38,541 nucleotides of DNA from a virus. The notes beneath the pieces were generated by a model. That model did not search any database. It was not told the DNA's origin and saw only the letters and a list, made by a program, of their open reading frames with translations. Shown here one piece after another: positions 1 through 38,541 of the stretch (positions within the stretch are counted from its first letter, which is position 1; the number at the start of each line of letters is the position of its first letter). The stretch lies in IMG/VR virus record IMGVR_UViG_3300031391_000006, positions 1 through 38,541 of that record; one strand, written 5' to 3'. The position numbers were made by a program, and so were the translations under genes.

Positions 1-140
1 CAGTCCATCAAGGATGTTGGAACACCATTCATGCGCAATGGTGCCTTCGTTGGCATACACACTTGGTTGGTCTTCAGGAATCCGGTCTTGGTTGTCCTGG
101 ATGAATTTGATTGATGCGGTGCAAGGAACCCACTGTTTGG
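1..140. repeat. Direct terminal overlap of the circular assembly (left copy)
   Basis: Bases 1-140 match 38402-38541 with one substitution, A at 127 against G at 38528. The repeat lies inside the coding sequence of the DUF2800 nuclease, which stays in frame across the join, and the substitution is third-position synonymous (Val). This fits an assembler overlap from a circular or circularly permuted genome carrying one population variant better than a physiological terminal repeat. Confidence 0.9.
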
Positions 141-186
141 CGGCGGACGGTGCAAGGCGGGAATGTGTTTCTTTAGTTTCTGGCAT
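1..186 (-). CDS. DUF2800 Cas4/RecB-like nuclease, N-terminal part (continues at 38401)
   Basis: The true start of the nuclease is the ATG at 186-184, giving MPETKETHSRLAPSA and so on. The frame runs to base 1 and continues at 38401 in the circular genome, for a total of 409 residues. The N-terminus has the family hallmark: an R-L-(A/S)-P-S-A segment, then W-V-P-C (Cys22), then Y-A-N-E-G-T-I-A-H-E. In Cas4/AddB-type nucleases a lone N-terminal Cys joins three C-terminal Cys to hold a 4Fe-4S cluster, and that pattern is complete here once the two halves are joined. The leader is A/T-rich with no clear Shine-Dalgarno sequence, and no early promoter box lies just upstream. Confidence 0.85.
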   Translation of the reverse strand, partial: MPETKETHSRLAPSAAKQWVPCTASIKFIQDNQDRIPEDQPSVYANEGTIAHEWCSNILDGL

Positions 187-217
187 AGGATTTGAAAGTT
201 TAAATTAAAAAGGTGGG

Positions 218-280
218 TGCCGGGTTAATTGTTTCACCCAACCCGGCAAACCCTTATCACTCGTAGCGTGATAAGGGTTT
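218..280. terminator. Tandem hairpins ending the upstream early transcript
   Basis: Two perfect stems sit side by side. The first pairs 218-226 with 240-248 (TGCCGGGTT with AACCCGGCA). The second pairs 248-260 with 268-280 (13 bp, 7-nt loop) and is followed on the plus strand by a T5 run. The second stem starts immediately after the stop codon of the minus-strand gene at 281. The T-run favours the plus direction, so minus-strand termination is inferred from position. The 94 bases between the two genes hold nothing else that I can see. Confidence 0.65.
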
Positions 281-697
281 TTAGTCTGCAATTTCTGCAA
301 GCTTGCAACCAGCTTGGTTTTCCAGTGCTTCAAGCATTTCAGCCAAGTCACCCCCGTCTTTTTCAAACAAGGTGATGTTCTTGGTTTCAAACTGTTTCAG
401 GACCGCTTGGAAGTCTGCTTTCTTCCCATCTTCTACAAGCTTCCCGGCAACCTTACGCAAGTCATCCGCTGATACTTCAGTCTTGGTGACTTCCTTTGGT
501 TCCGGTTCAGTTGCTTCAGCTTCTTCCTTTTTCAAACGCTTTTTCTTTTGTACGGTGGTTTCCTTCTTTTCTTCCGGTTTGGCAATTGCAACCTGTGTGG
601 TGGTTCCCCTGGTGAAAGTGTCCGCAAGGACAATGTTTGATTCCGCAAGCTTCATCATTGCGGCGGTGTTTTCTTGGATAGCTTTTTCTAGGCTCAT
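281..697 (-). CDS. Early phage protein with charged linker, function unknown
   Basis: A 138-residue reading starts at the ATG at 697, giving MSLEKAIQENTAAMMKLAES. An in-frame start further upstream (760) would overlap the preceding gene and lacks family-like sequence. Three parts are visible: an N-terminal helix of about 20 residues resembling the opening of many small phage recombination-module proteins, a Lys/Glu-rich low-complexity linker at about 38-68, and a predicted helical C-terminal domain at about 72-138. The C-terminal part has the alternating charged and hydrophobic pattern of small helical proteins often encoded beside phage SSB or RecT-like genes. That link is weak recall, not a domain match. 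The gene is the last in its early unit before the hairpins at 218-280. Confidence 0.6.
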   Translation of the reverse strand: MSLEKAIQENTAAMMKLAESNIVLADTFTRGTTTQVAIAKPEEKKETTVQKKKRLKKEEAEATEPEPKEVTKTEVSADDLRKVAGKLVEDGKKADFQAVLKQFETKNITLFEKDGGDLAEMLEALENQAGCKLAEIAD

Positions 698-737
698 GAT
701 TTGTGTTTTTGGTGGTTTATTTTGATAGGAAAAATTT

Positions 738-1031
738 TTATTTGGCAAAACGGGGGACAAAGCAACCTGTCAGTTTACCCGGATAAGAAGAACGGTCCAT
801 GTGTCGGATAATGCCCCCAATAACATGGAAAAAGTCAAATTCCTTGGCTTCAAGAACACCTTGCCAATCCATTTCAATGGTTTCATCTTGTTCAACAGAA
901 GCCATGTCCATAATTAGGGAAGTTCTGTTACGTGGTGTAAGACTAAGGGAATTGCAAAGTTGGTCATACTTGTCCGCAATTTGCGCAAGTGGGGTTAAGA
1001 TAATTGTGGTGTTGTTTAGTGGTTCTGTCAT
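738..1031 (-). CDS. Small early protein, function unknown
   Basis: This 97-residue protein begins MTEPLNNTTIILTP. Its C-terminal half has the pattern F-D-F-F-H-V-I-G-G-I-I-R-H-M-D-R followed by G-K-L-T-G-C-F-V-P-R-F. I associate this pattern with a small uncharacterised family seen in many phage early regions (possibly DUF6874, from memory), with no known function. The gene lies in the minus-strand early unit, about 60 nt downstream of the promoter box at 1092-1118, and ends 40 nt before the next start. Coding status is supported by the conserved-looking C-terminus and clean placement. No catalytic motif is visible. Confidence 0.6.
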   Translation of the reverse strand: MTEPLNNTTIILTPLAQIADKYDQLCNSLSLTPRNRTSLIMDMASVEQDETIEMDWQGVLEAKEFDFFHVIGGIIRHMDRSSYPGKLTGCFVPRFAK

Positions 1032-1091
1032 ATTTTGGATTTCTCAATTTTTGGTGGTTTGAATTTCTGTTCTTTGTTGAACAATGCAAAC

Positions 1092-1118
1092 AGAAAACGG
1101 TTTTTGTTTAAGGGTCAA
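1092..1118 (-). promoter_or_regulatory. Early promoter/operator box, copy near 1.1 kb
   Basis: Read on the minus strand this is TTGACC, 7 nt ending in AAAC, then AAAAACCGTTTTCT, an imperfect palindrome. The same layout (TTGAC, 7 nt, 14-nt near-palindrome) recurs at 4798-4824, 9315-9341, 13234-13260, 33119-33145 and 35996-36022. This copy lies about 60 nt upstream of the gene starting at 1031. TTGAC resembles a -35 element, but a good -10 is not obvious. Confidence 0.6.
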
Positions 1119-1133
1119 CCCCTAAAATGGTTT

Positions 1134-1406
1134 TTATTTGGTAGGTAAGAAAGTTATAATTTTAAGATTGGCATGGCAGTAAACGAAGTGGAACAGTTCA
1201 GCCCCAACCCGGACAATGACTTTCACATTCCCGTTGTTGTCATGTGTCTTGGCTTTGCACTTGTCCAACTCTGCTAGTTCAACAAGGGCTCGCATTTGCC
1301 TTTGTGACACTTCCCGCCCGTATCGTTGCCGGAAGCGTTGTTGCGCGTGATTGGGCAGACCTTTGACACCTTGCCGCAATATAGGCTTTCTGTGCTTCTT
1401 GGTCAT
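1134..1406 (-). CDS. Small conserved phage protein with His-Ala-x2-Arg and ITFLP motifs
   Basis: This 90-residue basic protein starts at the ATG at 1406, one base beyond the upstream gene's stop at 1408, which suggests translational coupling. It has N-H-A-Q-Q-R-F-R-Q-R-Y-G near residue 19 and ends with beta-strand-like segments closing in I-I-T-F-L-P. This arrangement is common in small phage proteins of unknown function and resembles the DUF4258-like or RelE-like shape. I do not claim toxin activity. It is followed by the promoter box at 1092-1118, which serves the next gene. Confidence 0.6.
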   Translation of the reverse strand: MTKKHRKPILRQGVKGLPNHAQQRFRQRYGREVSQRQMRALVELAELDKCKAKTHDNNGNVKVIVRVGAELFHFVYCHANLKIITFLPTK

Positions 1407-1407
1407 A

Positions 1408-1749
1408 CTAGAAAAGGTCCCCAAGTGATTCTTTCAGGCTTAGCTTTGCTTTGGCAAAGTCCCGGTCTTCTTTTTCCCCGGCGCGGATTGCTTGCATGTC
1501 CACTTTGCTTGCAATCCACTTCAGTTCAAAATCTGCAACTTCACTGACTTGGGCTTCCTTGTGGACAGTGACAACCCGGACCACAATGACACCCCTTGGG
1601 GTCTTGACGTTGCACAAGTCCCCTTTTTTCAGCTTCAGGCGGGTTTTGTATGTGTAGCTTTTCCCCTTGCCATTCTCTTGGTCGAAGCAGACTGCAACCG
1701 TCTTGATTGTTGGGTCCGCTTGGCATTGTTTGTGTGTTTGGTTTTTCAT
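1408..1749 (-). CDS. Small early protein with PriA 3'BD-like beta core
   Basis: The start at the ATG at 1749 (MKNQTHKQCQAD) is preferred because the upstream 34-residue gene stops at 1751, one base away. The protein has 113 residues. Residues about 15-60 read T-V-A-V-C-F, then S-Y-T-Y-K-T, then L-K-K-G-D-L-C-N-V-K-T-P-R-G and V-V-R-V-V-T-V. This strand-turn-strand layout resembles the 3'-binding domain of PriA and many small phage proteins that share it. The C-terminal 45 residues are charged and helical. The position directly behind the primase-helicase fits a replication-accessory role, but function is inferred from context only. Confidence 0.6.
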   Translation of the reverse strand: MKNQTHKQCQADPTIKTVAVCFDQENGKGKSYTYKTRLKLKKGDLCNVKTPRGVIVVRVVTVHKEAQVSEVADFELKWIASKVDMQAIRAGEKEDRDFAKAKLSLKESLGDLF

Positions 1750-1750
1750 A

Positions 1751-1855
1751 TTAAAGAAGTTCTTCCCCATGTAAGGTGATGCGTTTTTCAAGAATTTTGG
1801 CAACATTCAGGTCTGCAACCGCTGAATCCGGGTCAACCCACACTTGATGCTTCAC
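1751..1855 (-). CDS. 34-residue coupled mini-protein downstream of the primase
   Basis: A GTG start at 1855-1853 overlaps the primase stop codon (GTGA overlap). The frame reads MKHQVWVDPDSAVADLNVAK and so on to a TAA at 1753-1751, one base before the ATG of the next gene. It exactly fills a gap between two genes, with coupling signals at both ends, which argues that it is translated. The same GTGA coupling occurs at 32379-32382. No function is recognised. The peptide is acidic in the middle with a likely short helix. Confidence 0.6.
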   Translation of the reverse strand: MKHQVWVDPDSAVADLNVAKILEKRITLHGEELL

Positions 1856-4395
1856 ACCAAGGATGGACAACCGGAATGCCGCTTGAAGCCTTTGTTGATT
1901 AGGATTGAGCCCAATACTTTGGGGCTAATCTTTTGATTGGTTTCACTCTCAAGCATCCGCAACAGTTGACTTGAAGAAATTATGTCTGATTGAACAAGCG
2001 GTTCTTGCCCTTCTTCAAGCACACCTTCAAGAAGCTTTTCAATGTCCGTTTTTGAGTGGTCCGCCATTTGGTAAAAGTATTCCGTTTTTGGTGGGGGTGA
2101 GTCGGGGCAAAACCTGGGGGAAAGTTCCCAGTCCTCAAAAAACGCCCGCAAGCCACCGAACTGGGCAGAGTCAACGAGTTTTTGTAGTGGCTCAAGTGCG
2201 CCGGACTCCATGAGCCTATCAGTGTCTTTCTCCGTTTGGATTGGGGAGAACACAACAAAATATCTTCTCTCCCTTTGCTCCACCGCGATGGCGTCTTTGT
2301 GGTTTGTAAAAATCAAGTAATTAGTAACGTTTTCAAACTCTTCGTTTGGTTTAAATTTCTGGTTTATAGAGACGTGGTCGTCTGAGATTGGCTCTTTGAG
2401 TTTATTCATCACATCATGGCGGCTGTGCCCAGTGACGCGGATCTCATTTAGAATTGAAAGCTGGGTGCCAACTGCCCAGTCATTGAATGGGCTAAAAATT
2501 GCTTCCGGGTCCACCGTTTTGATGTTGCCCCGGCCAAACACACCACGAAGCGCCTTTGCCAGTAAGCCTTTACCATTGCCTTGTGCCGACTGGATTAGGA
2601 ATGCCCAGCGAACCTTTTTGCCGGGGTTTTGGACCATGAACGCGATGAAATCAATCAGCCGGCGCTGGTGCTCCGGCTCGGCAATCAGTAGTGCAGCGTG
2701 CTTTAAAATCACCCGCCCAGCTTCGACGGCTGTTTTGCGATCCGCCTTGGCATAGCTCTTTGTATAGGTGTTCACAAACCGCTTTTTGCCTTTAACGACG
2801 ATGACATCATCTGGGTTGGCTGGGTCATAGGTCAGGTCATAAACACGCGGGATCTCTAACTCATTGAGAATGTAGTCTTGCGGGCGCACAATAGGAGTAA
2901 GTTTGGCCTGTAATGATGTGTCACCGCGCTCCTGTAACTCTTGCGCGTTGGGGAGTAGTTTGACGCCGTATGACGAGTCAAAAGAGCTTTTGGTTAGCAC
3001 CTCACAAGTCTCGGTGCGATAGACACGCTCAAGACCGGAAAGATAGACAAGCCCTCTTGCCCAAAGTGGGGTTGGCTTCTCTTCGCTGTCTTTTTGCCTT
3101 TGTTTTTCTTTGGCTTCGGACTGTAGAGTTTTCAGGTGTTTTTTCAGCTCGGCAACAGAGTAGGTGAACCCAAAAACAGATTTTGCCTGTTTTTTGACAG
3201 TGTCAATCAGTGGCGTTTCATAGGCAGACCCAAGCAGGGGACTGACTACAATTTTTTCAAACCCCCGGTCAAGTAGGTCTTCAAGCGTGGTGCAGCCTTT
3301 CAGCCAAGTGGTGAGGCGAGCGAAAAGCTTCTGATTCGTTTCGGCACAGTCCCAGCCTGCTTCTTTAGCGAGCTTGAAAATGGTTCTCATGGTGGTTGGC
3401 AGCCGATTTGAGGGTGTGGCGCTCGTGTGATCCCACCGGTAGCGCGTCTTTTCCTCCCCCTCATACGTCCGGCCTTCGGAACTCCAAGAATCAAACAGCG
3501 CAAAAGCTTCTTCATCTTGGCTTGGGAATTGGTGGCGCAGTGCCATAGCGCAGCGTATCCAGTCGTCTTGTGAGCAGTCCGGTGACAGTGCAGAAATGGC
3601 CTCTTTTGCATCTTTGAGTTCCACACCGTAAACGGACTGTTTCAAGTACTCGATGCCGTCAAAAAAGTCGGTGCTTGCCTGTTTCGGTGGTTTGCCTGGC
3701 TTCGTTGTTGTTGCACCGATACCAACTAAGACAGATGGGTCAAACGCGGTGCCTTTGCAAAAATAGTCAACCACTGGGTGGTTAAAGTTCAAGTCCGTGT
3801 CTGCAAAGATGGTGGGTCTAAACATCGCTTGTGAGATCGTTTTTGATTCAGTGGTGACAGATGGCAGGCCAATCAGCGCGGCTATGTGGTTCACCGCTTC
3901 AGCGTAGTGTTCTGGGGGCAGGTTGTCCGCTTCGACAACCAGCCGGGCGCGGGCGGCTTCCGGTGTGTGGTTGATGGTGGTGTAAAGTGCAAAATTGAGG
4001 CCATCCAATGCTTCGCGCAATCTTTGAGGGTTTTTGATCAGTCGGGCGGCGGGGTAGTCCCCAGTCTCAACCCATTTGCCTGTTTCTGGATCTTTGACCT
4101 TCTCCGGGTCAATGTCCAGACAGAGCAGGTTTACTGCTTTGACATTGGCATTGTTTTTTAGATACCCGCCTTTGCTCTTTTCAGCAAAACTCGACGGTGT
4201 GAAGTAGCGCACAAACTTGACCTGTTTCTTGCCTGCTTCACTCATCGCGGTGAATTCGGCGGCGGTGTGCTGTGACCGGATGGGTGCGCGTAGTTGCGTG
4301 TCAAAGAACTCCTTGAAATTTGCACAAGGTAGGGGTTCGACGTGCTTGAATAGGTGGCTGGCGTCGCCACCAAAGAATCGGGGTGTTGTGATCAT
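1852..4395 (-). CDS. Primase-helicase (AEP-like primase, PriCT_2-like, D5/SF3-type helicase)
   Basis: This 847-residue replication protein should prime and unwind DNA at the phage fork. Residues 1-220 look like an archaeo-eukaryotic primase fold: L-C-L-D-I-D-P at 91-97 supplies the metal-binding Asp pair (D94, D96), and an Asn-His (143) and A-R-A-R (148-151) follow. Residues 265-350 resemble the PriCT_2 linker (D-D-W-I-R-C-A-M-A-L). Residues 590-720 form a DUF5906/D5-like superfamily 3 helicase: Walker A S-A-Q-G-N-G-K-G at 603-610, Walker B L-S-I-L-N-E-I near 646-652, sensor N-Y-L-I-F-T-N-H at 692-699 and an Arg-rich R-E-R-R at 708-711. It overlaps its upstream neighbour by ATGA and its downstream neighbour by GTGA. 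Its Glu codons are more mixed than in adjacent early genes. Confidence 0.88.
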   Translation of the reverse strand: MITTPRFFGGDASHLFKHVEPLPCANFKEFFDTQLRAPIRSQHTAAEFTAMSEAGKKQVKFVRYFTPSSFAEKSKGGYLKNNANVKAVNLLCLDIDPEKVKDPETGKWVETGDYPAARLIKNPQRLREALDGLNFALYTTINHTPEAARARLVVEADNLPPEHYAEAVNHIAALIGLPSVTTESKTISQAMFRPTIFADTDLNFNHPVVDYFCKGTAFDPSVLVGIGATTTKPGKPPKQASTDFFDGIEYLKQSVYGVELKDAKEAISALSPDCSQDDWIRCAMALRHQFPSQDEEAFALFDSWSSEGRTYEGEEKTRYRWDHTSATPSNRLPTTMRTIFKLAKEAGWDCAETNQKLFARLTTWLKGCTTLEDLLDRGFEKIVVSPLLGSAYETPLIDTVKKQAKSVFGFTYSVAELKKHLKTLQSEAKEKQRQKDSEEKPTPLWARGLVYLSGLERVYRTETCEVLTKSSFDSSYGVKLLPNAQELQERGDTSLQAKLTPIVRPQDYILNELEIPRVYDLTYDPANPDDVIVVKGKKRFVNTYTKSYAKADRKTAVEAGRVILKHAALLIAEPEHQRRLIDFIAFMVQNPGKKVRWAFLIQSAQGNGKGLLAKALRGVFGRGNIKTVDPEAIFSPFNDWAVGTQLSILNEIRVTGHSRHDVMNKLKEPISDDHVSINQKFKPNEEFENVTNYLIFTNHKDAIAVEQRERRYFVVFSPIQTEKDTDRLMESGALEPLQKLVDSAQFGGLRAFFEDWELSPRFCPDSPPPKTEYFYQMADHSKTDIEKLLEGVLEEGQEPLVQSDIISSSQLLRMLESETNQKISPKVLGSILINKGFKRHSGCPSLV

Positions 4396-4787
4396 ATTTT
4401 TTTAATGACTACTAGGTTTTTTATGTTGTTGTTTGTTGGGTCACCATCGCGGCAGGCAACTTTGCAGTCATGAGGGACCTCATCGCCCGTTTGCAAACAA
4501 TAAGCAACCTCTGCACCTCTCAGAATATCACCGAACAAATAAATTTTCAGCCAAGCGGGCTCACCAGCTCTTGAATGCCCTTTCGGGTGCTTGGTGAGAC
4601 ACCCAGCGGGTTCCCCTTCCCGCGATGCCATCCTCGGTGAAATTAGTAGGTGCCCACCCTTTTGTACCGTGTTAAACTCCCAAAGGATTGTTTTACCGTC
4701 TTGGGACATACTGAAAAAATGCCTCAATTCTTCGGGGACTTTCCGAACCATTGGGTGTGTGGGGAATTTGGAGTCATGTCTATTCAT
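4392..4787 (-). CDS. HNH/AP2-like protein, probably degenerate
   Basis: This 131-residue protein begins MNRHDSKFPTHPMV and is the first gene of the left early unit, under the box at 4798-4824. Its C-terminus has D-G-D-P-T-N-N-N-I-K-N-L at 114-125, the signature of the Asn and Leu half of HNH_3-type homing endonucleases. Upstream segments (V-A-Y-C-L-Q-T-G-D-E-V-P) follow the same family layout. The usual His before the D-G-D is replaced (A-C-R-D-G-D), so nuclease activity is doubtful. It may be a DNA-binding relic or a regulator. The stop overlaps the primase start. Confidence 0.65.
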   Translation of the reverse strand: MNRHDSKFPTHPMVRKVPEELRHFFSMSQDGKTILWEFNTVQKGGHLLISPRMASREGEPAGCLTKHPKGHSRAGEPAWLKIYLFGDILRGAEVAYCLQTGDEVPHDCKVACRDGDPTNNNIKNLVVIKKI

Positions 4788-4797
4788 AAACCTTTTT

Positions 4798-4824
4798 TAT
4801 GTAACAGTTTTTTTTATATGTCAA
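4798..4824 (-). promoter_or_regulatory. Early promoter/operator box, leftmost early unit
   Basis: On the minus strand this reads TTGACA, then TATAAAA, then AAAACTGTTACATA, matching the layout of the other boxes. The TTGACA lies about 31 nt upstream of the start codon at 4787. It should drive the HNH-like gene, the primase and downstream genes. This copy has the best -35 hexamer, while its palindrome is the least symmetrical. Confidence 0.6.
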
Positions 4825-4932
4825 CAACCTTTTATACATAAAACCCTAAAAAGTTGGGCTATTTACTCAGGTTTCCTTTTTAACTGCAAATTTGAAGTTA
4901 TAAATTAGAGATTTGTTTATTTTTGAAGTTGT

Positions 4933-5057
4933 GGACAGACAGACAGAGAAAAATAACATTAAGAACATGTAGGAAAATGGAAAAAAGGGGGAAAGAAAGA
5001 AAAAGTGTTTTTACCGCACACATTACATTATTGTTATTTTTCTCTGTCTGTCTGTCC
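4933..5057. repeat. 26-bp perfect inverted repeat in the divergent intergenic region
   Basis: Bases 4933-4958 are the exact reverse complement of 5032-5057, separated by a 73-nt purine-rich spacer. Each arm contains three tandem copies of a CAGA-type tetranucleotide followed by an A/T run. It sits in the roughly 380-bp gene-free gap between the leftward early and rightward late units (4788-5171), which holds no convincing gene. As RNA it would form one long hairpin in either direction. As DNA it could be a cruciform, a replication origin element or a paired regulator site. Confidence 0.85.
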
Positions 5058-5089
5058 GGGGTCCTTTGTAAATTTATATCTTCATTTTT

Positions 5090-5109
5090 GGGGTTAACAG
5101 AAAAACCCC
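5090..5109. other. Small GGGGTT/AACCCC hairpin upstream of the small terminase gene
   Basis: A 6-bp stem (5090-5095 with 5104-5109) and an 8-nt loop lie about 60 nt before the terminase start. There is no T-run on the plus side, so termination is unlikely. It may be a 5' untranslated structure. Confidence 0.4.
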
Positions 5110-5171
5110 TTGGTGTGAGGTGTAAAATTTTGGGGTTGCAGAATCCCTTACTGTTCATTCATTCTTAACCT

Positions 5172-5741
5172 ATGGCGGATAAACTCAAAAAACTCACAAA
5201 ATCCCAAAGCATTTATTGTGCAAACCGGGCAGGGGGTGAAATGACTAAAATTGATTGTTATTTGGAGGCATACCCCCGTTGTGGATCTAAGGACTCAGCC
5301 CGGTCAAGTTACCAAGACCTTGAAAAGCAACCACACATCAAAGCGGAAATTGCCCGGCTTCAAAGGAACACAGAAACAGCAACCACCCTGTCCCGGCAAG
5401 AAAAGCGGGAGTTCCTTGCCCGTGTGGCCCGGGTCAACCCAATCGCGATTGACCCAGACGATGCAGGGGACACGAATGCAGACCTGATTGAATCAGTGAC
5501 CCGGCGCTACAATGGCGAAGGTGACCACATAAGTACAACCTTCAGGGTGCCTTCCAAACTCGCGGCTGTTGAGATTGACAATAAAATGGCAGGACACAAT
5601 GAGCCGGACGAAGTGAACCTCAAACACGGCGGTGGGGTGATGCTAGTGCCCACAGGTGGCTCTAGCCTCAATGATTGGGAGAAAGACGCAGTCAGACAGC
5701 AAGAGGCGCTTAAAGGGCACAAAAAAGCCGACTCTGAGTGA
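5172..5741 (+). CDS. terS: Terminase small subunit
   Basis: This 189-residue DNA-recognition subunit of the packaging motor matches the Terminase_2 layout. The N-terminal helices K-L-T-K-S-Q-S-I-Y-C-A-N and the Y-L-E-A-Y-P segment are followed by S-S-Y-Q-D-L-E-K-Q-P-H-I-K-A-E-I-A near residues 45-61, the typical closing helix of the DNA-binding domain. The middle region is a helical oligomerisation part, and the C-terminus M-A-G-H-N-E-P-D-E-V resembles the family ending. It is the first late gene. The large subunit follows only after an inserted three-gene cassette, which is unusual because the pair is normally adjacent. The leader has no Shine-Dalgarno sequence. Confidence 0.85.
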   Translation: MADKLKKLTKSQSIYCANRAGGEMTKIDCYLEAYPRCGSKDSARSSYQDLEKQPHIKAEIARLQRNTETATTLSRQEKREFLARVARVNPIAIDPDDAGDTNADLIESVTRRYNGEGDHISTTFRVPSKLAAVEIDNKMAGHNEPDEVNLKHGGGVMLVPTGGSSLNDWEKDAVRQQEALKGHKKADSE

Positions 5742-5868
5742 TTTGGCTTGTGAATGGGGCGGGTTGGGTGTCACGAATGACCTCGATGGCTAGTGCAAAT
5801 GGCTCGGCCTCTGGGATTGTCCCGAAATGCCTACCGTGATAAATAAACAAAAAAGTTTAAATTAGGGG

Positions 5869-5896
5869 TTGACACATAAACTTTTGTGTTTAGATT
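5869..5896 (+). promoter_or_regulatory. Sigma70-like promoter of the terS-terL inserted cassette
   Basis: TTGACA at 5869-5874, a 16-nt spacer and TAGATT at 5891-5896 form a good vegetative-type promoter. It lies about 57 nt upstream of the first cassette gene at 5954. It has a consensus -35 and a plausible -10, unlike the palindrome-type early boxes. The gap 5742-5868 holds nothing else recognisable. Confidence 0.7.
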
Positions 5897-5953
5897 GTGT
5901 GTAGATCAGAGGGACAAACCCAATGACAACACAACGAAACGAGAAATATAAAA

Positions 5954-6250
5954 ATGAACATAACACGCGAAAATAAGATCAAAGTTTTAGAAGAATTATC
6001 CAATTCAAAATTTATCGGCTTTTATGCAGATGTTAATTCCGGAGACTTGCCAGAAAACGTGCTTGAAGTGTCTGACCTTAATATAGATGAAAATGCTGCT
6101 CTCTTTGAGAAGACTAAGAGCAGTGAGCTAATTTTCGGTGGTTCCGCATTGTTTGAGTGCTCCGCCGAAACTGACAATCGCAAATTCTTTTCTGCTGATG
6201 AAGTAAAGATGTCCATGGCTGTTGTTGCTGCACGTCAACCTCTCGCTTAA
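5954..6250 (+). CDS. Cassette gene 1 between the terminase genes, function unknown
   Basis: This 98-residue protein begins MNITRENKIKVLEELSNSKF. It is A/T-richer than neighbouring late genes and follows an A-rich leader. No motif is recognised: an N-terminal helix is followed by mixed strands and no predicted membrane segment. Its stop codon overlaps the next start (TAATG), so it is co-translated with the HTH-like gene. Its own promoter and foreign composition suggest a moron-type gene. One possibility is a host-takeover or anti-defence product paired with a regulator, but that is speculation. Confidence 0.6.
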   Translation: MNITRENKIKVLEELSNSKFIGFYADVNSGDLPENVLEVSDLNIDENAALFEKTKSSELIFGGSALFECSAETDNRKFFSADEVKMSMAVVAARQPLA

Positions 6251-6456
6251 TGGCTACGAAACTTACATCTGAGGGGCTAGCCGAAAGGCTACCCCTCTTG
6301 AACGCAAAAGGTGTCTGCCTTGCGGCAGAGGTCGATTACATGCGGTTTCGAAACTGGAAATTCGGGGCTGTAAAAACGCTGTCGGATGACGAGCTTGAGC
6401 GCATTGCAAAAGTGTTGGTGGAGCTTTCGCCCAACGTGGAGGTGTGTGATGAGTGA
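6250..6456 (+). CDS. Small HTH-like protein in the inserted cassette
   Basis: This 68-residue protein begins MATKLTSEGLAERLP. Residues 18-58 follow the order of small Xre-like folds: an Ala-rich helix, an F-R-N-W-K-F turn, then T-L-S-D-D-E-L-E-R-I-A-K-V-L, which resembles the closing helix of phage repressor-like domains. The fit is suggestive, not decisive. The start overlaps the upstream stop and the stop overlaps the next start (6449). The 5' end of its mRNA can form two tight hairpins at 6271-6329, which could affect its own expression. Confidence 0.6.
   Translation: MATKLTSEGLAERLPLLNAKGVCLAAEVDYMRFRNWKFGAVKTLSDDELERIAKVLVELSPNVEVCDE
6271..6329 (+). other. Two strong consecutive RNA hairpins within the HTH-like gene
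   Basis: Hairpin 1 (6271-6297) pairs GAGGGG with CCCCTC and TAGCC with GGCTA around a GAAA tetraloop, with one bulged C. Hairpin 2 (6314-6329) pairs TCTGCC with GGCAGA around TTGC. Such tightly closed stems are rare in the surrounding coding DNA. They may bind a protein or control translation of the cassette. Confidence 0.6.
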
Positions 6457-6691
6457 AGCGAGGGATGAGCGAAAGGAATTAATTAGCCTTCGTGGTTGTT
6501 CTCGATGCTCGCTAAACGGGATATGCCGAAAGGTTCGTGCCGCGAGCAGTGACCACTTCCGATGGTCGATCCATAATCTTCTTGCGCATCCTCTTTCGGA
6601 GATCGCGTGGATATTCGGATTCCGAAAAGCGAGCGACTGGCTCCACGACAAATCAATCCCGAAGCATCCCGAAGGAACTGGAAGAGGCTAA
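6449..6691 (+). CDS. Conserved phage protein with HNLLAHPLSE and WLHD motifs
   Basis: The ATG at 6449 overlaps the stop of the previous gene and yields 80 residues (MSEARDERKEL and so on). A Cys-containing stretch (C-S-R-C-S-L-N-G-I-C) precedes I-H-N-L-L-A-H-P-L-S-E-I-A-W-I-F-G and W-L-H-D-K-S-I-P. I recognise this as a small phage family of unknown function that occurs in many unrelated phages. The hydrophobic stretch is short and amphipathic, so membrane association is possible but uncertain. It is the last gene of the inserted cassette. No terminator is visible in the 56 nt before the large terminase gene. Confidence 0.7.
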   Translation: MSEARDERKELISLRGCSRCSLNGICRKVRAASSDHFRWSIHNLLAHPLSEIAWIFGFRKASDWLHDKSIPKHPEGTGRG

Positions 6692-6747
6692 CGCCTAGAT
6701 ATATTATGAGAGAGGAATGAACGAAATTAATTTACTGGTTGTGATTT

Positions 6748-8277
6748 ATGCCCAATCGCCCGCAAAATAAAGTCATCTGGAAGCCCTTGCCGGGGTCACA
6801 GTGTTTGGCATTATCCGCCCCGGTGAACCACATCATGGTTGATGGGACCCGAGGCGGTGGTAAGACGGACGTTCAAATTATGCGGTTCAGGCGGCATGTG
6901 GGGCAGGGATACGGCTCTTTCTGGCGTGGTGTCATCATTGGGCGTTCTTACAAATCACTGGATGACATTGTTGCCCGGACCAAGCGTTGGTTCCCCAAGT
7001 TCAAAGATGGTGCCAAGTTCCTTGCTTCCCAATCATCTTACAAGTGGGTTTGGCCCTCCGGGGAAGAACTGCTTTTGCGTGTGATGGAGAAGCCGGGGGA
7101 TTATGATAAATTTCACGGACAAGAGTTTGCATTTTTGGGTTTTAACGAATTATCGCAGTGGGCAACCTCGGAATGCTATGATTTGATGATGTCCTGCAAC
7201 CGTTCATCATTCATCCCAGAAGAACACAGCCCAGACCCAGAGAACCCTTTGCCAGAGATTCCTTTAATGGTTTTCAGCACCACAAACCCAAGTGGAGCGG
7301 GGCACAACTGGGTTAAGACGCGATTCGTTGACGTGGCACCGGCGGGCAAGGTAGTGCGCAACACCACAAAGGTCTTCAATCCCCGGACACAAATGGAATT
7401 GGATGTCATCAAAACACAGGTCCGGTTGTTCAGTTCTTACAAAGAAAACAGGTATCTTGCCCCCGAATATATTGCAGACCTTGAAAACATCACAGATCCC
7501 AACAAACGCAAAGCTTGGCTTGAAGGGGATTGGGATGTCACAGCGGGTGGGGCAATTGACGACATTTGGGAAAGTGGTGTGCACATTGTTCCAAGGTTCC
7601 CGGTCCCGGCGAATTGGAAGACCCGGCGCTCGTTTGACTGGGGATCTTCTCACCCGTTTTCGGTTGGGTTTTGGGGCATTTCCAATGGTGAGGAAATCGA
7701 GGTTGATGGCAAAACACTTTGTTTTCCAAAAGGGTCACTTATCCGGTTTGGGGAAGTATATGGGGCTGAAGCCCGGAAGAACCCGCATGGGGGTGTTGAT
7801 CTTTACGGGCACAACAAAGGCTTGAAGCTGTCAGCTCGGGACGTGGCAAAGCGTGTCAAAGAGACCTGTGAAAACCTACTTTTGTTGGGTTGGGTGCAAA
7901 ATGTTGTCACACCCGGCCCGGCTGACAATCAGATTTATGATGTAAATGAAGCCGAAAGTGGTTCAATTGCTTCGATCATGCAGGAAGAGGGTATAACGTG
8001 GACCCGGTCGGACAAGAAGAAGGGGAGCCGCAAGAATGGCCTTCAGTTGATGCGGGATATGTTGGAAAACTCAGTTAAGCGGGAAGGGCCGGGGTTGTTT
8101 GTCATGCGAAATTGCAAAGCGTTTATTAACACGGTTCCAGTTTTGCCAAGATCAGAAAAAGACCCAGATGACGTTGAGACCACCGCGATTGATCATGTAT
8201 TCGACGAGGCGAGATATATGGTTTTGGATGCACGGCCGGACTATGTGGAAACCATTGGTGTCCAGTTTGCAACCTAG
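6748..8277 (+). CDS. terL: Terminase large subunit
   Basis: This 509-residue ATPase-nuclease pumps and cuts DNA at the capsid portal. Walker A is G-T-R-G-G-G-K-T at 33-40. Walker B is A-F-L-G-F-N-E with Glu134. The coupling segment V-F-S-T-T-N-P-S-G-A-G-H-N-W is at 175-188. The RNase H-like nuclease domain begins at S-F-D-W-G-S-S (Asp297), and the C-terminal acidic H-V-F-D-E-A-R-Y-M-V near 485 fits the last metal site. Length and motif order are normal for the family. It ends at a strong bidirectional terminator at 8282-8319. Confidence 0.93.
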   Translation: MPNRPQNKVIWKPLPGSQCLALSAPVNHIMVDGTRGGGKTDVQIMRFRRHVGQGYGSFWRGVIIGRSYKSLDDIVARTKRWFPKFKDGAKFLASQSSYKWVWPSGEELLLRVMEKPGDYDKFHGQEFAFLGFNELSQWATSECYDLMMSCNRSSFIPEEHSPDPENPLPEIPLMVFSTTNPSGAGHNWVKTRFVDVAPAGKVVRNTTKVFNPRTQMELDVIKTQVRLFSSYKENRYLAPEYIADLENITDPNKRKAWLEGDWDVTAGGAIDDIWESGVHIVPRFPVPANWKTRRSFDWGSSHPFSVGFWGISNGEEIEVDGKTLCFPKGSLIRFGEVYGAEARKNPHGGVDLYGHNKGLKLSARDVAKRVKETCENLLLLGWVQNVVTPGPADNQIYDVNEAESGSIASIMQEEGITWTRSDKKKGSRKNGLQLMRDMLENSVKREGPGLFVMRNCKAFINTVPVLPRSEKDPDDVETTAIDHVFDEARYMVLDARPDYVETIGVQFAT

Positions 8278-8281
8278 TCAC

Positions 8282-8319
8282 AAAAAAGCCCACACGGAAC
8301 AAACAACCGTGTGGGTTTT
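8282..8319. terminator. Bidirectional terminator between terL and the antisense SEC-C islet
   Basis: A perfect 9-bp stem CCCACACGG/CCGTGTGGG (8289-8297, 8307-8315) is flanked by A6 on the left and T4 on the right. It therefore works as a Rho-independent terminator in both directions, separating rightward terL from the leftward islet. Confidence 0.85.
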
Positions 8320-8334
8320 CTCGCTTCTTTTGAA

Positions 8335-8403
8335 TCATCTAAGGCAGCACTTTTTAAACTTCTTGTCACTTCCGCAAGGGCATTCCGGGCAACGGTGGGT
8401 TCT
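8335..8403 (-). pseudogene. Orphan SEC-C zinc motif, out of frame (decayed C-terminus)
   Basis: On the minus strand one frame reads R-C-P-E-C-P-C-G-S-D-K-K-F-K-K-C-C-L-R and then stops, a near-canonical SEC-C metal-binding motif. It has no start codon: an in-frame TGA lies immediately upstream (8404-8406). The upstream gene (8426-8749) ends in another frame just after a G6 run, and the third frame reads V-A-R-N just before the motif. Two small frame corrections would therefore fuse that gene to this motif. It is either a decayed C-terminal domain or the result of sequence errors. Confidence 0.6.
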
Positions 8404-8425
8404 TCACACTGGCAAATTCCTTGGT

Positions 8426-8749
8426 TCACCTGTCCCCCCAATCATCATTCAGGTATTCCCAATCAAGAAAGTCATGTTCTTCCCGGTCATCTGGGTATTC
8501 AGTCACTTGCATCCAATGAAAGAAGTGTTTTCCATCATCACAGAAGCAAGCCTTGGATCCTTTGTTTACTTGATAAACCTCTTGTTGTTCCCTTGCCCAA
8601 GCTTCATATGTGGCAATGATGTCATCACCCACACAATCCCGGATGTCCCCGCGTGGGTGCAAGTCACCCTCAAGCAGTTCATAAACATCTGAACCGTCGC
8701 CCTGAAGACCCACAAGGGCCTTGAATAGCTGTAAATTAAGGTAGTTCAT
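8426..8749 (-). CDS. Acidic early-islet protein, possibly a truncated SEC-C protein
   Basis: This 107-residue acidic protein begins MNYLNLQLFKALVGLQ and is rich in Asp, Glu and aromatic residues. No enzymatic motif is recognised. Its start overlaps the stop of the upstream SEC-C gene (TAATG). The end is abrupt, at D-W-G-D-R beside a run of six G, with an orphan SEC-C motif 20-90 nt further on in other frames, so the annotated product may be C-terminally shortened. It is antisense to the surrounding late genes and belongs to the islet driven from the box at 9315-9341. Confidence 0.6.
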   Translation of the reverse strand: MNYLNLQLFKALVGLQGDGSDVYELLEGDLHPRGDIRDCVGDDIIATYEAWAREQQEVYQVNKGSKACFCDDGKHFFHWMQVTEYPDDREEHDFLDWEYLNDDWGDR

Positions 8750-9075
8750 TATTGGACTTCAAAGGGGGTGAAATCTTTGAATGTGGCATTGTCCAGCAAC
8801 TTCAGGACCGCCAACAACTGATTGTGTTGTTCTGCAAGCTTCCGTGCGTGTTGGAAGTCCCCATTCAAGTTGGTAATGTGGAAGTCCCGGTCCGCCCGTG
8901 CAAAGCGCAAGCAGATGTTTTTAGGGGTTTGGTCAATACAGCACTTTTTGAACTTCTTGCCGGACTCACAGGGGCACGGGGCATTGCGTCCGGTCTTGCT
9001 CATATCAATGCCTTTGTGGGCACAGACAACGGCAATGTGTTTGTTGGGGTTGAATGGTGTTTTATTTGGGTCCAT
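8749..9075 (-). CDS. SEC-C motif protein
   Basis: This 108-residue protein begins MDPNKTPFNPNKH. Residues 29-47 are a canonical SEC-C motif: G-R-N-A-P-C-P-C then G-K-K-F-K-K-C-C, with C34, C36, C45 and C46 binding zinc. In SecA this motif contacts SecB or ribosomes. In standalone phage and bacterial proteins its role is unknown, and it is often appended to other domains. The C-terminal 60 residues are helical with no known fold. A start at the internal Met25 just before the motif is possible. The gene is in a three-gene leftward islet inside the late region. Confidence 0.75.
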   Translation of the reverse strand: MDPNKTPFNPNKHIAVVCAHKGIDMSKTGRNAPCPCESGKKFKKCCIDQTPKNICLRFARADRDFHITNLNGDFQHARKLAEQHNQLLAVLKLLDNATFKDFTPFEVQ

Positions 9076-9078
9076 AAT

Positions 9079-9237
9079 TTATGATTTCTTGGGGGTGCGT
9101 TTGTCTAATGTTTTGCCAAGCTTGCGCAATGCCCGTTGGAATTTCCACTCCGGCAAGTTATACACAATGTAAGCGGCAAGGAATGCAGACCCATAAAACA
9201 AGGCGGCACAGAGGGTGATTGATTCGGATAAGCTCAT
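9079..9237 (-). CDS. 52-residue single-pass membrane protein of the antisense islet
   Basis: A minus-strand frame starts at the ATG at 9237 (MSLSESITLCAALFYG and so on) and stops at 9081-9079, 3 nt before the SEC-C gene start. Residues 7-28 form one hydrophobic segment, followed by a basic tail (K-L-G-K-T-L-D-K-R-T-P-K-K). This suggests an N-out/C-in inner-membrane peptide. It exactly fills the space between the promoter region and the SEC-C gene, supporting translation. Function is unknown; superinfection exclusion or a holin-like role are unsupported options. Confidence 0.65.
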   Translation of the reverse strand: MSLSESITLCAALFYGSAFLAAYIVYNLPEWKFQRALRKLGKTLDKRTPKKS

Positions 9238-9314
9238 TTTGATTTTATGTAATGGGTGAATATTTTGACGGTGTCATCTATTTTAGGTGTGATTTTGTTT
9301 TTCATTTAACAAAC

Positions 9315-9341
9315 AAAAAACGTTTTTCATTTACCCGTCAA
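9315..9341 (-). promoter_or_regulatory. Early promoter/operator box heading the SEC-C islet
   Basis: Minus strand: TTGACG, GGTAAAT, then GAAAAACGTTTTTT, almost identical to the boxes at 13234 and 35996. It lies about 98 nt upstream of the first islet gene (9237), farther than in other copies. It also sits 54 nt upstream of the plus-strand portal gene, so a bound regulator could affect late transcription too. Confidence 0.65.
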
Positions 9342-9394
9342 GCCCCAAAAACAAGAAACTTGCATTTCCCGCCAAAAACTCTGATTTTGCCTTT

Positions 9395-10846
9395 ATGCCA
9401 AAAGTTGACCATAAACGCAAAGAAGTTTCAGACAACCAAAAGAGTTGGAAACTGATTTCTGACTGTGTTGCCGGGGAAGAAACCATCAAGAAGGCAAAGG
9501 AACTCTATTTGCCAAACCCCACAGCGGAACTTGACAGCGAGTATAGCAAGAAGCGGTTCAAAGCATATGTGCAACGGGCGGTCTTCTACAATGTGACCGG
9601 ACGGACCCTTGACGGTCTTGTTGGTCAAGTCTTTAGCAAGGACTCAGAATCAGACTTGCCCGGTGATGTTGAACGATATGAAGCAGACATTGACGGTGCT
9701 GGGACACCCCTTGAACAGCAAGCCAAGGCAACGTTAAAGGCAACAGTTGGCAAAGGTCACTGCGGGCTTTTGTCTGACTTCCCGGCAACTGGGGATGCAA
9801 CCACCAAGGAAGACATTGAAACTTTACGAATCCGCCCGCGTGTGATTCTCATTCAACCGGAACAAATCATCAATTGGCGTGTGACTGCGGTTGGTGGTGA
9901 AACCCTGCTTTCCTTGGTTGTGATTGAAGAATCCACTATTGTTGAAGATGACGGTTTTGAATTTAAGAAAGAACCCCGTTGGCGGGAAATACGCTTGATG
10001 CCAGTGAATGAGGAAAACACCCAATTTGCGGCGGTGGTGACACTGTGGAAAAAGCTTGAAAAACCCATTGATGGGGAAGACTTCGCAATTGTTGAAGGTT
10101 TCCCGGTTGTCCTTCAGGACCACAGGGGGCAACCCCTTGACAGAATCCCATTTGAATTTGTGGGGGCTGTGAACAATGAACCATGTATTGACAAAGCCCC
10201 TTTGCTTGACCTTGCCAACCTGAATGTGGCACATTATCGCAATTCAGCGGATTATGAAGAAGGGGTCTTTATTACCGGACAGGACACATTGGTTTTGACC
10301 GGGCTTCAACAAGAATGGGTGGACAAAAACTTCAAAGATGGGGTCAAGCTTGGGTCCCGGTCTGCAATCCCATTGCCCAAGGACGCGGATGCCAAGTTGC
10401 TTCACACAGAAGCCAACGGGATTGCAGCGGAAGCAATGAAGCACAAAGAAGAACAAATGAAGGCATTGGGTGCCAAGCTGATTGAACCAATGGCAACCAA
10501 GGGGACAGCAACAGAAGCATTGATTGAAGAATCAAGTGAATCTTCTGTCTTGTCCAGTGCTGCAAAGAATGTATCCGCTGCATACCGCAAAGCCCTTTTC
10601 CATGCTTCCCGGTTCGTTGCAGACGTGGACCCCAAAACCATCATCTTTGAATTAAATTCAGATTTTGCGGCGGCAATGGCAAGCCCACAGGAACGCGCAC
10701 AAATCGTTGCAGAGTGGCAAGGTGGTCTTATCACCTTTGATGAAGCCCGGACACAGTTACGCAAAGCGGGTGTTGCCACAGAAGATGACAAAACCGCCAA
10801 ATCCAAGATGGAAGACAACATCATCCCGGTTGAACCTGTTATCTAA
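9395..10846 (+). CDS. Portal protein, DUF4055 type
   Basis: This 483-residue protein begins MPKVDHKRKEVSDNQ. The family pattern is visible throughout: N-terminal W-K-L-I-S-D-C-V-A-G, Y-V-Q-R-A-V-F-Y-N-V-T-G-R-T-L-D-G-L-V-G near 65-86, a central I-Q-P-E-Q-I-I-N-W-R at about 152-161, and the R-I-P-F-E-F-V-G segment followed by P-L-L-D-L-A-N-L-N-V-A-H-Y. The C-terminal helical crown includes acidic clusters. Twelve copies would form the DNA-entry vertex. It is separated from terL by the antisense islet. The stop overlaps the MuF start (TAATG). Confidence 0.88.
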   Translation: MPKVDHKRKEVSDNQKSWKLISDCVAGEETIKKAKELYLPNPTAELDSEYSKKRFKAYVQRAVFYNVTGRTLDGLVGQVFSKDSESDLPGDVERYEADIDGAGTPLEQQAKATLKATVGKGHCGLLSDFPATGDATTKEDIETLRIRPRVILIQPEQIINWRVTAVGGETLLSLVVIEESTIVEDDGFEFKKEPRWREIRLMPVNEENTQFAAVVTLWKKLEKPIDGEDFAIVEGFPVVLQDHRGQPLDRIPFEFVGAVNNEPCIDKAPLLDLANLNVAHYRNSADYEEGVFITGQDTLVLTGLQQEWVDKNFKDGVKLGSRSAIPLPKDADAKLLHTEANGIAAEAMKHKEEQMKALGAKLIEPMATKGTATEALIEESSESSVLSSAAKNVSAAYRKALFHASRFVADVDPKTIIFELNSDFAAAMASPQERAQIVAEWQGGLITFDEARTQLRKAGVATEDDKTAKSKMEDNIIPVEPVI

Positions 10847-12774
10847 TGCCAATCAACAAAGCACTTCTTGATTTAGCAATCCGGCGGCAAGTCACACTTG
10901 AACAATTGAAGTCCGGGCAAGTCCGGGACTTCAACAAGGTGTTTGCGGACATTTCCGCAACTGTCCGGTCTGAACTTGCCAAGGTGGGGGAACTGACAGA
11001 CCTGAACAAACAAACAGTCAACCGCTTGTTGGGGACATACAAAACACGGGTTCACAATATTTACACAAAGCAAATCCAGCTTTTCACACCACAGCTTGAG
11101 CAGGTTGCCGGGGTATATGCTTCGATGGAAGGCATTGACATTGCTTCAAGCCTTACAGGTGGGGTCAAGGTAGCCTCAGCAACCCCCAAGCAAGCGTTCA
11201 GGTTGGCAACAACACAAGCAATGTCACATTCCGGGGAAACCATGAATGATTTCATTGGCAAGCTTGCAGACGGGGAAACAAGCCGGGTGGCCAACACTGT
11301 CCGGCAAGGGTTCTTCCAAGGGCGGACCAACCAACAAATTGTGAAGTCTATTATTGGGACCAAGGCGAACAGATACAAAGATGGGATTCTTGAAGTGTCC
11401 CGGCGGAATGCAAAAGCAGTGATTCAAACATCTGTCCAACACGTTGCCAGTGTGGGCAGAATGGCAACTTGGAAAGCCAACAAGGACATTGTTGAAAAAT
11501 ATCAATGGGTTTCAACGTTGGATTCCAAGACATCAAACATATGTAAAGGGCTTGATGGGGAACAATACGTCATTGATGCGGGCCCAGTGCCCCCAATCCA
11601 TGTGAATTGCAGGTCAACCACCATTGCGGTAATGAACCCCAAGTTTGATTTCCTTTCTGAAGGGCGGACCCGCTCAACTGAGTTTGGCCCGGTTGATGCA
11701 AAGAAAAGCTATTATGATTGGTTAAAAGACCAAGACGCGGGATTTCAAGACAAGGCACTTGGCAAATCGCGGGCTGGACTGTTCAGGAATGGCGGTCTGT
11801 CCCCCAAGCAGTTTAAAGACCTGAGCTTAGACAAGAACTTCAACCCCCTTTCCTTGGATGAAATGAAGTTGCAAGAACCGGAAGCATTCAAGAAAGCCTT
11901 TGGTGGGGGTGCCCCTGCCCCTGTGGTCAAGGCTCCGGCGGTCAAGGTGACAACGCCACAACAGACAAAACAGGATGTATTGGCATTGCGTGAAAAATAT
12001 GATGGCTTGCGGATTGCCAACGAAGCAGAACAAGAAGCGAACATGGTGACGTTGAATTCCTTAAAAACAGAACAAGAACAATTGGACTTTCTGGACGGTG
12101 ACTTCAAAGCCACACGCCACAGGGGTTATGAATTAGATGGTGAAATGAGGAAAGAAGCACATGAAGCGTTGTTCCTGCCAAAAGAATTGCACACACCGCA
12201 CAATAAAGTTGTTACAAACTTAGGCACATATTCAGGAAAGTTTGGAAGTGACAACGTTGTTGCGGCAGAATTTGTTGGGAAAATGGTGGTCCCAAAACTT
12301 GTGCCCACTGTTTCAATAAACAAGCTGAACAAGCGTTCAGATTATAACTGGCTTACAAAAACGGCAAATGTCAGAAGTGACGCGGGGACAAGCGTCCACA
12401 TCCATGAAATAATCCATGACATTGAAATTAAACACCCGGACATTTCAGCAAGGGTGAAAGAGTTTAGGGAAAACAGAATGCCGGGGGATGTGGCACAAAA
12501 GCTTTCTAAGATCACAGGCAACACAGATTTTGATGCAAATGAATGGGCATATGAAGACCATTGGAAAGAAAAAGGTTGGAGCCAATACGCGGGCAAAGAG
12601 TATGACCTTGACCGAACAAAATATAGAGGTAAAAGGCGGTTTTCTGTTGAAAACCGAAGGGCAACGGAAGTTTTGACAATGGGAACTGAGCGTCTTTTCA
12701 ATGACCCAATTGGGTTTGCACAGATGGACCCGGAAGGGTTTGAATTTATCCTTTCAATCCTCCGGGGGTTTTAG
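10846..12774 (+). CDS. MuF head-morphogenesis protein with C-terminal zincin-like domain
   Basis: The protein has 642 residues, about twice the length of a plain MuF protein. Residues 1-265 hold the phage head-morphogenesis domain, with T-S-V-Q-H-V-A-S-V-G-R and the closing I-H-V-N-C-R-S-T-T-I motif near 251-260. A Pro/Ala/Gly linker follows at about 350-375. The C-terminal region carries H-E-I-I-H at 520-524, the HExxH zinc-peptidase signature, with further conserved-looking acid and aromatic positions (N-R-R-A-T-E-V-L-T near 605). MuF proteins with variable C-terminal enzymatic domains are known and may be delivered with DNA. That role is inferred here. The stop overlaps the convergent gene's stop. 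Confidence 0.85.
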   Translation: MPINKALLDLAIRRQVTLEQLKSGQVRDFNKVFADISATVRSELAKVGELTDLNKQTVNRLLGTYKTRVHNIYTKQIQLFTPQLEQVAGVYASMEGIDIASSLTGGVKVASATPKQAFRLATTQAMSHSGETMNDFIGKLADGETSRVANTVRQGFFQGRTNQQIVKSIIGTKANRYKDGILEVSRRNAKAVIQTSVQHVASVGRMATWKANKDIVEKYQWVSTLDSKTSNICKGLDGEQYVIDAGPVPPIHVNCRSTTIAVMNPKFDFLSEGRTRSTEFGPVDAKKSYYDWLKDQDAGFQDKALGKSRAGLFRNGGLSPKQFKDLSLDKNFNPLSLDEMKLQEPEAFKKAFGGGAPAPVVKAPAVKVTTPQQTKQDVLALREKYDGLRIANEAEQEANMVTLNSLKTEQEQLDFLDGDFKATRHRGYELDGEMRKEAHEALFLPKELHTPHNKVVTNLGTYSGKFGSDNVVAAEFVGKMVVPKLVPTVSINKLNKRSDYNWLTKTANVRSDAGTSVHIHEIIHDIEIKHPDISARVKEFRENRMPGDVAQKLSKITGNTDFDANEWAYEDHWKEKGWSQYAGKEYDLDRTKYRGKRRFSVENRRATEVLTMGTERLFNDPIGFAQMDPEGFEFILSILRGF

Positions 12775-13013
12775 TGGACCAAAAAAGAAGCCGGGTCTTC
12801 ATAACCCACAGGTTCCGGGGTTATCATTTCCCCGCCCAATGAACCACAAACAGCTTGCACAAAATGCCAAGCGGTGGGGTAGCCCCCTTCTTGGTGTTTT
12901 GAAGCAGCGGTTTCAACTTCAGCCCGGTCAAAGTCATCCATTTGAAAAACCCCATTTGCATGGGCAATGGTGGCAGTTTGACCAACAACATTTTTATATT
13001 TGAAAATTATCAT
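12771..13013 (-). CDS. Antisense islet protein 2, function unknown
   Basis: This 80-residue protein begins MIIFKYKNVVGQTATI. The N-terminal half looks strand-rich, and residues 25-65 contain F-D-R-A-E-V-E-T-A-A-S-K-H-Q-E-G-G-Y. No motif is recognised and there is no membrane segment. Its start overlaps the upstream stop (ATGA), and its stop overlaps the MuF stop on the other strand. It is the second gene of a two-gene leftward islet under an early-type box. Confidence 0.6.
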   Translation of the reverse strand: MIIFKYKNVVGQTATIAHANGVFQMDDFDRAEVETAASKHQEGGYPTAWHFVQAVCGSLGGEMITPEPVGYEDPASFLVH

Positions 13014-13225
13014 GGTGAAAGTGTGAACGAAAACCCCAATTGGGTCAATTCATTCAAAAGCAGTGTGTCCACAGCAAAGGGACCACCGGGGTTGAAGACT
13101 GTTTTGTTGCGGCGGAACGTTGAAAAACCCTTCCGGTGCAAATAGTCCATTTCCGCCCCAGTTGCACCAACAAGCAAAATGATGTCAGAACCAACCTTTG
13201 TGAATCTAAAGAATTTATTCCCCAT
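13010..13225 (-). CDS. Antisense islet protein 1, function unknown
   Basis: This 71-residue protein begins MGNKFFRFTKVGSD and contains a hydrophobic strand I-I-L-L-V-G-A-T-G-A-E near 15-25 and a central basic segment. No family is recognised. The start codon sits 8 nt downstream of the perfect palindrome at 13234-13247 and 29 nt after TTGACA, the same spacing as in the clamp-like gene at 35987. This strongly suggests shared early expression. It lies between the MuF and scaffold genes, antisense to both. Confidence 0.6.
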   Translation of the reverse strand: MGNKFFRFTKVGSDIILLVGATGAEMDYLHRKGFSTFRRNKTVFNPGGPFAVDTLLLNELTQLGFSFTLSP

Positions 13226-13233
13226 AACTGAAT

Positions 13234-13260
13234 GAAAAACGTTTTTCGTTTAGCTGTCAA
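13234..13260 (-). promoter_or_regulatory. Early promoter/operator box heading the second antisense islet
   Basis: Minus strand: TTGACA, GCTAAAC, then the perfect palindrome GAAAAACGTTTTTC. A second, looser A/T palindrome (AATAAAAACCGTTTTATT, about 13281-13298) lies 20 nt away toward the rightward scaffold gene, so this gap may regulate both strands. Confidence 0.7.
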
Positions 13261-13342
13261 TATCTTTCTTGCAAAAACTGAATAAAAACCGTTTTATTGA
13301 TGTCTAACCGGGGGCGGTGCCTCCACAACCAAAATAAAAATA

Positions 13343-14053
13343 ATGAAATACATCCTCACAGAAGAAGAATTTAACGTACTCAGTGACGAAACAAAAGCAG
13401 AATACACCCTTGCAGACGGGACCGCAACTTTGACCCTTGAAGGGCATGAAGAAGCGTTTGTCCCAAAAGGCAAATGGGCAGAATCAGAAAAGCATTTGAA
13501 GAATGCAGAAGCCAAAACGCTTGAAGTTGAAAAGCGGGAAGCAAAACTTTTGACAGACCTTGAAGCAAACAAGGGCAATGCAAAGAAAATGCAGGAACTT
13601 CGGGAATCCCATGAAACGGAAGTTGCCCGGATTCAAAAGGAAAGTGAGGAACAGGTCCAAGCGTTCAAGGTGGAATCCCATAAGTCTTTGCTTGATGCGG
13701 AAGCAACCAAGTTTGCCAATGAACACTTCACAGTGCCAGGCATTATGAAGGACACAATTTTGAAACGCATGACCGTTGAAGAGGTTGGCGGGAAGGCGGT
13801 CATTCGCGCATTGGACACGGATGGTAAACAGTCCGCAAAGTCCGTTACTGAAATGCAAAAAGAAATCCTTGAAAATAAGGATTATTCCAGCATCATCAAA
13901 GCATCTAAAGGAAAGGGTGGCGGTGCCAACCCCGATCTTGATGGTAAGGGTGGCGGTGCCACAAAACAAGTTACACGGTCCGAATTTGATGCATTGTCAC
14001 AAACTGAACGGTCAACATTTTCTGTTGCCGGGGGTGAAGTGGTTGATGATTAA
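13343..14053 (+). CDS. Capsid scaffolding protein
   Basis: This 236-residue protein begins MKYILTEEEFNVLSDETKAE. A long charged coiled-coil-like stretch (about 45-115, rich in Glu, Lys and Ala) sits between short globular ends. This composition and the position directly before the coat gene are typical of internal scaffolds, which assemble with the coat and leave the procapsid. The C-terminus is Gly-rich (K-G-K-G-G-G-A-N-P and a second G-K-G-G-G-A), then T-R-S-E-F-D-A-L. The N-terminal L-T-E-E-E-F and C-terminal V-T-R-S-E-F-D-A-L-S segments resemble each other. No protease domain is visible. Confidence 0.75.
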   Translation: MKYILTEEEFNVLSDETKAEYTLADGTATLTLEGHEEAFVPKGKWAESEKHLKNAEAKTLEVEKREAKLLTDLEANKGNAKKMQELRESHETEVARIQKESEEQVQAFKVESHKSLLDAEATKFANEHFTVPGIMKDTILKRMTVEEVGGKAVIRALDTDGKQSAKSVTEMQKEILENKDYSSIIKASKGKGGGANPDLDGKGGGATKQVTRSEFDALSQTERSTFSVAGGEVVDD

Positions 14054-14092
14054 ACCGGGTTATCCTTTTAAAACCAAATAAATTATATCATT

Positions 14093-15259
14093 ATGGCAAA
14101 TGCAGTCACATTCACAAATCTTGCACCAATCCTTTACCGTTCTATGGACCGGGTTGCACGCGAACTTACGGGGGTAATTCCCTCTTGTATCGTCAATTCT
14201 TCCGGTGTCACTATTGCGGCACAGGGTGACAAGGTTCAGTCCTTGCGCACAACTGAAGCAATTGACAAAGCAACTTACACCCCCGGCATGGTTGTCCCTT
14301 CCAGTGGTGATAAAGTCAACGTCATGGACGAATTCAACCTTACGGAATACGTGGGCAAGGAACTTCCGTTGACAGGCGAAAACACCAAGAAGCTTCAGAA
14401 CATTGCCATGTATGGCAAATGGGTTGAAGACGAGTTTGCGCAAATTATCCGTTCCATGATTAACGAAATGGAAGCTTATATGGCGGGCATTGCTTACCGT
14501 GGGGCTTCTCGTTACTTCGGCACAGCGGACACAAACCCGTTTGCAACCAACATCAATGCACTTGCCCAACTTCGCAAGGTTCTAAAGGACAACGGTGCCC
14601 CAACAGATGGTGGTCAATTGTCCTGTGTGTTTGATACAGTAGCGGGTGCAAGTCTGCTTTCCATTGCACAGCTTCAGAAGGTCAATGAGGCGGGCAGTTC
14701 TGATTTGCTCCGTCAAGGTGCGCTTGGTTCCCTCACAGGCTTCTTGCTTAAAGAATCGGCAGGAATCCAAACACACACAGCGGGCACAGCAACCGGATTT
14801 GACGCAGCAGGTGCGGCGGCAATTGGTGACACAGTGATTGCAGTTGATGGTTCAGACGAGGGCACAATCCTTGCGGGTGACGTTGTTACCTTTGCGGGTG
14901 ATACCAACAAATATGTTGTCAACAGTGCAACCGCTTCGGGTGCCGCTTCCGGTAACATCACACTAAACCGCAACGGACTTCGTGAAGCAGTTGCGGACAC
15001 AGTTGAAGGCACCATTGGTGGTGATTACACAGGCAATGTTGCTTTTCACCAATCCGCAATTGAGTTTGCCGCCCGCGCCCCGGCACAACCTGAAGGTGGT
15101 GACAGCGCAAGTGATGTGATGATGATTGTGGATCCACTTACAGGAATTCCGTTTGAATTCCGCATGTATAAGGGTTACGGCATGAACAAGATTGAAGTGA
15201 ATGCCTTCTATGGTGGTAAAGTTTGGAAGTCCGAATTTGTCGCAGGTCTGCTTGGCTAA
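14093..15259 (+). CDS. Major capsid protein, P22 coat type
   Basis: This 388-residue protein begins MANAVTFTNLAPILYRSMDR, a typical opening for the P22 coat family, an HK97-fold variant. I-D-K-A-T-Y-T-P-G-M-V-V-P and N-L-T-E-Y-V-G-K-E-L-P-L-T-G follow in the family order. Residues about 240-305 (I-G-D-T-V-I-A-V-D-G then G-D-V-V-T-F-A-G-D) form a beta-rich inserted domain like the I-domain of P22 coat. The C-terminus contains F-R-M-Y-K-G-Y-G-M-N-K-I-E-V-N-A-F-Y-G. It is followed by a strong terminator, which would raise the abundance of the scaffold-coat message. Confidence 0.9.
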   Translation: MANAVTFTNLAPILYRSMDRVARELTGVIPSCIVNSSGVTIAAQGDKVQSLRTTEAIDKATYTPGMVVPSSGDKVNVMDEFNLTEYVGKELPLTGENTKKLQNIAMYGKWVEDEFAQIIRSMINEMEAYMAGIAYRGASRYFGTADTNPFATNINALAQLRKVLKDNGAPTDGGQLSCVFDTVAGASLLSIAQLQKVNEAGSSDLLRQGALGSLTGFLLKESAGIQTHTAGTATGFDAAGAAAIGDTVIAVDGSDEGTILAGDVVTFAGDTNKYVVNSATASGAASGNITLNRNGLREAVADTVEGTIGGDYTGNVAFHQSAIEFAARAPAQPEGGDSASDVMMIVDPLTGIPFEFRMYKGYGMNKIEVNAFYGGKVWKSEFVAGLLG

Positions 15260-15291
15260 CTCTAAACGCTAAACGTTTGACATTTACAAAC

Positions 15292-15320
15292 GCCCCCTGT
15301 TGATTCAGGGGGCATTTTTT
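15292..15320 (+). terminator. Rho-independent terminator after the coat gene
   Basis: An 8-bp stem GCCCCCTG/CAGGGGGC (15292-15299, 15306-15313) with a 6-nt loop is followed by ATTTTTT. It lies 33 nt past the coat stop. Confidence 0.88.
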
Positions 15321-15346
15321 ATACCAACTCACAGAGAATTGAAATT

Positions 15347-15685
15347 ATGAATACAAAAATTAAGGTAACAAAATCCGGGTATTTCGCGGGCGGCTATCAC
15401 TCAGAAGGTTCAGAAATTGAACTGACACCAAAGCAGCTTGACTGTGTCAAACGTCGAGACCGGGGCTTCGAAGAGATTGAAGCTTTCAGCCCTGAAGGTG
15501 GGCCAAAGATTGCTACAAATGAAGAACCCCAAGAAGACGAAACAGGCACAACCCCAAAGGGTTCATCTGTAAAGGAACTGAAAGCAACCCTTGATGATGC
15601 GGGCATTGAATACGCGGCAAATGCCAAGAAAGCAGACCTTCAAACTTTGGTGGACAACATCACAAGTGCTGAAGGTTTGATGTAA
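15347..15685 (+). CDS. Small head protein with HeH/SAP-like C-terminus
   Basis: This 112-residue protein begins MNTKIKVTKSGYFAGGYH. Residues 1-45 look like a small beta domain, followed by an acidic Pro/Thr/Glu linker (50-73). The C-terminal 35 residues (S-V-K-E-L-K-A-T-L-D-D-A-G-I-E-Y then K-A-D-L-Q-T-L-V-D-N-I) form the helix-extended-helix pattern of HeH/LEM or SAP-like domains, which in phages often ends small proteins after the coat gene. A decoration or connector role is likely from position. It is bracketed by terminators on both sides. Confidence 0.7.
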   Translation: MNTKIKVTKSGYFAGGYHSEGSEIELTPKQLDCVKRRDRGFEEIEAFSPEGGPKIATNEEPQEDETGTTPKGSSVKELKATLDDAGIEYAANAKKADLQTLVDNITSAEGLM

Positions 15686-15706
15686 AGCCCGGTTTCAGTG
15701 ATTTTC

Positions 15707-15740
15707 AAAAGCCTTGCCTTTCTATGGGGCAAGGCTTTTT
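15707..15740 (+). terminator. Terminator after the HeH-domain gene
   Basis: A 12-bp stem AAAAGCCTTGCC/GGCAAGGCTTTT (15707-15718, 15728-15739) ends in T5. The next gene starts at 15750, so a TTG-initiated frame beginning inside this hairpin was not used. Confidence 0.85.
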
Positions 15741-15749
15741 GTTGTCCAC

Positions 15750-16253
15750 ATGGCACTTGTAATTGAAGACGGGACAGGCAAAACAGACTCTAATTCCTTT
15801 GTGACGGCAGCGGAAGCAATCACGTATGCAGGGGACCGGGGGTTTAGTTTCCCATCGGTCACAGCGGATGTTGAAAAGCTGTTGATCAAAGCCTGTGATT
15901 TCATCCTTGGGCTTGAGAACAAATTCCAAGGACTGCGCACGGAGCAAAACCAGCGTATGCCTTTTCCGCGTGTCCGGGTGTTAATCTTCAACAATGTTGA
16001 CTACATCGCGTTTGACGAAATCCCGGAGCGCGTCAAGGAAGCACAAATGAGGTTTGCGGTGTCTGCCCATACCTCAGAGCTTCGCCCGGATGGCACAGGG
16101 CAAGAGGTTATCAATGAGAAGGTAGGACCCCTGCAAGTTCAGTATGCAGAGCGCGGCTCAGGATCAGTGACGCCACAATTTAATCAGGCAATGGATTTAA
16201 TCGCCCCATTTTTTGAAAATGAAGGTGGGCAACTCATTGTTGACCGGGCTTAA
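15750..16253 (+). CDS. Head-tail connector, DnaT-like family
   Basis: This 167-residue protein starts at the ATG at 15750 (MALVIEDGTGKTDSNSFVTA). The opening V-I-E-D-G-T-G-K-x-D-S-N-S-F-V-T followed by A-x-x-Y and repeated helices is the hallmark of the phage family labelled putative DnaT-like ssDNA-binding. Genomic position and structure generally make these gp6-like adaptor proteins below the portal. The segment R-M-P-F-P-R near 70 and the P-E-R-V-K-E-A-Q helix are typical. The following genes complete the neck. Confidence 0.8.
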   Translation: MALVIEDGTGKTDSNSFVTAAEAITYAGDRGFSFPSVTADVEKLLIKACDFILGLENKFQGLRTEQNQRMPFPRVRVLIFNNVDYIAFDEIPERVKEAQMRFAVSAHTSELRPDGTGQEVINEKVGPLQVQYAERGSGSVTPQFNQAMDLIAPFFENEGGQLIVDRA

Positions 16254-16256
16254 ATC

Positions 16257-16814
16257 ATGGCTTTTAATTACACACAAGCGGCGGCAACCGCCAAAAGACT
16301 GATTGCCAACTTCGGCGCGGTCGGAGAGATTCGTGCCTACAATGGTGTAATTGATGGTGTCACCGGATTAGTCACAGATGACTACTCAAAGACTGTGGCA
16401 ACCCTTGTGACAGTGCCTTCGGTTGATTCACTGATACGATTTGATGACACCTTTAAGGAGTCACTGGCGACTGGCAAAGCGCGGGTTTTCTTGGTTGCGG
16501 CAAGTGGTCTTGCTTTTGCACCAGAGCCGGGCAACTGCATTTTGCATGAAGGCAAGCTTTGGGAAATTGGCAGTGGTCCCGGTCAAGGTGGGGTGATGCC
16601 ATTGAATCCGGCAGGGACTGCGGTAATGTTTATTTGTGGGTGCATGTTAGGGGGGCGCAACCCAGATCCCATGAGTGCGTTCTCGGGTGAATCCCTCGAA
16701 CTTTTTGAGCATTACGGTGACACGCTGGAACAAATGTTTGCAGCGGGAGATCCGCTAAACCAGTTTGTTAATGTGGCTCTCCCACAGAGTTTTAAACTTA
16801 CCCAAAACCAGTAA
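16257..16814 (+). CDS. Head-closure (stopper-like) protein with appended 41-residue C-terminal module
   Basis: This 185-residue protein begins MAFNYTQAAATAKRLI. The N-terminal 125 residues have the opening helix and beta-barrel style of head-closure proteins (A-K-R-L-I-A-N-F-G-A-V-G-E-I-R-A-Y, then segments near V-A-T-L-V-T-V-P). The last 41 residues (16689-16814, E-L-F-E-H-Y-G-D-T-L-E-Q-M to the end) are closely similar to the C-terminus of the minor tail protein at 21859, with about 26 identical positions. The head domain should end before that module, so it looks like an added tag. Function of the core is assigned from position and fold pattern. Confidence 0.7.
   Translation: MAFNYTQAAATAKRLIANFGAVGEIRAYNGVIDGVTGLVTDDYSKTVATLVTVPSVDSLIRFDDTFKESLATGKARVFLVAASGLAFAPEPGNCILHEGKLWEIGSGPGQGGVMPLNPAGTAVMFICGCMLGGRNPDPMSAFSGESLELFEHYGDTLEQMFAAGDPLNQFVNVALPQSFKLTQNQ
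16689..16814 (+). repeat. C-terminal module, copy 1 (partner at 22237-22362)
   Basis: This is the matching module at the end of the head-closure protein. In both cases it is followed within 10 nt by the next gene start, so the segment behaves as a C-terminal unit attached to unrelated folds. Confidence 0.9.
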
Positions 16815-16820
16815 AAAGTA

Positions 16821-17276
16821 ATGAGTAGTTTTGCAGCAGATGTGAACAAATGGGCTGACAAGGCGATTAAGGAGTTTGACCAATTGCGGCGGGCGGTTAT
16901 TTTTGAACTCTTTTCTTCGGTTATACTAGATACCCCAGTTGCGGAAGGGCGCTTGCGCGGTAACTGGCAAGTTTCTTCAAGTGGTGCACCTTCTGGCACA
17001 GTTGACTTTGTGAAAACTTCAGCGGGTGTTGAGTCAAAATCAAGCAAAGAAGTAAAAAGCCCAAGCGGGCCGGTGTCCATCGGAAAGGTCAAAGCAGTTG
17101 AAAGGCTGGTTTTGGAGGGTAAACCGACAGTTGACCAAACGGTCTTTATGTCTAACAATTTGCCATACGCATATAAAATCGAATATGACGGATGGAGTCA
17201 CACCAAAGCCCCCAAAGGCATGGTCCGCAAAAACTTTATCCGGATTTCCCAAAACCTGAAAAAATTCAATGGCTGA
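16821..17276 (+). CDS. Neck / tail-completion protein, HK97 gp10-like
   Basis: This 151-residue protein begins MSSFAADVNKWADKAIK. The pattern A-V-I-F-E-L-F, then T-P-V-A-E-G-R-L-R-G-N-W-Q-V-S near 39-52, then S-N-N-L-P-Y-A-Y-K-I-E-Y-D-G-W-S and A-P-K-G-M-V-R, is the standard outline of HK97 gp10-like connectors that join tail to head. The stop overlaps the next gene by 8 nt. Confidence 0.8.
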   Translation: MSSFAADVNKWADKAIKEFDQLRRAVIFELFSSVILDTPVAEGRLRGNWQVSSSGAPSGTVDFVKTSAGVESKSSKEVKSPSGPVSIGKVKAVERLVLEGKPTVDQTVFMSNNLPYAYKIEYDGWSHTKAPKGMVRKNFIRISQNLKKFNG

Positions 17277-17697
17277 TACAGACGTAGAAAAAGCACTTTT
17301 GACAGCGGCCAAGAGCTTTCTTGATGCCAACGGCTTCACGGGTGCAATCAACTGGGAAAACAGCATTTTTGACCCAGCGGGAAAATCCAAGTGGGCAAGC
17401 GTTTTCTTTGTGCCTAATGTGCCGGATGTGCTCACACTTGGCACACAAGGTGATGACAGAATGACAGGGTTCTTGCAGATTGATTTGAACGTGCCACAAG
17501 GGACCGGGGGCGGGTCAATGAGACCTTGGCTTGACGCTTCCCGGCAAACGTTCGTTGCAGGCAAGACTTTCACACAATCAGGCCAAAAGGTCGCAGTAAT
17601 TTCAGCCGGGTGGGGGCAGGGTAGAAATGTTGACAACTGGTTCAGGAAGTCGTTAACTGTTGCTTTCCGTTCCGATTTACAAAGAGCCAATATCTAA
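17269..17697 (+). CDS. Tail terminator protein
   Basis: This 142-residue protein begins MADTDVEKALLTAAK. It matches the outline of the DUF4128/tail-terminator-like family: an N-terminal helix, W-E-N-S-I-F-D-P near 30, V-F-F-V-P-N-V-P, a G-F-L-Q-I-D-L-N-V-P strand at about 66-75 and a final strand T-V-A-F-R-S. It would cap the tail tube and bind the neck. Its position between gp10-like and tube genes is canonical. Confidence 0.8.
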   Translation: MADTDVEKALLTAAKSFLDANGFTGAINWENSIFDPAGKSKWASVFFVPNVPDVLTLGTQGDDRMTGFLQIDLNVPQGTGGGSMRPWLDASRQTFVAGKTFTQSGQKVAVISAGWGQGRNVDNWFRKSLTVAFRSDLQRANI

Positions 17698-17709
17698 CCA
17701 AAACACAAT

Positions 17710-18639
17710 ATGTCTGATTCAGCACGTCATAATCTTTTCCTTCTCGCAGAGTCCACTTACGGCACCACGCCGAGCTCAGATCCCGAGTTTGTTGACATTC
17801 GGCACACAGGCACAACCCTTGCGCTCACCAAAGAAGGCACTATTTCCGAAGAGCTACACTCAGACCGACAAATTCGTGACTCCCGGCACGGTGTCAAAGC
17901 AGTCGGTGGTGACATCAATTTTGAGCTTTCTTATGGCTCATTTGACACGTTGCTTGAGGCGGTCTTGCTCGGCACATGGTCAACCAATGTTTTGAAAGCA
18001 GGTGTCACTCGTCGCTCGTTCTCGATGCTTCGCCATTTCACAGACCAAGCTTCTGGTGACAAACCCTATCACCTGTTTAGCGGCATTGAACTCAACACGC
18101 TAAATCTAAATATCCCTGTTACAGGTCTTGTGACTGGATCTTTTGGGACACTTGGCAAGGGTCTGACTCTCTTAGGGGATCTTTCCACGCTGGGGACTCC
18201 TACTTTTACAGACCCAACCACAACAGCCCCTTTTGACGGCTTCACAGGGTCAATTACTGAGGGTGGCACAGCAACCTCAGTAGTCACAGCAATTGACCTG
18301 ACTCTGGCAAACGGCCTGGCACCTATCTACCACATCGGCAGTGACGAGACCTCTTTGCCATCGATTGGGCGTTGCACACTCAATGGCTCCATTACGGCGG
18401 TTTTTCAAAATGCGGCATTGTTTGATAAATTTGTCAATGAGACCGAGTCCGCTCTGGTTGTGACTCTGGAAGACCCAGCGGGCAATACTTATGAAATCAA
18501 TTTGCCTCGTATCAAATACAATGGTGGACAACCAGATGTTTCAGGCGAGGGGTCAATCGTTCTCACTCTGCCAATACAAGCGCTTTACAAAGTTTCGGAT
18601 TTGTCCAATATTGTGATCACACGCGCAAACGCTTCTTAA
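17710..18639 (+). CDS. Major tail tube protein
   Basis: This 309-residue protein begins MSDSARHNLFLLAESTYGTT. The opening (R-H-N-L-F-L-L-A-E-S-T-Y-G-T-T-P), R-Q-I-R-D-S-R-H-G-V and G-D-I-N-F-E-L-S-Y-G-S-F-D segments match the Phage_tube_2 family. The long beta-rich sequence suits a tube subunit plus a surface domain. A strong terminator follows, as expected for a highly produced structural protein. Confidence 0.85.
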   Translation: MSDSARHNLFLLAESTYGTTPSSDPEFVDIRHTGTTLALTKEGTISEELHSDRQIRDSRHGVKAVGGDINFELSYGSFDTLLEAVLLGTWSTNVLKAGVTRRSFSMLRHFTDQASGDKPYHLFSGIELNTLNLNIPVTGLVTGSFGTLGKGLTLLGDLSTLGTPTFTDPTTTAPFDGFTGSITEGGTATSVVTAIDLTLANGLAPIYHIGSDETSLPSIGRCTLNGSITAVFQNAALFDKFVNETESALVVTLEDPAGNTYEINLPRIKYNGGQPDVSGEGSIVLTLPIQALYKVSDLSNIVITRANAS

Positions 18640-18669
18640 AACTCTTCTCAGGGGTGAGATGATAGGGGG

Positions 18670-18705
18670 AACCCCACTACTGATTGCTCAGTAGTGGGGT
18701 TTTTT
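18670..18705 (+). terminator. Strong terminator after the tail tube gene
   Basis: A 14-bp perfect stem AACCCCACTACTGA/TCAGTAGTGGGGTT (18670-18683, 18688-18701) with loop TTGC runs into a T6-7 tract. It separates the tube gene from the tail-assembly genes. Confidence 0.92.
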
Positions 18706-18721
18706 CTGTTGCAATGCGGAT

Positions 18722-18735
18722 GAAAAACGTTCTTT
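18722..18735. promoter_or_regulatory. Degenerate palindrome-type operator before the tail chaperone
   Basis: The sequence GAAAAACGTTCTTT resembles the early-box palindrome but lacks the TTGAC partner. It lies 9 nt before the plus-strand start at 18745, where it could be a regulator site on a late gene or a chance A/T match. Confidence 0.35.
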
Positions 18736-18744
18736 GTTTGCAGC

Positions 18745-19176
18745 ATGAATGAAATGAACGAATTTTTTACACGCGACAAAGCCAATGAGGGTGTCGAAGT
18801 GCCTTTGTATTTACCCACGGGAGCCAAATCAAAACACTGGCTGAAACTGCTCGGTGTTGACTCAGGGGCATACACGCTTGCAACTGCACGGATGCGCCAA
18901 GCACTCCAAGGTATCCAAGCGGAAGCGGACAAGATCGAAGACAAAGAAGCCCGGTTTGTGTTTGTGAATGGCAAGCAAGAAGAGTGGAAAAACCGAGTCT
19001 TATCGGCCTGCATCTCCGCTTGGTCTTTTGAAGCCGAATGCACCGAAGCCGAGAAACTAAAATTTCTTGAGGCGGCGCCACAAATCGCAAACATAGTTGA
19101 CACTTTTATTGCAGACAGACGGCTTTTTTTCGGGATGGGGCAGACAAACTCGAAAGTTTCGCAAGAAGCGAAATAG
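18745..19176 (+). CDS. Tail assembly chaperone, short form
   Basis: This 143-residue protein begins MNEMNEFFTRDKANEG. It has the composition and position of the lambda gpG-type chaperone, between tube and tape measure. L-Y-L-P-T-G-A-K is near 20-27 and a helical C-terminus extends to F-F-G-M-G-Q. It would bind the tape measure during tail assembly. A slippery T-TTT-TTC at 19125-19131, in the correct phase, lets a fraction of ribosomes shift -1 into the downstream frame. Confidence 0.8.
   Translation: MNEMNEFFTRDKANEGVEVPLYLPTGAKSKHWLKLLGVDSGAYTLATARMRQALQGIQAEADKIEDKEARFVFVNGKQEEWKNRVLSACISAWSFEAECTEAEKLKFLEAAPQIANIVDTFIADRRLFFGMGQTNSKVSQEAK
19125..19131 (+). promoter_or_regulatory. Programmed -1 frameshift slippery site
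   Basis: The heptamer T TTT TTC lies in the zero frame of the chaperone (codons CTT TTT TTC). The -1 frame is open from here to 19466 and is the frame of the second chaperone segment. This is the usual site type for tail-chaperone frameshifting in siphoviruses. Confidence 0.8.
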
Positions 19177-19466
19177 AGCTTAGTCTGCCCATTGAAGGGG
19201 CCAAAGGATCAAAAAAGACACACCTGCTCAAAGCCTATAAACAGACAGGTGTGATACCGACAGAGTTGCAGGATCAGCCGGAGTGCCCGGAATACCTCGC
19301 TCATGTGTGGGGTTGGTTTGTCGAAATCCGCTCCGGGGGGTCTTACAGTTGGGCAGAGGTTGACGCTTGGGCACGGCTTAAAGGGGTGCAGTTGAGCGGC
19401 TATGATACAGAGTTGCTTTCTATGCTCAATGGCGTCTTTATGTCGGTAAATGGAAGATGTAACTAG
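19131..19466 (+). CDS. Tail assembly chaperone, frameshift extension (gpT-like)
   Basis: After a -1 shift at 19125-19131, translation continues R-D-G-A-D-K-L-E-S-F-A-R-S for 111 residues, making a fusion of about 240 residues. This segment contains Y-L-A-H-V-W-G-W-F-V-E and W-A-E-V-D-A-W-A-R-L, a Trp-rich helical pattern usual for the T part of G-T chaperones. It has no obvious start of its own except an internal GTG at 19251, and it overlaps the tape measure start by 17 nt. It is best read as the C-terminal part of the fusion, not a separate gene. Confidence 0.78.
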   Translation, partial: RDGADKLESFARSEIELSLPIEGAKGSKKTHLLKAYKQTGVIPTELQDQPECPEYLAHVWGWFVEIRSGGSYSWAEVDAWARLKGVQLSGYDTELLSMLNGVFMSVNGRCN

Positions 19467-21855
19467 CCTAGTTTTAAAAGTGGAGAGCAAGCAAGTCGGG
19501 AAAGCTTCTAAGGAGCTTGACGGACTGACAGGCGCGTCAAAGAAGACCGAAAAAGCAACAGACGGTGTAGTAGGTGCTTTTAAATCTCTGATCGCTCCTT
19601 TACTTGCGGTCATCTCGGCAACGGCGGCGCTCAAAAAGCTGGTGAGCATCACCAGAGAGTTTGACATCCTAAATGCTCAGTTGATCACTTCGACAGGATC
19701 GGCTGAAAATGCTGCAATTGCATTCGGCGCAATCCAAGATTTCGCCACTGAAACCCCCTTCCAACTCGGTGAGGTGACAGAGGCGTTCGTGCAACTAGTC
19801 AACCGGGGTCTTGACCCGTCTGAAGAGTCTTTGACCAATATAGGCAATTTCGCTTCGGCATTCGGGCGCAACATCCTTGATGCGACCCGCGCGATTGGGC
19901 AGGCGACCACAGGCGAGTTTGAGAGTCTTAAACAGTTTGGTATTGTCTCAAAAAAGATCGGTGACGAGGTGCGTTTTACTTTCAGAGGTATCACCACAAC
20001 GGTCGGTTTCAATGCTCAAGAGATTCAGGGTTACATGAATGATCTTTCGGCAAATAACTTTGCCGGGGCTATGGAAGCACGAATGGGCACGTTAGATGGT
20101 GCTTTGTCGAACATGGCAGACTCTTGGGACAAATTGTGGCTGACCATATCCACAGACAGCCCAATTGGGGACGCTATCGAGACAGTGGTTTTAAAAGGGA
20201 TTTCTTTCCTCGAAATGCTTGAGGAAAAAGTGAGGTCAATGTCTGGTGAAGAGACAAGGCCGCTGAGGGAAATTGTGGCTTCTTTTGATGCAGTCTCTGA
20301 GAGTATGGGAAATTTGGATACAATGGACCGGGCTTTTGCGTCCACTAACCGTTCATTCCGTAGTTTGCGCGAAGAGATCGAGAAGTTTTCAAAGGCTGAG
20401 ATAGATTTAGCGAGACAACAAAACGCGCTGGACACTGTTGAGGCAAGGGAATCGGCGCTAAAAGGGCTGACAAGGCTAAGAGGAGAAAGAGTATCTGAGT
20501 TTGCGGTGCGCAAAAAAGCCAGCGAGTCAGAACTGTCATCTCTTGCTGTTGAAAAAGCTTCTATTCAAGCAAAGATTCTCCTGTTGGAAACTGAGATTAC
20601 AAAACAAAGAGAAGCAAATGGGGTTAGTGACGACAGGTTAGAGCAGTTTATGAACTCAGGTGACCTCGGTGGCCCGACGGATGGCATGACTAAGGCTTTT
20701 GAGAAAATCAAAACGTCATTGCTCAATGAAGAAGACGCAATTGAGCACAGTTACCAAGCGCGGCGGGGAATCGTCACCGCCACGATGGAAGCCACCAATC
20801 AAGAACTTGCAAATATCACAGAGGCAAGAGCAGACATTTTAGCAGGTGACCAAACTGAGGATACACCGGAATACTTAAAAACGCTCAAGCTAAGAGAAGA
20901 AGAGGCGCAGGCGGTCTATGCCAAAGGAACAGAGACTTTAGCACTCCTAAAATCAGAGCGTGATTTAGCACTTTTTGACAGCGCACAAGAAAGCCCAGCA
21001 CTGACTCGGCTACAAGCAGAACTTGACGCAGAATATACAATCAGAGAGGAAGGGTTTCTTGAGCAAGAATTGCAGATTACAGATAAGTATGACCGTGACC
21101 TTGAACTTTTGGAAGAGTCCCTTGAAAACCAACACCTGACTAAGGAGAAATATTTGGAGCTTGAGAAAGCACTTGAGGAAAAGCAGACCAAAGACCTCGA
21201 AGCTCTCAAAAAGAAAGAGGCACTTGCGACGCAATCCGCAATGGCAAATCAAAACATAGCAATTTTGAGTAGCGCGGGGAGCCTTACATCTGATTTGCAA
21301 GGTTTAGCTGAAGAGGGCTCAAACGCTCAAAAGGCACTGTTTGCAGTTACCAAAGGGATTCAGATTGCACAGGCTATTTTAAGCACAGAGCTTGCGGCAA
21401 GACAAGCGGCGGCGGATCCGACAAACCCCACTTTCTTTGGTAAGATTGCGGCTTCAACGGCGATTCGCGCCCTCGGTTACGCTTCAGTCGGTGTAATGGC
21501 AGGCACGGCAATCGGCAGCTTCGCAGAGGGTGGCATAGTGCCGGGTGGCAACTTTAACGGCGATGGTGTGACAGCAAACGTGAACAGTGGGGAAATGATT
21601 TTGAACTTCTCACAGCAAAAACAACTGCTCAACATGGCAAGTGGTAGCTCGCAAGGTGGCGCTGCAAAGCCGGCAGTCATTAACATTGAGAATTTTGGGG
21701 GTGGTGCGGTTGAGGTCCAAGAGTCCGAAACGGACAATGAACAAATCATCAACATTGCGGTAAACCGGGCAGTGTCTAGGGTGGACAACAGCATAATGAC
21801 CGGGCAGGGTAGCACAAACAGAGCCTTGAAACAGTATGACAGGCGCAGGGCATAA
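19450..21855 (+). CDS. Tape measure protein
   Basis: This 801-residue protein begins MEDVTSLVLKVESKQVGKAS, the usual N-terminal form for tail-length rulers. Residues about 75-230 hold the tape-measure core (F-A-T-E-T-P-F-Q-L-G-E-V, then A-T-T-G-E-F-E-S-L-K-Q-F-G-I near 151-164). Long helical coiled-coil stretches occupy about 280-640, and hydrophobic segments lie at about 615-700. The C-terminus has F-A-E-G-G-I-V-P-G-G, typical of such proteins. Using the family rule of about 0.15 nm per residue, the tail would be near 120 nm. It is the longest tail gene after the tip protein. Confidence 0.9.
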   Translation: MEDVTSLVLKVESKQVGKASKELDGLTGASKKTEKATDGVVGAFKSLIAPLLAVISATAALKKLVSITREFDILNAQLITSTGSAENAAIAFGAIQDFATETPFQLGEVTEAFVQLVNRGLDPSEESLTNIGNFASAFGRNILDATRAIGQATTGEFESLKQFGIVSKKIGDEVRFTFRGITTTVGFNAQEIQGYMNDLSANNFAGAMEARMGTLDGALSNMADSWDKLWLTISTDSPIGDAIETVVLKGISFLEMLEEKVRSMSGEETRPLREIVASFDAVSESMGNLDTMDRAFASTNRSFRSLREEIEKFSKAEIDLARQQNALDTVEARESALKGLTRLRGERVSEFAVRKKASESELSSLAVEKASIQAKILLLETEITKQREANGVSDDRLEQFMNSGDLGGPTDGMTKAFEKIKTSLLNEEDAIEHSYQARRGIVTATMEATNQELANITEARADILAGDQTEDTPEYLKTLKLREEEAQAVYAKGTETLALLKSERDLALFDSAQESPALTRLQAELDAEYTIREEGFLEQELQITDKYDRDLELLEESLENQHLTKEKYLELEKALEEKQTKDLEALKKKEALATQSAMANQNIAILSSAGSLTSDLQGLAEEGSNAQKALFAVTKGIQIAQAILSTELAARQAAADPTNPTFFGKIAASTAIRALGYASVGVMAGTAIGSFAEGGIVPGGNFNGDGVTANVNSGEMILNFSQQKQLLNMASGSSQGGAAKPAVINIENFGGGAVEVQESETDNEQIINIAVNRAVSRVDNSIMTGQGSTNRALKQYDRRRA

Positions 21856-21858
21856 ACA

Positions 21859-22362
21859 ATGACTACTACAATCACATACCCGGCGCAGCTCCCGAAACCG
21901 TCCGCTCGATACTCATTCACGAAGGAAGATGGTGCGATTACTACAAAATTTCAATCCGGCAAGACACGGCGGCGCAATGCTTACAACGACCTGCGCCGGG
22001 AGGTCTCTTTGCAGTGGGAGTTTTCGCAGCGTGAGCTAGACTTTTTCCAAAGCTGGTATTCATACACGCTCAACAATGGGGCCGAAAACTTCCTTACTGA
22101 TTTGCTCCTTGATGCAGACAGCTACCAAAATTACGAAGTCACTCCAATGGGCGACATTAAAGTGACCCATTTTGGGGTAGGTTACTTTAAAGTGAGCTTA
22201 AAAGTGCTTTGTCTCGCTCAAAAATACCTTTCCGCTGAAGCTGTCGAACTGTTTCAGCACTACGGTGACACTTTTGAAGAAATGCTTGCAACAGGCGACC
22301 CTCTCAATCAGTTTATAAATGTGACTCTACCAACAAATTTTCAACTACTCGAAAACCAATAA
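21859..22362 (+). CDS. Minor tail protein with the same appended C-terminal module
   Basis: This 167-residue protein begins MTTTITYPAQLPKPSARYS. The N-terminal 125 residues (Y-P-A-Q-L-P-K-P-S, then T-R-R-R-N-A-Y-N-D-L, then F-S-Q-R-E-L-D-F-F-Q-S-W-Y and F-K-V-S-L-K) match a common phage tail family placed after the tape measure, in the position of lambda gpM. The last 41 residues (22237-22362) duplicate the module at the end of the head-closure protein (16689-16814). The usual family would end near the F-K-V-S-L-K strand, so the module is extra. Confidence 0.75.
   Translation: MTTTITYPAQLPKPSARYSFTKEDGAITTKFQSGKTRRRNAYNDLRREVSLQWEFSQRELDFFQSWYSYTLNNGAENFLTDLLLDADSYQNYEVTPMGDIKVTHFGVGYFKVSLKVLCLAQKYLSAEAVELFQHYGDTFEEMLATGDPLNQFINVTLPTNFQLLENQ
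22237..22362 (+). repeat. C-terminal module, copy 2 (partner at 16689-16814)
   Basis: The two 126-nt segments encode 41 residues each, with about 26 identical (63% by hand count). Shared cores are H-Y-G-D-T, G-D-P-L-N-Q-F and a final N-Q, and both stop at the same residue. The DNA differs at many synonymous sites, so this is an old duplication or a common acquisition. Confidence 0.9.
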
Positions 22363-22367
22363 AACAG

Positions 22368-24095
22368 ATGCCTACTTTACTCGAAACAGTTCAATCGGTT
22401 GTAACACTCTTAGAGGCCAACGAAGCAAGGGTGGCGGATTGGGTCAACGGGGACGCTTCGGCGGAATACACAACCACTGACTCAGTAGCTGTGCCATCAA
22501 TCCGCAAATTTCTTGCCCAGACTTTCCTTTGGCAAGGTGAATACACACCGGGTGGCACTGTTTATGTGCTCGGCCACACTTTTAAAAATGGCTACATAGC
22601 CTACCGGGTGACAACAAGTTTTACGTCAACCACTTTTGCGGCAGACTCGGTAAACTACGAAGTTTTGTTTGACTTATCTGATGTTGTAGCTGACGCGGAG
22701 ACCGCAAAGACGGCGGCGGAGCTTGCAGAGACCAACGCTGAGACCGCAAAGACGGCGGCGGAGCTTGCAGAGACCAACGCTGAGACCGCTGAAACTGGCG
22801 CAGTTGCGGCGCAAGCAGCGGCACAATCAGCTTTGGTAACAAAAGCATCTGCCGCCGGTAAGGCCCTGCAAGTCGCTGACACTATCGACATCAGCACACT
22901 GCCCACGATCACGGACGACTTTGCCCTCGTAGTTACAGCATCCACTGGCATCCGTATCAGCGGCACAGATACCACTATCGAGGTCAATGCGGGCGACATC
23001 TCTGTCACCCTTGGCGCGACAACTCGCACCTACACCGCGACCATCGCAGGCCGTGCCAAGGTGGCACTCACCCGCACAGGCACTGCCCTGAGTGTTTACG
23101 TAAACGGCGTGTCCACAGGAGCCAGCCAAGTGCTATTTGGCGATGTTAATCTTGATACGGTATCGACTGTCGCAGCAGGCGCGATCATCTCAGGCATGGC
23201 TCTGTATAATACCTCGCTAACAGGCACGCAGATTGCCGCGATTACAACATACGGGGTGCCGAGTTGGTTGGCTCAAAATCCTGTTAATCAATGGGGTAGT
23301 TTAATTTATTCTAGCGACTTTACAGTCAACGGCGATTCTTTTTCTTCTTCAAACAACGACTTTACTTTTAGCGACAACGCATGGAACTATAAAGCGGACA
23401 GCGACAGTTCACTGCTCCGCTCCGTTGGGCTAGTAGCAGGTCAATCTGTCCGATTGGTGATTACTAGCAGCGGAGGCACCGTGCGTCTGGCCTGTATCCA
23501 GAACGCATCTGTTGGTCTATTTGTTGGAAATAGTGCGATTGACACATTTACACTGACTGATGGTGAGACGGTTTTTGAAGGAGTTGTATCTAGTGGGACT
23601 GATGGTGTAATCAATATCCGTGGGCTGACTGAGGGTGGTGCTTTTGCGATAACCGCGATTGAAGTAACGAGATTAGGCGCGGTTGCATCATTGCCACTAA
23701 CAGAGGGCAACGGCGCACAGCACCGCGATCTATCAACTAATCGCTACGATGCGCTTGCCAGCCTGACCGACGGGCACCTAGCACCGCGAGACTTTGGCAA
23801 TATCCGCGTCATTAACGTCGATGGTTCCGCAGATTCATTTCCGTTCGGGGACGTTATTACGCTCAGTCCTTACACCATCATCACAGGGGTCATCGTCGAT
23901 AATCGCTACATACCCGTGGACTCGACCGTAGAGCAAAATTTAAGCTACCGCGAAATCCACATCGAAGTGAGCGGCGGGACTGACATCATCCAGCGCTCCG
24001 ACGGCACAACTCATCAGGATTTAGTCACGATCACAGCGACCACTCAGTCCGATTTTGACCTAACAATACTCACCCAACGTGGAGGCAACCTATAA
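22368..24095 (+). CDS. Tail fibre / receptor-binding protein
   Basis: This 575-residue protein begins MPTLLETVQSVVTLL. The N-terminal 110 residues resemble a baseplate-attachment domain. Residues about 107-150 are an Ala/Glu/Thr repeat coiled-coil neck, including a 14-residue unit repeated exactly. Residues about 160-305 look like a concanavalin/LamG-type jelly roll (A-L-V-V-T-A-S-T-G-I near 185-194, then R-T-G-T-A-L-S-V-Y-V-N-G-V-S near 235-248, the common ligand-binding core). The C-terminal half is beta-rich. Base and codon usage from about 22.85 kb on are more C-rich than neighbouring genes, suggesting domain exchange. The stop overlaps the next start. Confidence 0.75.
   Translation: MPTLLETVQSVVTLLEANEARVADWVNGDASAEYTTTDSVAVPSIRKFLAQTFLWQGEYTPGGTVYVLGHTFKNGYIAYRVTTSFTSTTFAADSVNYEVLFDLSDVVADAETAKTAAELAETNAETAKTAAELAETNAETAETGAVAAQAAAQSALVTKASAAGKALQVADTIDISTLPTITDDFALVVTASTGIRISGTDTTIEVNAGDISVTLGATTRTYTATIAGRAKVALTRTGTALSVYVNGVSTGASQVLFGDVNLDTVSTVAAGAIISGMALYNTSLTGTQIAAITTYGVPSWLAQNPVNQWGSLIYSSDFTVNGDSFSSSNNDFTFSDNAWNYKADSDSSLLRSVGLVAGQSVRLVITSSGGTVRLACIQNASVGLFVGNSAIDTFTLTDGETVFEGVVSSGTDGVINIRGLTEGGAFAITAIEVTRLGAVASLPLTEGNGAQHRDLSTNRYDALASLTDGHLAPRDFGNIRVINVDGSADSFPFGDVITLSPYTIITGVIVDNRYIPVDSTVEQNLSYREIHIEVSGGTDIIQRSDGTTHQDLVTITATTQSDFDLTILTQRGGNL
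22698..22781 (+). repeat. Exact 42-bp tandem duplication in the fibre neck
   Basis: Two identical 42-bp units (22698-22739 and 22740-22781) encode E-T-A-K-T-A-A-E-L-A-E-T-N-A twice, extending a coiled-coil neck. Perfect identity at the DNA level means the duplication is recent or kept by slippage, so its copy number may vary. Confidence 0.95.
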
Positions 24096-24670
24096 TGCAA
24101 ATCGTATCAGCAAATCTTAATCACCTAATCTACAGCAAGGGACACCCTACACAGGTGTTTACCGCGCCGTTGCCATTCGCCCCCGAGGACGACGCAACGC
24201 TACTAGCATGGGATCAGGAGACGCACACGCTCTCCTATAGCGTCCCCCCCGAAGCTGAGGACGGAGAGCCCACGCTGATTGACCGCGTGATAACGCAGGC
24301 TGAAATTGATGCGGGTGCAGCTTCATTCCAGCCAACACTGGAAGAACTCAAAGCAGCAAAGATTCGACAATTAAAGCAAGAGCGTGATGCCGCTTGGCAA
24401 GGTGATTTAATGACAAGCTTTGGAGTCCCGTTTCACACCGACATTCAGACGCAAATCGACATCCAGATGATACTTCAGATGCTTGACCCGTTGGAAGTCT
24501 TCTCAGGTTACAAGTGCGCTGATGGTGTTCGCCGCGACCTGACACGCGAGCAGTTTGCTCTGGCACTAAACGAAGGTGTCGTGCGTAAAGTTACAGCCTT
24601 TGCAGTGGAGGGTGCAAAACTCACAGCAGTTGAAGCAGCAACCACAGCCGAGGAACTGGCAGCTATCTAA
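24095..24670 (+). CDS. Tail fibre associated protein, DUF4376-like
   Basis: This 191-residue protein begins MQIVSANLNHLIYSKG. The C-terminal half is helical: K-I-R-Q-L-K-Q-E-R-D-A-A-W at about 88-100, then G-V-P-F-H-T-D, Q-T-Q-I-D-I-Q and R-R-D-L-T. This matches the DUF4376-type fibre-chaperone or tail-associated domain found after fibre genes. It is translationally coupled to the fibre (TAATG). The codon usage, rich in C-ending codons, resembles the fibre and suggests they move together. Confidence 0.7.
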   Translation: MQIVSANLNHLIYSKGHPTQVFTAPLPFAPEDDATLLAWDQETHTLSYSVPPEAEDGEPTLIDRVITQAEIDAGAASFQPTLEELKAAKIRQLKQERDAAWQGDLMTSFGVPFHTDIQTQIDIQMILQMLDPLEVFSGYKCADGVRRDLTREQFALALNEGVVRKVTAFAVEGAKLTAVEAATTAEELAAI

Positions 24671-24727
24671 CACTCCCAAAACCTAAAAAGGGTCAACCAA
24701 TATCTAACAAACACAAAAACAAACACA

Positions 24728-25003
24728 ATGCCAAACCAATCCGACACGACCCAAATCCCGAACAAATACGCGAGCTTACTGCTAGTTGGGACTCTGCTGT
24801 TTTGCGGCATGGTCTCAATCTACGCAGGCACCGAAGCCCGCGACCTCAAAAAAGCCGTGCAGGCGAGCAGCACGGCTGACACGCGCCAGGACGCGACGAT
24901 TGACGCGATCCTGCAAACGCAAGCGGACGGGAAAAAGGCCACCGAAAAACTGACTGATGCAGTCATAAATCTAACGGTGGAGATTGCAAAAACCCCCCGC
25001 TAG
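24728..25003 (+). CDS. Single-pass membrane protein, holin-like candidate
   Basis: This 91-residue protein begins MPNQSDTTQIPNKYASLL. One transmembrane segment at about 15-33 is followed by a polar helical tail of about 55 residues. One membrane helix and a charged C-terminus would suit a holin of the simple class or an inner-membrane spanin. Position before a lipoprotein gene favours a lysis unit, but no endolysin is adjacent. An A/C-rich leader precedes it with no Shine-Dalgarno sequence. Confidence 0.6.
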   Translation: MPNQSDTTQIPNKYASLLLVGTLLFCGMVSIYAGTEARDLKKAVQASSTADTRQDATIDAILQTQADGKKATEKLTDAVINLTVEIAKTPR

Positions 25004-25089
25004 CCAAACGCATTAAAAATCCCTCAAATGTAAACTCTGAAATGCAAAACAAAACCGAAAGGTAAACCAAAACCCAAACCCAAAAAGAG

Positions 25090-25755
25090 ATGAAAATGAA
25101 AAATATACTTCTGACCGCCATCCTTGCTTTTGCAGCCGTGGCATTCACTGGCTGTGACATTGAGGACATCACTGGCTATGCCTACACCGAGACGGGCGGT
25201 GAATACACCGTTTCGGATGAGTTTGGGAACGTGCTGACCTTTGACCGAGAACAGACAAAGCAAATCGCAAAGCTGGGGCAGCAGGACGCAGAAGCTTTTC
25301 TTACAGCTCGCTTTGAATCCCAGTTCCCGGCAAGCTACAGTGCACCGGGCGTGGCCTTTGCAATCGCTAGGCAATCGACAACCCCCACAGATGTGCAAAT
25401 TAACTCAGTGGCTCAAGTGGCGGCCAATGTGCCGGGGGTTGTCTCTCCGGGCGTGGGGTCTACTGTCAGTGTGGTTTTAAATGCGTTGCTCGGTATCGGC
25501 TTGGTTGGCTACCGAGCCTTTAAACTCAAACAGATAAGTCGTAAAGATGCGGCGTTAGATGGCGCGGGCAGGTTGATTGATGGCATTTACAATGTCGCAG
25601 AAGTGCTACCAGACAAAGAGCAAGGCAAGCGGGTTGTGAAAGTAGTCGATCAGGGGCTTGACCTTGTATTTGCGGTCACGGGTGCGGCGGATGAACTCAA
25701 AAGAGCAGTCAAGCGCACCGAGACACCTTCGATAGACTCTTCGATTTACAACTAG
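25090..25755 (+). CDS. Phage lipoprotein with internal membrane segment
   Basis: This 221-residue protein begins MKMKNILLTAILAFAAVAFT, followed by G-C. This is a lipoprotein signal with a lipobox A-F-T-G-C and acylation at Cys22. A second hydrophobic segment lies at about 122-140 (V-S-V-V-L-N-A-L-L-G-I-G-L-V-G), so the protein may bridge membranes. The C-terminal 80 residues are helical. A spanin-like, superinfection-exclusion or virion-lipoprotein role is possible, and I cannot choose. A terminator follows directly. The alternative start at codon 3 changes nothing. Confidence 0.65.
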   Translation: MKMKNILLTAILAFAAVAFTGCDIEDITGYAYTETGGEYTVSDEFGNVLTFDREQTKQIAKLGQQDAEAFLTARFESQFPASYSAPGVAFAIARQSTTPTDVQINSVAQVAANVPGVVSPGVGSTVSVVLNALLGIGLVGYRAFKLKQISRKDAALDGAGRLIDGIYNVAEVLPDKEQGKRVVKVVDQGLDLVFAVTGAADELKRAVKRTETPSIDSSIYN

Positions 25756-25774
25756 AAGTAGATTTGTAATTTAC

Positions 25775-25814
25775 AAAGCCTCTGCTTGGGTCTATGCCTT
25801 GCAGGGGCTTTTTT
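25775..25814 (+). terminator. Terminator after the lipoprotein gene
   Basis: The stem AAAGCCTCTGC/GCAGGGGCTTT (25775-25785, 25801-25811), with one G-U pair and a 15-nt loop, is followed by a T-run. The next gene begins at 25820. Confidence 0.75.
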
Positions 25815-25819
25815 ATGCA

Positions 25820-25987
25820 ATGACAACAAAACAAGTTGGGAATCCGCAAGCGCACCTTGCTCTTGCCAAGTGGTGCAAAATGATGTCAAGATGGTTTGAG
25901 CAGCGGGCGGCTTATCATGCGGCCAAATCGGAAAACCCACTCGCAGAGTTAGAAATCCCAGTGAAACCAAAAAATCCGAATGAATAA
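25820..25987 (+). CDS. Small tail-region protein, function unknown
   Basis: This 55-residue protein starts at the ATG at 25820 (MTTKQVGNPQAHLALA). An earlier frame start would lie within the terminator hairpin. The helical N-terminal half contains two Trp residues (W-C-K-M-M-S-R-W). Its stop overlaps the start of the next gene, so it is part of the tail-tip operon. No family is recognised. Confidence 0.55.
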   Translation: MTTKQVGNPQAHLALAKWCKMMSRWFEQRAAYHAAKSENPLAELEIPVKPKNPNE

Positions 25988-26483
25988 CAATGTAACACAG
26001 GCAATGAAAGAGGCATGGGCAGGCGCGAAGCCGAGTACGGTATTACTCCATACGCTCCACATTTCCCACGCTGGAACGTCCCAAGATTTCTATTTAGTCA
26101 ATGCCCCAGTCGCTTACGTGATGACTCTTGAGGATGACACAGAGCACACTTTCGAGCCAGTAGGTTTCAAGCTGGCTTTGCCTAGTCAGAACGTCGATGG
26201 TGTAGGTGAGCTTGGCTTTGAAATCGACAATGTTGATGCTAGGATTTCGGAGTTTATTGACTCGGTGCTTTACCAAAACAGCAAAGTCATTTTGAAATAC
26301 AGGATTTATCTGGCTTCGGATCTCACCACACCGCAAAATACACCACTCGCTTTGACTCTTTCGGATGCGCAGATAACAGCCCAAACGGTCACAGCGCGGG
26401 CGGCATTTGCTGACATTGTAAATCTGAAATTTCTAACTCAAAACTACACCCGTGGGCGGTTCAAATCCCTCGGAAATAGCTAA
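25980..26483 (+). CDS. Minor tail protein, DUF1833 (gpL-like)
   Basis: This 167-residue protein begins MNNNVTQAMKEAWAG. The opening A-M-K-E-A-W-A-G, then L-L-H-T-L-H-I-S-H and L-V-N near 36-41, and a central L-G-F-E-I-D-N-V-D are characteristic of DUF1833 tail proteins encoded before an NlpC/P60 peptidase. In lambda the equivalent slot is gpL. It lies directly before the peptidase gene with no gap. Confidence 0.8.
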   Translation: MNNNVTQAMKEAWAGAKPSTVLLHTLHISHAGTSQDFYLVNAPVAYVMTLEDDTEHTFEPVGFKLALPSQNVDGVGELGFEIDNVDARISEFIDSVLYQNSKVILKYRIYLASDLTTPQNTPLALTLSDAQITAQTVTARAAFADIVNLKFLTQNYTRGRFKSLGNS

Positions 26484-26882
26484 ATGCAAATCACCGACTA
26501 CATAGGCACAAAATGGGAGGCTGACGGGGTGGGGCCTGGCTCGTTTAACTGTTGGACGATGGTAAGGCACTACTACAAACACGTTTTGGGGGTCGAACTG
26601 CCTGAACAAGTGGTTGATGTGAACTGCATTAAAGCAGTCACCAAGCTTGCACAATCTGAGTCTGAAAACTTGAGCGTTTGGGAGGAACTAGGGACTCCTG
26701 TTGAGGGTGCAATTGTGCTCATGGGGGCAGGGCGGACAATGGGTCATGTGGGTGTTATCGCCACCAGAGATTTGCAGGTCTTGCATTGCTCGCACAGCGC
26801 GGGGCGGTCTAATCTCCAAAGTCTGCACAAAATCCGCCAGCAGTGGCGAAACGTCAAATTTTACAAATTAAGATGCACCTAA
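26484..26882 (+). CDS. NlpC/P60 tail-tip peptidase (gpK-like)
   Basis: This 132-residue protein begins MQITDYIGTKWEADGV. F-N-C-W-T-M-V-R gives nucleophile Cys23, M-G-H-V-G-V gives His88, and H-C-S-H supplies the third polar residue near 101-104. This is the NlpC/P60 cysteine-peptidase arrangement for cleaving peptidoglycan stem peptides during DNA entry. The metal-peptidase half of full gpK is absent. The stop overlaps the tip-protein start. Confidence 0.88.
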   Translation: MQITDYIGTKWEADGVGPGSFNCWTMVRHYYKHVLGVELPEQVVDVNCIKAVTKLAQSESENLSVWEELGTPVEGAIVLMGAGRTMGHVGVIATRDLQVLHCSHSAGRSNLQSLHKIRQQWRNVKFYKLRCT

Positions 26883-29800
26883 TCGAAGTCACAAACCCAT
26901 TTGACCCAATCAAAGAGCACACTGTCCATAGTGTGCCAGTGTCCGGGGTGCCCACTATCAACAAAGTTTTGGGTGCTTCTGGGCTTGCCCTTGATGCGCC
27001 GTTCATCGTTTTCGTAAACAGTGATGCAGTTTTGCGGGCGGGCTGGGACGATCCGATAAACCCCAAAGCGATCATTTTAGTGCTCCCGGCGGTTGAAGGT
27101 GGTTTCTCATGGCTGATCTTTACCGTCTTGATCACCATTGTCTCCGTTGCTCTGTCATTGATGCTGACACCTGCTCTGCCAGTTAACCCGGCGGCAGGCT
27201 CTGAAGCTGACTCAGTCTATACACTCAGGGGCCAAACCAACCAGGTCAAACTGGGCGAGGCCATTGAAAGTGCGTATGGTGACGGCCGGCATTGGCCATC
27301 TTACGCAGCGCAATCGTATAACTACTATGTAAACAACAACTCTTGGCAAAACTCGCTCTTTGTAATTGGGCAAGGTAGTTGCACCATTGATGCGATAAAT
27401 ATTGAGGACACACTCGCAAGCGAGTTTGAGGACATCGAAACGCAAATTGTGCAACCCGGCGGTGCAGTGTCGTTGTTTCGCGACAATGTGCAAACTTCCA
27501 CTGAGGTTGGGAACGTCGAACTCTATGGCACCAATGAGGATGATTTTGATTCAGACGGCTTTGAGGTCGTGGTCAATGACTCCGGCACACTTGCGGACAC
27601 AATCGCCGTTGATGTTGTTTTCAGCCGGGGGCTGTATTCTCAAAATGACAAGGGTGGGCTAAATAATGCGACGATAACGCTTCGATTTGACTACAAACAA
27701 ATTGACGACACGGGCGCAGATGTGACCGCATGGACAGAGCTTTTTTCAATCTCAAAAACAATGGCGACAGTGACGCCACAGCGGTTCACGCGCTCAGGGA
27801 CTGTCAACCCGGCGCGTTACAAGGTGCGCGGCATACGCACAAATACTGCTTCGGATAGTTTCAAAGTCGGTGATACCGCCATCTGGGAAAGCGCAAGGGC
27901 GTTCCTTCCCAACATTGGCAGCTATGGCGATCTAACCATGCTTGCAGTCCGCGCACGGGCAACCGCAAATCTCAATGACAACTCGGCAAGAAAGATCAAT
28001 GTCGAGTATCGGCGTAAACTCCGCACTTGGTCTCCGGCGGGGTGGGCACCTGCAACAGAGACGCGCTCAATCGTTTGGGCATTCTGTGACATCTTGACCG
28101 CACCCTATGGGGGCAACTTGTCAGATGACTATTTAGACTTGCCAGCTCTTTATGAGCTTGACCAAGTCCTGACATCAGAAGGCAGGTTTTTTGACTACGT
28201 GATTGATAAGAGTTCCAGCGTTTGGGAAGCCTTGAAACTGGTTGCCAGTTGTGCGCGGGGTGTCCCCATGATCGACAATGGCTTGATCACCATCATTGTT
28301 GACCGTTTACAAACACAGGTCACACACCTTTTCAACGCTGAAAACATCGTCTTTGGCACGCTCAAAACTTCGGCATCATTTTTCAAGGAGGAAGAATTTG
28401 ACTCTTTGGAGGTTGAGTATCGCAACCCAACAACTTGGAAACAAGAGGTTGTGACATGCGCTCTTGCGGGTTCGGCAAGCGAGAACCCGGACACCATGAC
28501 ACTCGCAGGTGTCACAAGTCGCGATCTTGCATTTGTTGATGGAATGAAAATCATCTCAGACCGTAAAAAACGGCGCAGGGAAGTTACCTTTAGGACAGGG
28601 CTTGAGGGTTTTCTGGCCACATACAATGACCTAATCCGTGTCGAAGATGACACTTTCGGCCTGTCTGCAAACATGGGTGGTGACGTGCTCGGCATCGCGA
28701 GTGACAATGTCACAATCACGCTGTCAAACGATGTCACCTTTGTTGACGGCCAAGAATACACAATCCGTTTGCGTGGCATAGATGGCACCATTTACGGGCC
28801 TTATGTAGTCACAGCGGGTTCGGCGGCAAACGTGGTGGTCTCAGCCACAAGTTTGGCGGTTGAGGACATCCTACCACTAAGAGACAGCGATGGATTCGTT
28901 AATGTAGTTACGCACAGCCCTATTTACGAGCTGGGCGGCGGCGTGTCATTTGCTAAAAATTGTGTGATCACACACCTTGAACCGGGCGACGATGACACGG
29001 TGGCAGTCACTGCGGTTGAGTATGACCCAAGCGTATATGACAATGACAGTGGGGCGACCACTCCCGGCACAGGTGGCACACCATCTCTGATCGGCTCAAA
29101 TGCATTGCCTGTGGTGTCCTCGATCACGCTTACCCTACTTGGTGAGGATCTTTTCAGGGTCATCTGGATTGGTGACGCTGAGGCAGAGTATTACGTGATT
29201 CAGATTTCGACAGATCCGACAGCATTTGTCGGTGACTCAAATGAGGCATGGCAGACCGTAGCGACCATTTACGGGCAGACTTACACCGATATTCCGGTAG
29301 GGGCTAGTGTGTTTTACGTCCGCGTTGCGGGTGTTAGTGCGCTCGGTCAAGGCCCTTGGGTTGCCACAGGGTCACAAACTACTGACGACTATTTTGCAGC
29401 ACTCTCTCTACCGACTGGCACAGTCACAGCCGGGTATGACTCTCTTGTTATCACATGGGGTGCGCAAGATGACGCGGACTATTACGAAATTTTTATAAGT
29501 GAGACCGACCCCGGCGGGGCCACACCGACCGTGCAAGCCACAGTTGAGACAAACAGTTTCACGCTCACCGGCCTCGATGGTGGTGCAATCCGCTATTTCC
29601 GAGTGCGCTCGGCGCGGGTGCTCCCAAGTGGCACAATTATATACTCATCTTGGGCATCTATCTTTTCGGGGACCACACTGGCGAGAACCCCAGACAACCA
29701 ATCGTTTTTTGGCCCTACCGAACCTTCAGACCCTGGTATCTTGGGGGCTATCTGGTTTGACACAGATGATGACAACCGCATTTACCGCTGGGATGGCACG

Positions 29801-30601
29801 GACTGGGTTGACGCACAGAAACTAATCAGGGCAATTGACATCGGCGCGGGCGCGGTGGAAGCCGACTCAGTAGGGGCAAATCAGATCATCACGCAAACGG
29901 CGAACATTGCAGATGCGGTAATAACAGACGCGAAGATCGCTAATGTCACAGCAGGGAAAATAACCGCTGGAACAATCACAGGGCAGGAAATTAAAATTGC
30001 GGGTTCTGGTGGCTCCATCGAATCAAGCAACTTTGTTGCGGACACTTCGGGCTTTCAGGTTTTGGGGACAGGTGAAGCAGAGTTTAACAATGTCAAGATT
30101 CGCGGTGCCGCAACAATTGAAGGGGCATTCCAAAGTGGTATAATATTGGTTGATGACGGTGTCTATTTGGCACGGTCTGACGCAATAACAAAGCTAGCTT
30201 TGCCCGTGGTGGCTAGTAGTGTTACAGCTAATAGTAATACTTCTCCTTTGATTTACATTTACGGTTGGGACGCAGTTGGTGCAAATACTGCTAACAGAGT
30301 GGTTAAAACAAGTGTAGTAGTGACTTTGTCAGCTTTTTGGAGTGGGCGAGTTGACTTTTTACCACTCCGCCTTGACGGCTCCATACAAAAGAGTGTGAAC
30401 GGGGGCAGTTGGGCCACAATAGCAACCGGGCGTGCTGGGGGGGCAGAATATCAGTCGGGACAAGATTCCGAGTGGTCTGGCAGTGGTGCTTTTTCAGTGG
30501 TAGTTAATGTGACTTTTAGTTCAACAGACATAGTTTCATTTCGCTTTGTAGGTGAGGCGGGTGATTATTGCGGTTTGAACTCTTTGGCGTTCAACTGGTA
30601 G
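26873..30601 (+). CDS. J-like tail tip / host-specificity protein (gpI-J fusion form)
   Basis: The start at the ATG at 26873 (MHLIEVTNPFDPIKEH) gives 1242 residues. An N-terminal gpI-like region includes a hydrophobic segment at about 75-105 (W-L-I-F-T-V-L-I-T-I-V-S-V-A), usual in this family. Then come the tip core with L-R-G-Q-T-N-Q-V-K-L-G-E near 117-128 and two fibronectin-III-like repeats at about 740-945. The W-F-D-T-D-D-D-N-R-I-Y-R-W-D-G-T segment lies near 960. A Thr/Ala/Ile-rich shaft (about 985-1085) and a beta-rich C-terminus may contact the receptor. It works with the NlpC protein at the tail end. Confidence 0.87.
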   Translation: MHLIEVTNPFDPIKEHTVHSVPVSGVPTINKVLGASGLALDAPFIVFVNSDAVLRAGWDDPINPKAIILVLPAVEGGFSWLIFTVLITIVSVALSLMLTPALPVNPAAGSEADSVYTLRGQTNQVKLGEAIESAYGDGRHWPSYAAQSYNYYVNNNSWQNSLFVIGQGSCTIDAINIEDTLASEFEDIETQIVQPGGAVSLFRDNVQTSTEVGNVELYGTNEDDFDSDGFEVVVNDSGTLADTIAVDVVFSRGLYSQNDKGGLNNATITLRFDYKQIDDTGADVTAWTELFSISKTMATVTPQRFTRSGTVNPARYKVRGIRTNTASDSFKVGDTAIWESARAFLPNIGSYGDLTMLAVRARATANLNDNSARKINVEYRRKLRTWSPAGWAPATETRSIVWAFCDILTAPYGGNLSDDYLDLPALYELDQVLTSEGRFFDYVIDKSSSVWEALKLVASCARGVPMIDNGLITIIVDRLQTQVTHLFNAENIVFGTLKTSASFFKEEEFDSLEVEYRNPTTWKQEVVTCALAGSASENPDTMTLAGVTSRDLAFVDGMKIISDRKKRRREVTFRTGLEGFLATYNDLIRVEDDTFGLSANMGGDVLGIASDNVTITLSNDVTFVDGQEYTIRLRGIDGTIYGPYVVTAGSAANVVVSATSLAVEDILPLRDSDGFVNVVTHSPIYELGGGVSFAKNCVITHLEPGDDDTVAVTAVEYDPSVYDNDSGATTPGTGGTPSLIGSNALPVVSSITLTLLGEDLFRVIWIGDAEAEYYVIQISTDPTAFVGDSNEAWQTVATIYGQTYTDIPVGASVFYVRVAGVSALGQGPWVATGSQTTDDYFAALSLPTGTVTAGYDSLVITWGAQDDADYYEIFISETDPGGATPTVQATVETNSFTLTGLDGGAIRYFRVRSARVLPSGTIIYSSWASIFSGTTLARTPDNQSFFGPTEPSDPGILGAIWFDTDDDNRIYRWDGTDWVDAQKLIRAIDIGAGAVEADSVGANQIITQTANIADAVITDAKIANVTAGKITAGTITGQEIKIAGSGGSIESSNFVADTSGFQVLGTGEAEFNNVKIRGAATIEGAFQSGIILVDDGVYLARSDAITKLALPVVASSVTANSNTSPLIYIYGWDAVGANTANRVVKTSVVVTLSAFWSGRVDFLPLRLDGSIQKSVNGGSWATIATGRAGGAEYQSGQDSEWSGSGAFSVVVNVTFSSTDIVSFRFVGEAGDYCGLNSLAFNW

Positions 30602-30607
30602 GATATT

Positions 30608-30922
30608 ATGGCATTAGAAAAAACACACACTCTCGAAAACGGCGTTGCCGTTAATTACTGGGCGATAAAACAAGCCACCGAGTTTGATTATCACGCGCAA
30701 GTTTGCCGGTTGTGGATTCTGGCGTGGGTTAGTGCGACCGCAAAGAGCAACGGCTCCGGCTACGTGTCACAGGCGACACGCAATTACTATGTAAGCGTTG
30801 AGGACTTTAACACCTACTTTGCAGACTCAGTGCTTCAGGAGTCTGGCAAAAGCCCTGCTTCACAGGCTTACGCTTACATAATCGCAAAAGATCCTTTCTT
30901 TGCGGATGCAACCCTTGTCTAA
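30608..30922 (+). CDS. Small tail-tip associated protein
   Basis: This 104-residue protein begins MALEKTHTLENGVAVNYW. The opening T-L-E-N-G-V-A-V-N-Y-W-A-I resembles a small protein commonly encoded directly after J-like genes, of unknown function. It is the last late gene. Its TAA overlaps the stop of the convergent helicase gene, with no terminator visible between. Confidence 0.65.
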   Translation: MALEKTHTLENGVAVNYWAIKQATEFDYHAQVCRLWILAWVSATAKSNGSGYVSQATRNYYVSVEDFNTYFADSVLQESGKSPASQAYAYIIAKDPFFADATLV

Positions 30923-32382
30923 CGCGCTCGGCTCAGTTCCTGCAAGTTTTTGATCGCAGCGAGGAACCCTTTTTCATTTTTGCCTTTTTCCCGGACCACT
31001 TCAAGTGCCGCGTCATCAAAGGTGCCGGGCACAGTCAGACGGTAAACAAAGGTTTCTTCTGTCTGCCCGGTCCGGGCAAGGCGGGCGTTCCATTGGTTAT
31101 ACAACTCATTTGACCAAGTGGGGGTGAACCAACAAGTGGACCGCCCGCCATGTTGAAGACCGTCAACCCCGTGACCAATGGAAAGTGGGTGTGCAACCAA
31201 GAACTTGATTTTGCCTCCCTGCCAACGCTTCAAGCTTTCATCATTGAACAACTCAGCCCCCGGACAGGCGGCAAGGATGCGGGTTTGTTCATGGGTGAAT
31301 TGGGTTGCCACAAGCAAGGGTTCATCAATGTCCTTTTGCAGTTTAATCAGTGCTTTGATTTTTGCGTCATGGACAACCCCAACCTTTTTATTCTCGTCAT
31401 AAATTGCACCGGACGTTGCTTGAAGAAGCTTTTGAATCAAAGCCCCCTGATTGACTGCAACCACTTCAAGCCCTTGGTCTTCAAGCAGAGTCAAAAACTC
31501 TTTTTCAAGTTCCTTGTAAACCTTCCGCCCGGCGGGGGGCAATTTGATTTCAATGTCTTCCGTGACCGTTGGCGGGATGTCCAACCAATCTTCTGAACGT
31601 AGGGTCAAAGCAATGTCCGCAACCCGTGCTTCAATGAACTTTTCCGCCCCTTTGCGGATGACAAACTTGGGGTATTGGGAATATGCATTGTCCGGTTCAA
31701 AGTAAGCTTTTTGGAAATTGGTAAAAGCGGTCCCCAAGCGGTCCCCATTATCAAGCAACCGGATTTGGGCAAACAAATCCAAGTAAGAGTTGGGGCAGGG
31801 TGTCCCGGTCAACCCCCAATGGCGTTTGAACAAGTGCCGGAAGTCCCGGAAACCGTGAACCCGCTCTTTTACAATGACTTCATTGCCAAGGCGGTTGATT
31901 CGTTTCAGTGGTTCCCCATCTGGTCCTTTTGCCGGGCGGTTGTAACCGTTGACCCGCTTGCTTCCGGGGTTCTTGGCTTTGCTCAATTCATCCCAAGCCA
32001 CAGTGTCAACGGGCATGTCTTCCGGGGTCATCCCCTTGAGTTGGTTTTTGCAGAACTTGGGGAGTGATTCATAATTTAAAGTATAAATGTCCGCTGTGCC
32101 TTCTTCCCAAGCTTTCAACCCTTCTTTGGTCCGTAGGCAAACGACCTTCATATACCGGAAATTAGACCACTTCTCAACCTCATGGGGCCAAGTAAGGGTT
32201 GCCACACGCAAGGGGGCGATGATAAGAAGCCCTTTGCCCTGCCCGTCTTTCAGAAGCCAATCAAACGCGGCAAGGACGGATGCAGACTTGCCAAGACCCA
32301 TCCCGGCAAACAAGGCGGCAACTTCCCGAACCTTCAACCAATCAATGGCAAGGTGTTGGTGTTCCAGTGGGGTGAACTTCAC
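30919..32382 (-). CDS. SNF2-type DEAD-like helicase
   Basis: This 487-residue ATP-dependent translocase starts at a GTG at 32382, overlapping the upstream stop (GTGA). Walker A is G-M-G-L-G-K-S at 27-33. Motif II is W-D-E-L at 130-133. Motif III is L-T-G-T-P at 191-195. Motif VI is Q-W-N-A-R-L-A-R-T-G-Q at 430-440. This set and the VRR-NUC neighbour define a common phage replication/recombination pair. It is the last gene of the right early unit. Confidence 0.92.
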   Translation of the reverse strand: MKFTPLEHQHLAIDWLKVREVAALFAGMGLGKSASVLAAFDWLLKDGQGKGLLIIAPLRVATLTWPHEVEKWSNFRYMKVVCLRTKEGLKAWEEGTADIYTLNYESLPKFCKNQLKGMTPEDMPVDTVAWDELSKAKNPGSKRVNGYNRPAKGPDGEPLKRINRLGNEVIVKERVHGFRDFRHLFKRHWGLTGTPCPNSYLDLFAQIRLLDNGDRLGTAFTNFQKAYFEPDNAYSQYPKFVIRKGAEKFIEARVADIALTLRSEDWLDIPPTVTEDIEIKLPPAGRKVYKELEKEFLTLLEDQGLEVVAVNQGALIQKLLQATSGAIYDENKKVGVVHDAKIKALIKLQKDIDEPLLVATQFTHEQTRILAACPGAELFNDESLKRWQGGKIKFLVAHPLSIGHGVDGLQHGGRSTCWFTPTWSNELYNQWNARLARTGQTEETFVYRLTVPGTFDDAALEVVREKGKNEKGFLAAIKNLQELSRAR

Positions 32383-32555
32383 AGTGTGGATTCAATTTTT
32401 GCAATTTGTTCACGTTGCCCGCGCGTGAGTGCCCGCAAACCCTCAAGGCGGCGGACTTCCCGACGGTCCTTGTTTGTCAAGGTCTTCCAATTCTTGGGGA
32501 TCAGAAGTTTGCGCAAGACGGTTTTCGCTTCGTAAAAGGTAACAAGTTTTTTCAT
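32379..32555 (-). CDS. Small basic protein between nuclease and helicase
   Basis: This 58-residue protein starts at the ATG at 32555 (MKKLVTFYEAKTVLRK), which overlaps the VRR-NUC stop (ATGA). Its own stop overlaps the helicase GTG. It is highly basic and helical, so it may bind DNA or bridge the two enzymes. No family is recognised. Confidence 0.65.
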   Translation of the reverse strand: MKKLVTFYEAKTVLRKLLIPKNWKTLTNKDRREVRRLEGLRALTRGQREQIAKIESTL

Positions 32556-32833
32556 GTGCAATAAATATCAATGTAAGTTTTCGCGTCTTCCAAACTGTCA
32601 GACCAAACAGCGTTGCCGCCATTCTCTTTAATTTTTCTCAAATGCTTTTCCTGCAACCCAGTTGGGGTCTTACCGGGGGCTTTTAGTTCCATGAACAAGA
32701 CCACCCCGTTGGACCCAATGAAGATGCGGTCCGGGACACCTCGGTTGGCAGGGGATGAAAACTTGAAGGATAGGCACCCTTTGCTTTTGGCATATTTGCC
32801 AACCTTGGTTTCAAGCTGTGTTTCAAGCCCCAT
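32552..32833 (-). CDS. VRR-NUC endonuclease
   Basis: This 93-residue minimal VRR-NUC domain begins MGLETQLETKVGKYAK. G-V-P-D-R gives Asp35, M-E-L-K gives Glu49 and Lys51, and Q61 follows, the PD-(D/E)XK-type active site. Standalone domains of this kind cut branched DNA and pair with SNF2 helicases in phages. It overlaps both neighbours by start-stop coupling. Confidence 0.92.
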   Translation of the reverse strand: MGLETQLETKVGKYAKSKGCLSFKFSSPANRGVPDRIFIGSNGVVLFMELKAPGKTPTGLQEKHLRKIKENGGNAVWSDSLEDAKTYIDIYCT

Positions 32834-33108
32834 TAAAACAGGTTCAGTTTTCCGGTGGTTGCCTTGATACCTGCAAAGATTTCTTCCCGTTCTTTCTTTT
32901 GGATGCGGACAATTAGTTTTTCAACAATTGCCCGGCGGGGTGCCTTCTGTTCAAGTTCAAGATACACAAGACGCTTCAAGTCATCTTGTGACAATCCCGC
33001 GTTGTTGATCTTGGTAACAAATTTGTTCCATGACTGAAGGAACCCCGCATTGGATAAGCGGGAACGGTCCTTGTCTGAAAGTTTGGGGGTCTTGGGAAAT
33101 ATCTTCAT
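32833..33108 (-). CDS. Small early protein upstream of VRR-NUC
   Basis: This 91-residue basic protein begins MKIFPKTPKLSDKDRSR. Residues 20-62 (A-G-F-L-Q-S-W-N-K-F, then L-S-Q-D-D-L-K-R-L-V-Y-L-E) look like a helical bundle. A role with the nuclease-helicase pair is likely from context. It is the first gene after the box at 33119-33145, and the TAATG overlap couples it to VRR-NUC. No known function. Confidence 0.6.
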   Translation of the reverse strand: MKIFPKTPKLSDKDRSRLSNAGFLQSWNKFVTKINNAGLSQDDLKRLVYLELEQKAPRRAIVEKLIVRIQKKEREEIFAGIKATTGKLNLF

Positions 33109-33118
33109 GGTTTAAATT

Positions 33119-33145
33119 AAAAACAGTTTTTGTTTAAGTGGTCAA
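33119..33145 (-). promoter_or_regulatory. Early promoter/operator box of the nuclease-helicase unit
   Basis: Minus strand: TTGACC, ACTTAAA, then CAAAAACTGTTTTT. It lies 31 nt upstream of the start at 33108, close to the 29 nt seen in two other copies. It should start the transcript for four coupled genes ending at 30919. Confidence 0.65.
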
Positions 33146-33150
33146 GGGTT

Positions 33151-33345
33151 TTAATAAAGCTCACCAAGGATGTTTTTGAGTCTCAAACTTTGAAGTTCCC
33201 TGACAAGTGGTTTGTTGACTTTTGCAGGGCTCACACAGCAAGCACAGCGGACAAGCCACCCTTTGCCCTTGCGCTCAAAGTGCCCAAAGTTTGGGGGTGT
33301 GAATTTGTGGCACTTGTAGCAATTACCTGCAAATCTATTTCTCAT
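33151..33345 (-). CDS. Cys-rich mini-protein, probable zinc finger
   Basis: This 64-residue protein begins MRNRFAGNCYKCHKFT. C-Y-K-C near 9-12 and C-A-C-C near 34-37 can bind one zinc. The basic, aromatic composition fits a small nucleic-acid-binding protein common in phage replication regions. It starts directly after the polymerase stop (TAA then ATG). Confidence 0.65.
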   Translation of the reverse strand: MRNRFAGNCYKCHKFTPPNFGHFERKGKGWLVRCACCVSPAKVNKPLVRELQSLRLKNILGELY

Positions 33346-35400
33346 TTAATCCTTGTTGTAGAATGGGACAAGTCCCCCTTCAGCTTCAAGGGGCAAACCT
33401 TCAGCCCACTTGGGCAGGTCACAAAGGGCTTCACAAAACCCTTCAATGGTCTGCCCGGCTTCCGGTTCAAACTCGGCAAGGGCTTGGTCATGGACCAGCA
33501 TGAAGATTTTATAACCCAAGCGGTCCGCGTTCAATGCCCCGTGGGTCATCAAATCCCCAGCAACCGCTTGTGTTGCATTTTCCACAAGGGATCCCCCGTA
33601 AGTGCCCATTCTGATTGGTCTTCCGTCTTTCAAGCCAATGAAACTGACTTCATCCGTGGTGTATGTTTCCCCTTTATACTTCTTCACTGTGGGCTTCACT
33701 TGCGGGTGTGGGTAAACAAGATTGTGCCCGCTTGGCAGTTGCATCACAAGGGCAGGGAAGCCCGGCTTGTGGGTCATGGCAAACTTCACCTTGGGGTTAG
33801 CTTGAATTACCTTGCCGGGGTTGGCAATGGCTTCCTTTGCCGCTTCATTGAACGCCCGCCACATGGCAACCACCTTGAAATTCACTTTGCGATAAATCTT
33901 GATTGTGTCTTTGCACAGCTCCGGGGACAGGTCCCGCCCGTAACCAAGGCATGTTTGGCGGAACTTGTCATCACCCCCTTGGAATCCGCAAAGCAAAACC
34001 GCTTGTTTGCCAACGAAGCGTTGGCCCTTGGTGATGTCTTCAACAGGGGCCCCAAAAATCTTGGAAGCCATTGCAATGTAAACATCTTTCTTTTGTCTAA
34101 ACAAATCAAGTCCATCTTCCTGCCCGGCAAGCCAAAGCACAATGCGGGCTTCAATCCCGGAATAATCCGCGTCAAGGAACTGTCCGGGTTCTTCATCATT
34201 GTGTTTGTGCAAATCAATGTGAAAACTTGTTTTGGGTTCTATGAAATGCCGGATGCAGGACGCGATTGCTTCAAGTGGGGATTCATAAATCAATTCAAGG
34301 CTTTCAACATCCATGTTGCCGGACTTCAAGACCCGGTAAAGGTGTTCTGTGTTGGCAATGGTGGGGCGGCGGAAGTTTTGCGGTTGAATGATTCTGCCCG
34401 CCCAACGGTGGGTTCTTTCCGCCCCGGACCACATCAAAGACCCCCGGACACGATCATCTTCCGGGCAAGCAGCACCAAGCATGGTTGGAATCTTCTTCAA
34501 CGCGGCGAACCCAGACAACCGTTTCAATTTCAGTGCTTGAAAAGCTTCCGGGGTCATCCCGTATGCTTCAGCCCCGTCTTCAATGATTTGGTCAACAGTT
34601 GCCGCTTGAAGGTTCTTGCCGGGGAACCCGCGTTCCTGCATCCATTCTAAGACCTTGCCCCGCTGTGTGGGGTTCAGTCCGGTCATTGCGCGGAAATCTT
34701 CAGTGTTCTTGGTGTCATATTCATTGACCAACTTTTCAGCGGTTTCCAAGGCTTCAACGTTCACCGGGACACCCCGGCGATTCATCCTAAGATCGAATTG
34801 AAATGATTCTAGGATCTCACCTTGCAGTTCAAATGCTTTCAGCTTTTCGTGAATTTGCATTTCAACCAAGACATCCTGTTTGCAGTATTGCCCAAATTCA
34901 TGGAACTGCTCAGGTTCATCTTTGGGCAAGATGCGTTCCTTGGGTTGCTTCTTGGTGGGCTTCTGTGGCTCAGAAAACAACTTGATAAGGGCTTTGCCCT
35001 GGTTGTCCTTCTGTGCATCCAAGTTCAAGAATTTTGCCGCTCCTTCCAAGCTTGAAGGGATTGCCGCCCGCCTTGCCATTGCAGCAGTGCAACGCCATTG
35101 GTGAAGCTTAGGGCATGGCAGGTTGAAAGTCTTCTCAAACAGATACTGGCAGATTGCAGCTTCAAATTGCGCGTTATGCGCGTAAATGACCGCTTCAGGG
35201 TCTTCACACATTTCTTTTAACAAAGCGAGTGCACCGGGCTTGTCTGGTTGTCCAGTGACAGACCACAGCGAGGGGGCTCCCCCGTGCTTGGCAACAGCAC
35301 ACAAAAGGATTTCCGTGCTTGGGTCCGCTGCATATCGGTAAGCCCCAAAAGCTTTCAGGTTTGTGGCGGAATATGTTTCAAAGTCTAAATGGTAGATCAT
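33346..35400 (-). CDS. polA: Family A DNA polymerase with 3'-5' exonuclease
   Basis: The start at 35400 (MIYHLDFETYSATNLK) gives 684 residues; an upstream in-frame start would overlap the clamp gene. The DEDD exonuclease has L-D-F-E-T (D6, E8), a H-N-A-Q-F-E segment near 76 and Y-C-K-Q-D near 176. The polymerase domain has motif A D-A-D-Y-S-G-I-E-A-R (catalytic Asp near 412), motif B R-F-V-G-K near 461-465 and motif C V-H-D-Q-A-L with Asp638. Motif C has Gln where the classic H-D-E has Glu, a point to check. It lies beside the clamp-like gene. Confidence 0.93.
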   Translation of the reverse strand: MIYHLDFETYSATNLKAFGAYRYAADPSTEILLCAVAKHGGAPSLWSVTGQPDKPGALALLKEMCEDPEAVIYAHNAQFEAAICQYLFEKTFNLPCPKLHQWRCTAAMARRAAIPSSLEGAAKFLNLDAQKDNQGKALIKLFSEPQKPTKKQPKERILPKDEPEQFHEFGQYCKQDVLVEMQIHEKLKAFELQGEILESFQFDLRMNRRGVPVNVEALETAEKLVNEYDTKNTEDFRAMTGLNPTQRGKVLEWMQERGFPGKNLQAATVDQIIEDGAEAYGMTPEAFQALKLKRLSGFAALKKIPTMLGAACPEDDRVRGSLMWSGAERTHRWAGRIIQPQNFRRPTIANTEHLYRVLKSGNMDVESLELIYESPLEAIASCIRHFIEPKTSFHIDLHKHNDEEPGQFLDADYSGIEARIVLWLAGQEDGLDLFRQKKDVYIAMASKIFGAPVEDITKGQRFVGKQAVLLCGFQGGDDKFRQTCLGYGRDLSPELCKDTIKIYRKVNFKVVAMWRAFNEAAKEAIANPGKVIQANPKVKFAMTHKPGFPALVMQLPSGHNLVYPHPQVKPTVKKYKGETYTTDEVSFIGLKDGRPIRMGTYGGSLVENATQAVAGDLMTHGALNADRLGYKIFMLVHDQALAEFEPEAGQTIEGFCEALCDLPKWAEGLPLEAEGGLVPFYNKD

Positions 35401-35405
35401 AAATT

Positions 35406-35987
35406 TTAGTCTAAAAATTTGAAATTGCGGTTTACTAAAGTTCTTAAAGGCATGATGACTGCTTGTTTGTCCACTTCTGGAAAAAGGCAAACAGGATTCT
35501 TGCCTGTGTCATCTTCCCAAGTGCATGTTGCCCCTTTCAAATGCATTGATTTTCTTTGGACTGTGCCATACCCTAAAGCTTCCGCAACATGGCCAAAATC
35601 CAAAGGTGTCACTGTTTCAAGTAGCACAACCCCACAACACGACTGGTTTTTGATACCCATTGAGCCACCTATTAAGGCTTTGTGGTTATGGTCTTTAGGA
35701 ACCACAGCTTTCCAATCAGGGAAACTAGAATCTTCAGAGATATTTTCAAGGACCACAAGCTTTGCTGATTTTGAAAGCACTTTGTAAACGCCGGGTGTTA
35801 ATTCAGCGGGCAAAGCTTCAGGCTTCCACTTGTGGAGTCTTTCCCCATCTGTGGCAACTATTTCACCAGATTCATCAACACAAATATGGTGTATTGCAGG
35901 TCTTGTTGCATCCGTGCTAAGTGCCTTTATTACCCAAAGCCATGATTTGATCTGTTCAGGTGAATTGATGGTTATTGTTTTTGTCAT
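35406..35987 (-). CDS. Miniature beta-clamp-like processivity factor
   Basis: The start at the ATG at 35987 (MTKTITINSPEQIKSW) gives 193 residues, about half of a bacterial clamp. Three DnaN landmarks occur in the correct order: V-A-T-D-G-E-R-L-H near 44-52, F-P-D-W-K-A-V-V-P near 89-97 and a terminal V-I-M-P-L-R near 178-183. This suggests a compressed clamp that could act as dimer or trimer for the adjacent polymerase. Divergence is high, so a non-clamp role remains possible. It ends 5 nt before the polymerase start. Confidence 0.6.
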   Translation of the reverse strand: MTKTITINSPEQIKSWLWVIKALSTDATRPAIHHICVDESGEIVATDGERLHKWKPEALPAELTPGVYKVLSKSAKLVVLENISEDSSFPDWKAVVPKDHNHKALIGGSMGIKNQSCCGVVLLETVTPLDFGHVAEALGYGTVQRKSMHLKGATCTWEDDTGKNPVCLFPEVDKQAVIMPLRTLVNRNFKFLD

Positions 35988-35995
35988 TCCTAAAA

Positions 35996-36022
35996 GAAAA
36001 ACGTTTTTCATTTAACCGTCAA
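35996..36022 (-). promoter_or_regulatory. Early promoter/operator box of the clamp-polymerase unit
   Basis: Minus strand: TTGACG, GTTAAAT, then the perfect palindrome GAAAAACGTTTTTC. TTGACG to the clamp start codon is 29 nt, identical to the box at 13234-13260. The palindrome ends 8 nt before the ATG in both, so it would sit in the leader or at the transcription start. Confidence 0.7.
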
Positions 36023-36025
36023 CCT

Positions 36026-36589
36026 CTAAAATGGGTTTTCTTCAAATTCCTTTTCTTCTTGTTCAATCAATGCCCGGACTTGCTGCAAGGTAATGTTTGC
36101 GGGGGTCAAGTAAGCTTTCCAATTGTCAGACTTGGCAATCTTGGCAAGTGCGCGGGCGATAGGTTCAGCGGGGTTTGTCATGTTTTCAAGTTTCTGTGAA
36201 CAGTTGTCAATCCAAGTCAAAGCCCGGATGTTGTCAGCTTGGTAAGGTTTGGAAGAATCAATCCGGTCAATTGTCAGGTCTTCAAATTCCCTGCCCTTCT
36301 TGGTCAAGTACCCGGTCCGGTCACAGAATGCTTTGAATTCGTCTAAGGTTAAATTAAAAGTGACCTTCCGTTTCCGGGCGCTATCTTTGATGTTACTGTA
36401 TGTGTATTTCAAGGGGTGTTTCATGCGGGTTTTGCGCTTGGCGCAAGTGTGGCAATCCTTGTGACTGTCACTTCTTGCAGGACGGGCACAACCCCAATGA
36501 CTACAGACCCCCGCCCGGATATTAGAAAGCCGGGTCTTCTCACTCACTACTTTTGACAAGTATTTGTGCGGAAAACCCGGCTTGTTCAT
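36026..36589 (-). CDS. HNH-like endonuclease with zinc-binding N-terminus
   Basis: This 187-residue protein begins MNKPGFPHKYLSKVVS. Cys residues at 29, 34, 46 and 49 form a probable zinc site. The region 60-132 (Y-S-N-I-K-D-S-A-R-K-R-K, then L-T-I-D-R-I-D near 104-110 and D-N-I-R-A-L-T-W-I-D-N-C near 118-129) matches a phage HNH-like fold in which D-R-I-D replaces the classic H-H. The C-terminal 50 residues are helical. It may nick DNA in recombination or be a homing-type element. It lies between the DUF2815 gene and the clamp-like gene. Confidence 0.7.
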   Translation of the reverse strand: MNKPGFPHKYLSKVVSEKTRLSNIRAGVCSHWGCARPARSDSHKDCHTCAKRKTRMKHPLKYTYSNIKDSARKRKVTFNLTLDEFKAFCDRTGYLTKKGREFEDLTIDRIDSSKPYQADNIRALTWIDNCSQKLENMTNPAEPIARALAKIAKSDNWKAYLTPANITLQQVRALIEQEEKEFEENPF

Positions 36590-36610
36590 ATCAACAGAAT
36601 TTGGGGATGA

Positions 36611-37216
36611 TTACATCAAGTCTTCACCTGAGTTTTCATCTTCACCCAAGTCTTCAAGTTCCGTTGCCGCGTCAAGTTCGCTTTCACCAAAGGCTTCACC
36701 CTTGGCAAAGAACTGGACAATTTGAAGTCCAGCGGTGGCACCCTTGCCCCCTTGGTTCTTGGTTGCATCAAAGGCATATACGTCAATGACAGCATAAACG
36801 AAATCACCATCTTTTATTTTGTTGTCAATGGCATTGATGGTGACTTTGGGGTTGCGGTCAACCACTTGCGGTTGGCGGTCTTGTTGTGACGAAGCGGCAA
36901 TGTATGTCACCCCTTCACCGTAACCGTCATATGGTTCATCTGTGCTTACATCAATCACGTCTGCCCCATCACGGACAACCCAATTGATACTTTTGCTGGG
37001 AACCTTCCCAAACTTCTCTTTCGTCACAGCATCACAAGCGGTTTTTAATGCCGCTTCAATCTTGGCAACACCCTTGGTGACTTTCCCATCAATCTTGATG
37101 GAACTGTCATCTGAAAGGATGAAGTTTGCCTTGAATTTTGGTGCCCCACTGCCATTTGCTTTGGGTGCAAACAGTTGTGAAAAGGACAGGCGGGCATTCA
37201 TAATTGTAACTTTCAT
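36611..37216 (-). CDS. DUF2815 single-stranded DNA-binding protein
   Basis: This 201-residue protein begins MKVTIMNARLSFSQLFAPK. The opening N-A-R-L-S-F and the long beta-barrel core with G-D-F-V-Y-A-V-I-D-V-Y-A-F are typical of DUF2815, a gp2.5-like SSB. The acidic tail (E-L-E-D-L-G-E-D-E-N) suits partner binding. All Glu codons in the last 25 residues are GAA. It pairs with the upstream DUF2800 nuclease, a well-known neighbour. Confidence 0.88.
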   Translation of the reverse strand: MKVTIMNARLSFSQLFAPKANGSGAPKFKANFILSDDSSIKIDGKVTKGVAKIEAALKTACDAVTKEKFGKVPSKSINWVVRDGADVIDVSTDEPYDGYGEGVTYIAASSQQDRQPQVVDRNPKVTINAIDNKIKDGDFVYAVIDVYAFDATKNQGGKGATAGLQIVQFFAKGEAFGESELDAATELEDLGEDENSGEDLM

Positions 37217-37246
37217 ATTTTGTATTTTTGGTTTTTTGGTTTTTCG

Positions 37247-37345
37247 GGTCCTAAGAATAAGGACCTTGGAAATTGGTGGGGGTTGGTGTGGTTTAGGGAT
37301 TCAAACCCTTGATTTAAAAGATGCGCTTCACCTTCACCAACCCCC
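37247..37345. other. Hairpin-rich intergenic element between the DUF2800 and DUF2815 genes
   Basis: An 11-bp perfect inverted repeat GGGGGTTGGTG/CACCAACCCCC (37278-37288, 37335-37345) surrounds a 46-nt loop. Beside it is a 6-bp stem GGTCCT/AGGACC (about 37248-37266). On the minus strand the loop reads GGTTTGAATCC and CTTTTAA, which resemble tRNA T-arm and anticodon-loop sequences. The 64-nt fold lacks a normal D-arm and has extra bases before the acceptor. It may be a processing signal or an attenuator between the two recombination genes, and it follows the DUF2800 stop closely. Confidence 0.65.
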
Positions 37346-37357
37346 CAAATTCTGCTT

Positions 37358-38541
37358 TTATATCAAGTCACTTGCTTCATGGTCCGGCAAGACTTCATCC
37401 GCTGAAGTGCTAATTGCTTCCCTTTCATCACTGGCAATTGCAAGCAATGGCTTGGCGGGTGCCCGTAAGGTCAATTCCTTGAGGCGGTTTTGAAAGCGTG
37501 TGGACAGGTCCAGTTGCTTCAGAAGCTTTTCAGCTTGGGGCAAAGTGATAAGCTTCTTGGTGTAGCGTTCATCCGCCTTCAGCTTGCCTTTGATTAGCTT
37601 GTCCGCTTCTTCAATGTCTTTCCATGCGCGGTTGCCAAGCTTCCCATTAACAAGCTTCAATCCTTCAATCTTCAACCCGGCTACAAGTGCCTTGTGTGCT
37701 TCTGATTCAATGCTGTTCAACCAAGATTTGATTGACGGGGCATGTTCAATGATTGTGGCAACCTGTGATTCTGAAAGGGCTTCAAAGCTTGGCATTGTGA
37801 CTTCTTGACCTTCTGGCAAATCTTCATCGGTCAAGTCTTCCAAAGTGTCAATGGCTTCCTTCTTCAACTTGCCGGAATTGTATTTTGCACGGGCTGTGCA
37901 AATCCCCTTTGCTTCGCACCATTGGCAAGCAGAGTCACTTGGGGCGAACTTCAAAACATCTATGTCCCCAATTTTAATGTCAATTGCCGCTTCTTCAATC
38001 TTTGCACAGAACTGTTTTAGCTCCCCAAGTGTCACACACCAAATCTTGGTTGGGGACCCCTCAAACGTCCGGGGTTGAAAGATTGTCATGGTGACAAGTG
38101 TTTCATCCGTGAATTCATACAAATCTTTATACTCCTTGATTAAGGAAAACGCATAAATGGCAAGTTGCGGGTTTTCTTTTGCTTCCACAATGACCCCTGC
38201 CCCATATTTCAAATCAAGGATATAAACCCGTTCATCTGACAGAAGGGCAAAGTCAACGGTTCCCTTGTCTTCCGGCTTGTAAAATAAAGGGACCTTGGCT
38301 TCAACAAAACGGTTGTCCTTCTTGGTGGTCAAGCGTTCTGCAAGTTCAACATACCCGGCGACGTGTGGTTGCATGTCCGCCGGGACTTCAGAAATGTCAT
38401 TCAGTCCATCAAGGATGTTGGAACACCATTCATGCGCAATGGTGCCTTCGTTGGCATACACACTTGGTTGGTCTTCAGGAATCCGGTCTTGGTTGTCCTG
38501 GATGAATTTGATTGATGCGGTGCAAGGGACCCACTGTTTGG
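37358..38541 (-). CDS. DUF2800 Cas4/RecB-like nuclease, main C-terminal part
   Basis: This is the larger part of a 409-residue PD-(D/E)XK nuclease whose start lies at 186 after the join. G-T-V-D-F-A-L-L then V-Y-I-L-D-L-K-Y-G gives the metal-binding Asp and the D-x-K active site, and Q-L-A-I-Y-A-F follows as the QhxxY-type motif. C-Q-W-C-E-A-K-G-I-C near residue 225 gives three cluster Cys to combine with Cys22. Such nucleases resect DNA ends beside DUF2815 SSB. The frame has no stop through the window end, consistent with circularity. Confidence 0.88.
   Translation of the reverse strand, partial: KQWVPCTASIKFIQDNQDRIPEDQPSVYANEGTIAHEWCSNILDGLNDISEVPADMQPHVAGYVELAERLTTKKDNRFVEAKVPLFYKPEDKGTVDFALLSDERVYILDLKYGAGVIVEAKENPQLAIYAFSLIKEYKDLYEFTDETLVTMTIFQPRTFEGSPTKIWCVTLGELKQFCAKIEEAAIDIKIGDIDVLKFAPSDSACQWCEAKGICTARAKYNSGKLKKEAIDTLEDLTDEDLPEGQEVTMPSFEALSESQVATIIEHAPSIKSWLNSIESEAHKALVAGLKIEGLKLVNGKLGNRAWKDIEEADKLIKGKLKADERYTKKLITLPQAEKLLKQLDLSTRFQNRLKELTLRAPAKPLLAIASDEREAISTSADEVLPDHEASDLI
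38402..38541. repeat. Direct terminal overlap of the circular assembly (right copy)
   Basis: This is the right-hand copy of the 140-base redundancy described at 1-140, offset by 38,401 bases. Removing one copy gives the unit genome length. Both copies encode the same residues of the DUF2800 nuclease. Confidence 0.9.

What the first reader, a model, noticed from the sequence alone, without database searches (positions are those of the whole stretch)
10846..12774. MuF capsid protein fused to a zinc-peptidase-like domain
After the MuF domain and a Pro/Ala linker, the C-terminus holds H-E-I-I-H (520-524). MuF proteins with variable enzymatic tails are thought to act as effectors carried in the virion. 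A zincin version could process capsid proteins or attack host targets after delivery.
Basis: partly seen in the sequence, partly recalled or inferred. Interest (0 to 1): 0.52.

Follow-up and report, generated by a model that had tools for sequence, protein, structure and literature searches.

The report
Phage capsid protein carrying swappable protease tail
A phage head protein carries a zinc-protease-like tail that related phages lack or exchange, and such tails are usually followed by a small gene with a characteristic end that may keep the protease in check; the fusion itself is of a known kind.

Summary
The 642-aa ORF has a MuF domain (residues 148-260) and a C-terminal zincin with HEIIH at 520-524; the third ligand candidate is E608. 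AlphaFold models residues 375-642 well (pLDDT 87.5), and the best solved matches are Pro-Pro endopeptidases and the lethal-factor zincin fold. No Pfam model covers this tail, but a PHROG model does, and 15 aligned sequences, phage P1 DdrB among them, share its active-site residues.

Tail exchange at the linker is shown. Nine MuF relatives stop at the linker; one has the same zincin; two nearly identical phages carry unrelated tails between 86-91% identical flanks, and the exchanged block includes the next small ORF.

New here: the zincin gene is followed by a small ORF in 64 of 74 dereplicated loci (31 of 34 later ones), against 1 of 16 tailless MuF genes. These small proteins often end in [IV][YF] (39 of 71; 8 of 759 control frames), P1 Hxr behind DdrB included. 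In the window the candidate partner is the convergent ORF 12771-13013; its homology is only suggestive.

Best reading: a virion-carried MuF protease effector with a small cognate inhibitor. MuF-metallopeptidase toxins are known; the partners' shared end was not met in the papers searched. Catalysis, delivery and inhibition are untested.

The parts
10846..12774 (+). MuF-zincin gene, 642 aa
   Evidence: open frame; PF04233 and phrog_241
11287..11625 (+). MuF (SPP1 gp7-like) domain, residues 148-260
   Evidence: PF04233 E 5.3e-13; TIGR01641 E 3.3e-15 at 158-262
11881..11970 (+). linker, the point at which tailless relatives end and tails are exchanged (about residues 346-375)
12283..12771 (+). 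zincin domain, about residues 480-642; HEIIH 520-524, candidate third ligand E608
   Evidence: phrog_33618, conservation, model, fold matches
12403..12417 (+). HEIIH codons (residues 520-524)
12667..12669 (+). E608 codon, candidate third zinc ligand
12771..13013 (-). candidate small partner (80 aa), convergent, overlapping the end of the zincin gene by 4 bases
   Evidence: best of 512 window frames to the partner profile but at E 0.13-0.2 only; 3 of 5000 shuffles reach its score; two other loci have a clear convergent partner
13010..13225 (-). 71-aa ORF upstream of the candidate partner, overlapping its start by 4 bases, unknown function

Best explanation
The gene encodes a MuF head protein whose C-terminal tail is an apparently intact zincin metallopeptidase of the lethal-factor/PPEP-like fold. 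The MuF part places the protein in the capsid near the portal; the protease leaves with the DNA and cuts protein(s) in the newly entered cell, perhaps after freeing itself at the Pro-rich linker. In the cell that makes the phage, the small protein encoded next to the zincin binds it and keeps it inactive, probably with its extended C-terminal tail (acidic and Pro-rich, in many members ending in hydrophobic residues and Tyr/Phe) in the substrate cleft. Shown here: the fusion, the conserved active-site residues, the predicted fold, exchange of tail plus small ORF as one cassette in a pair of related phages, and the zincin-small ORF association. Inferred: packaging, ejection, catalysis, target, and inhibition by the small protein; in this window also the identity of the partner.
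For: Active-site residues invariant in 15 of 15 aligned sequences not filtered by motif. AF2 pLDDT 87.5, pTM 0.77; VIA-align Z 8.9 to PPEP-2 (rmsd 3.1, 132 aligned), 8.2 to PPEP-1 and PPEP-3, about 8.1 to lethal factor. MuF relatives: of 16 loci 4 are this phage, 9 tailless, 3 tailed; 8 of 8 cultured relatives fetched are tailless. L162/L163: MuF 98% identical, flanks 86% and 91% identical, no alignable DNA over tail plus small ORF. Small same-strand ORF in 64 of 74 dereplicated zincin loci and 31 of 34 later ones with the same criteria, versus 1 of 16 tailless MuF genes and 35 of 322 other long frames. Small ORFs ending [IV][YF]: 39 of 71 versus 8 of 759 long frames, 17 of 31 later, 0 of 35 control small ORFs. 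P1 DdrB is found in the virion, while 'hxr' does not occur in the held text of that virion proteome paper.
Against: No activity, delivery or binding was measured. P1 hxr and ddrB are both scored nonessential in a CRISPRi screen, which speaks against a protease that is lethal in lytic growth without its partner. The window's candidate partner is convergent, does not reach a significant profile score (E 0.13-0.2), its C-terminus (FLVH) lacks the aromatic end, its model is poor (pLDDT 63.4) and finds no fold match. Foldseek itself found no PDB match at E <= 0.001, and a Z near 8 is only middling by the tool's own note. HEIIH has Ile where nearly all relatives have Gly, Ala or Ser.
Confidence: 0.55

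Rival explanations
1. Maturation or self-processing protease: the zincin trims the MuF protein or other head proteins during assembly, as proposed for P1 DdrB, and is not an effector. The small ORF is a regulator or a substrate.
For: Iyer et al. 2017 propose autoproteolysis of DdrB before packaging, citing a processed 76-kDa form (PMC5512222, passages). The Pro-rich linker and the match to Pro-Pro endopeptidases would fit self-cleavage.
Against: Nine MuF relatives and 8 of 8 cultured ones do without any tail, so it is not needed for assembly in them; tails are exchanged for unrelated ones; P1 virions yielded DdrB peptides covering 59.5% of the protein, which does not decide whether it is cut.
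Confidence: 0.25
2. The small ORF is a chaperone or packaging adaptor for the zincin tail rather than an inhibitor; its C-terminal tail is a docking signal.
For: The same adjacency and overlap of genes would be expected; the C-terminal end recurs among otherwise unlike families.
Against: MuF toxins with other enzymatic tails have neighbouring immunity proteins, some of which block the active site (PMC12226406, PMC11699363, passages). This is analogy, not a test.
Confidence: 0.15
3. The zincin fold is kept without catalysis and serves only as a structural decoration of the head.
For: HEIIH is an unusual version of the motif; no enzymatic data.
Against: All candidate ligands and the catalytic Glu are present and conserved across very divergent carriers.
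Confidence: 0.05

Closest known systems
MuF polymorphic toxins of temperate phages (Jamet et al. 2017, PMC5576092)
   Same: MuF N-terminus next to the portal gene and a variable enzymatic C-terminus; 20% of 191 MuF toxins had a metallopeptidase domain and 89.4% were followed by a small ORF versus 25.5% of short MuF genes (passages)
   Different: That work finds them in temperate phages; I saw no integrase or repressor among the window ORFs that I scanned (not all were scanned). Here the candidate partner is convergent.
Phage P1 DdrB and the zincin-like MPTase of polyvalent proteins (Iyer et al. 2017, PMC5512222)
   Same: The C-terminal zincin of DdrB is reached from the same family by tblastn in two steps and aligns with the same invariant residues; DdrB is carried in the virion; it too is followed by a small ORF, Hxr, ending in IVY
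   Different: DdrB has a ParB-like domain and no MuF match; the paper proposes processing, and no partner was named in the passages I read
Apk2 and Bxa MuF toxins with immunity proteins (PMC12226406, PMC11699363)
   Same: MuF toxin with adjacent small immunity genes, IapK acting by occluding the active site (passages)
   Different: (p)ppApp synthetase and ADP-ribosyltransferase tails, not zincins
Pro-Pro endopeptidases (PPEP) and the lethal factor catalytic domain (M34-type zincins; the family label is recalled)
   Same: Closest solved folds, Z 8-9 over 132-142 residues in the best rows
   Different: 8-13% identity in those rows; not capsid fusions

Membership tests
MuF (SPP1 gp7-like) minor head proteins | MuF domain above the curated cut-off | tested here: met
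   PF04233 50.1 bits vs 29.6; TIGR01641 56.4 vs 39.65
MuF (SPP1 gp7-like) minor head proteins | gene directly downstream of the portal gene | tested here: met
   ORF 9395-10846 precedes it and overlaps by one base; I did not scan that ORF against a library, but in cultured relatives the gene before the MuF homologue is annotated as portal or DUF4055
Zincin metallopeptidases | HExxH plus a third metal ligand | tested here: met
   HEIIH 520-524 and E608, invariant in 15 of 15 aligned sequences; metal binding itself not tested
Zincin metallopeptidases | zincin fold around the motif | tested here: met
   model pLDDT 87.5; top chains PPEP and lethal factor; but no Foldseek PDB match at E <= 0.001
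Zincin metallopeptidases | proteolytic activity | not testable with these tools
   needs a biochemical assay
MuF polymorphic toxins | tail exchanged at a linker among close relatives | tested here: met
MuF polymorphic toxins | cognate immunity gene next to the toxin gene | tested here: inconclusive
   no same-strand partner; the convergent ORF resembles the family at E 0.13-0.2, 3 of 5000 shuffles
MuF polymorphic toxins | toxicity | not testable with these tools
   needs expression in cells
MuF polymorphic toxins | encoded by a temperate phage | tested here: inconclusive
   no integrase or repressor among the ORFs scanned, but not all ORFs were scanned and the record may be incomplete

The most novel reading that the evidence does not exclude
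Phage-carried zincins on many unrelated carriers (MuF head proteins, P1 DdrB, Vibrio phage and plasmid proteins) share one control principle: a small, separately encoded, often acidic protein whose C-terminal tail (Pro-rich, ending in hydrophobic residues and often Tyr/Phe) plugs the protease cleft. Tail and partner move together as a cassette, and P1 Hxr, annotated as an Xre-like repressor, would be the DdrB inhibitor. The window would be a rare arrangement in which the partner is convergent.
Probability: 0.4. Interest if true: 0.75.

Novelty: new member of a known kind. Interest (0 to 1): 0.5.

Why it matters
The fusion itself is ordinary for MuF toxins. What would matter is the partner: if the small proteins inhibit the zincins, a whole class of injected phage proteases gets a common handle, and a model pair (P1 DdrB-Hxr) makes the function of the DdrB protease domain directly testable in E. 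coli laboratory strains.

Tried and rejected
Pfam and PADLOC scans and a PDB sequence search of the tail gave no significant family. Alignments with 15, 11 and 6 rows were too divergent for the locus search. The single genome scan returned one locus, and 294 genomes of that phylum gave only the same one, so host range was not explored. The model of the window partner was too weak to use. That the partner is a known Imm family: none of the 10 small ORFs scanned (8 partners of other loci or the window's candidate and its neighbour) reached a Pfam cut-off; of 10 scanned against PHROGs three matched families, all of unknown function. A co-fold of zincin and partner was considered and dropped because the alignment set the partner rows on the zincin.

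Caveats on counts. The 74-locus set leaves out loci L006-L018, zincins followed by more than 150 residues, the window and L161, and 3 loci without room. The scan pattern required HE..H, Y..[KR].Y and a following E, so losses of these residues could not be seen. One of the 64 (L147) has its real partner on the other strand and is counted for a spurious frame. The 10 misses include L067 (convergent partner), L040 (partner-like domain in a 139-aa ORF further on), three members of tandem zincin genes followed directly by another zincin gene (L038_3218, L046, L071_4387), and five without a partner that I could see. One of the 34 later loci (L244) is the contig of L161 that I had already seen. The criteria were fixed. 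The small-ORF test accepts any frame of 60-120 aa and so has a background of about one in nine (35 of 322).

Full report
What is there. The ORF 10846-12774 (+) encodes 642 aa. Its first 350 residues or so are a MuF head protein (PF04233 at 148-260; phrog_241, E 1e-117), encoded directly after the portal-like ORF. After a Gly/Pro/Ala-rich linker comes a C-terminal domain with HEIIH at 520-524 and a Glu at 608. The window is a virus record of its own; four other contigs carry the same tail, with 2 to 20 differences over 5.4-9.0 kb.

The tail is a zincin. No Pfam model matches it, but phrog_33618 (unknown function) does. tblastn finds relatives in the phages PaV-LD, pippi8-1 and GBK1 and in Leptolyngbya and Vibrio plasmids; from the Leptolyngbya tail a second step reaches 110 phage records, among them S. 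pyogenes prophages, Vibrio phages and P1 DdrB. In 15 aligned sequences, picked without a motif filter, R, H-E-x-x-H, E, two Y and the downstream E are invariant. The model of residues 375-642 is confident, and the second-look aligner puts Pro-Pro endopeptidases (Z 8.9 and 8.2) and the lethal-factor catalytic domain (about 8.1) first, followed at lower Z by other zincins such as thermolysin and astacin. Foldseek alone gave no PDB match at E <= 0.001, so the fold call rests on the aligner, the motif and the conservation together. Among viral models 7 matched at E <= 0.001, one of them from Vibrio phage VP-1, which is also in the sequence family.

Tails are exchanged. A scan for the MuF part (residues 1-345) gave 16 loci: 4 are this phage, 9 end within 14 residues after the linker point, and 3 have tails. 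L161 has the same zincin; L162 and L163 have other HExxH-bearing tails. L162 and L163 have MuF parts 98% identical and flanking DNA 86% and 91% identical, but nothing alignable over the tail and the small ORF behind it. All 8 cultured relatives that I fetched are tailless, and none of 1512 phage records matching the whole protein covers 80% of it in one place.

A small partner. Behind the zincin genes there is a small ORF (60-120 aa, starting within -40 to +20 bases, same strand) in 89 of 110 ORFs, or 64 of 74 after dereplication at 80%. With the criteria fixed, later loci gave 31 of 34. Controls: 1 of 16 tailless MuF genes, 35 of 322 other long frames. The small proteins fall into several families without detectable mutual similarity, but share a C-terminal habit: 39 of 71 end in [IV][YF] against 8 of 759 long frames; 17 of 31 in the later set; 0 of the 35 control small ORFs. 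Residues -14 to -6 hold 16.7% Pro against 5.5% in the body. The association is with the zincin and not with MuF alone: a small ORF also follows P1 DdrB (Hxr), a DdrB relative at 34% identity, and Vibrio phage and plasmid carriers without a MuF match in Pfam, though not all of these end in the motif (D506 and the Vibrio plasmid do not). Some contigs hold arrays of zincin-partner pairs.

In this window. There is no same-strand partner. The convergent ORF 12771-13013 overlaps the end of the zincin gene by 4 bases. Two other loci, L067 and L147, have a clear partner in exactly this convergent place (E 3.4e-24 and 9.5e-11 to a profile that did not include them). The window ORF is the best of 512 frames to that profile, but only at E 0.2 (0.13 after members were added); 3 of 5000 shuffles score as high. 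Profiles of four other partner families do not pick it out. Its model is poor, with a disordered last 11 residues, and finds no fold match. I take it as the probable, not proven, partner.

How it likely works. By analogy with MuF toxins whose neighbours neutralise them, some by blocking the active site (Apk2, Bxa; passages in PMC12226406 and PMC11699363), the small protein would hold the protease inactive in the producing cell; the MuF part would carry it in the head; it would act after ejection. P1 DdrB is in the virion with 39 unique peptides (PMC9024508, passages) and Dar proteins are ejected with the DNA (PMC12810830, passages). Against a lethal protease: hxr and ddrB are scored nonessential in P1 (PMC10695390, passages).

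What is known. Jamet et al. 2017 report metallopeptidase domains in 20% of 191 MuF toxins and small ORFs behind 89.4% of the toxin genes (PMC5576092, passages). Iyer et al. 2017 describe the zincin MPTase of polyvalent proteins including DdrB and propose processing, with attack on host proteins as an alternative (PMC5512222, passages). So the fusion and the general toxin-immunity layout are known. The shared C-terminal end of the partners and the DdrB-Hxr pairing as protease and partner were not met in the passages I read of the papers returned by searches; most of the listed papers I saw only as listings, and the main P1 Dar paper (Piya et al. 2017) is not held, so this is no proof of absence in print.

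Noticed in passing
window 8426-9075 (-): A second two-gene minus-strand cassette sits among the plus-strand head genes, between terminase and portal; one product has a SEC-C motif (PF02810, E 3.3e-9).
   Followed up: partly
window 13010-13225 (-): 71-aa ORF overlapping the start of the candidate partner by 4 bases; no family match at a curated cut-off.
   Followed up: partly
window 16257-16814 and 21859-22362 (+): Two ORFs of the structural region end in a similar stretch of about 40 residues (LFEHYGDTLEQMFAAGDPLNQFVNVALPQSFKLTQNQ and LFQHYGDTFEEMLATGDPLNQFINVTLPTNFQLLENQ), seen by eye.
   Followed up: no
L067:1688-4456: The MuF-zincin of this locus seems to contain an intein inside the MuF part (PF14890, E 1.8e-7, below the curated cut-off).
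   Followed up: no
L034, L039, L071: Contigs with tandem arrays of zincin gene plus small partner, on short carriers.
   Followed up: partly
L013:4557-4865 (P1 hxr): Hxr is annotated as an Xre-like repressor, but no Pfam model matches it; its place and its end (QIVY) are those of the zincin partners.
   Followed up: partly
L162:5048-6025 and L163:5048-5860: Two other HExxH-bearing tails on nearly identical MuF proteins; the L163 tail has a sub-threshold lethal-factor match (PF07737, E 0.009).
   Followed up: partly

Follow-up and report, generated by a model that had tools for sequence, protein, structure and literature searches.

Two structural proteins encoded in the window (the whole 38,541-nucleotide stretch of viral DNA analysed here), the stopper of the neck and the distal tail protein (DTP) of the tail tip, end in the same C-terminal module. 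Comparison with related loci shows that the DTP tail was duplicated onto the stopper, in one direction only, and we consider this duplication real. By a narrow preference, we read the module as a ring-side fibre-docking adaptor that was transplanted to the neck ring to display the same fibre there. That a duplicated adaptor on the neck ring lets one fibre gene supply receptor-binding appendages at both tail ends is, in our judgment, close to an even call. The features involved are as follows.

15714–16253, plus strand: head-tail adaptor Ad1, which sets the stopper in the neck (phrog_477, E 6e-44)
16257–16682, plus strand: stopper body (Hc1), residues 1–142 (phrog_161, PDB 10lj, T1 stopper fold)
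16683–16814, plus strand: module copy 1, the C-terminal end of the stopper, residues 143–185 plus stop (27/42 residues the same as in copy 2)
19450–21855, plus strand: tape measure protein, directly before the DTP (phrog_1538, E 9.9e-57)
21859–22230, plus strand: DTP/Dit body, residues 1–124 (phrog_384; Sf11 DTP and lambda gpM folds)
22231–22362, plus strand: module copy 2, residues 125–167 plus stop, native C-terminal tail of the DTP (tails of L024, L034 and HD01; full-length profiles)
22368–24095, plus strand: candidate docking partner, a 575-residue fibre with an N-terminal anchor in residues 1–52 (anchor profiles)

A shared module on two unrelated proteins

The last 42–43 residues of the head-closure protein (16257–16814) and of the protein encoded after the tape measure (21859–22362) align without a gap up to the stop, with 27/41, 27/42 or 28/43 identical residues depending on the length taken (64% identity), and both open reading frames run as initially annotated. 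The pair reaches a similarity score of 163, against a maximum of 51 in 5000 shuffles. At the DNA level, 96/132 bases are identical, and identity by codon position is highest at position 2 and lowest at position 3 (31, 41 and 27 of 45 for positions 1, 2 and 3). The copies differ by 17 synonymous changes over 28 sites and 17 nonsynonymous changes over 101 sites (Fisher P 1.2e-5), with a synonymous divergence of about 1.2. Because of these codon-position and substitution patterns, the likeness is a protein-level and old one. The pattern of DNA change reflects protein-level constraint, of which the share acting on the stopper copy is not cleanly separable from that acting on the DTP copy. The best-kept part between the copies is a core of HYGDT, GDPLNQF and NV.LP.

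The suggestion that no named domain covers the module was borne out, as Pfam and NCBIfam gave no match on either protein. Searched alone, the module likewise had no significant match in Pfam, PHROGs or annotated phages. Matches to the scaffolding family phrog_2592 (E 0.15–0.33) were taken as chance.

The product of 16257–16814 is the head closure protein Hc1, or stopper, by family, fold and gene place. Its residues 3–128 match phrog_161, head closure Hc1 (E 1.1e-4), and its profile finds the stopper gp12 of PDB 10lj (E 1.3e-10). A Foldseek search with the stopper model returned nothing below 0.001, and the fold was settled by the sequence profile together with VIA-align, which superimposed the AF2 model on the T1 stopper (9l0e_A) with Z 9.0 and rmsd 3.2 over 103 residues. 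With phrog_477 upstream and phrog_169 and phrog_179 downstream, the gene lies between the adaptor Ad1 and the neck/terminator genes.

For the product of 21859–22362, the predicted beta-sandwich fold and the gene place identify a distal tail protein. In VIA-align, its model matches the Sf11 DTP gp17 (9occ_D) with Z 13.6 over 120 residues at 2.4 Å (model residues 3–123), followed by lambda gpM (8iyk_E; Z 9.6) and the further Dit folds of DT57C (Z 8.2), T1 (8.0) and T5 (7.5). The core ends at residue 123–124, exactly where the module starts; lambda gpM (109 residues) and the T1 DTP (116 residues in the solved chain) have nothing at the module position. Model confidence is about 60–90 pLDDT in the DTP body and below 50 over most of the module in both the DTP and the stopper AF2 models. 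The order of tape measure gene followed by DTP gene recurs in L024, L034, Donnerlittchen, JeffCo and HD01. The bodies of the two parents are unrelated, just as the initial annotation held, and only the module is common to them.

The accompanying expectation that both parent families end before the module stood for one parent only. Window stopper residues 3–128 are all that phrog_161 covers, and the family members examined stop ahead of the module. In contrast, the DTP family continues through it: phrog_384 matches window DTP residues 1–161, most of the module included, and the DTPs of L024, L034 and HD01 extend likewise. This family, a 393-position profile, is labelled only 'virion structural protein, head and packaging', and the tail is not described there. 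The module thus belongs to the ordinary fold of the DTP family and not to that of the stopper family.

In the phages pVco-14 (L018:2977–3869) and STP12 (L015:2992–3845), two DTP-like genes stand in succession with the tail on the second only, so that ring and docking functions may be divided between them.

Direction of the copy

Both module genes are also present on contigs L004 and L005, which come from two other metagenomes, so the pair is not an assembly artefact of a single contig. In L006, the head-closure protein is 95% identical, module included, and keeps frame, length and stop, with its Hc1 body at dS 0.46 from that of the window. The syntenic relatives L024 and L034 (IMG/VR contigs) encode DTPs 56% and 63% identical to the window's, both with the module, and stoppers (75% and about 39% identical, respectively) without it; the L034 stopper has an unrelated end of 20-odd residues instead. 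The stopper of L007, 80% identical, terminates in ...GGRDPNAGSEV, just short of the module start position, and the neck genes adjoining the stopper in L007 and L024 are close relatives of the window's as well. Among isolates, Acinetobacter phage HD01 has a DTP that ends in a related tail (...FGEDYANIFARTESKLHYIVNVTMPSHYHD), whose score against window copy 2 is reached by 0 of 5000 shuffles. Because DTP orthologues carry the module and Hc1 orthologues lack it, the module is how DTPs of this branch normally end, and the copy on the stopper is secondary.

Across about 100 loci compared, a stopper with the module occurs only in the window lineage and in L006. The profile search proposed earlier, which was to list the domains that the module follows, yielded two carriers, stopper and DTP, and no third kind of protein among these loci. 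When DTP tails were scored against the other open reading frames of their own loci, no further sharing emerged: the window pair scored 163 and the runner-up, the JeffCo DTP tail against the JeffCo tape measure, 50, which is chance level. Searches with the module profile in IMG/VR and with DTP profiles in GTDB genomes gave no occurrence beyond near relatives. In a tree of the module copies, the distances do not separate the phage's own DTP from a relative's DTP as source of copy 1. The window DTP is nearer to L034 in its body and nearer to L024 in its module, which would suggest a module that follows the fibre, but the differences are not significant (P 0.27 and 0.11).

Window and L006 differ at 3 of 205 bases over the stopper module (16632–16836; P 1e-9) between flanks that are 11–17% diverged, which would fit a recombinational exchange of the module end. 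Further low-divergence patches between the two lie nearby, at 17250–17369 and from 17610 onward. In L034 (5565–6137), the DTP runs about 24 residues beyond the module (SWLLTTGFWEDSGNWDDTDVWID), and the gene that follows does not encode the usual fibre anchor.

Likeness to the spike-docking adaptor of Sf11

The DTP of Shigella siphophage Sf11, gp17, uses a helical adaptor to bind the three N-terminal helices of the tailspike gp13 (PDB 9OCC; PMC12724387), with contacts between gp17 Glu129, Glu136, Glu147 and Glu152 and gp13 Arg16 and Lys19 (PMC12724387). The window's DTP family profile matches gp17 (9OCC chain C) over 7–159 of 162 positions, spanning the module, and all four docking glutamates fall within the gp17 stretch aligned to it. 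Two of them lie in LDEVVNRELP, the counterpart of LNQFINVTLP in the window DTP, and the two proteins have an L-D/N-x-x-V-N-x-x-L-P core in common. When the DTP groups of the window, the enterobacterial phages and Sf11 are compared as profiles, the alignments cover the whole length, tail included (E 2.9e-8 to 1e-16); for the window DTP and the Sf11 gp17 family, full-length profiles pair columns 3–155 with 4–160 (E 2.9e-8). For the tail stretch taken alone, profiles give E 0.0049 (DTP set) and 0.11 (stopper copy) against the Sf11 adaptor, and the pairwise scores are equalled or exceeded in 61 and 332 of 5000 shuffles, respectively. Since the tail by itself is too short for significance, the equivalence of module and adaptor rests on its position within the significant full-length alignment.

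The likeness to Sf11 comprises the DTP fold, the place after the tape measure, a C-terminal stretch past the beta-sandwich and the anchor superfamily of the partner. Unlike the window DTP, gp17 continues into an extra domain of roughly 290 residues. The Sf11-type salt bridges of Glu147/Glu152 to Lys19 are not kept; in the window, the DTP carries Q and T and the fibre carries E. As these residues differ, we propose that the window adaptor works like that of Sf11 and not with the same contacts. The Sf11 neck could not be resolved in PMC12724387. In the Sf11 genome (L117, MF158038.1; 19304–20020), the label given to gp24 is 'putative neck whiskers protein', whereas PMC12724387 describes gp24 as the tail tube protein.

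A candidate fibre partner

The fibre gene directly follows the DTP gene. Its first 107 residues are 55% identical to those of the L024 fibre and the remainder is diverged apart from one weaker match, a pattern resembling that of host-binding proteins. The N-terminal anchor (NEARVADWVNGD..YTT...VPSIRKFL) is common to the fibres or spikes of L024, L031, Donnerlittchen, HD01 and Agrobacterium and Rhizobium phages. In hhalign, the anchor profile matches enterobacterial fibre N-termini (E 2.7e-7), these match the family of the Sf11 gp13 N-terminus (E 6e-8), and the anchor matches Sf11 gp13 (residues 4–59) directly (E 8.6e-5); thirteen control profiles all gave E 0.11–0.72. Pairwise, the anchor and gp13 are not significantly alike, and the likeness is seen by profiles only. 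On these comparisons, the fibre anchor and the N-terminus of tailspike gp13 can be placed in one profile superfamily. Within the window, only one open reading frame bears the anchor. In L034, the DTP carries the module, yet the gene after it is without the anchor.

At the positions equivalent to Glu152 and Lys19, the pairs in six phages are E/K in Sf11, D/K in L031 and Donnerlittchen, T/E in the window and HD01, and T/V in L024. The enterobacterial set breaks the pairing, with E opposite L. Coming from about three independent lineages, this covariation is only suggestive. The open reading frame after the fibre gene (24095–24670) matches DUF4376 (Pfam) in its residues 84–189.

Proposed docking at the tip and at the neck

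We propose the following arrangement. In the tail-tip ring, the module would form a short helical tail of the DTP beyond its beta-sandwich body and hold the N-terminal anchor of a presumably trimeric host-binding fibre from the next gene, like Sf11 gp17 with gp13. In the window lineage, the stopper gene would have received, at its 3' end, a copy of the 3' end of such a DTP gene. About six extra docking sites would thereby be added to the stopper ring of the neck, with copy numbers taken from T1 and Sf11; in T1, the stopper and distal tail protein rings are both hexamers (PMC11945409). The same fibre would then probably be displayed as neck appendages. The tip half of this proposal is supported by the homology that both sides of the interface show to their Sf11 counterparts, and from the duplication we infer the neck half. 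The earlier idea of a portable interaction tag at both tail ends is kept as the best reading, with the amendment that the module is not foreign to both of its parents.

Lactococcal phage TP901-1 offers the nearest precedent, as the N-terminus of its neck appendage NPS resembles that of the tip protein BppU (PMC4493119, PMC10747895), so that there, too, homology links a part that docks at the tip with a part of the neck, and appendages occur at both tail ends. In TP901-1, however, the shared domain lies on the appendages, at the N-termini of NPS and BppU, near the portal-adaptor junction, whereas in the window it lies on the ring proteins. According to PMC10747895, it is not known how the TP901-1 neck fibres are attached, and in the papers searched we found no ring-side description of a gene-fusion route to neck fibres. 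A predicted model of TP901-1 places the C-terminal end of the stopper in contact with the tail terminator (PMC10747895), so that a stopper extension must find a way outward.

The same contact could be turned around. The module might be a real DTP tail that binds, instead of a fibre, some common partner in the tail body or in assembly (terminator, tube or tape measure), and on the stopper it would firm the neck–tail joint. The Sf11 salt-bridge residues missing in the window and the presence of the module in L034, where no anchor-bearing fibre adjoins, fit this alternative as well. We nevertheless think it unlikely: the solved Sf11 homologue uses the stretch for spike docking (PMC12724387), the DTP chains of lambda and T1 (109–116 residues) do without the module, and so do the L007 and L024 stoppers (75–80% identical), despite closely related neighbouring neck genes.

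Docking of the same fibre at both rings must further be weighed against two accounts that concern the stopper copy alone. Its restriction to the window lineage and L006, and the low-divergence tract over it, which may reflect spread by recombination, would suit a functionless recombination accident tolerated as an overhang at a protein end. Nonsynonymous changes per site are far rarer than synonymous ones (P 1e-5), though, and a synonymous divergence near 1.2 makes the copy old yet intact; L006, too, keeps frame, length and stop despite the divergence of its Hc1 body, and we hold an accident to be distinctly improbable. Least plausible to us is that the stopper module docks an appendage other than the one held by the DTP module, such as a neck fibre of its own: the copies have diverged to 64% identity, as docking parts for different partners might, but the window has a single anchor-bearing open reading frame and the HYGDT, GDPLNQF and NV.LP core is what the copies conserve most.

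The origin of neck-sited appendages is poorly understood. If docking at both rings is true, a 43-residue tail suffices to shift a fibre-docking site between virion rings, and a DTP tail on a stopper would be a sequence signature for predicting neck fibres from genomes. The proposal also gives a putative function to the C-terminal tail of a broad family labelled just 'virion structural protein'. Among the contigs compared, the start of L007 holds, in the third frame, an open reading frame with ...VYNLETDSGLVNCNGVVTHNC|RSTTV..., which, judged by eye, resembles an intein's C-terminal end and may lie within a Mu F-like minor head protein.
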